Below are positions 1 through 64,000 of a stretch of 64,000 nt of DNA, piece after piece; position 1 is the first letter of the stretch; every line of letters begins with the position of its first letter. The notes beneath the pieces were generated by a model. It saw nothing but the letters and a program-made list of their open reading frames with translations. It ran no database searches and was not told where the DNA came from. The stretch comes from Mycoemilia scoparia (lineage: Eukaryota; Kickxellomycota; Kickxellomycetes; Kickxellales; Kickxellaceae): positions 1-64,000 of the forward strand of contig JANBPU010000071.1 in the NCBI GenBank assembly GCA_027575805.1, read 5' to 3'. A program made the translations under genes and the position numbers.

Positions 1-71
1 CATGCATACTGGCCAAGCCTATATTATCATTGATAATATTAATTTAGCCCTTCAAAAATAATCACCCATAT
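1..71. mobile_element. Family A MITE copy 1, cut by the window edge
   Basis: The right end carries the family A terminal repeat (cccttcaaaaataatcaccc, then atatgg). The interior matches the reverse complement of the copy at 18353-18480, including the cattgataa and actagt/catact-like stretches. The left end lies outside the window. No coding capacity is visible. Confidence 0.75.
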
Positions 72-922
72 GGTCAGCCCCTTTTTTTGAGCAGGTTTAA
101 GATTGGGTCTATAGTATTGCAATACTATCATGACACCATAACGTTTATACCAAAAATGTATGTACTGGTATACTGTGATACTGGCTAATATACCAGAACG
201 TTTATATCTTTAATCCACATCCACATCCAACACCCATACAACATCTAAACCCCTTCTTTTTAGACACACACATATATACACAATAATAACTATTCCTACC
301 CCTTTGCCCTTTGACACCAAATAGATCCACACATACAATAATAACTTCAATCCTCTTTGCTCCCATGGTAAACACACACAGCTATTCTGTGGCTGATCAG
401 TAGTGAAAATCAACCAGATATAATAACTCGTTTCATGTCTATCAATAAATCACAATTGCTCTCACACTTTACCCTAATCACGTGCCAACTTTCGATATGT
501 TTATTATACAATCATTTTGGGAATTATAGCTCCTTGAAAACATCTGGCATTGCTTTTTTCAGTGCCTTTACATCATCCTATTGGAATTAAATGTATTAAA
601 TTTTATAGACAAATATTAATGTGGATTTACATCTGAATATCTTGTATCAAATCTTATAACCCTACCTCGACTTCTTTGGGACATGCTTGATACAGCAAAT
701 CTAGCGTGACTTTGATATTCTTGTTTATCTCTTCTTTTTCTTCAAGAAAAAAAACGGCTTATTGGTTACAAGGATCTTGCAAGTTGAACTATATTTGGAA
801 TATTCAAAATAATATTGCAATACTTACTAGCTACTGGTCTTTTGCTCATATATGTACTATTCCATAGTACAGCCAGAGACCTAACTATAGCCTTCTCGTA
901 TGACCCAATTCTATATTATTTT
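72..922. other. Intergenic, AT-rich
   Basis: Downstream (3') side of the TTI2-like gene. Only short, low-complexity reading frames are present and I see no supported gene. The stretch at 120-200 repeats short ggtatactg and accagaacg-like motifs. Confidence 0.5.
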
Positions 923-2666
923 TTACATGTTAGTGCTATAACTGGTAGCCCAACATATAATATCAATATCAAAAAATATATATAGATATATATGTATATG
1001 ATGCCATACCTTGGCCAGCATTGTTTTATAATTTCTTGAAGGGACTCTAAACATATCAATTGCAGCTCAGACATAGATGGATGTGAGGTGTTTTCGTTTT
1101 CAATTATAGGAAGCATCTCGCTCAATAGCGCCTATTCAAAAATTAAGTATGTGAATATTAGAATACCCGTCATGAAAATACAGTGAGAAAGAAATCAGCA
1201 AACAAATACCTTCAAATGCCGCACCGTTGCTAAACCAAGTCTTTGAATAATGGGCTTGATTTGTGCGACTAGAAATTTCTGAGCCTTGATGTTTTCTGGT
1301 GAATAGGCAAGGTTGCGGATTAACCCTTCAGACAGAATATGCCATAGACTCTCTGTCCGGTCAAATGAAGTACCCGCAAACGGCGTATAGATTATGTCAA
1401 AAAGGGAAATCAGAGCTGAAAAGGAGGATTCAAGCAACTGTAATCCGCCTGGATCAGATCTGAATGCAAGTTTACACAATAGCGTCTATATTTGTTAGTA
1501 TCAAAATTTTCGGAAGGAGTTAGAGTATTTGCATGTGTGCCTTGTGGTCCGTTTTTGCTATAAAAGTGATGAGGGGCTTCTGATACTTGCATCGTATAAA
1601 AGATTTGTTACACCTGTCTTGTCGTTTAGCCCAAGAAAATCCAGTTTTAAAATGATCTGGTGAACCATTTTGACTCCAAGGTTTTTGTAATAACAATCGT
1701 AGTCATCTATCAATATCAAAACTGCAGGTAGAACCGAAGACCATACATCACACATTTTCTTTCCCTACAGAATTGCGAAAAATGAGAGTTAGTATGAGCA
1801 CATATGATGTCGATGCACTTGGGTGCTTTCTGTTCATGATCAAATTAAAATAAGTTGGGTACATACAGATATCGTATTTACAACCCAGTACAAAATACCA
1901 ACACATCCACGAGACTTTGTCTTCCATCTTTGATTTTCATAGAAACTAAAAGCATTCGACTCGTTATCCAATGCGGCTGATGAATCTCTTGGCGGATTGC
2001 CTCTTGTGTTATGAATACTATTACTATTGAGGAATTTTATGTCCTTTTGTTTTGGATGCTTTTGGGTAAAGAACACATTAACGTGTTGGTCAATTAAAGA
2101 GTGACAACTCATATCTGCTAGCTCAGCTAATGTTTTGCCTGTCACCAAGCACAAGTTTTCGGCGATATCTATCCAAAAAATCAGAGGTGGTTTTAGAACG
2201 TCTATTAAGATTGCAACAATCAAAAAATATCATAGTATATGTCCCAACATTCTATGATTACCTGACGCAAGTTTACGGAGCTGCAAATTACTCCATGGCA
2301 TGCCGGCCGTCTCAAAGCACGCAGAACTGGCCAACACTTCAACAATATCCCTTGGATCCAGCTCTTGATCCCGTGGCTATAATAATGGTATATTGAGTTA
2401 AATACACGCGTTAGATATACATTAATAGTAATAAGAAGCAACAAAATGAGCTAGACATACCAAATCCTTTAAATGCTTATATGCGGTATAGAGCAGTTGT
2501 TCAGCCTTGTTTTGGAATATTTCAAGTGTCCTTTGATCGTCTACATGGTTAGTGAAGGCGTATTTCAGACTATAAATTGTATGGTTTGTTTATATATTGT
2601 GTATGGATGCTTACGAAAGTCAGTAGGAAAGCTCAGTTCCTTTAGAACTGATATGGCTTTGTTCAT
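923..2666 (-). CDS. TTI2: TTI2-like protein (TELO2-interacting protein 2 family)
   Basis: TTI2 works with TELO2 and TTI1 in the TTT complex, an Hsp90 co-chaperone that stabilises PIKK kinases such as TOR and ATM. The gene is split into about seven exons. The start ATG at 2666-2664 is preceded in frame by a stop. Exon 1 encodes MNKAISVLKELSFPTDF and joins an exon with HDQRTLEIFQNKAEQLLY. Family-like blocks are NQRWKTKSRGCVGILYWV (about 1900-1960, equivalent to the Q-WK...W block), VLPAVLILIDDYDCYYKNLG (about 1675-1735, the LPxxLxLxDDYxxxxKxxG block) and the helical exon ending KPIIQRLGLATVRHLKVF (1210-1479). The last intron holds a (TA)-rich tract, and the reading ends in QCWPSTNM then TAA at 923. 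Assignment rests on remembered family motifs, so it is moderately sure. Confidence 0.6.
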
Positions 2667-3292
2667 TATAAACTACTAAACCCACTGTCGAGGTTATCTT
2701 TTGGATATCATTAATGTCATGGATGTTGACATATATCGACTTAAACACCATCAATAAAGTAATAACGACCTGATCTCATTATGGGTGATGAAATATAATT
2801 ATTATTTGAATTACAAATAAATAGCTAAAGTGTTTTTTATGTCTCTAGTAACATAAAGCATGTTGAGAGCATTGTAGGATTAGCATTGGCTGTATTTTCA
2901 TATTATATAAATGATATATTATTATTAGTCTTGCCTGTTAGGCCATTGAGGACATTTTGTTTCATAATAATGTGGCATGATTAATTTGACTATTACCAAA
3001 ATTGTATTTTTATAATATAAATAATTTATGTTAATAGTGTGATAAATGTGGTATATGTTCCGGCATACACCATCCAGTAATGATCACAATTCATAAAAGT
3101 CATTAAAGATAAAATCATAAGCTGAAAAACAAACACTCAGTCATTTATAATGGCATGGGTGCTGATGCTATGGAGTCGTGGAAATATAATGCGAATATAT
3201 GCTGTGTAAATATTAATGTCGTCATTCTAATATATATATAGAGAAGGACGCTTTTCAGGAGCCTTGGTGGTATGATAAGGTCTCAACTATAT
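2667..3292. other. Intergenic, very AT-rich
   Basis: Lies between the TTI2-like start and the stop of the secreted protein gene. Rich in A/T homopolymers and TATA-like words. No gene or repeat copy is seen. Confidence 0.5.
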
Positions 3293-4120
3293 TTAGAAGA
3301 GAGGAGCAGAGCTGGGGGCGAAACCAGATCCAGAGGAGCTGGAAACATCAGATTCGGATTCAGATCCAGATCCAAAACCATCGGCAGAGTCGCCGCTGAG
3401 AGGAGAGATGTCCTCTAGGGAGACATCACCGTTGCCAGAATCGGCGGGTTCAAGTGGGGCGGCATCGGAGATGTCACTGGGAGCGGATATGTCGGCCATG
3501 GAAGAGCCTTCTCCGGATCCGTGAGGGAATGGGAGCTTGGAAGCGAGGCCTGGGAAGAGCTTCTCGATGAGTTCCTTGATCTTATCGAGACCTGGAGCTT
3601 CACCTTCGTGGCCGAAGCCGTGGCCATGACCGTGCTTGTGTCCGTGGCCTTCGCCTTCTTCGTCAGAAGCGGAAGATGAGGAGTCGTCGGCTTCCAAGGA
3701 AGAAGCAATTTCAGGGTCCTGCTTGAGGGAAAGAAGACCGTCAGAAGAGCCATCTCCACCAGGGAAAGAGCCTTCATCAGCGCCAGATGATCCTGATCCG
3801 GCTGGAGAAAGGTCCTCCATACCACCGGCACCGCCAGCAGGAGCATCACCTCCAAATGGAGAGCCAGAGTCGCCACCGAATGGAGAACCAGAACCGCCAG
3901 CGGGAGAGTCGCCGCCAAATGGAGAGTCAGAGCCGGCTGGAGAAAGGTCCTCCATACCACCGGCACCACCAGCGGGCGAGTCACCTCCAAATGGAGAGTC
4001 AGAGCCACCAGCAGGAGAATTGCCACCGAATGGGGAGTTACCAGCGGGAGCGGCACGAGCAACCAGTGCGGCCACGGAGAGGAGAGTAGTAGTTGTACCA
4101 GCCAACGAGAAAGAAACCAT
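3293..4120 (-). CDS. Secreted low-complexity Gly/Pro/Ser/Asp-rich protein
   Basis: A single exon of 275 codons. The N-terminus has a classic signal peptide (MVSFSLAGTTTTLLSVAALV, then ARAAPA as a likely cleavage zone). The mature part contains imperfect repeats built on SPFGGDSPAGG, alternating with GGMEDLSPAGS blocks (residues about 28-115). A Ser/Glu-rich stretch follows, then a His-Gly run (GHGHKHGHGHGFGHEGE, about 158-174), a short hydrophobic/charged helix (GLDKIKELIEKLFPGLASKL) and an acidic Ser/Gly tail. Codon use is G/C-shifted and highly regular, which suggests strong expression and makes the antisense frames open too. No enzyme domain is visible. It may be a cell wall, matrix or metal-binding secreted protein, but its function is unknown. 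There is no clear GPI signal at the C-terminus. Confidence 0.8.
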   Translation of the reverse strand: MVSFSLAGTTTTLLSVAALVARAAPAGNSPFGGNSPAGGSDSPFGGDSPAGGAGGMEDLSPAGSDSPFGGDSPAGGSGSPFGGDSGSPFGGDAPAGGAGGMEDLSPAGSGSSGADEGSFPGGDGSSDGLLSLKQDPEIASSLEADDSSSSASDEEGEGHGHKHGHGHGFGHEGEAPGLDKIKELIEKLFPGLASKLPFPHGSGEGSSMADISAPSDISDAAPLEPADSGNGDVSLEDISPLSGDSADGFGSGSESESDVSSSSGSGFAPSSAPLF

Positions 4121-4221
4121 GATGAATGAGTTTAGTGCGTAAGTTTAATTGCTTTGTTATAAAATACAGTTAAAGACTTGAGAAATGTGATATAGTTCAT
4201 GGAAGGAGCGCATCTGCTTGC

Positions 4222-4230
4222 CCTTTTATA
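4222..4230 (-). promoter_or_regulatory. TATA box of the secreted protein gene
   Basis: TATAAAAGG on the minus strand, about 100 bp upstream of the ATG at 4120. A consensus box at this distance fits a strongly regulated or highly expressed gene. Confidence 0.55.
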
Positions 4231-5082
4231 CATTTTGCCTGGGCAGGATGCTCTGGCATTTTTGTCGCCTCTCACGATACTTCTATGACTCTATTCCAAT
4301 AATTGCAGGCATGGTTAGGCGACAACCCAAAGTGCTTGCCTTCCAACGCCATTGTGTGTGGGGGGAAACGGTTCTTGGCATACGGCAACTCAGCTGCAAT
4401 GACAAAATATTCGGAGTCGTTCTTCCCATTAGATATAATGTATAATGGCTGGTCGTGCAACTATATATGTTTACTATCTATGGTCTCCACACTGTAAAAC
4501 GAACTCACGAAAGCAATCAAACTAGCTTATAATGTCACTAGGCTGGCAGAGATATCAGGAAAAGCTGTCTATAAATTAAACAAATGCTTTGTGATTATCA
4601 TGACGATGATGTCAATAGCGTGGAAATCATAAAATGTTGCGGTCTAGTGTTGTTAGTGCAGCTGAATATATGTGAAATTTTGCATGGACTATGAAGGATT
4701 TTAGTGTGCGTTGCTAGAACAAGGAGAAAACATCACCCAAGTGGATCAAACGGGATTGGCAAAACATCTTCATGATTGGTTTGGGTCACCACCACGACTT
4801 CTTGGCAATGCAAGCAGGCTCAATCTATACTAAAAAGCTGAAAAGTGGACTGATCTATATCCCACCTCACTGTTTACCAAGACACTCTATCAATAGGCGT
4901 ACTTTCTTCCAGCTTGCCTAAATGATAAACAAGAATTGTCCCTGAAATGCTGGCAATGTTAAGCTGAGTTCCATCAAAAATGTGAGCTTTATGGGCCAAT
5001 CGCTCGAATGGCTTTGAATGCAATAATACTCTATTCAATTTTTATTGATATTCTGTCAAATATAGTCATTTATTCATCAATT
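4231..5082. other. Intergenic
   Basis: Upstream region of the secreted protein gene and downstream region of AIM24. Holds frames of fewer than 80 codons without family features. No gene supported. Confidence 0.5.
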
Positions 5083-6156
5083 CTAATGCTTCTTTGGTGT
5101 TAAGCTAAGTCTCTGCCAAACCGAGGCACCAAACTGATTAGTGGTAATGTAAAATTCGCCTGGTCCAACTAGGCGATATTGCTCAGTGCCGCCAGTAATC
5201 TTCTTGGCCTGCTGAACAGCCCGTTGATAGATCTCTTTCCAGTTGATCTCAACACGCCTCTTCTTCGTCGTTGCATTCACGGACGAATCTTTCTTGGCGG
5301 GTACATCGGATGCACTGCTGCGGCTAACTGGTGCGTCTTTTGTGTTGGGTTTGTCAACAGATGCCTTCTCGTTTCCAGATGGTCCGGTGTTAGACCCGAC
5401 CTTTGGGCTGGGGCCGCTTGTTTTGACAGGAACTTCAACAGTAGTTATTTGAACAACTGGCTTTCTTTCGGATACAGGAACTAGCGGCTCAAGCAGCATC
5501 GTTGTCTCAAATGCATTAATGTATCGAGGATCAACAAGGAATTCCTGTCCTTTCTCCAATACTAGCCTGTGCGATCCTCTAATAACAAAGCTTCCTTTTC
5601 CACTCAGCCGATCAAATCTAATGCCCTTGCCATACCATGTAGATGTGCTCAAGAACTTTGTAAATGCCAAAATGGAGCTTGGCCTAACATAATATTCGCC
5701 AGATCCGCTCATTTCGATAACACTGATTGCTCCCTTCTCTGCTCCACCGGCCAAGACAACCTCGCCAGAGTGATCATTTGTCCACACCTGCTGCACAAGC
5801 GCGCTACGGCCTAGGACAAGCTTCTTGGCAAATGCAATAGGTCCAAACCCCCGTGTCGTTGTTTTCTGGCGAATTCTGTTTGACTGTCCTATTATGCTGC
5901 CTGGAGTGACGCTCATTTGCGAATAGGCGGGCATTTTAGCCACCACCAATGTGCCTTTGACTTCGAAAAGTGGATCCGATGGGTTTGGTTTGCTGTTTGG
6001 AAGAAGCATTTTATCAACTAGCGATTCCGGCGACTTCAAATTCTTTGTACTTGATAATGTTCTTGCTATCATTACTTGTGCTGAAACCGAGAGTCCAAAC
6101 AAATTGCGGTTTTGCCGGGCCAGAATCGTGAGCCCATTTGATCCTGTGGATAACAT
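5083..6156 (-). CDS. AIM24: AIM24 family mitochondrial protein
   Basis: AIM24 proteins are mitochondrial and, in yeast, linked to inner-membrane organisation (MICOS) and mitochondrial inheritance. This is a single exon of 357 codons, and the ATG at 6156 is the first in frame. The first 40 residues are poor in acidic residues and rich in R/S/N, as in a mitochondrial presequence. The TRAP-like beta domain runs from about residue 63 (FEVKGTLVVAKMPAYSQMSV, TPGSIIGQSNRI) to about 235, with the family-style blocks GEVVLAGGAEKGAISVIEM, GEYYVRPSSILAFT, VIRGSHRLVLEKGQEFLVD and PRYINAF. A Ser/Pro/Lys-rich linker (about 240-300) separates it from a C-terminal segment ending GPGEFYITTNQFG. The linker is longer than I expect for the family. 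No intron, unlike most neighbours. Confidence 0.82.
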   Translation of the reverse strand: MLSTGSNGLTILARQNRNLFGLSVSAQVMIARTLSSTKNLKSPESLVDKMLLPNSKPNPSDPLFEVKGTLVVAKMPAYSQMSVTPGSIIGQSNRIRQKTTTRGFGPIAFAKKLVLGRSALVQQVWTNDHSGEVVLAGGAEKGAISVIEMSGSGEYYVRPSSILAFTKFLSTSTWYGKGIRFDRLSGKGSFVIRGSHRLVLEKGQEFLVDPRYINAFETTMLLEPLVPVSERKPVVQITTVEVPVKTSGPSPKVGSNTGPSGNEKASVDKPNTKDAPVSRSSASDVPAKKDSSVNATTKKRRVEINWKEIYQRAVQQAKKITGGTEQYRLVGPGEFYITTNQFGASVWQRLSLTPKKH

Positions 6157-7088
6157 TATAATATAACAAAATTACAGAGACAAATTAAATGAAATAACCG
6201 CTATTGCCACCTTTGATAGAGGAAAAGTTTATGAGTAACCATGTGAAACAGAAAATAACAGGGAAAACGTCATCGAGTATCATCAATTGGTAATGATTAT
6301 GGTTGCTAAGGATAAGAGAGAAGGTCATGTTGATTATCAAATGTCAAAATAGACCACTATCAAAATTATGAGCTAAATTGCATTCTCAAACAACAATAGT
6401 CAAAGCACTGATCGAAACAGGGGCTTATTTTGGCAGCTAACAAAGATGTGATATCACTCAATACCACATCTTGAAGGTTTGGTGTAAGTTATTTGAATGT
6501 GACTGGGTGTGGAATCTTTTATTTTGTGGACAGTTAACTAAGAGGATGAAGGTCTTTTTGGTTGTGATAACAGCTCATATCGGAAGATATGCCTGTGTCT
6601 GGAGGTTGCTTGACCATAACAAGAAAAAGTGAATATAAAAATAAATGAAAAAAATGTTTAGTTGAAATACAATAGAGATATTTAAAGTACAGGCAACAAT
6701 GTCGTCGTTGTCTTTTTATAGTGAAAGCTGGCTGGCTGGCTGGCTTGAAAGAAATATTCTTTAGACATAATCGCAAAGTACATTGAGAGGATTGGGATTT
6801 TGGTAGTTAACAGACTGAGTATTTTGGTTACTTAAGTGACGTTTTTGTAGAGCCTTTTAGTATCCGTTTGACGGGGAGAGTAACTGCTTATTTTGTGTTT
6901 TTGTGAACTGCAAAGGTATAATGTAATTTTGGTTTGAGCCGGAACTTGATAGTGCAACAGAAATGCTAATGCCCTGGTATTTTCACTCTCTGTTGCATCG
7001 GCTCTTTTGGTAGTCTCTTGTAACGACGCTGTAGATCCAGGGATGTGCAAACTCGCGGTCAAGTGGATATCCATATAGATATACTTTT
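6157..7088. other. Intergenic with small tandem ggct repeats
   Basis: Between the AIM24 start and the CCCH gene stop. Contains a short tetranucleotide tract (gctggctggctggctggctt, about 6726-6745). Short minus-strand frames here lack any domain and are not called. Confidence 0.5.
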
Positions 7089-9879
7089 CTACTTATTAAC
7101 ACTGGCAGCAGACGTAAAGCTCTGATAATAAGCAGGGTTGCTGTAAAAGTCCTGAGGATGCAATACCGAAGAATGTGCAGGCTTTAGGGATGCAAAAGCA
7201 CTTGGTGAGGTTTTTGTTGGCTGGAAGGGTTGGTAGCCAGGAAATTTTTGTTCAAGATTAGATGCAGCACCTTGTGAGGGAAGCCCAATATTACCACGCT
7301 TGCTCTGGGGATTTCCATTAAGATTGAGATTCCGCATGCTAGTTTCTGGAATGTCATCATCAAATGTGAATATATCAGCCGCATCGATCTCAGATGAATG
7401 ACTTGAGGTTGTGGCGCCAATACCTGCGGTGTCGCTGGTGTCATGGGACAAAGTGTTGGCTGCTGCCCCACTCCGCGATCTGCCAACAAGCTGTTCGCCA
7501 ATAGCAGCATTGTGCTGAGATGCAGAGTTAAGCCCAATTGGTTTTTGTACATACCCATTGCTGTATAGGGCGTGTTGGCTATCTACTCCTCCTCCATGGT
7601 TATAGTTTCCAAAGCCAGGTGAAAACAGGCCGGCAGACCCAGGCACCTTCAAGCCGCGGCCATCACTATGAGCTCCGTGCAGCGGGATTTGGTTGAGGGT
7701 GTGAAGGGATGACGAAATCGACGGAGACAGTCCACCAAGAGTTGGTGCAATTGAGGACGATACTCTGCCATCTCTATGCTGGTGATCCCAAAGGTCGTGC
7801 TTTGCCTGGGCAAACGAGTTGTCAACTGAAAATCCATGCAGTCGTGGTGAAAAGTCCGACATGAAGCTCTTTGGCCCATCAGCTGTGGTCATAGAGGGGT
7901 GCTGTCCTAGAGAGCCATTCATCCTATTCAGAGAGCTCAACCCATCTCTCGTACCCATTACACGAGATGCCAATGAGGTTGTGACGTTAGATTGGGAATA
8001 GTGAAGGGCGCCGTGGCTGCCAAATGAGCCGACGGGGCTGGCAAGAGAGTTAGAGCGACTGCGGTGTGTGGCTAGTTCGTTTGGGGTCATTAGCTCGTTC
8101 AAGGATGATGGCAGGTATCCTCCCAAAGCCTCTTCCTCCTGGGCAGCCAAAGATTTTAGCGTAGTGGTGGCGCCATCAGAATACATTTGAGATTTTATGA
8201 ATTTGGAGTGAGGCATTGACCGGGAGTAAGGGTCGTTGGCAAAACCACTGGTGCCTTTAGAGGAGGATACGGCTTTCATATTTGTGCTGTGCTCAAAGGC
8301 TGTCTCTGTCAAGAAGCTTACATTCGACCGGGGGCTAAGGCCCAAAGTCTGGTGGTGCGCGCTTGTTGATCTGTTTACGCTGATGGAGAATTGGTCGAGC
8401 AAGGGGATAGATCCCGATGTAAAATGTGGGAGCGATGCGTCTCCAGCATTCCCATTACGAATTAATATGGAGCCATGTGGAGCAGTAGATTTCACGGGTC
8501 CAGAAGAGTCCCCGGCAGTAGAAAGCATGCGAGGACGACCGGGGGCGTTGCTATGAGCTATTTGGGAGGACCTGTTGATGGAGAAAGCAGAATTTTCGTG
8601 CAGCATATTGGCATTCTGATCAGTAGAGAGCCTTTGGCTATTGCTGCCTGTCCTTAGTGAGCGAGTCAGATTACTGGGCTCATCGCGATCAACCATAGCA
8701 CTACTGGTATGTTGGCTAGAGACCACCTTGGCCTTGCCAAACCCGACGCCAGGAGCAGCACCATTGGGCGTGGAGCTGGCGGAGAGACTACTGCGCTCTG
8801 AGTCGTTTCCATTGCTACTATTATTGTTGTTGTTGTTGCTGATGCCATTAAGCTGGATGGCGCTGCTGTTGCTGCTACTCTGATCCATTGACTGAAGCGC
8901 GTTGCGTGTGTTCGAGTTTATTACACTGCGACCTTGGACTATCGAATGGCCTTGTTGTTGCTTTTGCGGGACGTCTCCAGAAGTGCCATGAGAAAGCGCA
9001 CATTTGTTCCCATATTTGCAATTGCCCTTCATGAAGTACTTGCAAACAGGCCGCTCGACGTAGGCATTTGGATCATGGGAAAAGACGCAGTTTGCACCAG
9101 CTGTACAGTTGCCATTTTTGAAGAACTTGCATGGGATGTGTTTAGTTGAGCCACCTGCAATGTGATTTAGAAAACAGGACAAATAGTGTAAGTACAGTTG
9201 TAAGCATAAATTGATAGATGACACTAGTGTGTGGGGTGTTGTGACGACGCTATGCATATAACGCCAGTATTTCAGAAAATGGGCCGTAGTAATTGGTGGC
9301 GCTCACAAAGGGATAAGCGTTTCTAACCTTGGGGCGGCCACATTGATAATCAGATGCACCACCTGGAGGCCGCGATATGCCCAATCTAGAAGAACCACAG
9401 AGCTACAGCAGCAACACAGCGCGGGAGATGGCGAAGAGTAAGGGTCCATATCAACATATCTATCCGTGGCAGACCGCCTGACCAGTAGTCACAATAGAAT
9501 ATGTCATACAGAGCTCTTTCTCGTGCATCCGCACGCTGGCTCCTGGTGCACCAATGAGCTACCAGTGGCATTTGTTTGTAGAACAGCCAAATTTGGCCAT
9601 GGGGTTGATATATACACGGCTGCTCGTCCAATCCACACCACCTTCAGAAATGACCCCCCAAGAAATGCCCAGCAGCTTTAGAATGATACTCCCGAGGCAG
9701 GAAAGTACGAGGAAGGGGTGGCGAAAAGGGAAAGCATAGCATAGTGCGCACAGATAGAAGGGCCAGTGACTCAACCTACCATTATGGCCACCGCCCTTTC
9801 TTTCGGCGGAGGTGGCATCCTGGTCGTTCTCCTTCCCGGACAAGGAGACCTTTCTGTTTCTAACAGTGGCCTTGGGCAT
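7089..9879 (-). CDS. Tandem CCCH zinc-finger protein with long disordered tail (Lee1-like)
   Basis: A probable RNA-binding post-transcriptional regulator. Exon 1 (9879-9780) encodes 33 residues, and exon 2 (9154-7089) joins in frame as G|GT to give about 721 residues. Two fingers of form C-X7-C-X5-C-X3-H are visible at C42/C50/C56/H60 and C71/C79/C85/H89 (CKFFKNGNC..., CKYFMKGNCKYGNKCALSH). The spacing and the N-terminal pair resemble yeast Lee1 and related fungal proteins. The remainder is Ser/Asn/Gly-rich with poly-Asn and poly-Ser runs and no second domain. The 625-bp intron is about ten times the local norm. The upstream side is a 3.9-kb gene-free block, suggesting complex regulation. Starting inside the large exon would add a non-homologous hydrophobic leader, so the spliced model is preferred. 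Confidence 0.75.
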
Positions 9880-12800
9880 GCTACACGGACAGAGCTTGCG
9901 AGTATAGTAGGGGTGTTGGAGCAAGATTTTTGATAGAAGGAAAAGATAGATTTAAAGCAATCTTGATGATAATGATAATGATAATAATAATAGAGATGGC
10001 AAAAGGAACTAGAGAGAGGGAAAGCAAGAAAATAACGAGGTCAGTGTGACTAAAGAGCAAAGCAGTACAGCAGGTGGTATTTAAGGTGGGCCGGGTGCGA
10101 GGGAGCGAGAATGGAGGCTAATTACTAAAAGGGGATCAAAAACGAGGGAAAGGAGTGGGTGTGAAGTAGCTGCAAGCGCACAAACGGATTGCGAACCAAA
10201 ATAGATTCAGACAGATGGCCACTTTGGTCAATGGGTCCTTCCCTACTGGGCCGCCAATGATTAAAGCCAACTGTGGATAAACTAGGCCTGGCAAAGGATC
10301 GAGGATGTTGTTCAAGAAACTTACCAGTGATGATGATGGATCGGGCTCGGCTCCTGGTATTCTGGAGATAAATGCTGCTGCCCCCAAGGTGGCTCGCCAA
10401 CGTTTCTGAGCTCGCTCCATTACTGCCCACTTCCCCCCGGTCGCCCACCCAAGCACCGCCAGCCCTTTCTCTCTCGCACTGCTTGAGTGGGAGGAGGTCA
10501 CGATGGTTCGGTTAAACCAGGTATCAGAGCAGCCCATGCATTGTTTGGTCAACACGCCCCTCCCCCTGGCCGTCCACTGCTGCTATCCTCAATCAATGTC
10601 CAGTGTGCAATTGAGCCATGCTGTGCTTGTCCCAAACCCCACCCCTCTGCCATCTTGTGGATGATGGCCCGGCCCGTCCTTGCCCCTCCTTCCACAAAGG
10701 CCCTGTGCTTTGTGCATCTCTTGGATTAAAGACTGCACGCCCGCCCTCTGGCCCGCCATGGCGCGCTGCCCAGCCTTTCTGGATGGCCATCTTGTCTTCA
10801 AAACGCCTGGCTCAAAAGGCACATTGGGACGCACTCTAGAAGGCCTGATGGCTGTGGTACGCCCAAAACTCCAGCCTTGAGCCTTTGGCTGGTGGCATGC
10901 CTGGTGATGATAATGGTTGGTGTTGTGATGGGAGTCTGCATGGCGTCGCCAATAATGAATGCACATACGTTTTGTGACAGAGGCACCACCTCCCACCTCT
11001 CTGGGCAGTTTCAAAGCCCACATTGTATACGCACTGTTGCAGGCGTCGGGCTGTGGCATGCTTGGGAAGATTGGATATCTTGGCTGGCTCTGGGGGGTCT
11101 CCAATTTAGGCAATTCATTTGTCATTTAACGCAAGCAGAAGCTTAGCCAAAAATCCGCCGAAGCTCCGACTCCTACTATTTCCTAACCTTTTGATTAAAG
11201 CTCCCCCCTCCTTTTGTCTGCCCATTCTACGCCTCTGCCGCATTTGTCGCCATAGGGCCGCACCACAAAGCATGTTCGTTGTGCCGAAGCGTGGCTTCTT
11301 TAACAATGCGCTCTTTCAAAGGCCACGCCGCTTCATATCAACAGCCATATGGCCACACTGGCGCTGTATTTGATACGGAACCGTCTTAGCGCCAAAGACG
11401 GCCTGCTCTTTTAGTCTCAGCAAAACAAAGAGTCCGAAAATCTTTGGATTTTTCGCTTGAATGTGGAACAGTCTTTCCGAATCAACTCAATCAGTTGGCA
11501 TCTGCGCTGAACATTCTATGGCCCATGGGCCTTCTCTCAGCTGAAAGGATTCCAGGATAGCTGGATAGCCTGTCTGTGTGCACGATGTGGGCTGGCCACC
11601 CGCGTTCAAGCGAAGCTGTAGAAAGAGCCTGGATGACAATTCCACAAAGAGCCATGCGGTTCAGCACAAGGCCAGTGCCGCACTGAAAGATGCCGTATCG
11701 TGTTTCATCGCAGACTGCCGTTTCCTGGGGGGGGCAGATAAGCACAGCGCCCAACACAGGTTCATTGCCGCTTCCCCTTTATCAGTCTGCCCCTCCGATC
11801 ACATCATGTTATTTCTATCACCGCATTGCGTAATGAGGAGTGGGGTTTCAGATGGCTCTTTCTCCCGCTTTAACATGCTGGTCCTGGGCATAATCCGGGT
11901 GGTTATCTTGAAGGGTAGCCACGCAACCGTTGACTATGAAAGGGCTCCCTTCAAACAGCATGATCAATATCTTTCCCAAGCTTCTGAGAAGCCAGCTATA
12001 CTCTGATCCAAATAAAACTGGTTGCTGGCGCTGTAGCCTTCTCTATAGGCCATTCTTCAGGTCTGATCTACTGACTCTCAAATATTGCCAATCCCTCCTC
12101 CCAATCTAGGAAAACTCTAAGGAGAATATACTCCATGCGTTTCATATAAGCTTGACTGCCTATCTAGCCACTGGGCAGAGCAGTCTCCCCACAAGGGTAC
12201 TGGGATACTCCCTTAGATGCTGGCCAATCATCACTGTGGCTCCGGCTAAAACACATGGGCTATGGGCTGGCTTGCAGGGAGTGCGTGGGCGCACCTGTCT
12301 GTTCCCTTTTGGCGGAGAACTTGCGGCCTGCTTTTCTCTCAGCGTTCGGGCAGTGCCAATGCACCTTCTCCCACTAACCACCACAGCAGGCAACGGCATA
12401 TCCCCTTTCACTCATTATAATATGCATCGTGTTCACACGTACTGCTGATGGAGCAGCGGGTGTCCCAAAACACTTCTTCCTAAGACCAGTGTGGCAAATA
12501 AAGTCAAAGCCCGCCCATCAGCATCTGCAATGATGATAGGCTGATGGCAGGAGCACATGGACAGTCACATAGCACTCATACCGGCACTTTCCCAGCCTTC
12601 AGCAAGTGAAGTGTAATCGAGCTTTGGGTCCCCGCTTGCCAAAGACCAAAGCATCAAACCACCACCACTGCTACTATTGCTGAAAACCATCTCTCTATAT
12701 CGGGGGTTTATAGACGGCTCAGTGCAGAGTTTGCATCACCCCTCACCAATACCAGCCATTTCACGTGAAGGCGCTGCAACTATAGATGTGGATTCTGTAT

Positions 12801-13799
12801 AGTTATTTTTATCAAACGGCCCGCACCACAGCCACCAACAGCAGCAACACTTGGCTTTTTGGTGCTCCGTACTGACTTTCATTTGCAGGTTTAGATGCAC
12901 AGCATGCACAGAGAAGGTTTTTCTGCATCAACTGTTGTCACCAGACATATCGGTTCACGCTGAACCTGCTTCTCCCCCCGCATCCTCTGTAATTACCACA
13001 CAGACTTTGGTATTCAAGTGATGCTGCTCAAGCGATTTTACCTGGTTTCGTTTGTCATCATTTGTGATTTGTGGCTACTAATTGCGTTCCATTCAGCAAC
13101 ACAATGCAGTTCAAAAATTGCGCACATACCTACGGGTCAGTTTATTTGTTATTATATTATAGAAGCTAGGTATGTAAAACCAAGTGCCGAAATTTGGCAA
13201 GAAAAGCCCCGATCCTGCTGATGCTATATTCACAAGCCCACTGCATTGTGAAGTTACAGAGAAAGCGTGTTCAGTTCAGCAATATAATCATGATAATGCT
13301 TCCCATTGCGTTTATGCCATGTAGCCAACGGCTTTTTAAACAGCTCAGTGCTATGTAAAAAATACAGAAAATCAAGTTTGCAGATTTAGTAGTACATTAT
13401 CGTGAAATAAAAGCAGGTGTTTGTTCGTATTCCATTATTGAAGACTGATTGTTTGTCTTTAAAACAATGTGCAGCTTGGGTATAAATGTGGGAATTGTGA
13501 GATCATGGGCATCATCCGGTCCATTATGTAAAATTCCGCTGGACTGATTCGAAAAGGGGGAAGGAGGAAATGCCAGCATATATATATATATATATACACT
13601 ATTATTTGAAATGGCTAATATAATTTCGACTTTTCCTCTCCCTTACAAATCTTCATACAGTTAGATTAATGAACCTCTATGGCACGCCTTTGAAAATTCT
13701 ACACACGGCCCTTTCCAAGACTCACTTGGGGACGGGGATGCAGGGAAACCAACGGGGAATAAATAAATGAATTGTCATGGCTGTTTTATAATCTATTTC
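9880..13799. other. Long gene-free GC-richer block upstream of the CCCH gene
   Basis: This 3.9-kb stretch has only overlapping low-information frames on both strands, none with a domain. It includes a GAT/AAT microsatellite (about 9963-9992), a family B repeat (12182-12320) and a TA repeat (about 13578-13600). From about 10200 to 12900 it is visibly richer in G/C and in words such as ccagcc, tggc and gccca than flanking intergenic DNA. The block at 44684-46387 has similar composition. It may be a large regulatory region of the minus-strand CCCH gene or decayed transposon DNA. Confidence 0.5.
12182..12320 (-). mobile_element. Family B MITE-like repeat copy 1
   Basis: Reverse-complement copy of the element also seen at 26646, 45447 and 56996. 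Ends are agtctccccacaaggg and cccttttggcggagaa, an inverted pair. Internal shared words include ttccctttt, gcagggagtg, catgggctatgggctgg and ggccaatcatcactg. No protein is encoded. Confidence 0.8.
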
Positions 13800-16700
13800 T
13801 TACCTTCCACTGGATATTTCGGATATTTCTTGACTGTACTTCCCTGATCCCTTTGAGGCTTCAATGTGACCTTTGGCCTTGTGATGTGCATCAGAAATAG
13901 GACCGTCGAATAATTTTTTTGTTGCCGCTGTTTTCAAAATAAACAAACACAGTTCAATATATATAGCAATGATGATTGTATTTGTGGCTTTAGGATGCAT
14001 CCTTGTAATTCAGATCTTCAAAGTTACAGAAAGTGCATACTAGCAGCTATACAATCTTTTTTCTGCAAGCAGCATTTTGTGGTGATCAACTTACAAAGCA
14101 GATTTTCAATCTTTTTATCTGAGAGCAAATATACATCCTTCCCATCCGTTTGCTTATTATCAGAATCCACTGGTTCTTGCTTATTCAAGGAACGCATCAA
14201 TTTTTCATTGAATTCTTGTTTACGTATATTCACCAGTTCAAGCAACAGCGTTTGCTGTGCGTCTTTGGTTACTGTATCCCTGACTTTTGCAATCAATGTA
14301 TCGCTTGACTATTGTAATAACAGAAATAAAATGTAAATTATATAACACTGTAATATATATATGGATCATAATTTTTGAAGGGTGAATTTTGGGAACCAAT
14401 GACTATAGGGGCAATCGCAGCCAAATGGATGTCCAGTTTTACTAGTAAGCTTTCACCCTTCAAAAATTATTACCCATATGTGCGTATCAATTCTGTTGAA
14501 AGGCTCCATGGCAGTAATAATACTAATATTAATAATCCAATTAGAATCATACTCACAGAGCCTGTATATTTCATTAGCAATAAACACAATTTTCCAGTAT
14601 GGTCATCTATTCTACGATGATTGGTTAGTAGCTGGTCGTGTGCTTTGTAGTCTCCATTGCTATTTATGCGAGAGATGCAAATTTAGTTCCAATTCCAACA
14701 TATAAGCCTAATATGAATGTATATCCAACTATTCCGAGTCACTGCATAGGATACTAACTTGTTTATCTTTATGCGCCTCAATTGGCTTAGGTCTACTTTT
14801 GCCAGCATTGCGCACTCATTCTGAATCGTTGAGCATTCTTTGCGAAGCAGCTCAATCAGCTCTGGGCCATTTGCCAGCAGCCCTTTGGAGACTATTTCTT
14901 CGACCTATACCAATATACATAATGCCGATTCTATTGTTATAAATTGCCATTAATCAGTATGCTCCATTTAATATCAAATGTTGCCGCCACAATACCTTAT
15001 TTCTTTGCTGGGAAATGTTTATTCCATCTTCACGAATCTCATGAATATAGTTTATCAACTGACTCAGCTGATTTGGAACCTAATTCGCATCATTATCGTT
15101 GCATATGTTTGATGTACCATAAATCATTTGAGCTTTGTGGTGTTCTGATGGACTGCAAAAATATAGAATGTCGGTGTGTCATGCTTCTTACCGAGTCGCA
15201 GTCACCCTCGATGTTTAATAAGCTTAAGCCATTTTCAGCCGTGGATGTGTTGGCAATGTCTTGTAAAGAAGCCGCGAGCTTGTCCTTTACTCCAGGAGTC
15301 TCTGTGGCAATAATATGTTGCAATATCGTGTCCCTATAATGCAGTTACTGGTCAATATCAGCAAGCTGCCCTATCAGGCCTTAGTTGGCAAAACAAAACT
15401 GGATTTTACCTTAGGAGTTTGGGCTCGATGTCTGGCGTTTTTTCGAGGAGATTTGAAGTGATTAAATCTATGGCCGCATCGAGCTTTGTTTTGGTATTCT
15501 CTATTTGGGAATTCGTATTTTCTGAGGCACGATGGTGCTGAATGTGCGATAAGATGCATTTCTATTTGCGAATTTACGAATCGAAATAGACTGTTAATGG
15601 AGATCATCATTTCACGGAAATTGCATATCGTATTGGATTCTTTCAAATACCTGGAGGATGTCATTCAGATCGCGTATGCAGTTTTCCTGCTCGTCCCTAC
15701 ATCTGTATGAATGATTAATAGCATGTTAATACGAATCCAATATACTAACACCTTTTCGGATAGGATGCTTTCGAAAGCCTACTCTTTGCTTGTGATGTTT
15801 GGGGCTGCTTCTAGGCGGCTCTTTGCTTCATTAAGCTTTTCCGCAATATTTTCAAGAATTTTTCTTGGGTGATGGGTAATTATCTATGAGATAAGCATGA
15901 CAACGAGTCATAGTAAAGCCAATTCAATTCATCATGATATGGGGACAGGGTCATGAAATTGGGATTTTTACCTTTTCAAAGCCTTCGTCATCTGACAAGC
16001 TTTTTGGTGCTTTTCTACACGAATTGGTGATGTAATATTAACTTTTGACTATTTTTATATACAAGTTGTGTCTGGCGCGTGTCTCTTTTACACATACCTT
16101 TCTTCAATGAAACAGTTGAAAGACTTCAGATTATTTAATAGTGTCTGGAGTCTGTGAATGCCATATTCCTTGTCTTCAATATACATCTTCTTTAGCTCTA
16201 TCCTCATTCTCTGCTTTCTCTGCTTCTCTTTGAACTTAGAGATTTTACTTTCTATAAGAAAAAATAGATACATGTAAAACTTGCCAAATTTTATATGGCA
16301 TGTATGAATATACCAACAATATATAAAGCAGATGCTTACCAAGTGCCTCGATTCTATTGATACTAATTTGACATGCCTCTTTGGTTTCTTCTATTTCACC
16401 ATCGAGCCACGCTTTGGTTTCAACATTTTTCTTATGGCTCTTTACCAATTCAAGTAACTCTGAATCAATTTTATGGATGTTGTTTCCAGACAACGCATCA
16501 GCACTGAACCTATTTTGAATGCGCAAAAAAGGTGAGTATGTCTACGTACAGTCCTTTGATTATCTATTTGTAATAATTTATGCAGACAAACCTTTGGATT
16601 CTACGGCGCGCATCCTGAACGTTTCTATCAAAAAATAGTTGACTATTTAGCTCTGTAAAAAGGGACAATAGTGTGATTATATGCTAATAATAGGTACTTA

Positions 16701-16983
16701 CTTTGTAGATTTAAAGTGCGTTGATACCATGTCTAGCAATGTGTACATTTTCCCCTGAAGAGCCCTGTTACAAAGCATGTTGTAAATAATTGCACTTCCA
16801 TATCATACATGGATTTTAAATATGTTTGCTTCAATGAATGAGTGAATGAATGGATCTTACTCTTCAATGTCAGAATCTGCGAGCTTTTCATCTCCTTGGG
16901 CTCCAACTAAAGACAGTTTCTGGCGATATCCAAGCTCATCATTAGCCCAGGATACTATCCTAGCAGATAATTCCGATTTATCC
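13800..16983 (-). CDS. Coiled-coil protein resembling augmin subunit 5 (HAUS5/AUG5-like)
   Basis: Augmin nucleates branched microtubules in the spindle. About 14 exons read from the ATG at 16983 to a TAA at 13800. The N-terminus (SARIVSWANDELGYRQ, then DIEEALQGKMYTLLDMVSTH) follows the layout of plant AUG5 and animal HAUS5: a W-xx-E-x-G-Y segment, then G-x-M with a helix. The rest is helical, Lys/Glu-rich coiled coil (for example DSELLELVKSHKKNVETK, KFKEKQRKQRMRIELKK, TKTKLDAAIDLITSNLLEK, LLLELVNIRKQEFNEKLM) and ends QEISEISSGR. One intron (about 14311-14590) contains a family A repeat. A TAG at about 15780 lies in an intron opened by GTAGGC, so it is not a true stop. Exons 2 (16702-16764) and 3 (about 16590-16650) do not join in phase with consensus splice sites. 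Function is inferred from limited N-terminal similarity. Confidence 0.5.
14358..14481 (+). mobile_element. Family A MITE copy 2 (inside an intron)
   Basis: Inverted ends ggatcataatttttgaaggg and cccttcaaaaattattaccc bound a core with actataggggcaatcgcagc and ttttactagtaa. It lies in an intron of the augmin-5-like gene. The flanking tatatat and catatg give no unambiguous target duplication. Confidence 0.88.
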
Positions 16984-17304
16984 ATGACAATTTTATTGAA
17001 AATAATCCAAGCGCATTAACAACAAATGTAGATGCACTGTTGTTAAATCAGTACTTGTCTTGTCTCATAAATTATGATATTTTATGGGTTGTCTTTGTTG
17101 CTTTTTTTTGTTGGGATCCCATACTAACAGGCGTGTACACCATTAATTGTAAATCCAAAACAAAGGTTTGTGACTGTAGATTTTGGTGCTTTTATAATTA
17201 TATCTCATCTTTTGCATCTATAAAAGGGCGACTATCTGGTTGCGTTCATTATATTTTAGACAACTATCCTTAACGCTATATCCCCAATAACGCCATTTAA
17301 CGAA
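16984..17304. promoter_or_regulatory. Shared divergent promoter of the augmin-5-like gene and centrin
   Basis: Only 321 bp separate the two start codons, which point away from each other, so both promoters must lie here. AT-rich with no repeat copy. No specific factor site is claimed. Confidence 0.6.
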
Positions 17305-18162
17305 ATGAACGGTAAGCGGTTTGTCACAGCCTTTTCAATATCTTTGTTTACTTAAGCGACGCGTCAAAAGCCATGTATTATTTCGGCTGTGGTAATAACA
17401 TGGACATAAACTCATAAATATAGCAAGACACATTGACGGAAATAGATTCAAAAACAGCTTTCAAAAACCCATAGAACTTACTGAGGACCAGAAGCAAGAA
17501 ATTACTGAAGCTTTTGAGCTATTTGATACAAACAAAGATGGGATGCTGGACTTTTTTGAGCTCAAGGTTGGTGCTTTGGCTTGCTATATCACTACACACA
17601 GGATTTACGACTCAAATTTACCGTAACAATGGATGTTGAACATAGATTGCTCTCAGGGCTCTTGGTTTTGAGTACAAGAACAACGAAGTGATAACCATTC
17701 TGGGAAACCACGATCAAAATCATAAAGGACACATAAAATTGGAGGATTTCAAAAAAGTTGGTAAGCTATATGACGAAGCATTCTTTATTTTTTAGATTGG
17801 TTATGGATTTGTTTTTTGTCTAACACATTGTTACTGTTTAGCTGGAGAGCTAGTTAGCAAGAGAGACCCAATTGAAGAGTTCCGGAAGGCCTTCCGCCTA
17901 TTTGACGAAAGCGGAACAGGAAAGATTACTGTGAGCAATCTTCGGAGAATCGCAAAGGAGCTTGGCGAGCAAATGGACGAGGAAGAGCTCAATGCCATGA
18001 TAGAGGAGTTTGATATGGATCAAGATGGTGCAAGTATGTACATCAATATATTATCCAAAATATATTTGTCCACTATTGAAAAGCTAATGCTGATCTCCAT
18101 GATTTATAATATCTGTAGTTAACGAACAAGAGTTTATCAACATCATGACCGACAACTATTAG
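17305..18162 (+). CDS. CDC31: Centrin (Cdc31-type EF-hand protein)
   Basis: Centrins are small calcium-binding proteins of spindle pole bodies and centrioles, and also of nuclear pore/TREX-2 complexes. Five exons start with a tiny one (ATGAACG, then GTAAGC) and end DNY-TAG. The protein is about 167 residues, close to yeast Cdc31. Four EF-hand positions are seen: [12 protein letters not shown] (full), [12 protein letters not shown] (usable but with His in place of usual ligands), [12 protein letters not shown] (T/N substitutions, Asn at position 12, probably weak) and DMDQDGAINEQE (full, interrupted by the last intron). The FRKAFRLFD and [11 protein letters not shown] segments between hands are typical of centrins rather than calmodulin. 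It is head to head with the augmin-5-like gene. Confidence 0.92.
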
Positions 18163-18298
18163 ATCAAGAAATTATAATCTTTTGACAACATTAAAGGCCT
18201 ATAAAGCATATATCATTACCTTTTTATCACAGCCATATTTATATCCTTGAATAGCAAATAAACAATGTACAATGACAACATCATTTGCAGAGATATCA

Positions 18299-18318
18299 AC
18301 CCTGGGTGGATTCCACAG
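18299..18318 (+). repeat. 20-bp direct repeat, left copy
   Basis: aaccctgggtggattccaca occurs here and again at about 18497-18516, flanking the family A element at 18353-18480. It is separated from the element by 34 bp on this side, so it is not a simple target-site duplication. Confidence 0.8.
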
Positions 18319-18352
18319 ATATTAAGCATTTTATTACTCCTAGGGAGGTAGC

Positions 18353-18480
18353 TATATGGGTAGTTATTTTTGAAGGGCTAAACTATTGTTATCAATGAAA
18401 ATATATGGTAACTAGTATGCAAGTTAAAACTGGCCTACTAGTAAAACATAGTGTTCCTTCAAAAATAATTACTCATATGC
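18353..18480. mobile_element. Family A MITE copy 3
   Basis: Begins atatgggtagttatttttgaaggg and ends with ccttcaaaaataattactcatatg, an inverted pair. The interior (aactattgttatcaatgaaa, gtaactagtatg) matches copy 1, not the cores of copies 2 and 4-7, so copies 1 and 3 form a subfamily. Lies between centrin and the SET gene. Confidence 0.85.
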
Positions 18481-18496
18481 CACATACATAAAAGAA

Positions 18497-18516
18497 TAAC
18501 CCTGGGTGGATTCCAC
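18497..18516 (+). repeat. 20-bp direct repeat, right copy
   Basis: Second copy of aaccctgggtggattccaca, 198 bp after the first. Located 16 bp to the right of the family A copy. Confidence 0.8.
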
Positions 18517-18618
18517 ACCGAGTACCATAAAATTCTACACCCATAACCTCATGATCATTGATCTGTCTGTGATGACAGTTCTTTTATTGACCACCCATGG
18601 TTAGCTTTCCCCCCAAAA

Positions 18619-20779
18619 TGGACAAGATACAGCGATTGTGCAAGTGGCTACAGAGCTCGGGTGCTTCCTTCGATAAGATCGAGTTAAAGCCTGGTAAATA
18701 TAAACTATTTGGTCTGTTATGTCTTTGAAGCATTCATGGTATGGATGTTCTAAACTGGAATGTTTTATAATTCAGACGGTGATGGTGGTTTTGGTGCATA
18801 CACAAATTGCAAGACCGAGAAGGATGAATGCTTGGCTAGCATACCGTATAATCTAGCGATTACCGAAAATGTTGCACTGGAGACATTGAAAGACCATCTG
18901 ATCCAGCCGCTAAGAGGAGCACGGATTATGTGTCTGTTTTTGGTTTACGAACGATGGGTTCGAGGGGATTCATCTTTTTGGTCTCCATATATTGACTGTC
19001 TGCCAAAAACCTTCTCTACTCCTTTTTATTACAATGATGACGAATTGAAGTTTCTTAAAGGGACGCCCACAGAAACAGCCATTGCGGCGCGCCTTGATAA
19101 ATATAAAGAAGACTGGAAGGCAGTTCGCAGTAGCATTCCTACATCGATGATTTCTGACGAACAATTGAGTTGGTAAGAGATCTTTATCATTAATTTGTGC
19201 TTTGAATGTTTGGTATTTAGAGAATGTCGAATTCACAGCATCCCTTTAAAAAGAACAATTTATTGTCCATTTATATAGGGAAAATTACCTCTGGTCTGCC
19301 AATGTCTATTCGTCAAGAGCTTTCCCCTCCTCTCTTGTTCCAGGCCTGGACGCTGAAGGATCACACAACGAAGCCCTATTTCCACTGCTTGATATGCTCA
19401 ACCATAGACCCACCCAGCCAATCACCTGGGACAGCACGGATTCCTCTATTAAATTTATATTCAGAGATTCATTTGAAGCTGGAGAACAGGTGTTTAATAA
19501 CTATGGCCCAAAGTCCAACCAAGAGCGTAAGTTTATTTAAAGGCCAATATCATATGTCAATGATAATTGTAAGCTGATAATCTGTTTATGTGTTCAAATA
19601 GTCCTGATGAGTTATGGATTTTGTATACCCGGCAACATTCAGGATCTGTATCATGTCAAGCTGAACTGTTCTAATGCACCCGAAGGGCTCAGAAAAGAAA
19701 AATTTATTAAAGACATTGGGCTGTTTAAGCTTGATCACTATATCAGAGCAGCCAATCTTTCTGAAAATACCATCTTGCCGATGATGAGAGTAATGGTCAT
19801 GAATGATATTGAGCTGTTTTATTCTGAGGAAGAGTATTCTGGCCATGGCCAACCAGACACCAATTTTATATCTTTTCGTAATGAATTATCAGTATTCTCG
19901 ACTCTGGGGCAACTCCTCAAGTCCAAAGAGACAACCATTTTAGATATAGATAGCACGATCCTTGTAAATTGTGAGCCCAAGACTGCAAATTCAAAGAATG
20001 CGATGGAGTACCGCAAAGGCAAGCATACCTCATCATTCCTCCAAAAAGGGAGGAAACAATTCTCAGTCAAAATTACATAAATCTAACATATTTACCACAG
20101 GGATCAAGAGGATCCTAAGTAGTTCGCTTTCAAAGATCGACAAGACCAAGATTTCCCTATTGCAAGCAGTCAAGGAAATGATGTCCATGAATGAAGTCAC
20201 CAGTCTACTTCCACGTTGGCTTTCAAAATCCGGATCAGAGATCAAGACTCCTAGTCTGGCAGAGATATCAGAGGACGTTGTTGACAATCTGGCTTTGAAT
20301 GAGCTGATCAGCTCTGTTATTATTTCAGATGAGTCTTTTGAAGAGGATCGAACCTTTAGTTCAGCAATCAACACAAGAGATATTGACCTCGACAGCGCCC
20401 TTGCACTTTTCCTACTTCGTTGCCGCTATCGAAAGTCGTCCAAGTGGTACGGGGTTATCGGTCAATATAAGAGGCTAGAGCTGACACACATCATGCCTGA
20501 GGATAGGTATGTACAATGAGCTATACTGAATTTCTGAGAATAGGATGCCGATCATATACTAATCGGAATATATATGCATTTTATGTATCTAATAGGATCG
20601 GGAAGCTAAAGATTAAATACGATTCTCTATTTCCCGAACTCTCAGACTCATACCCAAAACTCTTTTCCTCGTCAAAATTCACCTTGGACAATTTCATGTG
20701 GGCCGCACAGATGACAAATCTTTTTAACGTCCACATCAATATTGGCGAGTATTCGGTGTACGGTTTATGTCTGGCGTAG
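18619..20779 (+). CDS. SET-domain protein lysine methyltransferase (RKM/SETD3/Rubisco-LSMT type)
   Basis: Enzymes of this class methylate lysines on non-histone targets such as ribosomal proteins. Exon 1 gives MDKIQRLCKWLQSSGASFDK. The split SET domain spans residues about 40-247: entry block FGAYTNCKTEKDECLASIPY, iSET helices, ENYLWSANVYSSRAF (equivalent to the W..V.SR block), LFPLLDMLNH (about 194-200) and FNNYGPKSNQELLMSYGF (about 230-247), which carries the cofactor-binding N-H and Y-G signatures. A Rubisco-LSMT-like substrate-binding region follows, including the YRKGIKRILSSSLS helix, which needs a GC-AG intron (donor at about 20019). The C-terminus (ALALFLLRCRYRKSSKWYG ... FTLDNFMWAAQMTNLFNVHI) resembles the first half of another SET domain and stops before any DMLNH motif. 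A family C repeat starts 33 bp after the stop. Confidence 0.82.
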
Positions 20780-21225
20780 TCAGCATATTATTTGCCTCAA
20801 AACTATATATATGCATATATGGAAAGATTTTGCTTGGAGTCGAATCTATGGTAGACAGAAATGGGCCCTCAGATATTTTATATGCAACTACTGGGGACCC
20901 ATTTTGCCCAAAACCTTGTGAACTTTGGCCATATATACAAGCTTTAACAAAATCACAGGGTGGATTTTATCACAGTTTATTTATGAATAAAGTCATTCAT
21001 TTTATATAAGCGCTTTAATTCCATATTGTTTGAGGCATAATCAAGGTGGAGGTTTCACTTGATTAGAGCTAATTTAATTAGTATGCGTCATCAACATAGA
21101 CTTTGTTATTTTGTTGTTAGTCGACTTTAGCCATCTAGTCATCTTTACCGGAAACACCACCAAAGCGTTTTTTACTCATCACCACCAATATACACACATA
21201 TATATCTACATATACATATTAAACA
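20780..21225. other. Intergenic: family C repeat and the proteasome gene promoter
   Basis: Holds the family C copy at 20813-20938, then AT-rich promoter DNA of the proteasome alpha gene. An 80-codon frame through the repeat also exists in the other family C copy and is repeat-borne. Confidence 0.6.
20813..20938 (+). mobile_element. Family C repeat copy 1
   Basis: About 125 bp, with high identity to the reverse complement of 57158-57280. Shared blocks include gtcgaatctatggta, tcagatattttatatgca, ctggggacccattttgccca and tgtgaactttggcc. Ends catatatgg and ccatatata form short inverted repeats. Confidence 0.8.
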
Positions 21226-22609
21226 ATGACCTCAGTTGGTACAGGTGTAAGCATTATAGTTAGAAAATGATCATACTTTGAATTATTCAACCGCTGAGCC
21301 GAATTTCATGATCCATTATATAGTACGACATTTCTTCAAGCACATATTCTACAGAAGGAAGAATATACCAAGTTGAATATGCCACTCAAGCTGCTAATTC
21401 CTTTGGGTAAATACATATTATTTTTTATCGGAACTATATACACTACGGAAAGTAATGTCATGGAGACACTAATACGATTGGCTGCTTAATAATGTAGAAC
21501 TTCGATTGGAATGAAAGTAAACAATGGCGTTATACTGGGCTCTGTATCTCGCAAGATCTCTAAACTGCTAAAACCAGCTTCAAACAAATGCATTTCGCAC
21601 GTTGATAAGCATATTGGCATTGTAAGCTATCCACAAGACGGCTTATTTATAATAATGATCTATTGTGAATTGGGCATTCAAATATGTTTACAATATATTG
21701 AATTAACATAACTGTTTAGGCTACAACTGGATGGACAGCCGATGCACGTGAAATTTTAAATATTGCTAGAAGAGAGGCTGAAAACTATCGTAGCTCATAT
21801 AAAATCCCACCACCAACAACAGTAAGCAATCTCTATTAGTGCATTTAGTATTTCCATATTGCTATTATCATTGGTTTGACCATTTATGTAAATCCACTAT
21901 AGCAAGTTGTTCAAAGACTGGGATTTTACATCCATGCCCATACTCTATATTCATCCGTAAGACCATTTGGTGTTAACAGTATAATCGGTGGAAAGGATGA
22001 CAATGGATACCACTTGCACATGATTGAGCCATCTGGAGAACATTGGGTATGTTTGTTTGTGTTGAATTTATATGTTAATAAGTTTTGCAGCATGATACTG
22101 ACACAGACAGCTTTTTACACGTAGGGCTATCGTGGATGCGTTGTTGGCAAGGGCCAGAAGGAAGTCAAAACAGAACTGGAAAGAATTGACCTAGATAACA
22201 TTGACCCCACATTAGCTGTAAACAGAATGGTAAAGATGTAAGTAATAAATTTGAATATATACAATGATAGCATTGGTATTCAATAGCCATAATAATTCAA
22301 CCATATTGAATTGCTTTTATTCGATAGGCTTCTGAAGGCCCACAGAGATAGCGAGAAAGAAGAACCATATCATATGGAAATTTCATGGGTCACAGAGGAA
22401 ACTAATGGTTACCACGAAAGAGTTCCACAAAATATCATTGATGATGCAATCAACCAATTTGAGGTAATAATTGCTATACTTTTACAGATTTCAAGATCAA
22501 ATTATAAAGTATATGTACTAACTGTCAATTTTAATTCCAATAGAATGAAGGACATGAGGGTGAAGGTGAGGGCGCTGATGAGGCACAGGAGACCATGGAA
22601 GTCGAATAG
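21226..22609 (+). CDS. PRE10: 20S proteasome subunit alpha-7 (PSMA3/Pre10)
   Basis: A structural alpha-ring subunit of the 20S proteasome. About eight small exons. Exon 1 is only MTSVGTG, joining YDISSSTYSTEGRIYQVEYA, the alpha-subunit N-terminal signature. MTS-GTG is specific to the alpha-7 type. Following blocks are GTSIGMKVNNGVILGSVSRK, HVDKHIGI, ATTGWTADAREILNIARREA, QRLGFYIHAHTLYSSVRPFG, MIEPSGEHWGYRGCVVGKGQ, and an acidic tail ending DEAQETMEVE, as is usual for alpha-7. Length and order match the family, and no catalytic Thr is expected in an alpha subunit. It converges with UBA4 about 195 bp away. Confidence 0.93.
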
Positions 22610-22803
22610 ATGCTGCTCCGAACGAATTCCAAACAAATTTTTAAGTTTTCTTCATCCAGCATGGGTATCTATCTGCCTATCGTATTTTCAAATTGTTATA
22701 TTATCCGAAAATAAACCAGGAGTTATAAATAGTATACATTCATAAGCTGAAGTATAAATTCTGACAGGTTAAACCAAAAGAGCGAAAATATACGTAAAAT
22801 GCG

Positions 22804-24857
22804 CTAGTATGAAGGAATGGTACTATCAATTTCGCTGGACCATCCATCCAAGCCACCAATGATGTTGAAGCAGTCACGAACTCCATAAACCTCCTTAAGC
22901 TTGACAACAGCCATCTGAGAATAATTTCCTCGCTTACAAATAGTATAGACCGGGTCTCCAGTCAATATATTCCTAATTTCAGGAGAATCTTCACTCAGGT
23001 TCTTGAGAGGAATGTCTAGTTCAAGATAATACAATCATGTTGAGAATGGTTGTTATTAATGCTTCAAATAATGACACTATTTTATCATGAATGGCGTTGA
23101 CCCTGAAACTTTTAACTTACTAATAGAGCCTGGCAAAGAAACGATCTTAAATTCAGCTTCGTCTCGTACATCAATAAGAACATGTGGAATCCTACCAGCT
23201 TTAATCTTTCCATACTCTCTACAAGTTACTTGGGAAGATCGACCATCCAGTATCTTCCATTGTGTAGGCTATAAATATGCAGTTAGATGTGTTAGCCAAT
23301 ATCTGTAATTGTGGATTGCTAATGCCACAAATATCACCAATACGTAGTCTTTGTACCTTGTCGTTATAACCTGAACCGCAAAACTGGGGATAGTCTATAA
23401 GTTCGCTTATTGTTGGAGAATCACCACAAACCACACAATCCTTACGACGCGACCGGATCTTTACATTGCGGAAATGGGGATAGCTTTTGTAGGAAAATAG
23501 CAACATATTTGGTGGCTCGTTGGCTAGAATAAACCACAGTTTGCTTAGTTTAAATTTCTGGGCCCATATAATTCTGGTATTTTTGTTAGAACATGCTTTA
23601 TACCTTTAGATCCGGTGACAATTTTTACCACTTCCAATGCTTCAAGACAACCTATAATTCCAGGGACTAAGATAATGGTTTTTTTGTTAGACTCTTTGCT
23701 GAATACGTTGAAGTTTCCAAACGGAATGGTATTATGAATCATGGACGACATACCGATTCCCAAGACACCCGTTTCTGAGCAATTCATTACAGCATTTGAC
23801 GGCGGTGGTTTCGGGAACATACAGCGATAACAAGGACCTCCATTATAATTGTACGTAGTCAGCTACTTAACAACAGCGTTGTTTTTAAATGCCGTTAGTC
23901 GATGCGGTAGGTATAAATACCCAGTTTTTATACTGAAATTGGTGCATCCCTACCTGGCCATCTAGTCTTACTGCGCTGCCAGATACCAGTGGCTTATTGA
24001 GCAGGACGCAGGCATCATTTATGAGATAGCGAGTAGCTGGATTGTCAGACGCATCCACCACGACATCATATCTATATAAGACTCAAAACAGAAAACATTA
24101 ATTATAATACAAATGCTGGACCATTGACATTGCAGTTCCAATTTGGAGGATCGATGGAATTACCCTGAAACTATCTCCATAGCATTGGCGCTATCCAGCA
24201 GAGTATCGTATATATCGATCTTGCAAAGACTGTTGACGCTACATTAATCGAATTCCAATATAAAAATGTTAATCTGCGGCTCCAATACAACGTCGTCATT
24301 GCCAAATACTTTATCATGAGATTTTACTTGCTCATTCAAGGACTTTCTAGCCGATTCGACCTTGGAAACTCCAACACGAGATTCAGTGTGGATGACTTGG
24401 CGATGGATGTTGCTTATATCGACCACATCGTGATCGATTAGTCCGATACGGCCAATGCCCATAGCAGACAAGTAAAGTGAAGATGGGGATCCCAGCCCGC
24501 CTGCACCAACAATCAGCACTGATGCATTCTTCAGTGCAACCTGGCCTATATTCGCAACCTATAGTCAGGATATACTTGACAACATGGTCCGTTCATTTTA
24601 TATTTGTTCTTTCACTGCATACCTTCAACGGCTATTTCTGGGATCAACAACTGGCGACTGAATCTTTTTATTTCTGCGTTAGTCAGTCCATTTGCTTGTA
24701 ATATTTGATCTACATTTGTTTCTTTTTCGACTGGGCCAGATTCTGGATGCCCACTCTTTGCATCAAGCTGAGATTCGAGCTCGGCAACCCTTTCTCTTAA
24801 TGAAGCAATCTCCTTTTCGAGGTCCAATACCTTTTGATCCGTGCCAGTATCTTTCAT
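22804..24857 (-). CDS. UBA4: UBA4/MOCS3: Urm1/MoaD-activating E1 enzyme with rhodanese domain
   Basis: Activates and thiocarboxylates Urm1 for tRNA wobble-uridine thiolation (and MOCS2A for molybdopterin where present). The N-terminal coiled coil ([18 protein letters not shown]) is as in family members. The ThiF-type domain follows: [17 protein letters not shown], the nucleotide motif [51 protein letters not shown] and [12 protein letters not shown]. The adenylation domain carries zinc pairs CYRC and CVVC, plus [20 protein letters not shown] and [15 protein letters not shown]. The C-terminal rhodanese domain has the loop CKRGNYSQ with its catalytic Cys. About eight exons. The in-frame TAA at about 24246 lies in an intron (donor after GACGACGTT). 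The intron splitting GVLGI from VPGIIG is a multiple of three, so it can be misread as coding. Confidence 0.9.
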
Positions 24858-25122
24858 TTTCTAAAATGAATCATTTATATATATCTTAAAAAGTGTTGGT
24901 GCTCTTGTGCAGCCATTCGCTACAATACTTTTATTTGTGTGCTGTAGATCCAAGGGATGTATGGGAGCTAGGCATGCTTTTTAATTCGCTGATCAACCGA
25001 TTTTTACCATAATTTGTTGACACTCATTTTTATTTTATATTCTTAATAGTCGTGAATAGTCTATCAGTCGGGAAAATATTTAATTCTTTCATCTACACGT
25101 ATATATACATATTTGCTACATC

Positions 25123-26209
25123 ATGTTTGGTATACCGGTCGCTTCAAAATCGTCTAAGCGAAAAGAACCGGAAGTCGTTGTGTTTGACGACTCTGTCTTG
25201 AAAAAGGCAATTCCAAGTACAAGTAAAATGCGGAATTCGGGGTTTATGGTAAGCAGAAGATACTGAAGCATAGAATTGGTTTTCAAAAAAGGGACATTCA
25301 TTACATTGGCATGACCATTTTTTCACCGAAAAAAACAGGCATCAAAGATTTCCAAGATCAATAAAAAGAAGAAGGTCACGAAAAAGACTGAGGAGGAGCT
25401 CAAACAAGAGTAAGGCTGATGGGAGCACATATCAATTTATGGCCAAGACTATATTGAAATAGGGTACTAATATTAAACCGAATATAACCTAGGGAGGATG
25501 ATAAAGATAGGGATCGTGAATTGGAATTGCTGCTTAATAGTTCAAAGATCATCGAGAGCGTTAGTAAGTATACAATCACAATTTTGAAAAGATGTCTGAA
25601 CTGTTGTGCTTATAAGATACAGAAACTAAGCGCCCATACAATCACTCACTAGGTGCGTCGCAGCTTACTGGAAAGGAACGGCACAAATATAACCAAGAGC
25701 AGCTAACTAAGCTTGGATTGAAGGTTGGTATTAAACTGAAAGTGTCCTATTCTCATTTAGCTTATAAAATGCTAACCATATCTATATATTGGGATTAGTC
25801 TGCCAAGCAAGAACATGCGCCACGAAATATAAGATATGAAAAGCGGAAGTATAAAGAGGGCCTAGTATCAAAGGCAATTCAAGAGGCAAGTAAAGCTACA
25901 GCATTGATAAGTAAACCTGCGGTCTAAAGGTTATACCTTATTATTCTAACTCATGTTCCAACTGACATGTTTCAATAGCAAAAAGACCGTGGTCTTTTGA
26001 CAGACAATGTCAAGATGGAGATCAAGAACAACCTTTTGGGAACCAAAAAACCAAAACAGAAGCGTGAACTTCGCGGACTAAAGGCTTCAATTGGAAGATA
26101 CAGATCCGGAGCAATTACCCTCACACAGAGCGAAATAGACCGAGTCAACAAAAGCAATGCCCCTTCAAGAACATTCAACTTTAAGCCAAATAAGCGGAGG
26201 CGTAAATAA
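25123..26209 (+). CDS. Faf1/C1orf131-like nucleolar protein
   Basis: Probable ribosome-biogenesis factor. Yeast Faf1 and animal C1orf131 act in 40S (SSU processome) maturation. Six exons give a small, very Lys/Arg-rich protein beginning MFGIPVASKSSKRKEPEVVV. Blocks seen in order are KISKINKKKKVTKKTEEELK, KERHKYNQEQLTKLGLK, RNIRYEKRKYKEGLVSKA and the C-terminal LRGLKASIGRYRSGAITLTQ followed by SEIDRV. This last block matches the family pattern G-(K/R)-(F/Y)-(K/R)-x-G-x-(L/I)-x-(L/I)-x-x-x-(D/E)-I. The tail ends in a basic KPNKRRRK nuclear or nucleolar signal. Similarity beyond the last 40 residues is weak, so the name is tentative. Confidence 0.55.
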
Positions 26210-27430
26210 CCATGGAGTTGAATTCATAGTTTGTGGGCAAACGCTCTGGTGACCATCGGATGATGCAAGATTATAGCAAAGCGTAGATCCAATTTCCTGT
26301 ACTTTCTAATTTAGCAAAAATTTGTATAGTTAGAATACACCAGGTGATATCAATTGCAATATAGATGCGACTATCTCTTGCCCTGCCATTTTGTTTAATC
26401 ACAAGGGAGATTCCTTCATCCAAGCATACCAATACATGCAGCTCTCTATTTCTATCGCCATGTACCTGACATTGCTGCTACATAAGCTCCTACTAATACT
26501 GGGCTATGTTTCTAATAGAATTCTGTTGATTAAAATGGACTGTAATAGCAAAGATTTATAAATAAATAAACAACAGTCTTTAAACTTTTCTACAACACAG
26601 AAATGCATTGGAAAGATTTACTAACTTTGTTTATTTGGCAAGCAGTTCTCCACCAAAAGGGAACAGGCAGATACCCTCACACATTCCCTGCAAACCAGTC
26701 CGTAAGCTATGCATTTTATCTGGAGCCTCAGCGATGATTGGCTAGTTTTCAAGGAAACATCCTAGTACCCTTTTAGAGGAGAATCAGTCATATACATACA
26801 AAAACACTAAAATATTGCATGCATCGCATTGCTTTACCATGACAAACAAGCATTGTAGTAGTAAAAGGGCATCGGCCAAAATAAAGGTCGCTGTGTATTG
26901 CACAGACCAAATACAACGCCAATAGCAGATGCCTGGTTAAATGGTCTCGAACCTAAGCAGAGGACACACATGCCTTCGAATGTTCTTTCTAATAGACCAC
27001 GCGAAACTTGGCTCCTCATAGCCACAAATACTGGTTGCGCATGGCATCAGACCATTTTTAACCTTGGTTGATCACTGAGATTGCCAGAAAAAGTTGTGTA
27101 GCATATCCCAAGCTTCGATTAGTGTGGGAGAGTGGGAGAGAGGAGAGGTTGTGGAGGGGCCCATAGATAAAGATCAAATCAAAGATGTAAATCCAAGCGC
27201 CATGGCTTCTTTAATCCTATTGGGCTATGCAATTGTTCTCATCTTGAACCTTGAATGTCCTTAGCAGCGCCCTTGAGAGACTTTCTCGTCTGTCGTGCGT
27301 GCCAAAAAGGGTTGTTTGCTGGTTCGTTTGGAGTCACAAACCTGTTGCTCTTTAAGCTTTTACTTTTTGTGCTGTTGTGAACAGTGTGTATATATACCCG
27401 CATATTGCTATTCTACGCTGTCCCTCAACC
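26210..27430. other. Intergenic with a family B repeat
   Basis: 1.2 kb between the Faf1-like stop and the KH gene start. Contains the family B copy (26646-26783). Nothing else coding is supported. A purine-rich gtgggagagtgggagagagg tract lies at about 27123. Confidence 0.55.
26646..26783 (+). mobile_element. Family B MITE-like repeat copy 2
   Basis: Ends ttctccaccaaaaggg and cccttttagaggagaa are near-perfect inverted repeats. Interior words aacaggcagata, cattccctgcaaa, ctcagcgatgattggc and agtaccc match the other three copies. This is the clearest copy for defining termini, at 138 bp. Confidence 0.85.
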
Positions 27431-29434
27431 ATGTCGGAATACGGATACGACTATATGGACGGTGCTGGAAGAGAGCACAACGCTGGTAGCCAGTTCCAGA
27501 GCGACGAAAGTGGAAAACGAAGAGTCACTCTATCCGATTACTGGAATTCACGTAGTAACCTAGCACTCCGCGGGAATGGGTCGCAAGAGGATTTTGGTGC
27601 TGGTCAGAATGTCGAGCCAACAAATGAGATGGAGGAGCTTAGACAATTGCTTGGTGCAAACTTTGATTCGACAAATGGCGCCGGGAATGGTATAGCACCA
27701 GGCGTTTTTGGCATGGACTTTCAGGCTGGCCAGCCACCAGAAACCCCTGGCGGATCACCGACCCATATGATGGTCGAGAGCACAGAGGACCCCGAAAATT
27801 TTAAAGCCGATAGAAATGGAGAATCTGGTGGGAGCCACTCCCAAAATCAAGACAGAGATAGGGGCAGGAATTCTAGTGGAAGAAAAGGCCGCAGAAATAG
27901 ATCCCGTGACAGCAGAGATTACAGGAGTCGTAGCAGCGACAGGAGTCCAAGTCGCAGACGGCATTCACGGAGCCCTGATTCACGCTGCCGCACATCTGAC
28001 CGACGCACCAACAGCCGTGAAAACAAGGGCAGCAGTCATGCCAGGTCCTCCCGTCGAGACAGATCTTCGAGTCGTGACAAAAAAAGACTGTCGATGAGAT
28101 CCGTTTTTGCCTACGAGGATGGCGGAATCATCATTGGCAGCAGAGGCGTGCATCTGAGCAAGCTGCGTCGCACAGTTCCCGAAGTAGAATGGAATATATC
28201 GACAGAGTCCAACGACAAGCAGGACCGTGTTTTGGAAATTAAAGGGCCCATGGACAAGATTGCTGAGGCGTACCAGGCTCTGGCTGACCACTTTATTTCA
28301 CAAAATGTCCACATTGATTTCCCACTGCCCGTTCATTCATCCAACCCGCGAGAAAATGTAGACACCTCAGAGCCATTTGTGGCAATAAGGCTGCTACTGC
28401 CACACAAGACCTGTGGCGCAATTATTGGAAGAAATAGTGAGACTCTGATCGAAACCCGCATCAAGTGCCGTGCTCGCAGACTGTATGTCTACCGGGACCG
28501 CATTCCTAGCACTCGCGAAAGAGTCGTCGAGATAATAGGAACCCCAATCTCCATAAAGAAAATATTCTTGGAGCTGGGTAAGCAGGTTGAGCGAACACTG
28601 GCCGATGATCAGGCGGATTCGACCCTCTATAGGCCAGCGAGGGATGGAATTAGAAAGTTCCTGCGTAGTCAGGACGTTCAGGAAAGCAAAGTTACTCTTG
28701 AGCCGCTTAATCGGGGGTCCACCTCAAGCGGGACCAGAAACAATGCAAAAGCAGGCTCCTCCGACCGGGGACATCGCAGGAGATCTCGGAGAGGCAGTAT
28801 TGGCGAGAGAAGCGATAAAAGCAACGCCACCCCAACCAAGAGAAGCGATAGCCGGAATAGAAGCTCCCGCAGAAGAGGCTCCCGCTCGAGAAGTAGCTCG
28901 CGTAAACGGCGTCGCGACCGCTCCTATGATTCTCGCTCCCGGTCACCTGCAAGCAAGTCAACCCGGTATTCTCACAATCGCTCGTCAAACCATGGCCGCT
29001 CCTCACATCGCCAGGATGCCAATGGTCGCGACTCTGACAAAAAGCATCCCAGAAAACCAGCATCCCAAAAGGCAATGGATGACGAGGCTTACTCTATCAA
29101 TGGTAGCAGCACATCTTTAAAACCCAAGGATGCTGTTCCCAGTTTAATAAATAATGCCGAGATGCAGCAAAAGCCGGCTAAAGAATACTATAACCCCGAA
29201 GAGTCCCTGAATAATGACGACAATGACGATGCCCAAAGTACTTCATCTTCCTCTTCTTGGGACATCCCCACACACAACAGACGGAAACCAGCACTGACCC
29301 TCAGCACTCCCCAGCACAAGACTCGAAGCAGCCGCAGGAACACGAACGCAGCATTTCAAGCATCCTCTGTAGCAGAGCATGATAGCGCAAGTGGAGGTGA
29401 AAGCGATCGCGAGTACCAAGACGGCTGGGCTTAA
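27431..29434 (+). CDS. RS-rich double KH-domain RNA-binding protein (hnRNP K/PCBP-like)
   Basis: Probable mRNA-binding or splicing-associated protein. A single exon. The ATG at 27431 (aaccATGtcg) gives 667 residues and is preferred over an upstream in-frame ATG in a hydrophobic leader. After an acidic N-terminus comes an RS/RD-rich region (about 140-235). KH1 follows (about 237-300, SVFAYEDGGIIIGSRGVHLS with a GSRG loop), then KH2 (about 330-400, AIRLLLPHKTCGAIIGRNSE). In KH2 the GxxG loop reads GRNS and so lacks the final Gly. A second RS region (about 440-560) has SRS/RRRSR runs and is followed by a Ser/Asn/Asp tail. Yeast Hek2 and Pbp2 are related KH proteins but lack such RS arms, which point instead to an SR-like splicing role. 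A (CT)n tract lies just after the stop. Confidence 0.8.
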   Translation: MSEYGYDYMDGAGREHNAGSQFQSDESGKRRVTLSDYWNSRSNLALRGNGSQEDFGAGQNVEPTNEMEELRQLLGANFDSTNGAGNGIAPGVFGMDFQAGQPPETPGGSPTHMMVESTEDPENFKADRNGESGGSHSQNQDRDRGRNSSGRKGRRNRSRDSRDYRSRSSDRSPSRRRHSRSPDSRCRTSDRRTNSRENKGSSHARSSRRDRSSSRDKKRLSMRSVFAYEDGGIIIGSRGVHLSKLRRTVPEVEWNISTESNDKQDRVLEIKGPMDKIAEAYQALADHFISQNVHIDFPLPVHSSNPRENVDTSEPFVAIRLLLPHKTCGAIIGRNSETLIETRIKCRARRLYVYRDRIPSTRERVVEIIGTPISIKKIFLELGKQVERTLADDQADSTLYRPARDGIRKFLRSQDVQESKVTLEPLNRGSTSSGTRNNAKAGSSDRGHRRRSRRGSIGERSDKSNATPTKRSDSRNRSSRRRGSRSRSSSRKRRRDRSYDSRSRSPASKSTRYSHNRSSNHGRSSHRQDANGRDSDKKHPRKPASQKAMDDEAYSINGSSTSLKPKDAVPSLINNAEMQQKPAKEYYNPEESLNNDDNDDAQSTSSSSSWDIPTHNRRKPALTLSTPQHKTRSSRRNTNAAFQASSVAEHDSASGGESDREYQDGWA

Positions 29435-29472
29435 AAATATATATGTACTCTTTATTAGCAACCAGTACCTCT

Positions 29473-29509
<37 letters not shown>

Positions 29510-30086
29510 CTATTACTCAATCTTCTTTATACTTCCTTTTTGTTCTTATATCGTTGACCTAATCTCATCACTTGTGTGTACTTCGTATGCTATTTGACAA
29601 ACTAAATAATTCAAGTGACGTTTCTTGTCCTCTCTCAAAATCTCTCGCTCTCTATCTTTAAAAATACTTCAATTGATAATATTGTCAGCAAAATACTTTT
29701 AATGAGAAAAACCATAACTTACACAACAGCCAAAGAACATCGCAGCCTTTGGAGCTGTTATTTAAAAGGCTGGCCTGCTATTCATTAACCTTATTCTTTG
29801 ACCACACTTCTGTCTTCGCCCAGTCACCTACCCACACATATTCTTTAATGTGTACATGCATTATATATACATTTAGCTTTGTTGTACTAGTTTTAAATCA
29901 AAATTGACCCTAAATATACTCATCGACCCTTACATTTTGCCAAATACCTCTAAGCATTTCTGTGACTGCGCATAAATATTGGGCTATAACATATCCATCG
30001 TTATTCTATACAAGGATATACTATTAGTCATATACTAACAACCTTCAACCGCCTCAAAATCACACAAACGTATATATATATATATA
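29435..30086. other. Intergenic with CT microsatellite
   Basis: 3' region of the KH gene, including a CT-repeat tract of about 35 bp (about 29473-29507), then AT-rich promoter DNA of the membrane protein. A TA repeat (about 30070-30086) abuts the next ATG. Confidence 0.6.
29473..29507 (+). repeat. CT microsatellite
   Basis: About 15 uninterrupted CT units following ctttctct, located 39 bp after the KH-protein stop codon and probably in its 3' UTR. Confidence 0.9.
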
Positions 30087-31325
30087 ATGACAGCGGACAG
30101 CGCAACCCAACCCTTTGCGCAGTTGTCGGCCGAAAAGAATGACCAAGTTGAAGCTAAAATTCCAAAGAGAAACCTAGTAAAAGGGCTGCACAAGATACCC
30201 AATACATTCATCTCCTGGAAGGACGATTTTTGTGAAAGGCTCCGCCAAGATACGAGGCTGAGAGACGAATGCTTTGTCACATCGTACTTCATATCACCGC
30301 TAGCCTTATTTATTATCCGGATAGCTATGCTTGTATATTCTATACTCGTATTAATTGGCAGCCTGATAATGTGCATCGACAATGATGATGGGGGAGTTTG
30401 GCTTGGGTATTTTACAGTACTTTGCTACTTTGGAATAGTAATCTATTTTGGTTTGGCCACATACAACACGGGGAGATACTTGTGGATGCAGCACGTAAAG
30501 AAGAAAGGGGCGGCCAAGGGCAACGGACAGAACAGTGCTAATAGCGAAAAGCTTGTCTGCGAGGATGATGAGGACAGCACATCGGCCTTGCATCGGATTA
30601 CCATCGGACTGCAGTGGATATTCTATGAAACAGCGTTTTCGCTGGCACCGTTCATGACGACGGTCTTTTGGGTCTTTCTAAAGTCTTATGTTGGGTCCTG
30701 GAAGCCATTCAATTCCTGGGTTAATATCAGCATGCATGCTCTGAATGTCGTATTCATGCTGTCCGAGTTTGCACTGGGAAGAATTGGAATGTCGCCATGG
30801 CACATCATCCTTATGGCCGCCATTCTTCTGCTGTATCTTGGGCTTTTGTATACCGTTTATGGCATCCACTCCTACTTTATGTACTTTTTGTTTGATTTTC
30901 ACTTTACCCAAGCCTACGTGGTTCTTTTCTGCTTGCTGCTGCTCGACACAGCATGCATATACTATGTTTTGGCCCTGATGCTTCACTATTGGAGAGATCG
31001 CTACCTTGCTGGAAAGACCGTCTCTCTGCCTAGCTTTGCATCTCACAACAGTCTTGATCAGCAGGATCTGCAACAACATCAGCCACAACAACTTCAATCG
31101 GATGTCCAGAATGACATAAATGGCAACCACCACTCCTCTGTAACTTTTGGCAGAGCTGATGGGGCCAGTCTTCGGTCCTCCATAAGAAACCGCAATAGAA
31201 GCAACAGCAACACCAGCAGTTGTAGTAGCAACAGTAGCAACATTGGCCGTAGTTCACAAAACCAGTTGTCAACACAACAACTTACTTCCTCTCAAGCCCA
31301 TCCCGCCCTTACACATGGTCATTAG
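30087..31325 (+). CDS. Six-span membrane protein, Q/N/S-rich C-terminus
   Basis: Single exon, 412 residues. The soluble N-terminus (1-65) is followed by six hydrophobic spans: about 68-95 (SPLALFIIRIAMLVYSILVL), 105-130 (YFTVLCYFGIVIYFGLATY), 172-196 (YETAFSLAPFMTTVFWVFL), 208-230 (INISMHALNVVFMLSEF-like), 236-268 (HIILMAAILLLYLGLLYTVY) and 273-302 (AYVVLFCLLLLDTACIYYVL). The pattern of N-x-x-x-H in span 4 and paired aromatic residues resembles FAR-17a/AIG1 or Rolling-stone type proteins, but I cannot choose between them. The tail (about 320-412) is poly-Gln/Asn/Ser-rich and probably cytosolic and disordered. No signal peptide. Reaction unknown. Confidence 0.75.
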   Translation: MTADSATQPFAQLSAEKNDQVEAKIPKRNLVKGLHKIPNTFISWKDDFCERLRQDTRLRDECFVTSYFISPLALFIIRIAMLVYSILVLIGSLIMCIDNDDGGVWLGYFTVLCYFGIVIYFGLATYNTGRYLWMQHVKKKGAAKGNGQNSANSEKLVCEDDEDSTSALHRITIGLQWIFYETAFSLAPFMTTVFWVFLKSYVGSWKPFNSWVNISMHALNVVFMLSEFALGRIGMSPWHIILMAAILLLYLGLLYTVYGIHSYFMYFLFDFHFTQAYVVLFCLLLLDTACIYYVLALMLHYWRDRYLAGKTVSLPSFASHNSLDQQDLQQHQPQQLQSDVQNDINGNHHSSVTFGRADGASLRSSIRNRNRSNSNTSSCSSNSSNIGRSSQNQLSTQQLTSSQAHPALTHGH

Positions 31326-31530
31326 AAACGAAATACCCTCTATCCCTCACATATTCTAATAACTGCATTTCAACCAGCATCTAAATACTCCTACCCAAAC
31401 ATTTAAATAGCATATTTCTGTATTACTTTTTAAAACAACTAAATTCTAAATTTCAAAAAAGCTAAGCTTCAAGCTTATTATATGATGCGTGAATTTATAC
31501 ATGTTTGGGCCTCAGAGCGTTTACTTCTGA

Positions 31531-32031
31531 TTAAAGTGATGTGGGATGGCCTACGGCCTTTAGTGCTGCCTTCCAGTCATGTGGCTTGTTAGTTTTGCCT
31601 TCCCAGAACCCTTTGCTTTTTGATCTCTCTTCCTCGATCTTGGAGACGATAGTCTTGTAGCTCTTTTCTGGATCAACCGGGTGACCAGCCTCCTCCTTGG
31701 CCTTGTATAACTCCTCGATACTTGGGTGTAGCCGAACCATCCATGCCTCCTTCATGCTAGCCGATACTCTGGTTTCTACAGGGTTCTTGGCAAGCTCCTT
31801 TAGGACTTCTTGGTTTCTCTCAGGCTTTATAATCAAGTGGCCAAAGTTCTTGAGGTTTTTAATATGCTTGGCTTTATATTGTGAGTAGGTTAATTCGCTG
31901 CATTGGGTGGGGAATGTTCGCAATAGATTGTGGTAGAGCTGGCGTAATGTCTGCGGTCCGTGGTTTTTAATCGTTAGCTTTATGAGGGTGTTAATTTCAG
32001 CCTTCATTTCCTTTGGGAGTGACTTGGACAT
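31531..32031 (-). CDS. Small basic protein of unknown function
   Basis: The chosen start, ATG at 32031, begins MSKSLPKEMKAEINTLIKL, giving 166 residues. The upstream in-frame extension (to 32106) is hydrophobic and unlike the rest. The protein is helical and Lys/Glu-rich, with segments GPQTLRQLYHNLLRTFPTQC, EAWMVRLHPSIEELYKAKEE and KPHDWKAALKAVGHPTSL. The N-terminal part looks like a winged or helical bundle fold. Size and charge would suit a mitochondrial ribosomal or assembly factor, but I recognise no family. No intron. Confidence 0.6.
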   Translation of the reverse strand: MSKSLPKEMKAEINTLIKLTIKNHGPQTLRQLYHNLLRTFPTQCSELTYSQYKAKHIKNLKNFGHLIIKPERNQEVLKELAKNPVETRVSASMKEAWMVRLHPSIEELYKAKEEAGHPVDPEKSYKTIVSKIEEERSKSKGFWEGKTNKPHDWKAALKAVGHPTSL

Positions 32032-32499
32032 TTTTGTGGTCGATTTTGTGATACGTATATACTTTGCTAAAAATATTGACCAATATGTGAAGTAAAATTC
32101 AAGCAAGAGCGTTTGTTAAATAATTGATAAAAAGTTGGATTGTTATTCTACTTGCTCAATATCATTGAACAAAAAACCCTGATTATGTTTATTTTTGATC
32201 AAATTTTTGACAGTGATTGATTAATGAATGAATAGTATTGGTAAAATAAACACGAGTCCTTGGATGGTTCTAGATGGGAATTTGCATCTAATATAGGCAT
32301 CAGTTCAATGGCAAAGGATTTTTGTTAGAAGGAGTAACTGCATATTAACCGGCCTAATATAACAATGCACCTTTTAGATCCGTTTTTGCCTGGCACAGAG
32401 TGAAATGCAGCTATTTGACCAAAAGGCCCCTGTAGTTTATAGACTAACAAACAAACCAAAACAATCTAGCTAAATAAAAGTCATAAATGCACAATGGTT
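32032..32499. other. Intergenic
   Basis: 468 bp between the 5' end of the small unknown gene and the 3' end of the KAR4-like gene. AT-rich, nothing recognised. Confidence 0.5.
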
Positions 32500-34387
32500 C
32501 TATACGTCAACCTTTTGGTGTATCGTGGTCCAGCTTTTCCTGACCTTGTCTTTTGGCGCCCACCTATACAATAGCGGTTGTCTCATTAGCAATCCAGCAT
32601 ACTAGTCCACATTTTACAATAGTCCTACCCTTAATAGCAATGCATTATACTCACAGATGAAGTAACCTATCTGGCTTTGATAGTTCGCTAGTGCATAGAG
32701 CCAGTGGCAGCAATGTCTCTATGACCTGATACATGAATTCGGGCTTCTGAGAGGTCAGATCGTCTATATAACAAAATAATCATACGCCATGGATCATATA
32801 AACAGCCTATCCTATGTACGCATCATTAAAAACAATCCATATATGTACTCAAGCTTACATGGCTGTGTTGGTTTTATGAAGTCAAAAACGCAATCTGGGC
32901 TCCGCTGATGTCTCATTTCAAGATCGCCTTCTTTGCGGAATATAAGCAGTGTCATCTTTGTTCGGCGGAAATACCTTGAGGGCTCTTTGGCCATCTGGTT
33001 GTTTGGGTGCTGCTTAATCCAGCAGAAGTTTTCTACATATTTGAGGCCCCACTGTTTTTCGGCCATTATACACATTTCTGGGAGGAGCTCCTTCTCACAC
33101 CATGTAAATAAAAAGGCCCCGGGCACCAGCATTTTATGAATTGGGATTACGCTCTAATAAAGCAATATGTACATAAAAACATCGTCATTATTATTACACG
33201 CATCACCTTTGGTCACTAATAGAAGCACATACGTGTGTTTGCACTTACAAGCTTTTTGATGTCAAAGTAGTGTTCCAAATGGGATGATATTCCTTCGACT
33301 TTTAGGGGCGGGTCCATATAAACACAATGATGATTGGTCCCGAATTGAGTAAAATCAATGTCTAAAACACCCAAGACCTCGTTGTACAAGGACCATTCTG
33401 TCTCTTTTGTTGGCTTCAACATCTCCGAGTTTATTATATTTTTGACCCATGATCTTGGGATAGGCGCTGGCGGGATTCGGACGTAGGTTGGCATGCTGGG
33501 GTCCACGGCATTGACCTTTCGATTGACAAAGAAGGTATGACCATGCCTATCCTGAATCCGAACCTGCATGTATCGATATCTTTGTAAGATTTGCTCTTTG
33601 GCAGAAAGCTTTGGTCCGCTCACGCCTCTTTCCTTGCGTGGACCGCGGCGGGGACGTGTATGGCTGACACCAAACTCCTCATCCCAAAAGTCATCGTCAA
33701 AGTGTATATAGTCGCTACAATACAAAGGGTGTGTTTTAAAACATAAGCCCCCCAAGAAACACAAATGCAAATAGGCCAAAATTTGATATAGGCTGCTTCA
33801 CTTACTCGGCTTCATCGAATTCAGACGAATTGTTAACGTCATACTCGGCTTTCCAAAGCTCCACATCGTCAAGTGCCTCTATTTCAGCTTCATGAAGCAT
33901 TGCGCTGCGAACAGTAAATGCGCTTGTTCTTTTAAAGATCTCTTCCAGTTGTTGTGTTGTTAGTTCGTTTGCGTTTTGATCATTGTTTTCGGTGCTTTCT
34001 ACAGCAATTGGATTTTCAGGATCCTCGGCGTCTTCGCCAGCCCCGTCTGCTTTGTCACAGGGGCTTGACTCGCCAGGCTTTGTGTTGTCTGCTTCTGCTG
34101 GTTTTGATGTAGATGCCTTATTAGCAAACTCTTTTTCAATACGCTCTAGTTCTTCAAACTTTTTCATGATAGCGTCAATAGACTCATCGTCTTCGACATA
34201 CCCCACATAATACTGCGAACTAGCATTGGATCAATAAGGTTACAGATATTCATATACAATATTTGGTCATTTCTTGAGCTGAATTTGCGCAAACATACAA
34301 GGTAATGTACAAATTGGCTGAGGCAAGGAGCAAAAGCACTTACCTGACGTCTGCCTTCCGAGTTCGTCTCTTTCTTGTTTGAACCAT
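32500..34387 (-). CDS. KAR4: MT-A70 family protein, KAR4/METTL14 type
   Basis: Member of the m6A writer family. In yeast Kar4 joins Ime4 in the mRNA methylation complex and also acts in mating, and METTL14 is the non-catalytic RNA-binding partner of METTL3. Six exons: MVQTRKRRTRKADV, then an acidic Asp/Glu/Ser-rich region (33802-34206), then the MT-A70 domain. Visible domain blocks are FDDDFWDEEFGVSHTRPRRG, ADPPL-position motif MDPPLKVEG, PGAFLFTWCEKELLPEMCIM, FCWIKQHPNNQ, RTKMTLLIFRKEG, EMRHQRSPDCVFDFI and KPEFMYQVIETLLP. The protein ends TIHQKVDV. The motif is DPPL, not the catalytic DPPW of METTL3/Ime4, and is closer to the EPPL of METTL14. This argues for a structural, non-catalytic subunit. 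About 460 residues. Confidence 0.8.
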
Positions 34388-34796
34388 GGCCACTGATATA
34401 TATTTTTAGGGAAAGAGATATGTATAGAGCAAAAATTATATAGTTACAGTATAGCTTTATGACCAAAAACAACAATAATGATGGAGCCAGCTTGTAAAAA
34501 TAAATAAACAAAAATAAAGTTGATTTATGGTCCGAATTTGATTACAGGTGCGCCTGATCAAGACCACCAACGCAAAATCACCAGCCTTAATGCTAGAAGC
34601 ATTCAAAGAATACTTTAGGCCGCCAATGTCTCAGTAACAGTATGGAGCTTTACATAAATTCAAAGGGTGTGTATATATTGAAATTGAGTGAGGTAAAGGA
34701 ACCTAATACTACACAGAAAGGTTTCTAAATTGTTATGTCTAGATAAGTCATTGATGTTCCTCTTCTCTTGTTGACTACAATGTGACTGCTAGTTGG
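34388..34796. other. Intergenic
   Basis: 409 bp between the KAR4-like start and the cytidine deaminase stop. AT-rich and without recognisable signals. Confidence 0.5.
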
Positions 34797-35703
<907 letters not shown>

Positions 35704-36273
35704 GTTGTATAATAAAGTGAATATATATGTGCGCGTGTTTGCAAGGCTGAAAGTAACAAATGGAAAGCAAAGACAAGGATGAACCAGAAGGGGTCTCACA
35801 TTTGATAGAAAACAGTTGTGCTATAAGCTTGTTAGAAAGACAATTGAGCAGCAGCTACTACCAATCTGATTATAGGGCCCGCTCAGGCAGCTGATCCGGC
35901 TTCCGCAAGCAAGAACACCAGTCTCAGTGACCAGGTTAAGTCGAGTATTATCTATACATACGCCACTGATGTCTCATCACTAGCAGCAATCAACATGGCA
36001 ACCGCAGAGCCCTGATTTACAGAGAGCTTGAAGCAAGCGTGGTAAATATCAATCAAATACACGTAAAGTCTCCTTTATAACATCAACACACATATGGGAA
36101 GTTATTTTTGAAGGGCGGAAGTTTACTAGTAAAACTGGATATCCATTTGGCTGCGATTGCCCCTATAATCATTCACCCTTCGAAGATTATTACCCATGTT
36201 GCTAATTTCTCTATTTGAATTAATGTAAAGATACATGAAGTACGTTTATTGCAAATGAAATTAAAGTAAAGCT
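35704..36273. other. Intergenic with a family A copy
   Basis: 5' side of cytidine deaminase and 3' side of NDUFA1. Contains the family A element at 36091-36199 and no other supported feature. Confidence 0.6.
36091..36199 (-). mobile_element. Family A MITE copy 4
   Basis: Reads catatgggaagttatttttgaaggg at the left and cccttcgaagattattacccatg at the right. The core is the reverse complement of copy 2 (gctgcgattgcccctata, tttactagtaaaactgg), 109 bp in all. Confidence 0.88.
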
Positions 36274-36731
36274 CTAGTCGATTTTCTGATAGACATGCCA
36301 GATGCTGTTTGTCTTGAACTCTGGCGGCGCAAATAGGTTATCCTAGATCATTAAACAGTTGAAGAGGGCCTCACATCAGTCACTGATCAGACACATACTC
36401 CACTACTCTCGGGCATATATGGTATACTTCATTTCCAAAAAGCAATGGATACTTACGCTCTGGCCGCGCCATGTTCCCGTCATTCGTAGATCACGCTCCA
36501 TCATATTTTTGTCCCAAGTATCTACGTTGTAGCGAGGTGGCTAATCCAAGAAATGCTTTAAATTTAAATCTTTGACTACCACACAATTCTTAATTCCTAA
36601 AAAGACCCTATGCAGATAAATACCTTTCCCTCGTTGCGGCCTTTATGGACGAAATTATAGCCAACGCCTGCTACTCCAAACATGGCAGAAATGATTGCTA
36701 GTGGCACAAAGGCTTCGTATTGGACAGGCAT
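36274..36731 (-). CDS. NADH:ubiquinone oxidoreductase MWFE subunit (NDUFA1)
   Basis: Small accessory membrane subunit of mitochondrial complex I. Three exons give 86 residues. The N-terminal MPVQYEAFVPLAIISAMFGV is a single hydrophobic anchor, matching the MPVPFEALIP start of the family. NVDTWDKNMMERDLRMTGTW with RGQSDN is the conserved matrix/IMS part, and the C-terminus is FKTNSIWHVYQKID. Size and motif order match fungal and plant NDUFA1. Its presence implies a standard complex I in this organism. Confidence 0.88.
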
Positions 36732-37373
36732 TTTTTCTAACCATTCAACATTCATTTGCACTGTTATTTTCTCTCTCTCTCTCTCTTTGTAAAATTGCCC
36801 CTTCTAGAGTAATTTCGGTCGAGCCCATGCGTATTTTAAATTGCGCTTACCTTTACAAGAATAATAGCAACAACAAACAAAACAGAATAACAATAGGAGC
36901 CAAAGGAAAAGCCTAGTTGTTGCAGTTAAATTGTGCTGGACTACAAGATTCGATAGGAGGCCAAAGTCCGTCTCCCCTCCTTTATCTTAATTAGAGACTT
37001 GTTAGTAGTACACATTAGCAGGGATCGTGATCAAATCGTGATCAAATTATTGGGCTTTTGGTAATCAGAAATAGGTCCTTTCATCCAGGCCGACTTTCAT
37101 TGTCAACCTCATTCTTCGCGATTATTGACCAACTAGTGGTCGGCACCGCTGGTAAACACATTTTATATGCAAATTTATTACTAATACAAACAATGAGTGC
37201 TTGATGACTAGCTGGATGGATATTATACTTTTTAGACCAATATTGGAAAATAAAATTAAATAGTGGGGCTATTAAATCTATACTATAAAAAAGGACAAAT
37301 GTAAAGAGGGGATTAGGTTGTTATATGGCACATTGGAATCTTTTGGACGCCGTTAGCATGCAGAGCCGAATAG
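36732..37373. other. Intergenic
   Basis: Promoter side of NDUFA1 with a CT run (about 36771-36787), then the 3' region of ERG3. No other feature seen. Confidence 0.5.
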
Positions 37374-38273
37374 TTATTGCTGCTTCTCTTTATAGTCCTC
37401 TGGGTCGACTTGCTTAAGCATGTCGTCAACCTCCTTTGCTTGCTGCTCAAGAAACTTCTTGGACTTACGGCGAGAGCGGTCATAGATCTCTGCGGTTGGG
37501 AACCTATGGCTTCCGAACATGCGGTCGAACATGGTGGTGAATTGGCCATAGTTGTAGTTGAAGTACAGATGGTGCATGGTGTGGTGAGCAGACCCATTGA
37601 CCACAGGGTTCTTGGAAACATACTGGCCGTCGTGGATCATGACGGACCAGATGTTGACAAAGGAAAACAAGCCGAGATACAGCCACTTGTGAATTGGCAA
37701 AACATAGACAGCGACATGGTATGGGACAGACTGAGCCCAGCCATCGATGGGGTGGAAGGCGTGAGAGGCGAAGGGCGTGCAGACGATCCATTTGTGATGG
37801 AGTTTGTGGCATTTTGCATAAATTCTTGGGTGGTGCTCAATACGATGGATCCAGTAGATGAAAAAGTCGGTGAATATGATAAAGGCAAATGCGCTGAAGA
37901 TGAGGTAGGGCCAGCCATACTTGTCTACATCGTCGTAAAGCAGTGAGTAGCCATGGAGCTCGCCCAAGAAGAATGGGATAGTCAGGGCTGTGATGGTTGG
38001 GAAGGCCCCGAGAGCGGTCTTTATTTCCTTGCTTATTTGGTTCGGGAGATATTTGGGATGCTGTTGCTGTGTCTTGTCATAGTTGAACTTGTAGGCGAAC
38101 CCGGCCGTTGAAAAATAGAAAAACAAGATGCCGATATATACGAAAACAAACAGACTTGCGAGCTGGCGCGCTACATGGTCGCGGGGCATAGGGTCGGTCT
38201 TAGCCAGCTCTCCGACCTTGTTGTAGAAACTATCGAAAACCCAATCGTCGGCGTACTCTAGAACGTAATCCAT
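37374..38273 (-). CDS. ERG3: Sterol C-5 desaturase
   Basis: Introduces the C5-C6 double bond in ergosterol synthesis, in the ER membrane. Single exon, 299 residues. Hydrophobic spans lie at about 38-62 and 88-108, with a long pair around 120-142. The di-iron histidine boxes are HRIEHH (143-148), HKLHH (156-160) and HHTMHH (230-235), and HAFHPIDGW (171-179) is also present. Fatty acid hydroxylase fold. The tail is Lys-rich. Codon use is C-rich, as in ERG11. It sits head to head with ERG11 with 608 bp between the start codons, suggesting shared control of two steps in one pathway. Confidence 0.93.
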   Translation of the reverse strand: MDYVLEYADDWVFDSFYNKVGELAKTDPMPRDHVARQLASLFVFVYIGILFFYFSTAGFAYKFNYDKTQQQHPKYLPNQISKEIKTALGAFPTITALTIPFFLGELHGYSLLYDDVDKYGWPYLIFSAFAFIIFTDFFIYWIHRIEHHPRIYAKCHKLHHKWIVCTPFASHAFHPIDGWAQSVPYHVAVYVLPIHKWLYLGLFSFVNIWSVMIHDGQYVSKNPVVNGSAHHTMHHLYFNYNYGQFTTMFDRMFGSHRFPTAEIYDRSRRKSKKFLEQQAKEVDDMLKQVDPEDYKEKQQ

Positions 38274-38881
38274 ACCTTGTTTATAATATGGGCAAAGAGC
38301 AGAGATAAATCAAAGTTTAAATGAATAAACCATAAAAAAATTAAAGAATGCAAAATGAAGACCCCAGACTTTTAACAGCTACAGCAACAGATATTTAAAT
38401 GTTGTTTCTGTTAGACCAAAAATGCGGTTGAGTAACATCTGATCAGCCATGTTTCGCTCATTAGGGCCTCTCTTCGCGAACACCATAGCTTCTTGTGCCT
38501 CAACATTTGGGCATCGATTTTATTCTTCACAAAATGTCGTTCCCACATTTGCTATGATTGGGCCGTCCGAAAACTCTTGCACTTTCGGAAAATCCGACTG
38601 GAATTTTTAAAAACAAATATTGGCCCAAAATCTTGACAGCTTTACAGGTAATCCTATGGTGGTGCTCCGAGGAATATTCCTCACCCCTTTCCCCCTTCCA
38701 AGCAAGAGCAGGGTCTTCTTTCTCTTCATCACCTTTTGTTACTTTACATCATCCAGGAGTACTTTGGCCGCCTATTAATATAGCCATTAGATTTGGTCGT
38801 TTTTCTGGCTCCGGATCTTCCTTGCTACTACTGCTACTCCCACCACTTGATAGTTACTTTTAAAAGATCGGGCTGCTCACC
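38274..38881. promoter_or_regulatory. Divergent promoter between ERG3 and ERG11
   Basis: 608 bp contain all upstream DNA available to both sterol genes. I looked for a clear SREBP-type site (for example TCACnnnAT) and do not claim one. The stretch agtcctac at 38909 is already coding. AT-rich with several gggcc words. Confidence 0.55.
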
Positions 38882-40575
38882 ATGTCACTTAGTACACTTG
38901 GCGTTTTCGAGTCCTACAGGACATTCTATGGAGAATCGCCATCGCTATGCATTTTAACCACAGTGTTGGGCTTTGTCGTCACCGCCCTCATCTGGGCCCA
39001 AATTGAACAAGCTGTAAGTAATTGCAAATAATAGCCATGCTGCTGCTGCTACAGTGAAAAATACATATACAGTATCCTACTGAATCTATTCTTGCCAATA
39101 ACATTTGCTCAACAATTCATGCCTTGTTTACTTTGTAGCTCTTCGACGACCCTACCCAGCCCCCAGTTGTGAGATACTATGTCCCATTCATCGGCTCAAT
39201 GGTCGAGTTTGGCATGGATCCCATCGGATTCATGCGCAAGCACCGCGAGCAGCATGGCGACTTCTTTACCTTCCTTATGTTTGGCCGTAAAATGACCGTT
39301 TGTCTCGGAAGCAGGGGCAACGACTTCCTCTTCAATGCCAAACACAGCTGCGTTACTGCCGAGGATGCCTACAACAACCTTACAAAGCCTGTGTTCGGCG
39401 CCGATGTTGTCTACGACGTTCCCAACTCAGTCCTTATGGAGCAAAAGCGCATTGTCAAGGCCGGCTTGTCTACCAAGAGCTTCCAGCGCTATGTCCCCAT
39501 GATCATCAAGGAAACTAACGACTATATCGATAAGCACTGGACAAAGGATGAGGATACTATCGACATATTCAAGGCCATCTCCGAGCTCATCATCATGTCT
39601 GCCTCAAGAACCCTTCTTGGAAAAGAAATCCGTGCCCAGCTTTACGAAGGCGTTGCAGACCTCTACCACACACTTGACTCCTCCTTCACACCAATTCACT
39701 TCCTCTTTGAATGGCTTCCCCTCCCTTCCTACTTCAGCGCACCAAAGGCCCATGCCGAGCTTGAGAGCATCTTCGCCAAGGTTATCAAGGCACGTCGCCT
39801 GGAGACTAACCGCGAGAGTGTAGACATGCTCGATGTCTTCTTGACCTCAAAGTACAAGGACGGCACTGCGCTCACCGACCTCCAGGCAACCAACATGTGC
39901 ATTGCTTTGCTAATGGCTGGCCAGCACACCTCTGCCGCCACCACTACCTGGGCTCTCCTTAACCTTGCCAACCAGGACAACGTTAGGAACGGCGCATACA
40001 ATGACATGAAGCGTGCTATGGGCGAGGACCTCCCATATCCCGAATTCGAAAACCTAAAGGATCTCCAGACACTTGACGACATTGTGCGCGAAACCCTCCG
40101 TATTCACCCACCCATTGTCCAAGTCCTTCGCAAGGTTGTCAAGCCCATCCCCATTCCCGAAAGCAGTCACATCATCCCTGCTGGCAACTACCTCATGGCC
40201 TCCCCTGTTATTGCTGCCACTGACAAAGCCCACTTCCAGGACCCTGAAACCTTCAAGCCGTCTCGCTGGAGCCAACAGGATGAGGCAGCTGAAGTCGAAG
40301 CTGAGGATAAGAACTCTGAAAACACGGTCAACTATGGCTGGGGCGACATGAGCCTTAACTCTGCCAAGTCCCCTTACCTTCCATTTGGTGCTGGCCGCCA
40401 CCGCTGCATCGGTGAGCAGTTTGCCTACATCCAGATCAAGACGATTCTCTATGTATTACTCAAACGCTTCGACTTCAAGCTTGACGAGAAGCGCGGCATG
40501 CCCAAGTCTGACTACAACTCTATGGTGGTTTTGCCTGAGGCTCCTGTCTCTTGCCGCTATATTCGCCGCAAGTAA
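38882..40575 (+). CDS. ERG11: Lanosterol 14-alpha-demethylase (CYP51)
   Basis: The cytochrome P450 that removes the 14-alpha methyl group of lanosterol or eburicol; it is the target of azole antifungals. Exon 1 (38882-39013) encodes a 44-residue membrane anchor (LCILTTVLGFVVTALIW), and exon 2 (39139-40575) the catalytic part, for 522 residues. Diagnostic blocks are VRYYVPFIGSMVEFGMDPIG, GRKMTVCLG, YNNLTKPVFGADVVYD (the CYP51 B-C region), LMAGQHTSAATTTW (I helix, with the conserved HTS), ETLR (ExxR) and the heme loop FGAGRHRCIGE with the Cys ligand at about 467. I see no truncation. It is adjacent and divergent to ERG3. Confidence 0.95.
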
Positions 40576-41233
40576 CAGCCATAGACTTATATTATACTAT
40601 ACTGTACCAGGAAATATTATACAGTTTATATTTGAGCTTTTATAAATTTGCCTATTTACCTAATTAAAGTTTATTAATGACCCTAACTTGGCAATTTACC
40701 ATACATCGAAACATAGCATGCAAGCAGATTAACTTTTTAGTAGTGGTATATAAGTAGCTCTTAGCATTGCATGTGAGATATAATAATAATGGACGAAATA
40801 TGGATCATAATTTATGAAGGGTGACTTTTCGTGGCCAAAGATTATAGGGACAATCACAGCCAAATGTGTGACTCTATAGCCCTTCGAAAATAACTACACA
40901 TATGTCTCTGGAGTTATGATTGCCACAACTAAAATGCAATAGACAAGATTCAGATACTTGGTCATTAGATAGATGCATCCCTAGCAAATAAACCGTAAAG
41001 ATCCTTTGATGCAAATATCCTCGCTTTCTAATAAAAAGCACTTGAAATATCTACAACACCTCAGGGAATTGGCTTTATACATGGTTCTATTATTCTACAT
41101 ATGGAGAGCAATGTTGAAACCAAAGTAGTGTGCAAACATATTTTTCTGTCGTTCTTTGAATCTGTGCAAAACAGAGTTAATTTTATTTTATAGAAACCCA
41201 ATACATGTATTAAAGGTTGAAAATTCCAGCAGA
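40576..41233. other. Intergenic with a family A copy
   Basis: Between the convergent ERG11 and uL23 stops, containing the family A element at 40798-40904. Otherwise AT-rich, nothing else recognised. Confidence 0.6.
40798..40904 (+). mobile_element. Family A MITE copy 5
   Basis: Ends ggatcataatttatgaaggg and cccttcgaaaataactacac. Core gattatagggacaatcacag then ccaaatg. The end after the core reads gtgactctatagcccttc, the same variant as copy 6. Confidence 0.88.
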
Positions 41234-42253
41234 TTAGACAAAACCGATCTATCATAGCAAGCAGCAGCAATAACATTAGTACATCCTTGTGGTAAATGAG
41301 CAGTATGGATATAGCCTGACGCGTTTACAATATGTATTATAGAAAAATGTACATACCTTGTTGGCGACATCAAGAGCATCAACATCAGCGGGGAGGCGAA
41401 CATAAGCCTTCTTTTCACCAGTGGGGCGAATGAGGGTGTTGACCTTGAGGGGATCAACGTCGTAGATGCGCTTAAGGGCGGCACGGATCTGGTTCTTGTT
41501 GGCACGAACGTCAACCAAGAAGACGAGGGTGTTGGAGTCCTCAATTCTCTTCATGGCAGTCTCGGTACCAAGAGGCTTCTTAAGAACGGAGTATTCGTCA
41601 ATCTTGGCATCGCGGTTGACCGACTTGCGCTCGTATCTGGGCTTGCGGCTAAGAGCAAGAGTCTTGGGGCGACGGAAGGTGGTAGAGGTGCGAACCTTGT
41701 TGACCTTGTTCTGGTGAACGCCCTTAACGGCAGACTTGCGGGCTTGAAGAGCCTTGCTGGCAGCAGCTATAGATTCAAATAAAGTATATGCAAATTAGAA
41801 TATACATTTTCTTTGAAGTTTGTATATGCTTGTTTGTAGCTGATATTTTTAGGGTACGGCAAATTTGGGTATTGTTATTTGGATAGAGGAGCAAATTCAT
41901 TTGTTCATAAACATATATATATATATATATATATGCTCTGTAACAAAATTTCTTTTAATGTATGTGAATGGGTAGCTGAATGGATTTTAGACCAAAGATC
42001 GAATAAATGCAAAAAAAAGTCCACCGGTTCGTTTTATAAACAAATGTTAAAGGCAGGAGGGATGCACATAAACATTTCAAAATTCTCTTGCCACATGGAA
42101 ATGTCGATTGACTTATTTCTGAGGCATAATATCCGTGTCATCCCAAAACGAACTTTGGACTATAATCCTCGCATCCATCTTCCTTGCCATCAATCCGTCC
42201 TCTATACGATGGATGCAGTATATTTACTTACTGTTCTGTTTAGCAGGAGACAT
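41234..42253 (-). CDS. RPL25: 60S ribosomal protein uL23 (L25/L23a)
   Basis: Large-subunit ribosomal protein at the exit tunnel. Three exons (22, 410 and 15 nt) sum to 149 codons, or 148 residues. Exon 1 is just MSPAKQN plus one base. Exon 2 starts in the basic N-tail ([20 protein letters not shown]) and covers the uL23 fold ([67 protein letters not shown]). Exon 3 is IGFV-stop, the usual I-G-x-x end. Exon 1 is separated by a 465-bp intron, long for this genome. The exon assignments are supported by exact frame closure. Confidence 0.92.
41767..42231 (-). other. Long first intron of uL23
   Basis: 465-bp GT-AG intron containing a TA microsatellite (about 41911-41934). I searched for box C/D motifs of a snoRNA on the minus strand and did not see a convincing TGATGA/CTGA pair. 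Long first introns in ribosomal protein genes often carry regulatory sequence. Confidence 0.7.
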
Positions 42254-42793
42254 GTCCGTTACCCAATGTTGAAAACTACGACTTGTAGTGAAGGAAAGGA
42301 GGTTCTAACATTTGCATCTAAGCTGCCTTGGTATCATTTCACCTATGCTCAGCCCTCTTACCCATTGACTCTCTCTCTCTCTCCCTCTCCCTCTCCCCAT
42401 CCCTAACAAGATACAGACACACATATACAAATATAAACTCCTTGGCTCTGGTCAATTAAATGGTAATCTGATCAAATCAAATCACCAACATTGCATAGCT
42501 TGCCTCATCTATAAATTCAGTCCGCCTATGATAATTAATGATACAAGCAGCCCAAGTTGTAAAGAAAGATGTTTATTGCTACATTAGACATTGAAAAATT
42601 CCTGGCGCTATTGGTACGGATATTGAAGAAAATACATATTATATAGTGGGGTATAAAATTATTGCAAGGATGGTGTGGTAGAACAAAGGTTGTGTTAGAT
42701 ATGATGAGGAAACAGCTGGAAAGACCATTTCGGCTTTAACATCTCGGGATTGGTATGCATATATGGGATGTAGTATTGGATCATAGTTGTTTG
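42254..42793. other. Promoter of uL23 and intergenic
   Basis: Has a pyrimidine-rich tract (ctctctctctccctctccct, about 42371-42395) about 120 bp upstream of the uL23 start. Such tracts are common in ribosomal protein promoters. No gene. Confidence 0.55.
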
Positions 42794-44683
42794 TCACAGG
42801 ACAACATTCTGGGTACGCGTAGCTCCAACTTGAGCATCAACGGGCTCACCTTTGTGTTGGTAATGGTGATGGGTATGCTGTTGCTGTTTCTTGAATGCAA
42901 TGGCGCTGGGACTTATTAGTTCAGCCGGTGAAAGAGGCTGAAGTTTGCCAGCTTGCCAGTCTCTTAAGGCATCAAGCCAGAGCTGAGCTTCATGGGGCTC
43001 ATCAGATGCAAGCCAATAGTTGCGCTGGGTAGTAACTACCTTTAGATATCCACGCTTTGAAGAGCGGGCTTTGTTGCTGCATGGGTCGGGCCCACGTACA
43101 TCATACAGTGTGCTTCGAGGGATTATCTGCGCAAGAACATATTCCCTATCATCCGGGTAATATGAAAGGCTGTTGCTACGAAGAACAAACCAGCGCTTTC
43201 TCCACTGTTTAAGACGGTCCTGCTTCAAGAGGTACCCATTTTTGAGAACCTGATCCTGCTGAAGTTGGAGCATGATCTCTCGCCTCTTCTCATCGCCAAC
43301 ATTAAGCTCTTCGTCTCCAACGTGGGCATCCTCAACCTCGCTGAGACCACATCTGCATCCATTATCGGCATCATCCTTTGGTGCAAATTCCCCATTTTCT
43401 GGAAATGAGACAGCCGTATGCTTTGAGGAGACAGAGCGCTGCTTTGGTATTTGTTTGGGTGTTGTTGGAGTTGGTGAGAGCGAAGAGGATCTCTTGGCCA
43501 CAACAACTTTACTCGCCACCATCCCACCTGCGCCATTGTCTCTCTGGGGAATTATTAGTGGTTTGAGATCTTCGGCTTTTGCCGTTCCGGGTGCCTTCCG
43601 CTGCATCAGTGCCGGATGACCAGACCTTGGAGACCCCCACAAGTCATTACCTCCGGATGGAGAAGCCGAGTCAAAGCGTATGACTTGCGAAGGCGGCTTC
43701 TGCGTTTGTCTTGGAGAAGCAACTAGTGGGAGATTATACTCTCCATGGCGAGACAGCATATTTGGGTCCAAGTTTACTTTAAGGCTGGGGATGGCATCTG
43801 AAGGGCTGTGCGACCCTTCAACAAGTGGTGGCAGGCTTATGGAGCTCTTTTTGATATCAGGTAAGGGGATGGAGACAGGCGACGTGCTTCCATCGCGGAC
43901 ATCCTCGAATGATTCTTCATAAACATTTCCCAGCAGGGTGTCACGAGCCTGCTTTATCTCGCCTATCCATGCTTCCATGGTTTCCTCATCCTGGGCGTCA
44001 AAGAAAAATACCTTCAAGTCGGTAAGTATGCCAAATACGTAGGGCCGCTTTTGATCCTTATCATGGCCAACTGCCTTTATGTTTTCAAGATGTATTATAG
44101 CTTTGAGCGGATATTCCTTTCGTTGCTTGTAAATACAAAGCGCCTGTGGCCGGAGGACGCACCACCTCTGGTTCCACATCCTGTTCTTTTTTCCGCACTT
44201 GATCAAGTATCCCTCTTTGAGCATTCTCTCTCTTTGAATGCCCCTTTCGACCTCGTCTCTTCGCTGCCGTTCATAGGGATCATCTATGTATCTGGGCGGA
44301 ACTGACGCTGTTGCCGGCGATTTGGTATCCCTGAGGGGCATTGGCGTTGTTTGTGGTGTGCTGACATCCTCTTCTTCCTCCTCCTCTTCATCGTCATCGT
44401 CTTTATCTCTGTGGCCTGAAATGTTGGTACCAAATACTATTTTCTACAAAAGACACCGACAATTGTATTAGGTTTTGTTTTTGTTGTTGTTCCCAAATGA
44501 ATAAAAACAAGAAAAACTCGGATTGGTATTACAGGGCGGGGATATATGCAGAACAAGGCCGCAACATTTACAGCTGATGTAGAAATTCCTTACCTTTTTT
44601 GCCTTTGGAGACATGAGCGGCGGGCTCATTTTTTTACTCTGTTTGGACTTTGTGACCAAATGCTGGAGGAATTGCTTCTCCAT
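42794..44683 (-). CDS. Tandem PH-domain protein
   Basis: Probable phosphoinositide-binding adaptor, comparable in layout to yeast Opy1 or pleckstrin-type tandem PH proteins. Two exons: 90 nt (MEKQFLQHLVTKSKQSKKMS...) and 1650 nt starting KIVFGTNISGHRDKDDDDEE, total 579 residues. PH1 (residues about 104-200) runs from LKEGYLIKCGKKNRMWNQRW via CVLRPQALCIYKQ to EAWIGEIKQAR. PH2 (about 430-540) runs from LKNGYLLKQDRLKQWRKRW via FVLRSNSLSYYPDD to AQLWLDALRDWQ. The middle is a long Ser/Pro-rich linker. Both beta1-beta2 loops are basic (K-x-x-R-x-W-x-x-RW), consistent with lipid head-group binding. Confidence 0.85.
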
Positions 44684-45446
44684 TTATCGGGGCAATAAAT
44701 TGGTATAGCGAAATGCCAAATGCCAGAGCTATTTGTGGTGTGGTGTGGTGTGGTGTGGCGTGAAACACAGCTCGGGCTCAAACCAAAACTGACCAGAAGC
44801 GATGTTAATATTGTTACTGATATAGCCAAAAAAGTAAGACGGCGAAAGAAAAAGATTATATTTAGGCGGGAGCGGCCTTTGTATGCACTTTAAGCTGCCA
44901 AGGCTGGCGAGATGATACAAAAGAGAGGCAGGAAGTGGATAACCCAGGAAAAAGGCAATCAAAGTCAAAATTCAATGGCCAAGGCCGGTTTTGCTGAAGT
45001 GGGGTCAGATGGCAAGAAAATCGAAGAGGCCAAAGAACAGCCTTGCCCAAATCTCTAATCCGAGTCATGAATGAGGAGGCGCAGCGTGTGACGGTCGTGC
45101 TGTTGGCCAAACACTGGTCTTGTTTTGGCTGCTTTGTGCTTTCCAGCCGTCACACACGCGCACAGCCATGCCCCACAAAACGCCTTGGCTTGACTAACCA
45201 CCACCACCACCACCACACCATCTTTGAAAAGGATAGCACCACAGCAGTTTGGATGTCCAGCATTGTGCTTTATAGGACTCCACCACAGCTGGTTTGCACG
45301 CCGATTACCAACCAGCCAACCAGCGAGCCAATCTCCAAAAGCCCTCAACTCACAAGCACAGCGATAGCAGCTGTATCTTTCCTATCCTGCCAAATCCAAA
45401 GAACGCAAAGACCATGGGTGAGGAAGTCCACCCACCCAGCTGGCAA

Positions 45447-45586
45447 GCTTTCCAGCAAAGGGAACAGACAGACAGCCTCAAGCATTCCCTGCAAATCAAC
45501 ACATAGCCCGTATATTTTGGCTGGAGTCTCAGCGATAATTGCTAGCATCCAAGGGAATGTGCCAGTACTGCCCTTTTGGAGGAGAC
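45447..45586 (+). mobile_element. Family B MITE-like repeat copy 3
   Basis: Starts ttccagcaaagggaacagac, ends tgcccttttggaggaga. Shared interior: cattccctgcaaatc, acatagcccgtatattttgg, gagtctcagcgataattg. The left end has lost part of the inverted repeat. Confidence 0.8.
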
Positions 45587-46191
45587 TCGCCCAGCTACTT
45601 TGTGGATATCTCTGGGAAGCTGCGCTTACACAATGGCGCCATTGCATTATGCAGCAGCCGGTGTATCGCGGCCTTGCTGCTCCCGACCACAATCAATGGT
45701 ATCTTGGGCTGGGCCTCCAGCAGCAGTGGTTTTGCGATCGGGCCTGTGTGGAGGCTGCTGGGAGGGTCGCGGGTCAGCCCAGCATGTTTTGGCCATTCTC
45801 GTGGCCACGAGCACCAAGTCTTGAATATCGATGCGGCCCGACGGCATGACTGCTTGGCGCAGGTTGGCTTTCACGTCACCAGTTTCTCCGAGTCCCTAAA
45901 TCAGATTTAATAAAATTGGTAATGTTTGCCTGTATGGGCCAATGCTCCAGACAGCATTGTTCGACCAAGAGCTGAGGCATGACCTCTTGCCACTCGCTGA
46001 TCGCTTTTCATGTGGTATTTGACAAATAATTGAGGTGCAATCGCTGCATCCAGAACCATTAGAACAAGCCTCTGTGCACATACCAGCAGCCTTTCTGGGA
46101 TGATTAGGTTAAGCGTTAGTTTCTAAAAAGTCCTTGGAACTTTTCCTCATGCGCAGCTGTGTGCTGCTCATGACCTCTCCTGGTTGCTGTC

Positions 46192-46199
46192 TATAAAAA
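46192..46199 (+). promoter_or_regulatory. TATA box of the small unknown gene
   Basis: TATAAAAA about 190 bp upstream of the ATG at 46388, followed by pyrimidine-rich sequence fitting a long 5' UTR. Confidence 0.5.
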
Positions 46200-46387
46200 G
46201 CGCCTCCCTCTTTCTACCACCGCCCGCATCTACAAATTCCCTCCAGTTTTCCCTCCCACCCCAACAAAGCTGTTTATAAACTCTTCTGTACTAAAGCGCC
46301 ACGAGCCTTGCCTCACACCTACTCGCTATATTCATAAGCCCAATTTCCATCCAGAACAACGCGAAGCGAACCCCTTTGCTCCACACA

Positions 46388-46840
46388 ATGTCTAAAGACA
46401 AAATAAGCGAACACGACAACTTTGCGCCGCACATTCAGATTGACCCATCCTTCAACAATGAGTACAAGCCGGAGGAGAAAAAGAGCAGCGAGCTATACAG
46501 AAGGGGCAGCCGCCGCATGTCGGACACGGGCGAGTTCTTTAACCCCCACGTGTCTAAGGTGACAAGTCGCCAGAGCATTGCCGCCATAGACTATGACTTT
46601 GACGGGATAAGGTCAGAGGATGTGACTTTGTGGAACAAATTTATGGCCTCCATGATCTATGCCTACGGAAAGCTTTCCGGCGACTCCATCCGGATTAGAC
46701 AAAGCGAGATCCTTCGTGCCACTGGCCGCTACCACACCGAGGAGGAGATCCTGGCGGACATATTTGTCCGGAGCCACCGTCCCTCTGCCGATCTCAATCG
46801 CTCCGGGGAAACGTTCACCAGGATCCAGACGCTAACCTGA
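46388..46840 (+). CDS. Small hydrophilic protein of unknown function
   Basis: ATG at 46388 (cacaATGtct) gives 150 residues. N-terminal part is charged and disordered (MSKDKISEHDNFAPHIQIDP, KSSELYRRGSRRMSDTGEFF). The C-terminal half looks folded (DVTLWNKFMASMIYAYGKLS, RQSEILRATGRYHTEEEILA, DIFVRSHRP). The RRGSRRMS and TSRQS stretches look like basophilic kinase sites. I recognise no family. A TATA box and long pyrimidine leader suggest a genuinely expressed gene. No intron seen. Confidence 0.65.
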   Translation: MSKDKISEHDNFAPHIQIDPSFNNEYKPEEKKSSELYRRGSRRMSDTGEFFNPHVSKVTSRQSIAAIDYDFDGIRSEDVTLWNKFMASMIYAYGKLSGDSIRIRQSEILRATGRYHTEEEILADIFVRSHRPSADLNRSGETFTRIQTLT

Positions 46841-47512
46841 TTGAATTGCAGATGCAGATGTTCAGTCCGGATATACTTACTACCTACCCCTCCTCCTTCC
46901 TTTCCTCTTTCTCTCTCTATACATAAGATGCTAGTTGATCTCCATTTTACCCTTCTGCTGTAGTAGTAGTAGTAGTAGTGGTGGTGGTGGTGGTGGCGGC
47001 GGCACCTCTCGTGTACAGCCAAGCAGCAACAACAATAGGAGCCTTCTTCCTTGTTGTAGTATTTGTCGACGTTGCAACTTACTCGCGCATCCCATATTAC
47101 CAGGATGTTTGGTTTCATTTGGTATTTTAAACAAAAGTGTGGGGATTTTGAGAAATGGTATAATGGATGGCGTCAGACGCAGCCCTATCGGCCTTGTTGA
47201 CTAAGACCCACACTCACTCACGCCGCCCATTTCCCACTTTTGTTTATCATAGGCGAAGATTTACCCTATTTCTAAATGCATCGTGTGGCATGCTTCTTGT
47301 TATTATTGCGCTGTGCTTTCCACTGCCACTCTCATGTGCGCGTGTACATTTAAAACCTTAAATTATGTCCAAGTGGTTTATTTACTTTTGTTTTATGAAA
47401 TAATAAAATTACATGAAAAATGGTATTTGGGTGAGATAAATGGGCCAATATTAACAAGTGATGATGGGGTAGAATGCATGTATTATTTGGGCTGACCAGC
47501 AGCAGCAGGTGG
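46841..47512. other. Intergenic with a trinucleotide microsatellite
   Basis: The convergent 3' ends of the small unknown and the GH16 gene flank this region. It includes a GTA/GTG/GCG trinucleotide tract at about 46961-47003, probably in the 3' UTR of the small unknown. No gene. Confidence 0.6.
46961..47003 (+). repeat. Trinucleotide microsatellite
   Basis: Runs of gta, gtg and gcg triplets in tandem over about 43 bp. Produces homopolymeric reading frames on both strands that should not be taken as proteins. Confidence 0.9.
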
Positions 47513-48361
47513 TCAGTATTGGTCGTCCGAGCCACCTTGGCCGCCTTGAGCAGGAGGCCTGGAGCCACCCGCGAGATATGGGGAATATCTTATCCAGTTG
47601 ATGAATGCACGGAAAGGTCCCCTGGAGTAGTCTGCCGGTGGGCCAGCCCACGCGCTGTTTGCGGAGCCGTCCCAGAGGCCAAAGTACATGGATCCGACAT
47701 CGCTGGGGAACTTGTCACGCATACCCTTTGTGACAGTTCTGCGGGGAACCCCGTTGAGCCACCACGAAATGTGGTCTTTGCTGTATTCGATTCCAAAGGT
47801 ATTTGCTGGCTTTGAAAAATCGACCTCATTTGGCTGGGCCGATATTGGGCATTGGTCGTTGTCTCCCTTTACATACTGGCCCTTCACATAGTAGATTGTC
47901 TGTCCGAGCGTTTTGTTCCACCCAGAGAACTCCCAGTCGATTTCGTCCGGACTTCCCAGGGCTGGGTTGTCCTTCTCTCTTCCGTAGAGGACAAAGGCCG
48001 TGATGATCCCGGTTGAGTCGACTATGTTCATGTTCATTTCCCACATGCCGCCTTCGGGCAAGTATTGGGGGTACCTGAGTGTTGGGCTGCAGTCTTTGTT
48101 GGCCTGCGAAAGAATGAGCTGGCCATTTTCTACGCTGACGCCTGACGGGCAATTAACAATTTCGAATGGATCCAGGCTGCTCTGGTCATTGAAGTAGAAC
48201 ACTTTTGCGTTGTTGAAATCGAAGTAAGGGCTTGGTATTATTCCCCTCTGTTTAGCACAGTCTCTGTTGGCGGTGGCTCCATGAACACCCGCGATTCCTA
48301 CTGCTGTCACGCCCAGGATGAATAACCGGAGCTTATGCAAAAAGCGGTCAGGCATATGCAT
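47513..48361 (-). CDS. CRH-family GH16 chitin-glucan transglycosylase
   Basis: CRH enzymes (Crh1/Utr2 in yeast) link chitin to beta-glucan in the cell wall. Single exon, 282 residues (Met1 or Met3 may start). Signal peptide LRLFILGVTAVGIAGVHGA is followed by mature sequence from about 31. The GH16 jelly roll includes PTLRYPQYLPEGGMWEMNM, GIITAFVLYGREKDNPALGS and the catalytic PDEIDWEFSG, with nucleophile Glu140, Asp142 and acid/base Glu144. Acceptor-side blocks are NTFGIEYSKDHISWWLNGVP, FGLWDGSANSAWAGPPADYS and FINWIRYSPY. The Gly-rich end GGQGGSDDQY has no hydrophobic GPI tail, so it is probably secreted. Paralog at 62322-63539. Confidence 0.92.
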   Translation of the reverse strand: MHMPDRFLHKLRLFILGVTAVGIAGVHGATANRDCAKQRGIIPSPYFDFNNAKVFYFNDQSSLDPFEIVNCPSGVSVENGQLILSQANKDCSPTLRYPQYLPEGGMWEMNMNIVDSTGIITAFVLYGREKDNPALGSPDEIDWEFSGWNKTLGQTIYYVKGQYVKGDNDQCPISAQPNEVDFSKPANTFGIEYSKDHISWWLNGVPRRTVTKGMRDKFPSDVGSMYFGLWDGSANSAWAGPPADYSRGPFRAFINWIRYSPYLAGGSRPPAQGGQGGSDDQY

Positions 48362-49084
48362 TTTTTACAAAGTAAGATGGAGAGAAAACTTGGACAAGTA
48401 TATAATGTGTCTATATGATACCGATGATATGCCAAAGCGAGAGCAGAGGAAGATGATGATGATGACAAGTGCTTCTTGAAATGAAAAGTTATCTTGCAAG
48501 TAGTAGAAGGGAGAATAGTCACATATTTATACACAAAACTGTGTACGTCTATGTAAGTATATAAACATATAATATATCGCATGCTGGGCATTTGCAGTTC
48601 GTGTACTTGAATACAGGAATAGATTTAAAATTGGCTTTGAATAATTTCCTACTTCCCAACAGCCACGATAGAACATCGCCGCAAACACTACAATCAAAAT
48701 CTATTTCCTGAACCATACATTAAAATCAAGGGTCTTTTACTGCTGATAGACCTGGTGCATATATCACACTCTATTGCAAATAAAGCATTTATTGTAAATA
48801 GTCATAATCTATTTTCAGCTCCAAAGCAAAGCCAAGTTTTGTGTAGAAACTTTGTGCTCAATCAAAATATTTCCCAAAAATGAAATGAGAGAAAGCCCCA
48901 TACAGTACCAAGCTTTTGTTTTTCATCAAAAATCTGCCAAATTGGTGATGGCCAGTGGTGGTCTTTGAGTCACTTCTCTATATTGTCCCTATTCAAAGAA
49001 TTGATTGCCATCTGGACGATTAAAAGCCTTTATTTATATACGCACATACACTCTCTATTTCTGGCTTTGCAAAAACATTTAGAT
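48362..49084. other. Divergent intergenic region between the GH16 and queuosine salvage genes
   Basis: 723 bp with start codons pointing away on either side. Contains a TATA-like TATAAATA on the minus strand (48524-48531) for the GH16 gene. Nothing else is recognised. Confidence 0.55.
48524..48531 (-). promoter_or_regulatory. TATA box of the CRH GH16 gene
   Basis: TATAAATA on minus, about 165 bp upstream of the ATG at 48361. Confidence 0.45.
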
Positions 49085-50740
49085 ATGCCTGTCACTTCAT
49101 TGATTCACACAAATCAACCATCAAGCGGCGGGTTTAAAACCAGGGTTTTGGCTTCTGCAAAGTATATCAACGAGGTATGTTCGTTATTTTAAAAGTATTA
49201 TCAACAGCGGATAAAGCAGCAAGAGATCATCTTATCTTTAAATGCACTAACACGATGCATACATGTACATGTGTTGATAGAACAGCAAAGATGTAACAGT
49301 GCCTTTAGAAAATATTGATTCTGCAGCACGAAAGGTAATGAAGGATTGGCCATGCATGCAAATTGGCGGGTTCTCTTTCACCCAAAGCAGCCAGGATTTC
49401 TTTCAAATGTGGTCACCAAGCATCTATTTAGGCCCAAATTTCTCAGTAGTATAATGCCAACGACAATAATATTAAATCGATGCGTTTCATACCTTAGATA
49501 TACGCCAGAATCCAGCAATTGCAATATTCTAAAAAGTCGTGGAAATGCCACCCTCTAAATCCAAAAGTGGCTGACAAGAGTGCTATTGACTGGTAAGCAG
49601 GTTGGAATCACATTGCAATTATTGATTTTATACTGCCGAAAAAAGGAACCGATATTCATTTTGAGCTACTGGCTGATACTGTGTGTGTGTTTATTAATAC
49701 TATCTTTTTTCAACAAAAAAAAGGATATTTGTAGTGGATACTCTAAACTTTTCGTTCTGGTCTGACCAGATCCAAAGCGATAAAAAGTATGCAGTAACTT
49801 TGGATGGAGTCAAATATAAGGGCTACTGGTCACTATGTGCTTGCATCAACAGAGGTAATAAATATATACATAAACTCGACTCTACTATTGAAAAATGCAA
49901 TTATAATGAGCCACATATAATGTATAATAGCAATCAGAAGAACATTAACTCACCTGTTCTGTGCAATTGGTTAAAGCGCTGCGTGAAGGAATCCCCATCA
50001 CCGATCCAAAGTACTATTCTGGTATTTCGAGGAATGAGTTTGATTACGTATTTCGCCAAGACGAAGATGAGGGAGTCGAGCCCATTCCTATGGCTGATGA
50101 TAGATACAATGTTCTCAGAGAGGCAGGAAAGGTCATAATGAGTAAATTTGGTGGATCATTTTCAAATTGCCTAGTGCAAAGCCAGAACTCGGCAATAAAA
50201 CTGCTAGAACTCATTGTATCCAACTTTGAAAGCTACCAAGATGAGCACACATTCAACATGCAGAAGGTCTATATTTATAAACGTGCTCAGATCCTTGTGG
50301 CCGATCTTTGGGCATGCTTTGAAGGCGAGGGTGTTTGCAGCTTTGATGATATTGACTGCATCACCATGTTTGCTGATTACCGAGTTCCTCAGGCACTCGT
50401 CCACTTTGGTCTTCTCAAGTACTCGCAGTCTCTGTACGATACTCTCAGGGATGGTGAGGATGCAGTTGAGGAAGGAAGAGCTGGCGATTGTCTCTTGCCA
50501 TCAGGGAGTCAGCTGGAAGTAGAGATTCGTGGCAATAGTATATGGGCAGTGGATTTAGTCCGAAGAAAAATAATCGATATTATGAGACAAGAACAGAAAG
50601 AGGGAGACGCGAAAAGCAATGGTAGCCAACCTCACATCAATGCAATCATACTTGACTTTTACATCTGGGACTACGCAAAGGAGCATGAGCAGCAGCTGAA
50701 AGACATCCCAATTCATCATACACGTAGCGTTTATTATTAG
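49085..50740 (+). CDS. QNG1: Queuosine 5'-phosphate N-glycosylase (Q salvage protein, DUF2419)
   Basis: Releases queuine from queuosine 5'-monophosphate so it can be reused for tRNA modification; the organism must therefore take up or recycle queuine. Five exons: [58 protein letters not shown] (through ADKSAIDW), [14 protein letters not shown], and a long last exon from 49961. Family signatures are [77 protein letters not shown] and [20 protein letters not shown]. The C-terminus [15 protein letters not shown] with HHTRSVYY is typical. Length about 350 residues. Confidence 0.9.
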
Positions 50741-51516
50741 AGGGTGGTTTAGTAGTATATTGCTTTATTGAATAAAAATGGCAAAAATAAACAAAAGGTT
50801 TATGATAAAAAGTTTAATGGGGCAAAAGAAGATGGTGGGCACTGTGCTTGGAAAGCGTCATAAACCCTGTTAATAGGTCTGCGAACCCTTGACTGAACCA
50901 GCGCGGAGACTTTTCCCTGCTCCGTTTCCGACCTCGGGCGTTACGCCTCTCTTCAATGACCTTCATACACCGATGCCTCCGCTAGTGTATGAATGCCAAC
51001 GCCAGACTCCAAGACGGACAGACCAATGGGCCATCATGATACCTCCTTGCAGTATGAGCCACCACCATTCTCAATATTGTTGGTGTGATTTCAAATATAT
51101 AGAATGTCTCATAGGTTGTGATCCGTGATTATGGGGATTGACATAAAATTAGGAATTTGGCTTGTCAATTTCTTTTTACTCCATATTTAAACAAAAAATT
51201 CCTAAACACAGACAAAAAGATATATAAAAAACTCTAAGCCAAAGCAATGATACTAAAAGCATTACAATAATGTATAATATATTAACACTTGAAACTATTT
51301 GGCAAAATATTTAAATAATAAATATTTTTCATGCTTACAGCCCATAACAGTAGCTTTAGAGTTTGTATTAATATCACCAGATCAAAATACCATTTTTCAT
51401 AGTTTTCTATGAAGCTTCCTAAAGCTGAAATCCTATCCTTTCCTGTATAATCCATACTCGCCAGAATTCTCTGAATAATCGCTTTTGAACACACACACAC
51501 ACACACACACACAACA
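50741..51516. other. Intergenic with CA microsatellite
   Basis: AT-rich region between the Q salvage gene and the WD-like gene. A CA repeat (about 51489-51511) ends 5 bp before the next ATG and must lie in that gene's 5' UTR or core promoter. Confidence 0.6.
51489..51511 (+). repeat. CA microsatellite next to a start codon
   Basis: About 11 CA units followed by acaATG. Length variation here would alter the leader of the WD-like gene. Confidence 0.9.
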
Positions 51517-53898
51517 ATGCATTCGGCCCCATCTGTAGAAGGGGGCTTTGGCAAAGCACCGAAGTTAGACTGGAAAAGAAGCTCAGCCCCATTTTCTGAG
51601 CAGCCCGGACCGATTCGGCACTACTATGAATGGGTAAAAGGAGTACCCTTGATGTATGAAATGTTTGAAGAATGGACCTTTGACAAAAAATTTCCAAAAT
51701 TCAAATACTGTCTAAGCTTTACTTGGCCAAACAAAAAATCATCTGTTGGGTTTGTCCATGTTGTCTTATCTGATACTCCCATCGGTCCGATAATGATTAC
51801 CCAGAGAGAGACTCTCAATAGTAACGAACTTAAAGCATTGGATAACCAGAGCTCCATGATAGTGAAAACGTCGATTCGGTTATCATCCTCGCTAAGTATT
51901 AATTTAGAATCTCTTGAAGACATAAGAGACAGCATTCACACTCCAAGGGTATTTACATTTGCTATATATATATTACATGCTGTATGGGTGGTTTTCAAAT
52001 AATATAAATGGTCATTGCTGGTGCTGTAGAGTTCAATGCCAACCGAAATAGAGACAGTAAATACATCTGTAACTTCGATAAAGTGAGTATGGCATGTTAT
52101 TTGGCGAAAGTCTTTGAGTGGGCATACTGATAACTTTTAATGCGTATATTTGACGTGTAGTATGACATCGGATGGAAATAATGTAATGGGCGCAACTCCA
52201 AACGGAATTTACATCTGGAATAACAATGAAAATACTTTGGTTCACACCATGTAAGTCACAATACTCATGATTCTGCATTAGTGCCACTCTTTAGCACTTC
52301 AACTAAATTTTGTGTGTGGGCTTATGTTAAATTATAGAAAATCGCCAAAAACATTCAATAATGTCTATGCCAGTGGTAAAAGGATAATTGCAGTTGGTGG
52401 TAGGCGATATTTGTATTTTATTGCCTTTGCTGTGTATATAAAAATATATGACATGACTTGTGAACCAATAAATCATGTACTGCCTTTATTATTAGCTTTG
52501 CAATCATACGTTTCGATTTGGTCTCAGGCGTCAGGATATAACTGGAAACTAGACAAAGTGTCTCCAATAAAATTTAGTAAGTCATTTAGGTTCATGGTTA
52601 TGTTATATTGGCCAAAGCTATTACAATTGCCTACTATTTTAGAATCGATGCCTAATGGATCACCATTTTTATTATATAGGCGAGCAAAAAGATAAAAAAG
52701 CACTAAAGCCAGCAATTACAGCCCTGGCTTTCGATAGAAATGATAAAGCTTTGGTAATAGGATGCGAAACTGGGAACGTGGCCTATAGAGATATAAAAGG
52801 CAATAAAAAGGATTTGGTATGTTAAATATTACACATATTATCCCATTTCTCTGTTAATGTGCATCAAGCTGATTAATAGCTGCGCTTCACTATAACAGTC
52901 TTTATATTTATATTTTTCTAGATAATATCTATCCTTTCTGGAGCCCCCATTACTTCTTTGGCAATTACTAATAATGATATAATCGTCGGAAGCACAAGTG
53001 GAAGGATGTTCTTGCTCCCTAGATCTGGGCTAAAAACACAGATAAAGGTGATTATTAAGGTTTCCAAAGTATTTGTAAATAATTGGTACTGGCTATCCAT
53101 TATTACTAAATCTCCATTTATATATATAGAAAATACCCCTACATCTGCCATCCCAGGGTACAGCACTCCTAATAAAGGCATGTCCATACGACCCAAGGAT
53201 TTTTGCTTGTGCCACATCAGACTATACTATATGTGTCTATTCAACAGTAAGTCAATTGAAAGAATATGAGAAACACAGCAGTATTGCCATTCATTATTAT
53301 ATCCCCAAATCATTTTGCATTGATGTAGAAAAAAATCAATGGATCGAACTTTTTATTCCAACATATCGGTCACAGGTAACTCAATAAATACTCCAAATTC
53401 TTTCTCTCTCAATATTGTCTTTGGTTTACAATGTTTTTAATAATCACAAACAACTTTTGGACTACTCATATATAAGGTCGGAAATAGTTGATATGAAGTG
53501 GTACCCTAAAGCGGATCACAAGTATGTCATTGGGTCTATGGAACTTGGGAATCAGAATAGATCAGGACGCCTTCAAGGTAAAAAATAAAAATAACAACAA
53601 AAACTGTTTTCCGTGGTGTATATATATACAACAGTAAGGATTTTGGAAACTTACGATTCTATATTTATTTGTAATTCTATATAATATATAGTTTGGAAGT
53701 TTAACGAACTTTTGCTTGAAGATCCAGAAAAATTGCCAGCAGAAGCCTCTGAGACTGAAGATGGAGAAGTAGATTACATGGAAATAGACTCTCCAAGTTC
53801 GTAAGTTGTTGTACCAAGAATACTGTACACCTTAGCAAAGTCAAAATCAACCATTTATACAATGCAGCCGGTTTGACATTCGTGCTTTCATAGTTTAA
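51517..53898 (+). CDS. WD40-like beta-propeller protein, unassigned
   Basis: About ten exons. The first encodes MHSAPSVEGGFGKAPKLDWK and, through residue 150, an N-terminal region rich in Ser/Leu. Later exons hold propeller-like strands: NNVMGATPNGIYIWNNNENT, PAITALAFDRNDKALVIGCE with TGNVAYRDI, GAPITSLAITNNDIIVGSTS with GRMFLLP, ACPYDPRIFACATSDYTICV with YST, and EIVDMKWYPKADHKYVIGSM. Each fits a WD repeat pattern, but few W-D dipeptides are present. The tail is acidic (ETEDGEVDYMEIDSPSS) and ends RFDIRAFIV then TAA at 53898. One intron (about 52400-52679) is long and carries open frames. Could be a nucleoporin or another scaffold. No orthologue recognised. Confidence 0.6.
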
Positions 53899-54080
53899 AG
53901 TTTAATAAAGCCATTGACCTTCCCCCCTCATCTCTTGGAGACCGCAGGCATATTCCAAACATTACTTTTTGGGATGTACATATAGTTTTGAATAAAGTAC
54001 TGTTACAAAAGTGATAGGTAGCCAAATGGATGTGTAAACCAAAAAGAGCACTGAGTTAGACCAAACACATGATAATGGCA

Positions 54081-55929
54081 TCAGAGGGCGAGGTAGGCTT
54101 CCTTGTTTTTGTAGTATTCATCGAATCGCATGCGAGCATAGGTCATGTAGTCAAAGTCGATATCAGATATGCTGGCCTGAACCAGGGCCCACAATCCCCA
54201 GTAGAAGTGTGAGGCAAGAGAAAATTTGGAGACCTCGATATAGAGTGACTCGAGTTCCTTTTCTTTCGGGATAGCTACAGTAACATTGGAAAGAATATGT
54301 ATATATATATATTACAGCCTGGGAGAGTAGACCACGAAGCGCCTCTATGGAATCATGCTGTGATTACTTACACTGGCTAAACTTTTCCAAGTAGGTTCTG
54401 AACCACTTGATCTGGGCCTCTTTGGATGGGTACCGCGAGTAGTCGCACTCAAAACCTATTTATTAGAAGTAAAACAGCCATGGTGATATGCATCCTTATA
54501 TGTGGAGATGGAAGTAAATAAACAGTAAGGGTGGCGACAGTAAACACATGCCAATAAACCTTACCAGCATATTCACAAAAGTGGTTTGCAATGTCAAAGC
54601 CACGGAAGTTGTAAGTGCCATACTCGTAGTCAATAAATGAGATTTCGTCTATATTCCAAGTCAATTAGTTAGCGCCAAGTACACACAAACACTGGTTGCT
54701 GCAAATAAGTCTCGAATGCTAAAATGACATACCTGTTTCCTCGTTGTAAATGACATTGGCAGAAAGCAGGTCATTGTGTGAAAACACCACAGGGGAATCC
54801 AGCAGAGTGAGCTCGCTTTCCAGAAGTTCAAGCTACACACACACACACACACATAACCATAGAAACAAATGCACATAATAAGAAAATGTTGGCTTCATTG
54901 TACATGTGCATAAACCCAACTATGGGGCCGTGAATGGGCATCATCTATCAAAGAGCATTGTGTCGGCTCTTCTGCTTCAGGAACAATGGCTAAAATATGA
55001 TGATGAAATCATTACCTCTGCCTTTATCTCATTCATATTAAATTGCTCCACAAACTGCTTTTGTTTATTAGGGTTGCTAAAAGTATCGGGAATATCATTG
55101 AGCCAATTATTTAAGGTAATGAAAAGCTGTGGATCCTGGCTACCAGGAAGATCAACCATGTGCCACCTGGCAAGCATAACTGCAATTAGCTTGGAAACGT
55201 GAGGGGTTCCCATCTCGGCGGGCTGCACAACTCTTCCAGGAATATACCCATACACCAGGCCATTGTCAAAGCGGGCATACAGTCTCGGACAAAGGCTTAG
55301 CCGAGCCAAGCCAGCCATAGTCTGGAAAAAGAATGCAATAGAGTGCCAAGAAACAATAAAAAATATGGATGGCGGGCGATGGTTGCCATCAAAGTGTGAT
55401 TATGCAAAAGGAGGTGAGCGTTGATAAAACGTACAAATGGAAATGCTAGGTTAGAGATAAGACCAAATGACGGACTACATGATGGCTAAGCAGAGATTCC
55501 ATAATACATGAATAGGCATTAGAATATATGGCCATACCTGCAACTCGTGCTTTCTATCAATAATTTTTTCGGAGTTTTTGCCATAGGCCCGGACAAGGAC
55601 GGTGGTCTCGAGCTTGGTGTTTCTACAGGCGACCACTAATTCACAGGCGCATTTGAATATTATGCTATGTTAGCTGCATGTATGCACATTTGAGACAGAG
55701 ATTGCTGTATTGCTATTGGCAATGTAAAAGCCTTACACTTGTTGGTTATTCCGTCCTTGCATTGGGCCAGCTTTAAATCCTTTGAGTCCCATTCGGGGAA
55801 CACCTTTGCAAGTAGCGCTACGGAATCCTCCATAAGCTGGTCATGATGAACCACATGCTTAATAAAGGGAATGTCGGCGGTCAGGCTTTCAAAAGTTTCG
55901 TCTCGTAGAGAAATAAGCGTGGAAGGCAT
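54081..55929 (-). CDS. EKI1: Ethanolamine/choline kinase
   Basis: First step of the CDP-ethanolamine or CDP-choline (Kennedy) pathway: ATP-dependent phosphorylation in the cytosol. About eight exons from MPSTLISLRDETFESL. Signatures are LKLAQCKDGITNK (nucleotide-binding loop), VLVRAYGKNSEKIIDRKHEL, CPRLYARFDNGLVYGYIPGR, the catalytic Brenner-type motif SHNDLLSANVIY and the metal site SFIDYEYGTYNFRGFDIANH (with FCEYAG after it). C-terminal helices include SHFYWGLWALVQASISDIDF and DEYYKNKEAYLAL. The GITN and DYEYG variants fit both kinases. The C-terminal WALVQA..S.IDFDY block and order lean to ethanolamine kinase. A CA repeat (about 54835-54853) is in an intron. Confidence 0.85.
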
Positions 55930-56825
55930 GCTGGGGACTGACTAAATGCGAATAACGAACGAGGACTGCTAACGAATATTAATTAAAGGAAAAGGCAAAG
56001 CAAGTAAAAGTAACAGGAATGAAAGAGAGAAAGCGAAGGAAATATCCGGGATTTTTTGGTGATCGTGTGCTCTTGGAAAAAGAGTGCGAACAAAAGCTGA
56101 AATGGCTGATGCACAATGCAGTATAGCAAAGTAAATAGTGCTTAGGAAAAAGATAGAGGCTGAGCGAAAACTGTTTTGGAGTGAGAGAGGTACAACAACA
56201 GGCCGTGAAAATCCCACCGCTATTGTCCAAAGGCTTGTGAAGGAGCCTTGCTTTGTGTGATGGACCTGATGTCAAATAGTCCGATCATGATCGTCACAAG
56301 ATCTCTCTCAACTCTCTCACTTTGTCAGTCCTATCCTCACAAAAAGACTTTAACACAAAGAATAGATATTAAACCACGATGCATAAGGTTGGCGGTAGAA
56401 CCCATCTTTGATGGTGCAAATCTGATATCAGCACAAAGACAGGTAGAAACGCCCCCATTGTGCGCAAGGTTACCTTGAGAGTAGGCTGGTTCTGGTATTT
56501 TCGGATTTTTTCTGTTCACATGCTCAGTCTTGCATAATAGCTACAAGCCATTCAGAGAAGGGTCTGTGTTTTTGTATTTACCATCCATTTTGACCCTGAT
56601 TTAAAAATAGAAATGACGGTGTACCTGTCACTACACAAGCTGCCCATATTGATGCCTATGCTCACAGTGGATACTACAGATATCCACATATAAGAAGCTA
56701 ATACGTGCCGAAGAGAACTCGGACAGGAGACAAGAGGCAGGGATTTATAGAGGCCAAAGCCACAAGGTGTTCTCTTGGACCTGCTTATTAAAAATAAAGA
56801 CGTGGCGTCAAGAAAGTCCTCGCAA

Positions 56826-56916
56826 TTTGGATCATAATTTTTGAAGTGAGAATGGTTATAGGGGCAAACACAGCCAAATGAGTGACTCTATAGCCCTTCA
56901 AAAATAACTACACATA
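56826..56916 (+). mobile_element. Family A MITE copy 6
   Basis: Left end ggatcataatttttgaag, right end gcccttcaaaaataactaca. Core ggttataggggcaaacacag then ccaaatg. About 91 bp, the shortest complete copy. Confidence 0.85.
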
Positions 56917-56995
56917 TTTGGGGGTTAGGCTATTATCTATCCATCAGGCGATGGGTATGGCCGATTGTTAGCGAAGGGTGCTGCCCATTTAGCAA

Positions 56996-57150
56996 GCTCT
57001 CCCTCAAAAAGGAGCAGGCAGATAGCTTATCATACACTGCTTGTAAAATCAGCCCATAAACCTGGCTATACATTTTAGCTTGCGGAATCTCGCAGTGATG
57101 ATTGGCCAGTACCCAGAGGAATCTCAACCTAGCGTCCTTTTAGAGGGGAA
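56996..57150 (+). mobile_element. Family B MITE-like repeat copy 4
   Basis: Left gctctccctcaaaaaggagc, right gtccttttagaggggaag, with interior aggcagata, cactgcttgtaaa, gatgattggccagtaccc. About 155 bp, more diverged and with a small insertion. Confidence 0.75.
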
Positions 57151-57157
57151 GTTTCTG

Positions 57158-57280
57158 CCATACGGCCAAAGTTCACAATGCTTTGGGCAAAATGGGTCCC
57201 CAGGAGCTGCATATAAAATATCTGAGGTCCCATTTCTGCCTACCATAGATTCGATCCCTAGTGATATCTTCCCATATACA
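57158..57280 (-). mobile_element. Family C repeat copy 2
   Basis: Reverse-orientation partner of 20813-20938. Ends ccatacgg and cccatatac. Begins only 7 bp after the family B copy. Confidence 0.8.
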
Positions 57281-57622
57281 CGAGATCCTTGAATATGGCT
57301 TGCTCTCCTTGAATAGGGGTAAGATAGGCCCTGTGACACAATGCTATCAGATATGATCCCATAATACCCCTCACTAAAGTTGTTGTTGCGCTCATACATT
57401 AATTAAATTGCTGAACAATAATCACAGGCATGCGCTGCACATGAAAAGCAATGCTGTATATGCAATATGTATGAAGTTGCATTGGCAACAACCTATTCTT
57501 CTGCTATACTATAGACCATCACCAAGCTTGGAAAATTGGAGTTGATGCTAGTTTATATGCATTTCGCTCAAATTTGGGTAAAGGCCAGCCACTTGCGTTT
57601 TTCTATACATTTCAGATGCGAA

Positions 57623-57745
57623 TGTGGATCATAATTTTCGAAGGGTGACTTTAGGTGGCCAATGGTTATAGGGGCAGCCACAGCCAAGTGGATTGTTCAG
57701 TTTCACTAGTATACTTTCCCCCTTCAAAGATTATTATCCACATTT
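57623..57745 (+). mobile_element. Family A MITE copy 7
   Basis: Left ggatcataattttcgaaggg, right cccttcaaagattattatcc. Core ggttataggggcagccacag, ttcactagtatac. Intact inverted ends. Confidence 0.88.
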
Positions 57746-57993
57746 GTTTTTCCAATGTCTATTCTAGTATTTCGGCATCTTAAAGGCCACAACACAAATT
57801 TTGCTAATCTTTCTAATAGGATAAATAGGCTGCGCCAATGCAGCATGTTCCAGGCAATCCCCAAATGGCTATACTGTTTGCAGCTTCAAAAGTGCCACAA
57901 TATAAGCATCAGAGAAACAAAAAGCAAAATCTATTAATCAACTGTAAACCTGCGTCAACCAACCCAATCACACATGATAGGCTAGCTAAAAAG

Positions 57994-58001
57994 TATAAAT
58001 A
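57994..58001 (+). promoter_or_regulatory. TATA box of INTS8 gene
   Basis: TATAAATA followed by gcgcgc, about 70 bp upstream of the ATG at 58070. Confidence 0.5.
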
Positions 58002-58069
58002 GCGCGCATTTTCCACGGGCATTCTAGCCTTTCTCTTTTTATTCTTTAGAGCTCTATTATACTAACATT

Positions 58070-61000
58070 ATGGAGTGGAATATTCAGTGGATAAAATACC
58101 TTTTAGGTCAAAGTTATATTGAAGAGGATGTATGTATCATTAGTATATAAGTTGTGACTCTATCTCTATCTTAACATATTGGCAACTTCTTTTTTAACTG
58201 GTGCAATCTGAATAGTTTAAACTTGACAATAGCAATTTTGGTGAAAATGCAGAAAAGAAAGCCAATGCACAACGACTGTTGTCGCGCTTCCTTTCTCCTT
58301 CAAACTTTAGAGCTGTTATAAATGCCACAAGTGTGAACATAGTGAAGCCTGGAGCACCAGCAACGGGTGCTGGACAAACAGGTGCCACAACGACGACAGC
58401 ACCATCAACGCCTATAATGCATCCCTCTGATACATACGCTTTCAAAAACAAAATTGAAAACAAATCTCCCGAATATTTAGGGCAGCATTCGTATTTTAAA
58501 AGAGACCCTGACACTGGCCTTCCAACGGCTGGTTTGGCCGAAGAAGTCTCAAAGATCCATCTAGATGGGCTGACAAAAAAGCAAAATGATATCTTAACAT
58601 TGGCCTGTAAGCTCGCGTTTACTGTTGTATTCAGCCTCCAAGAGTTAGAAGTTTGTATACACTCCGGCCTCCGCTTCTTATTCTTTCTACGTCTTGTTGA
58701 GATGGCCAAAGGCATGGATGAAAAGGCAAAAACCTATGCAGTGATATCGTACCACAGATGGCTTATACGCTCGGCATATCGCGACGAACAGACTGGCAGA
58801 GTACTAAGAGTTGATGGGGAAAACGAGCTGCTGCCAAACTTGAAGGCTCTTATTGGCTTCTTGGGCACTGCTAGTTCAACTGTTGTGGATCCTCGCGTTA
58901 TTTACGGCATTCACCATGATCTGGGCTGGTTCTACTTTGGAAAGTTCAACTGGAGCGAAGCATATAACCATTTACTTCAATACAAAGCCCTGTCCAAGGG
59001 AATTCCTGATGAAAACCTAGCCAGGTTGCCATCCCGCTTTGGTACTGCTGATGATTTGATTGCAGTGTGTATGGAAATGAATAAAAGTCAAACCCCCATG
59101 GATGATGATAAACCAGGACAAATAATGATAAAGTACAGTGAAAAGCCAGAAAAATTATTCTCGCCTGAGAAACTTTTAACATCCATCATTTCCCGGAATC
59201 CTAACCCTGACTGCATGGTGGTTGATCCCAACAGACAATTACAGTTAAAGAACAGGGTGGAGATCAACACCCTGATTATGAAAAAGCAGTTATTTAAAGC
59301 CACGAAACTGACCATTATTAATTCGCTTGAAAGTTGCTTCAAAGAAGGCCGTTTAAATGGATTTTGGTGCCATGAGGTTGACCAGTCATGCATCAGCTAT
59401 GTGCATAGAAAGAAAGTATCCAACCCTGCCTCTCATGCAAGTGATAGCGAAATAGATCAACTCTTGGAGACAGTCGATATTTGGATCACAAATACTATCG
59501 AAAAAGCAGGTCGATATCAGGAGGATAAAGTCAGGATGTGTGCTGATACAGTAACAACATATATTTTCGGATATCTGTTCAGTGAGATTTTCACATCAAG
59601 GAGACCAGATCATTACAAAAAGGTAAAAGATTGTATAGTCAAGTGTGTTAAAAGAGATCATTCGCTTTCTCCAGGAAAAGCGATCGGACAATTAAATGAC
59701 GATTACGGTGCGCTATTACAAGACTATCTCCGGGGAATAAAATATTTGGAGCTTGAAGATTACATAAAGGCATTGGAATGCTTTGAATTTAATAAGGGGC
59801 ATTACGATATAGTAAAGTATCAGAATCCAGATACAGAGGCAACCTATCAAAGTCTGACTACCCAGATGAGAGTATACGGGCTGTTGACAAAGGTGCTCAT
59901 TGTGGGTGGTAATTCAAATGCTGCAAAGGTTTTTATTGACGAAATGAAAACAATCGATTCTGCAGTGAAAAATATAGAATACCTTCATATGGTAAGCATG
60001 TTGCACTGAGTTGATATTGTATTCAGCTATTATATTTATATTGATAATTCTTCATCTTATCGTTCTACAGGTGCGATTTGCTGCAGAGTGTTTTAAAGGG
60101 AAGCTTCTGATGAACCACACCAATACAGCGTCAATTATAATGTCTCTTCAAGAAAAAGAAGATGGAAATACAAATACGACGCAGGATAAAAGCAAATACA
60201 GCAAGTTGCAGGACTGGGGTAATTTGAGTTATTTCATTTATGTATATGGGTGATAATATTTGAAGGGTGGCGAGCATTTGCTAATAAATGATGGTCGCTC
60301 ATATTTGACTTTAATCGCCCTTATAATTAATCATTGGCTACCAAAAGGCGCCCTTCAAATGGCATCACCCATATACTTGTGGTGAATGTCAGTAGTATTG
60401 TAAACATTGTTTAGAGCAATGTCTAACTGTCTGTTATTTTTGTATTTTTAGAAATATATAAACTCTGCGTGTCCCTCTCAACAAACATAACTTTAATCTC
60501 GAAAGAATCAGAATCGTTGGGAATCATATACAACCATGAAGCCAAAAGTATGTGAAATAGTTTAGTATCCAAATTATATTAATAGTATATGTCACCGCCC
60601 CCATATTCCTAACATCTAATTTATTTGTCTTAGGATTTGTCATGTCAAATTCGCATTCCAACTATAGACCTAAAATACAAGCTATACCCAACATTCGAAG
60701 CTGTGTGATCAAAATTATAAGAGCCCTGATTATGGCGCAGAAAGACATGGATACTGCAACTCATTATCTCCGAAAATACTTTGGCTGGTGCGACGACGTT
60801 ATTCTGTCAAAGTTGTTTATAAATATTTTGTGCGGAATTATGTGGAACATAGTATCAAGCAATGGGCCCTATGACGCATTTGGGTGTATCGCATATCTTC
60901 CAGCTACCCATACTTTGGCACCAAAAATCAGCAACGAAGACCTGCATCCCAAACTCATTGAAAACATGAAGAGCCAACCATATGAAGAAGTCCCACCGAA

Positions 61001-61604
61001 ATTCAATTTAAAATCTGTACGTGATATAGCACTATCGTTATGTCTCGAGCTATATGAACGTCACCCAGGAGACGAGAGCTTATATCTTTGTCTATTTGAC
61101 ATTTACACTATCAAAGGATCAGACCTCAAAATCCCCAGCCCATTTGCCGGAAAGAAAGATAACGAAGCGGCAGTCAGCATGTTCCTCTGCTATATGGCTA
61201 AAGTCACCAATAATTTTGAATATGGTGCGATCGATGCGGCATTAAAGAAGGGGTGGTATCGCAAAAGGATCACTGTATTGATAGAAACCTTGAAAAGGCT
61301 CAACAATTTTGTTGCTGTTGCCGTTCTTTACCAGATAGAGCTGCCCATTAATTATCAGGAGGCATTCTCTGCTATAAGAAGTGCAGCTCCTATGAAGCAA
61401 ATAACAAAGGAGACAAGCCCATTCTTTTGGGAATCAAGTATAGTAGAATATGCTCAATACCAGTGCTTCCACACACCAGGGTGCAAGGACATTGTCCTGA
61501 AGGCAGAAAAAAGAATCGAGACCCCTCAAGGTGGTCGACAAAAAATGCTCGAAAAAACAATGCCAAATGTTTCTAAATTTTTCAAATGGCTCATATTGCA
61601 GTAA
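58070..61604 (+). CDS. INTS8: Integrator complex subunit 8 (INTS8)
   Basis: INTS8 recruits PP2A to Integrator, which cleaves nascent RNA and attenuates RNA polymerase II. Five exons (58070-58129, 58216-59991, 60071-60218, 60452-60547, 60634-61604) sum to 1017 codons, so 1016 residues, close to the metazoan length. Family-like features: N-terminal WNIQWIKYLLGQSYIEEDF (compare the W-F-E-x-L-L start), YAVISYHRWLIRSAYR, YGIHHDLGWFYFGKFNWSEA (TPR-like), RFGTADDLIAVC, and a C-terminal solenoid with KRITVLIETLKRLNNFVAVA, VLYQIELPINYQEAFSAIRS, FFWESSIVEYAQYQCF and QKMLEKTMPNVSKFFKWL. The last four align in order with the animal C-terminus. A Pro/Thr/Gly-rich loop (about 58340-58425) is a local insertion. 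Intron 3 holds a family A repeat. Confidence 0.8.
60244..60376 (-). mobile_element. Family A MITE copy 8 (inside an INTS8 intron)
   Basis: Near-perfect inverted ends tatatgggtgataatatttg and caaatggcatcacccatata. Core aatcgcccttataattaatc, with ggctacc, matches the family core in reverse. About 133 bp and the largest copy. It fills most of the 233-bp intron. Confidence 0.85.
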
Positions 61605-62321
61605 TGTAAAGTGGATTGAAGTGTCTATTATATTTAATCCCTTAGCAATGTAACCCTATTTTGCTTTTTAACTCTCTAGCTTTTAAATATTGGTACCGAT
61701 ATTAGTAGTAACTGTTTCCTCATTATATTCTTATTTTCAATTGTTATTTCAATATATCTGTGCATACATGTTATTATACATTAATTTGACACAAATGGTT
61801 TTTTTGTAAATAATAAAGCCCATTTAAAGTTATAAAAGCCAAAAGCATCTGAATATGTGTAGTTATTTTTAAAGGGTTAGTTACACATTTGGCTGTGACT
61901 GCCTTTATAATCATTGACCACCAAAAAGCACTCTTCAAAAATTACCATCCATATTTGAGAATCAATTAACAAATAGAAATCTATATACGCTGTCTTGCTA
62001 AAACAGATCGGTAGTACTGTTGTGTGTAACAGCAGGTTCAATATTCAGCAGAACTGATCATAGCCATAGAGATCTGACAATTAAATTGACTTTACAGTGT
62101 TAGATTTACATTTCCAAAACAAGTATCATAGGTTTGACCATTGACTAAAGCAATTTTTTTAAGTAGTGGCGTGAAAACAGCTACACAAAACGGAAAGCAA
62201 GTAGGGGGGAGGGGCATAACATGCGGTAAATCATCATAACAGGGAAAGCAAGAGGGAATGGAAAATAACAGCCATATAGTAGCCACAGCGCACCTCCAAT
62301 GGGCTAGGCAAAACAATGTAT
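61605..62321. other. Intergenic with a family A copy
   Basis: Convergent 3' ends of INTS8 and the second GH16 gene flank it. AT-rich, holding copy 9 of family A and nothing else. Confidence 0.6.
61853..61956 (-). mobile_element. Family A MITE copy 9
   Basis: Left atatgtgtagttatttttaaaggg, right ctcttcaaaaattaccatcc. Core acatttggctgtgactgcct then ttataatcattgacc, the reverse of copies 5-7. More diverged. Confidence 0.82.
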
Positions 62322-63539
62322 TTAGCAGTAAGGAGTGTAACGAATCCAGTCGATTTCAGCAACGAATGGACCTTTAGAGAAGTTGACAGTTCCGGCCCAT
62401 CCGCTAGTATTGGAACCATCCCAAACGCCGAATCTGAGCTTGCCAATATCAGCGGGGAATTGACCATTCTTCTTGTTGGTGATTGTGCGGCGGACAGCGC
62501 CATCCATGTACCAGTTGACATAGTCCTTGTTGTACTCAATACTGTAGGTGTGGAATGTGGCAGAAAGATCCTGAGCTGGGCTGGATCCAAGATTAACGCT
62601 GCCCTCGTTGCCAGGTACACGCTTCCCGTTGACAAAGAACATGGTCTGTACGTTGGATGGGTCCCTTCCAACCCATTCAAAATCTATCTCGTCAGTCTGG
62701 GATGGCTGGCCGGGGCCATACATTACAAAGGCAGTAACCACACCGCTGCTTGGCGCCATCTTTAAGTTCATGTCCCATTTTCCGCCGGCTCCCAAATATT
62801 CGGGATAGACTATTGTGGGGCTCCTCCTGTTCTGGTCCATAGCAATGCGAAGCTTTCCATCACTAACACTGAAGGAAGATGTATCTTGCTCGATGCCAAA
62901 CTTGTTAAGGTCCTCGGGAGAGTCGAATTTGAAGACGCGAGACTGGTCATAGCACAGCTTTCGGTCCTGGGGAGGCTGTTCCTTTGGAAGACCATCGTCG
63001 CTAGGTGACTGTGTTGGTGTGGATGAGCTCTCGGAGTCAGTGGGGGTGATGGATGACTCTGATGACGTGTCCTTGCTTGGAGTAGGAGTGGGACTTGTTG
63101 GTGGAATAGAGCTTGGTTGACTAACAGGGTCAGTGGGCTCAGACGATTCTGGCTCATCGGGTGTGTTGGAAGGACTGCTTGAACCCGTTGAAGCAGAAGA
63201 ATCGGTGGGTGTGGGTGGAGTTGGTGGGATGGTGGGGTCCGTTGGAGCAGAAGAGTCGGTGGGAGAAGGTGGGGTTGGTGGGACGGAGGGGTCTGTTGGC
63301 AGAGAAATCACTGAATAATCAGGAACAGGTGGTCCCGAGGGTGTGGACGGAATGCTGGGTTCCGATGGAATGGGAATCACAGAATATTCGGGCAGAGAGC
63401 TTCCAGGGACCACTGGTCCTGATGAGGCATCGGGTGGGCTTGGTACTGGACATTTGGCACCAAAGACAGTATAACCGCCGAGTATGCTGGCAGAAATAGT
63501 GTATATGGCAATGTTGCTAGTAACAGAAGTAAAGTGCAT
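62322..63539 (-). CDS. CRH-family GH16 transglycosylase with Ser/Pro/Thr linker
   Basis: Second cell-wall chitin-glucan transglycosylase candidate. Single exon, 405 residues. Signal-like N-terminus (SNIAIYTISASILGGYTVFG), then about 150 residues of Pro/Ser/Thr-rich repeats (VPDYSVI, PPTPPSPTDSSAPTDP) likely O-mannosylated. The catalytic domain follows from KLCYDQSRVFKFDSPEDL. Motifs are SPTIVYPEYLGAGGKWDMNL, GVVTAFVMYG, catalytic DEIDFEW (Asp283-Glu288, with Glu284 and Glu288), HTYSIEYNKDYVNWYMDGAV, FGVWDGSNTSGWAG and EIDWIRYTPYC. The linker precedes the enzyme, whereas in yeast Crh proteins Ser/Thr regions usually follow it. No C-terminal GPI tail. Paralog at 47513-48361. Confidence 0.92.
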   Translation of the reverse strand: MHFTSVTSNIAIYTISASILGGYTVFGAKCPVPSPPDASSGPVVPGSSLPEYSVIPIPSEPSIPSTPSGPPVPDYSVISLPTDPSVPPTPPSPTDSSAPTDPTIPPTPPTPTDSSASTGSSSPSNTPDEPESSEPTDPVSQPSSIPPTSPTPTPSKDTSSESSITPTDSESSSTPTQSPSDDGLPKEQPPQDRKLCYDQSRVFKFDSPEDLNKFGIEQDTSSFSVSDGKLRIAMDQNRRSPTIVYPEYLGAGGKWDMNLKMAPSSGVVTAFVMYGPGQPSQTDEIDFEWVGRDPSNVQTMFFVNGKRVPGNEGSVNLGSSPAQDLSATFHTYSIEYNKDYVNWYMDGAVRRTITNKKNGQFPADIGKLRFGVWDGSNTSGWAGTVNFSKGPFVAEIDWIRYTPYC

Positions 63540-64000
63540 GGCTGTAAAGGAATGCGGCAGTAGGGTTTGTGGTAACGGGAAAAAGGGAAGTAAAGGAAGA
63601 AGGCTAGTAGCTAAAGAGAAGACCTTGCCAGAAGGTGCTCTAGATTTATAATATACGAGACGAAATGAAAAGACAAAGAAGTGGAATGATTAGAAATGGC
63701 TCAGGTGCAAAAATACCGCCTAAATAGCAGTACTGCAGGGATTCCCCAGACTTGGATATTTCTTAGCAACAAGGTTTGTATAAGCTACACCTGACTAGAA
63801 ATGTCACAAAAGTATTTCCATGAGTGCAAAGCTATATTGAAAGCAATACATCTTGCTTTTCATCCGAACTTGAGCAGGTATTTGTGTCAATGCCAGTGAA
63901 CAAAAAAACCAGTTAATACCAGGCTCCTGCTCCTCTATGCATGGACATAGCCCTGAAACCTGCTGAATTTGGGGCTATACATGACATATGCACACTACTT
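63540..64000. other. Upstream region of the second GH16 gene
   Basis: Presumed promoter, AT-rich with a TATATTATAAA-like stretch on minus at about 63646-63656. No gene reaches the window edge. Confidence 0.5.

Follow-up and report, generated by a model that had tools for sequence, protein, structure and literature searches.

A numerous MITE family with ATAT-like targets and a candidate full-length partner in Mycoemilia scoparia

Among the described kinds compared here, Sola2 is the nearest by target and ends. According to the accessible part of the respective report, Sola2 elements of Dictyostelium fasciculatum and Polysphondylium pallidum have AWWT target duplications, including ATAT, AAAT, and ATTT, and inverted ends of 12-13 and 21 bp; the transposase of DFa-2 comprises 888 aa, and the described families carry Fanzor1 proteins (PMC3627910). 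The MITE family analysed here resembles them in its 4-bp AT-rich duplication, which is dominated by ATAT but also occurs as AAAT, ATCT, and TTTT, and in its short inverted ends (∼20 bp in the MITEs, paired at 23 of 24 positions in a full-length element on contig C351). In contrast to DFa-2, this full-length element holds 532 codons in 2.2 kb, and the genome has no match to the Fanzor-like domain PF07282, which was matched in 6/14 control genomes. The target and the ends thus fit Sola2 as far as it is covered by the source, but we do not file the element there. The silkworm MITE BmMITE-10 likewise has an ATAT target duplication, called novel in that work, but differs in its ends (CGTCGCTGTC...) and its length (258 bp), and the accessible part of the report names no partner (PMC2997013). 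Short fungal MITEs associated with genes are represented by the mimps of Fusarium oxysporum, but strain Fol4287 is reported to carry 103 of them (54 + 45 + 4), mostly on accessory chromosomes, compared to ∼2,300 copies here (PMC3599309, in part). Several kinds of MITEs are also described for the small genomes of Nosema microsporidia, where the top N. bombycis family in the accessible text, Nbh4, reaches 122 copies (PMC4405373). Our literature search retrieved, judged on result listings, neither an account of MITEs in this group of fungi nor a description of the present family; the species name occurred in one paper, on ESS2. The pair of MITE and full-length element works like the standard kind, and its transposase-like protein is uncatalogued. 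An isolated repeat has become a testable two-part system, consisting of a numerous MITE family and an apparently intact candidate driver in one 21-Mb genome.

Copies in the window and in the genome

The assembly of M. scoparia (Kickxellomycotina, Kickxellaceae) comprises 21.16 Mb in 466 contigs. The window, i.e. the whole stretch of 64,000 nucleotides analysed here, had been the subject of a sequence-only reading that reported nine segments with shared inverted ends, occurring in both orientations and encoding no protein. The described ends are present in 9/9 segments, and both orientations were found. In total, the window contains eight complete MITE copies, one copy cut by the contig end, and a decayed tenth (Table 1). 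The outer catatg/atatgg words, listed in that reading among the features shared by the segments, are mainly the duplicated target ATAT and not element sequence. The deviating core of copies 1 and 3 was confirmed, both being of a core-less type, but the conclusion of at least two subfamilies had to be corrected to more than two. The left half is common to the subfamilies, and their right halves diverge. Overall, the core is present in 48/58 MITE copies and missing from 10/58; this set is partly selected, since 27 of its members were chosen as best matches to a window copy or for unusual flanks.

Table 1. Location of the MITE copies, the full-length elements, and other features. MITE limits are given as GG...CC, with the flanking target 4-mers outside; coordinates without contig name refer to the window.
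Feature	Location	Strand	Flanking 4-mers	Remarks
Window	C436:1-64000			whole stretch under study
MITE copy 1	1-67		ATAT 68-71	truncated where C436 begins; core-less type, in opposite orientation to copy 3
Decayed tenth MITE copy	11897-11966		ATCC / ATAT	ends with 5 and 3 mismatches; absent from the earlier list
MITE copy 2	14363-14475	+	ATAT 14359-14362 / ATAT 14476-14479	subfamily 1; target duplication
MITE copy 3	18358-18474		ATAT / ATAT	core-less type
MITE copy 4	36096-36195	-	ATAT / ATGT	subfamily 1; subterminal score 20 vs full-length element
MITE copy 5	40802-40899	+	ATAT / ATAT	short right half
MITE copy 6	56829-56913	+	ATTT / ATAT	short right half
MITE copy 7	57626-57739	+	ATGT / ACAT	subfamily 1; without intact duplication; title segment of the sequence-only reading
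MITE copy 8	60248-60370	-	ATAT / ATAT	in intron 60219-60451 of INTS8-like gene
MITE copy 9	61857-61950	-	ATAT / ATAT	
INTS8-like host gene	58070-61604	+		MITE copy 8 between coding exons
Full-length element	C351:6432-8620		ATAT / ATAT	2,189 bp
Second full-length copy	within C117:380-2400 (L087)			92-96% identical to C351 copy
Second repeat family	12174-12306, 26659-26793, 45460-45586, 57030-57162			
Second repeat family, inverted pair	20816-20934 / 57160-57278			

We searched the whole assembly for further copies, as the sequence-only reading had suggested. The end pattern ATATGGRTMATWATTTTTGAAGGG, with up to three mismatches, gave 2,364 + 2,387 = 4,751 matches in 21.16 Mb, compared to 0 for the reversed control pattern. 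In a 264-kb sample consisting of the window and C1:1-200000, which was not selected for the element, 66 ends were found with up to five mismatches, and these include 29 pairs that represent elements. Measured with the flanking 4-mers, 28/29 paired elements are 91-160 bp long and the remaining one is 254 bp. Scaling from the end matches and this sample, we estimate a genome total of ∼2,300 MITE copies, or ∼110 per Mb, which at ∼0.1 kb each would amount to slightly more than 1% of the genome. The family had been called dense for a fungus, and it is so relative to the mimps, our one fungal comparison, for which the accessible part of the source gives a maximum of ∼21 per Mb on one chromosome of Fol4287 (PMC3599309).

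The best 40 of 1,767 candidates, which were the ones scored, show 96-99% identity to a subfamily consensus, and the corresponding values are 95.6% for copy 2 and 87.6% for copy 7. This staggering indicates that the family has spread over some time and that at least one subfamily is fairly young. Long frames, defined as stop-to-stop frames of at least 150 codons, are avoided: 0/30 copies from the window and C1 lie mainly in such a frame, compared to 13.5 expected under random placement. The intron that holds copy 8 measures 233 nt, with splice sites read by eye. Its host gene is labelled INTS8-like after a weak Pfam TPR_INTS8 match below the cut-off of that model, and a 938-aa protein of Spiromyces aspiralis, P0024, aligns on either side of copy 8. 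The public model H4219_003204 ends at ∼60009; the alignment of P0024 indicates that the gene continues to ∼61604 and that copy 8 lies in one of its later introns. The copy 8 intron and the short public model illustrate that repeats can sit in genes truncated by annotation.

Target duplication and empty sites

The target duplication comprises 4 bp with a preference for ATAT, and the element proper extends from GG to CC. Mimps, by contrast, use TA targets and an impala-type partner. Target duplications were among the features the sequence-only reading had proposed to look for. The outer ATAT was assigned to the target rather than to the element because of unusual 4-mers on both sides, variable outer bases in perfect ends, and empty sites. 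In 27 unselected copies, the 4-mers of both sides are identical in 16, of which 15 are ATAT; non-identical flanks among these copies are attributed to decay. Unusual 4-mers that are identical on both flanks are ATCT (two copies) and AAAT (one copy). An additional 40 copies were fetched and yielded 36 flank pairs, four copies having no recognisable right end. The 4-mers differ in 30 pairs, and further matching unusual flanks (TTTT, GTAT, CTAT, TTAT, ATAG, and ATAC) were observed in 6/36. Among perfect ends, the first base is not A in 39, and in another 33 an A comes first but the fourth base is not T. As expected, these departures fit a palindromic 4-bp target. A non-A first base is repeated on the other side in 5/20 fetched cases (L056 with the boundary shifted by one base; P 0.003 at an assumed 5% chance per copy) and a non-T fourth base in 3/16 (L064 with a boundary that looks shifted). 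The copying of these variable outer bases is not accounted for by a duplication of TA alone. G is rare immediately outside the target (2/54).

Four insertions have paralogous empty sites that hold one target copy. At L039, a MITE with ATCT on either side interrupts one of the two inverted repeats of a Tc1-like element. The opposite repeat of this element is the empty counterpart with a single ATCT, and the arms of L035, L036, and L038 contain a single ATCC at the corresponding site. The copies at C1:11842 and C1:97092 are located inside members of another repeat family, and 13 and 6 other places in the sequence examined, respectively, align across the insertion site with 70-83% identity, mostly ungapped there. 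Copy 3 has a paralogous empty site at C1:38026-38081 (82%, 56 columns). Furthermore, two MITE copies at C1:109573-109811 are arranged head to tail with one ATAT in common, as if the second copy had inserted into the target of the first. Inverted ends, the 4-bp duplication, empty sites, thousands of ends, and the absence of a long frame bear out the earlier view of these copies as non-autonomous DNA transposons.

A full-length element with MITE-type ends

An unseen autonomous partner had been postulated in the sequence-only reading, together with a search for a transposase gene flanked by the same ends. Because the right halves were known to follow one left half, we looked for right ends without that half before them. 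The right-end pattern matched 24 places in the genome, 12 of which were read: those on C351 and C117 belong to a full-length element, in eight others a left end lies no more than ∼140 bp away, on C456 this distance is 368 bp, and the match on C97 runs off the contig. A pattern for lone left ends, which excluded the known right halves, gave five candidates, all of them ordinary two-ended MITEs. At one end of the C351 element, identity to the MITE consensus (97.7% over 43 nt) extends well past the inverted repeat, and the other end resembles the MITE left end. The element contains a single, intact stop-to-stop frame with the first ATG at codon 4. The C117 copy is interrupted by inserts of ∼540, ∼300, and ∼125 nt, of which the shortest lies in L100, and carries a stop; its far end was not found within the sequence examined. 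Within the ∼540-nt insert there is a foldback, which is imperfect (312 columns, 69%). Comparison of the two copies gave a dN of 0.037 and a dS of 0.121 (dN/dS ∼0.31; 492 codons, one pair), a sign that the C351-type protein was probably under selection in the past.

Matches to the subterminal sequence of the full-length element above the 99% shuffle level were obtained in 24/58 MITEs for the first stretch and in 7/58 for the second, with one at each end in 4/58. The first stretch is matched by 10 of the 29 MITEs from the window and C1. Within the window, copy 2 shows such a match with a score of 23, and copy 7 resembles one end of the full-length element past the TIR with a score of 18 (99% shuffle level 10). 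Judged by sequence, and for subfamily 1, the C351 element with its transposase-like frame is a strong candidate for the autonomous partner, and we infer that it mobilises the MITEs. For subfamily 1, the best-supported reading is that this element or close relatives caused the high copy number; for the other subfamilies, the same reading is an extrapolation.

The C351 protein contains the DDE-like motifs MDFKEN, WSDCGPHFRSAE, and NYFAEYHGKS..D..FG, and a weakly modelled structure suggests an RNase H-like fold. It has no convincing Pfam match (best E 0.2 for the protein and 0.05 among six aligned members) and no NCBIfam match, and comparison of its profile with solved structures gave nothing better than E 0.92. 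Without a convincing curated family match, the protein would be missed by annotation relying on Pfam or NCBIfam. Bacterial and archaeal genomes yielded one related fragment (L101; JAIMAD010000461.1, labelled Bacillus MAG) with 34% identity, which is suspected to be eukaryotic contamination; among 185 pattern matches in viral contigs there was no transposase relative. It is a tentative and rather unlikely idea that the protein represents a new or uncatalogued eukaryotic DDE superfamily with relatives among unannotated proteins, driving a MITE expansion several-fold denser than in the compared fungal cases.

A 28-nt stretch of the MITE core matches the C351 frame (L088, at about codons 117-126) with a score of 38, which was reached by 0/1,000 dinucleotide shuffles (highest 37). 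However, among the 62 genomic slices that had been filtered for MITE cores, higher scores were obtained for two (50 and 53), perhaps representing missed MITEs, and three came near (32.5-36). The core-like piece of the frame is inverted relative to the ends. At most, these data are suggestive of an origin of the MITE core from the transposase frame. Similarity of the core to the sequence beside the element's own end was rejected, as its score was reached by 384/5,000 shuffles.

Several other candidates were tried and dismissed. A Tc1/mariner partner was sought among 12/15 DDE_3 loci read and one DDE_1 locus, none of which has MITE-type ends of its own; the MITE ends near three of these loci (L039, L040, and L041) are MITE copies. 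PIF/Harbinger was rejected because the duplication is 4 bp and not 3, and PF13359 (DDE_Tnp_4) had no match in the genome, with 1/14 control genomes matched. The target of piggyBac and Kolobok is TTAA, and no TTAA occurs among the flanking 4-mers recorded. For PF25273 (DUF7869), the lack of a match in the genome is uninformative, since the controls gave none either.

Probable mobilisation and rival explanations

Very probably, these are ∼80-160 bp MITEs with inverted ends of 20-24 bp and ATAT-like 4-bp targets that are moved in trans by a C351-type transposase. The C351 protein would be expressed and act in trans on MITE ends, using cut-and-paste chemistry that may involve D270, D352, and either E385 or D393 (numbering of the stop-to-stop frame). 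A MITE would then insert at an ATAT-like site and duplicate 4 bp. The MITE subfamilies could be internal-deletion derivatives of the C351 element or its relatives.

The C351 element itself might be a passenger or one of several elements, with a related, more numerous or lost family as the actual driver and with drivers differing by subfamily. Sequence beyond the TIR is common to the C351 element in just 24/58 MITEs, and the two designed patterns, with 12/24 right-end matches read, gave two full-length copies only. But the frame of C351 is intact, its near-perfect ends are each flanked by ATAT, and the coding differences from C117 look constrained. These features speak against a mere passenger, and we regard this possibility as doubtful. 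Far less probable is that the copies are Stowaway-like Tc1/mariner MITEs, with TA as the only target, a preference for A/T neighbours, and mobilisation by Tc1-like elements present in the genome. TA is contained in ATAT, and the genome encodes Tc1-like DDE_3 transposases (15 matches, 13 over the cut-off). However, outer bases are copied (5/20 first and 3/16 fourth bases), unlike in a 2-bp duplication, the inspected Tc1-like inverted repeats, e.g. TACAGTGAGGGAC and TACAGTAGGTG, are unlike the MITE ends, and the full-length element with MITE ends codes for another protein than the Tc1-like one. That the family is not a transposon but has a conserved function, be it regulatory or structural, would agree with the common core, with one copy inside a gene, and with the avoidance of long open frames, but hardly with four insertions that have single-target paralogous empty sites, with the head-to-tail copies on C1, or with MITE-type ends on a long element that carries a transposase-like gene; we consider it highly improbable.

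Further repeats were observed alongside the MITEs. A second abundant family of ∼130-180 nt contains ...CTCCTCTAAAAGGG...GACTCCAGCTAAAATG..., has MITEs nested in it, and is frequent in C1 as well as in the window; its aligned copies are ∼70-83% alike. The Tc1-like loci L031, L032, L034-L038, and L041 have long inverted repeats around the transposase, in which the identical stretches measure between 55 and 228 bases, with the maximum in L036. L029 (C287:1-1839) contains a 460-codon frame at the contig edge, near a CAGTGGGTCTCAAAACTG stretch, that matches DDE_1 weakly and Tc5 HTH below threshold. Positions 3795-4045 of the window contain minisatellite-like repeats with five 48-nt copies spaced 24-72, and open frames are found there on both strands.
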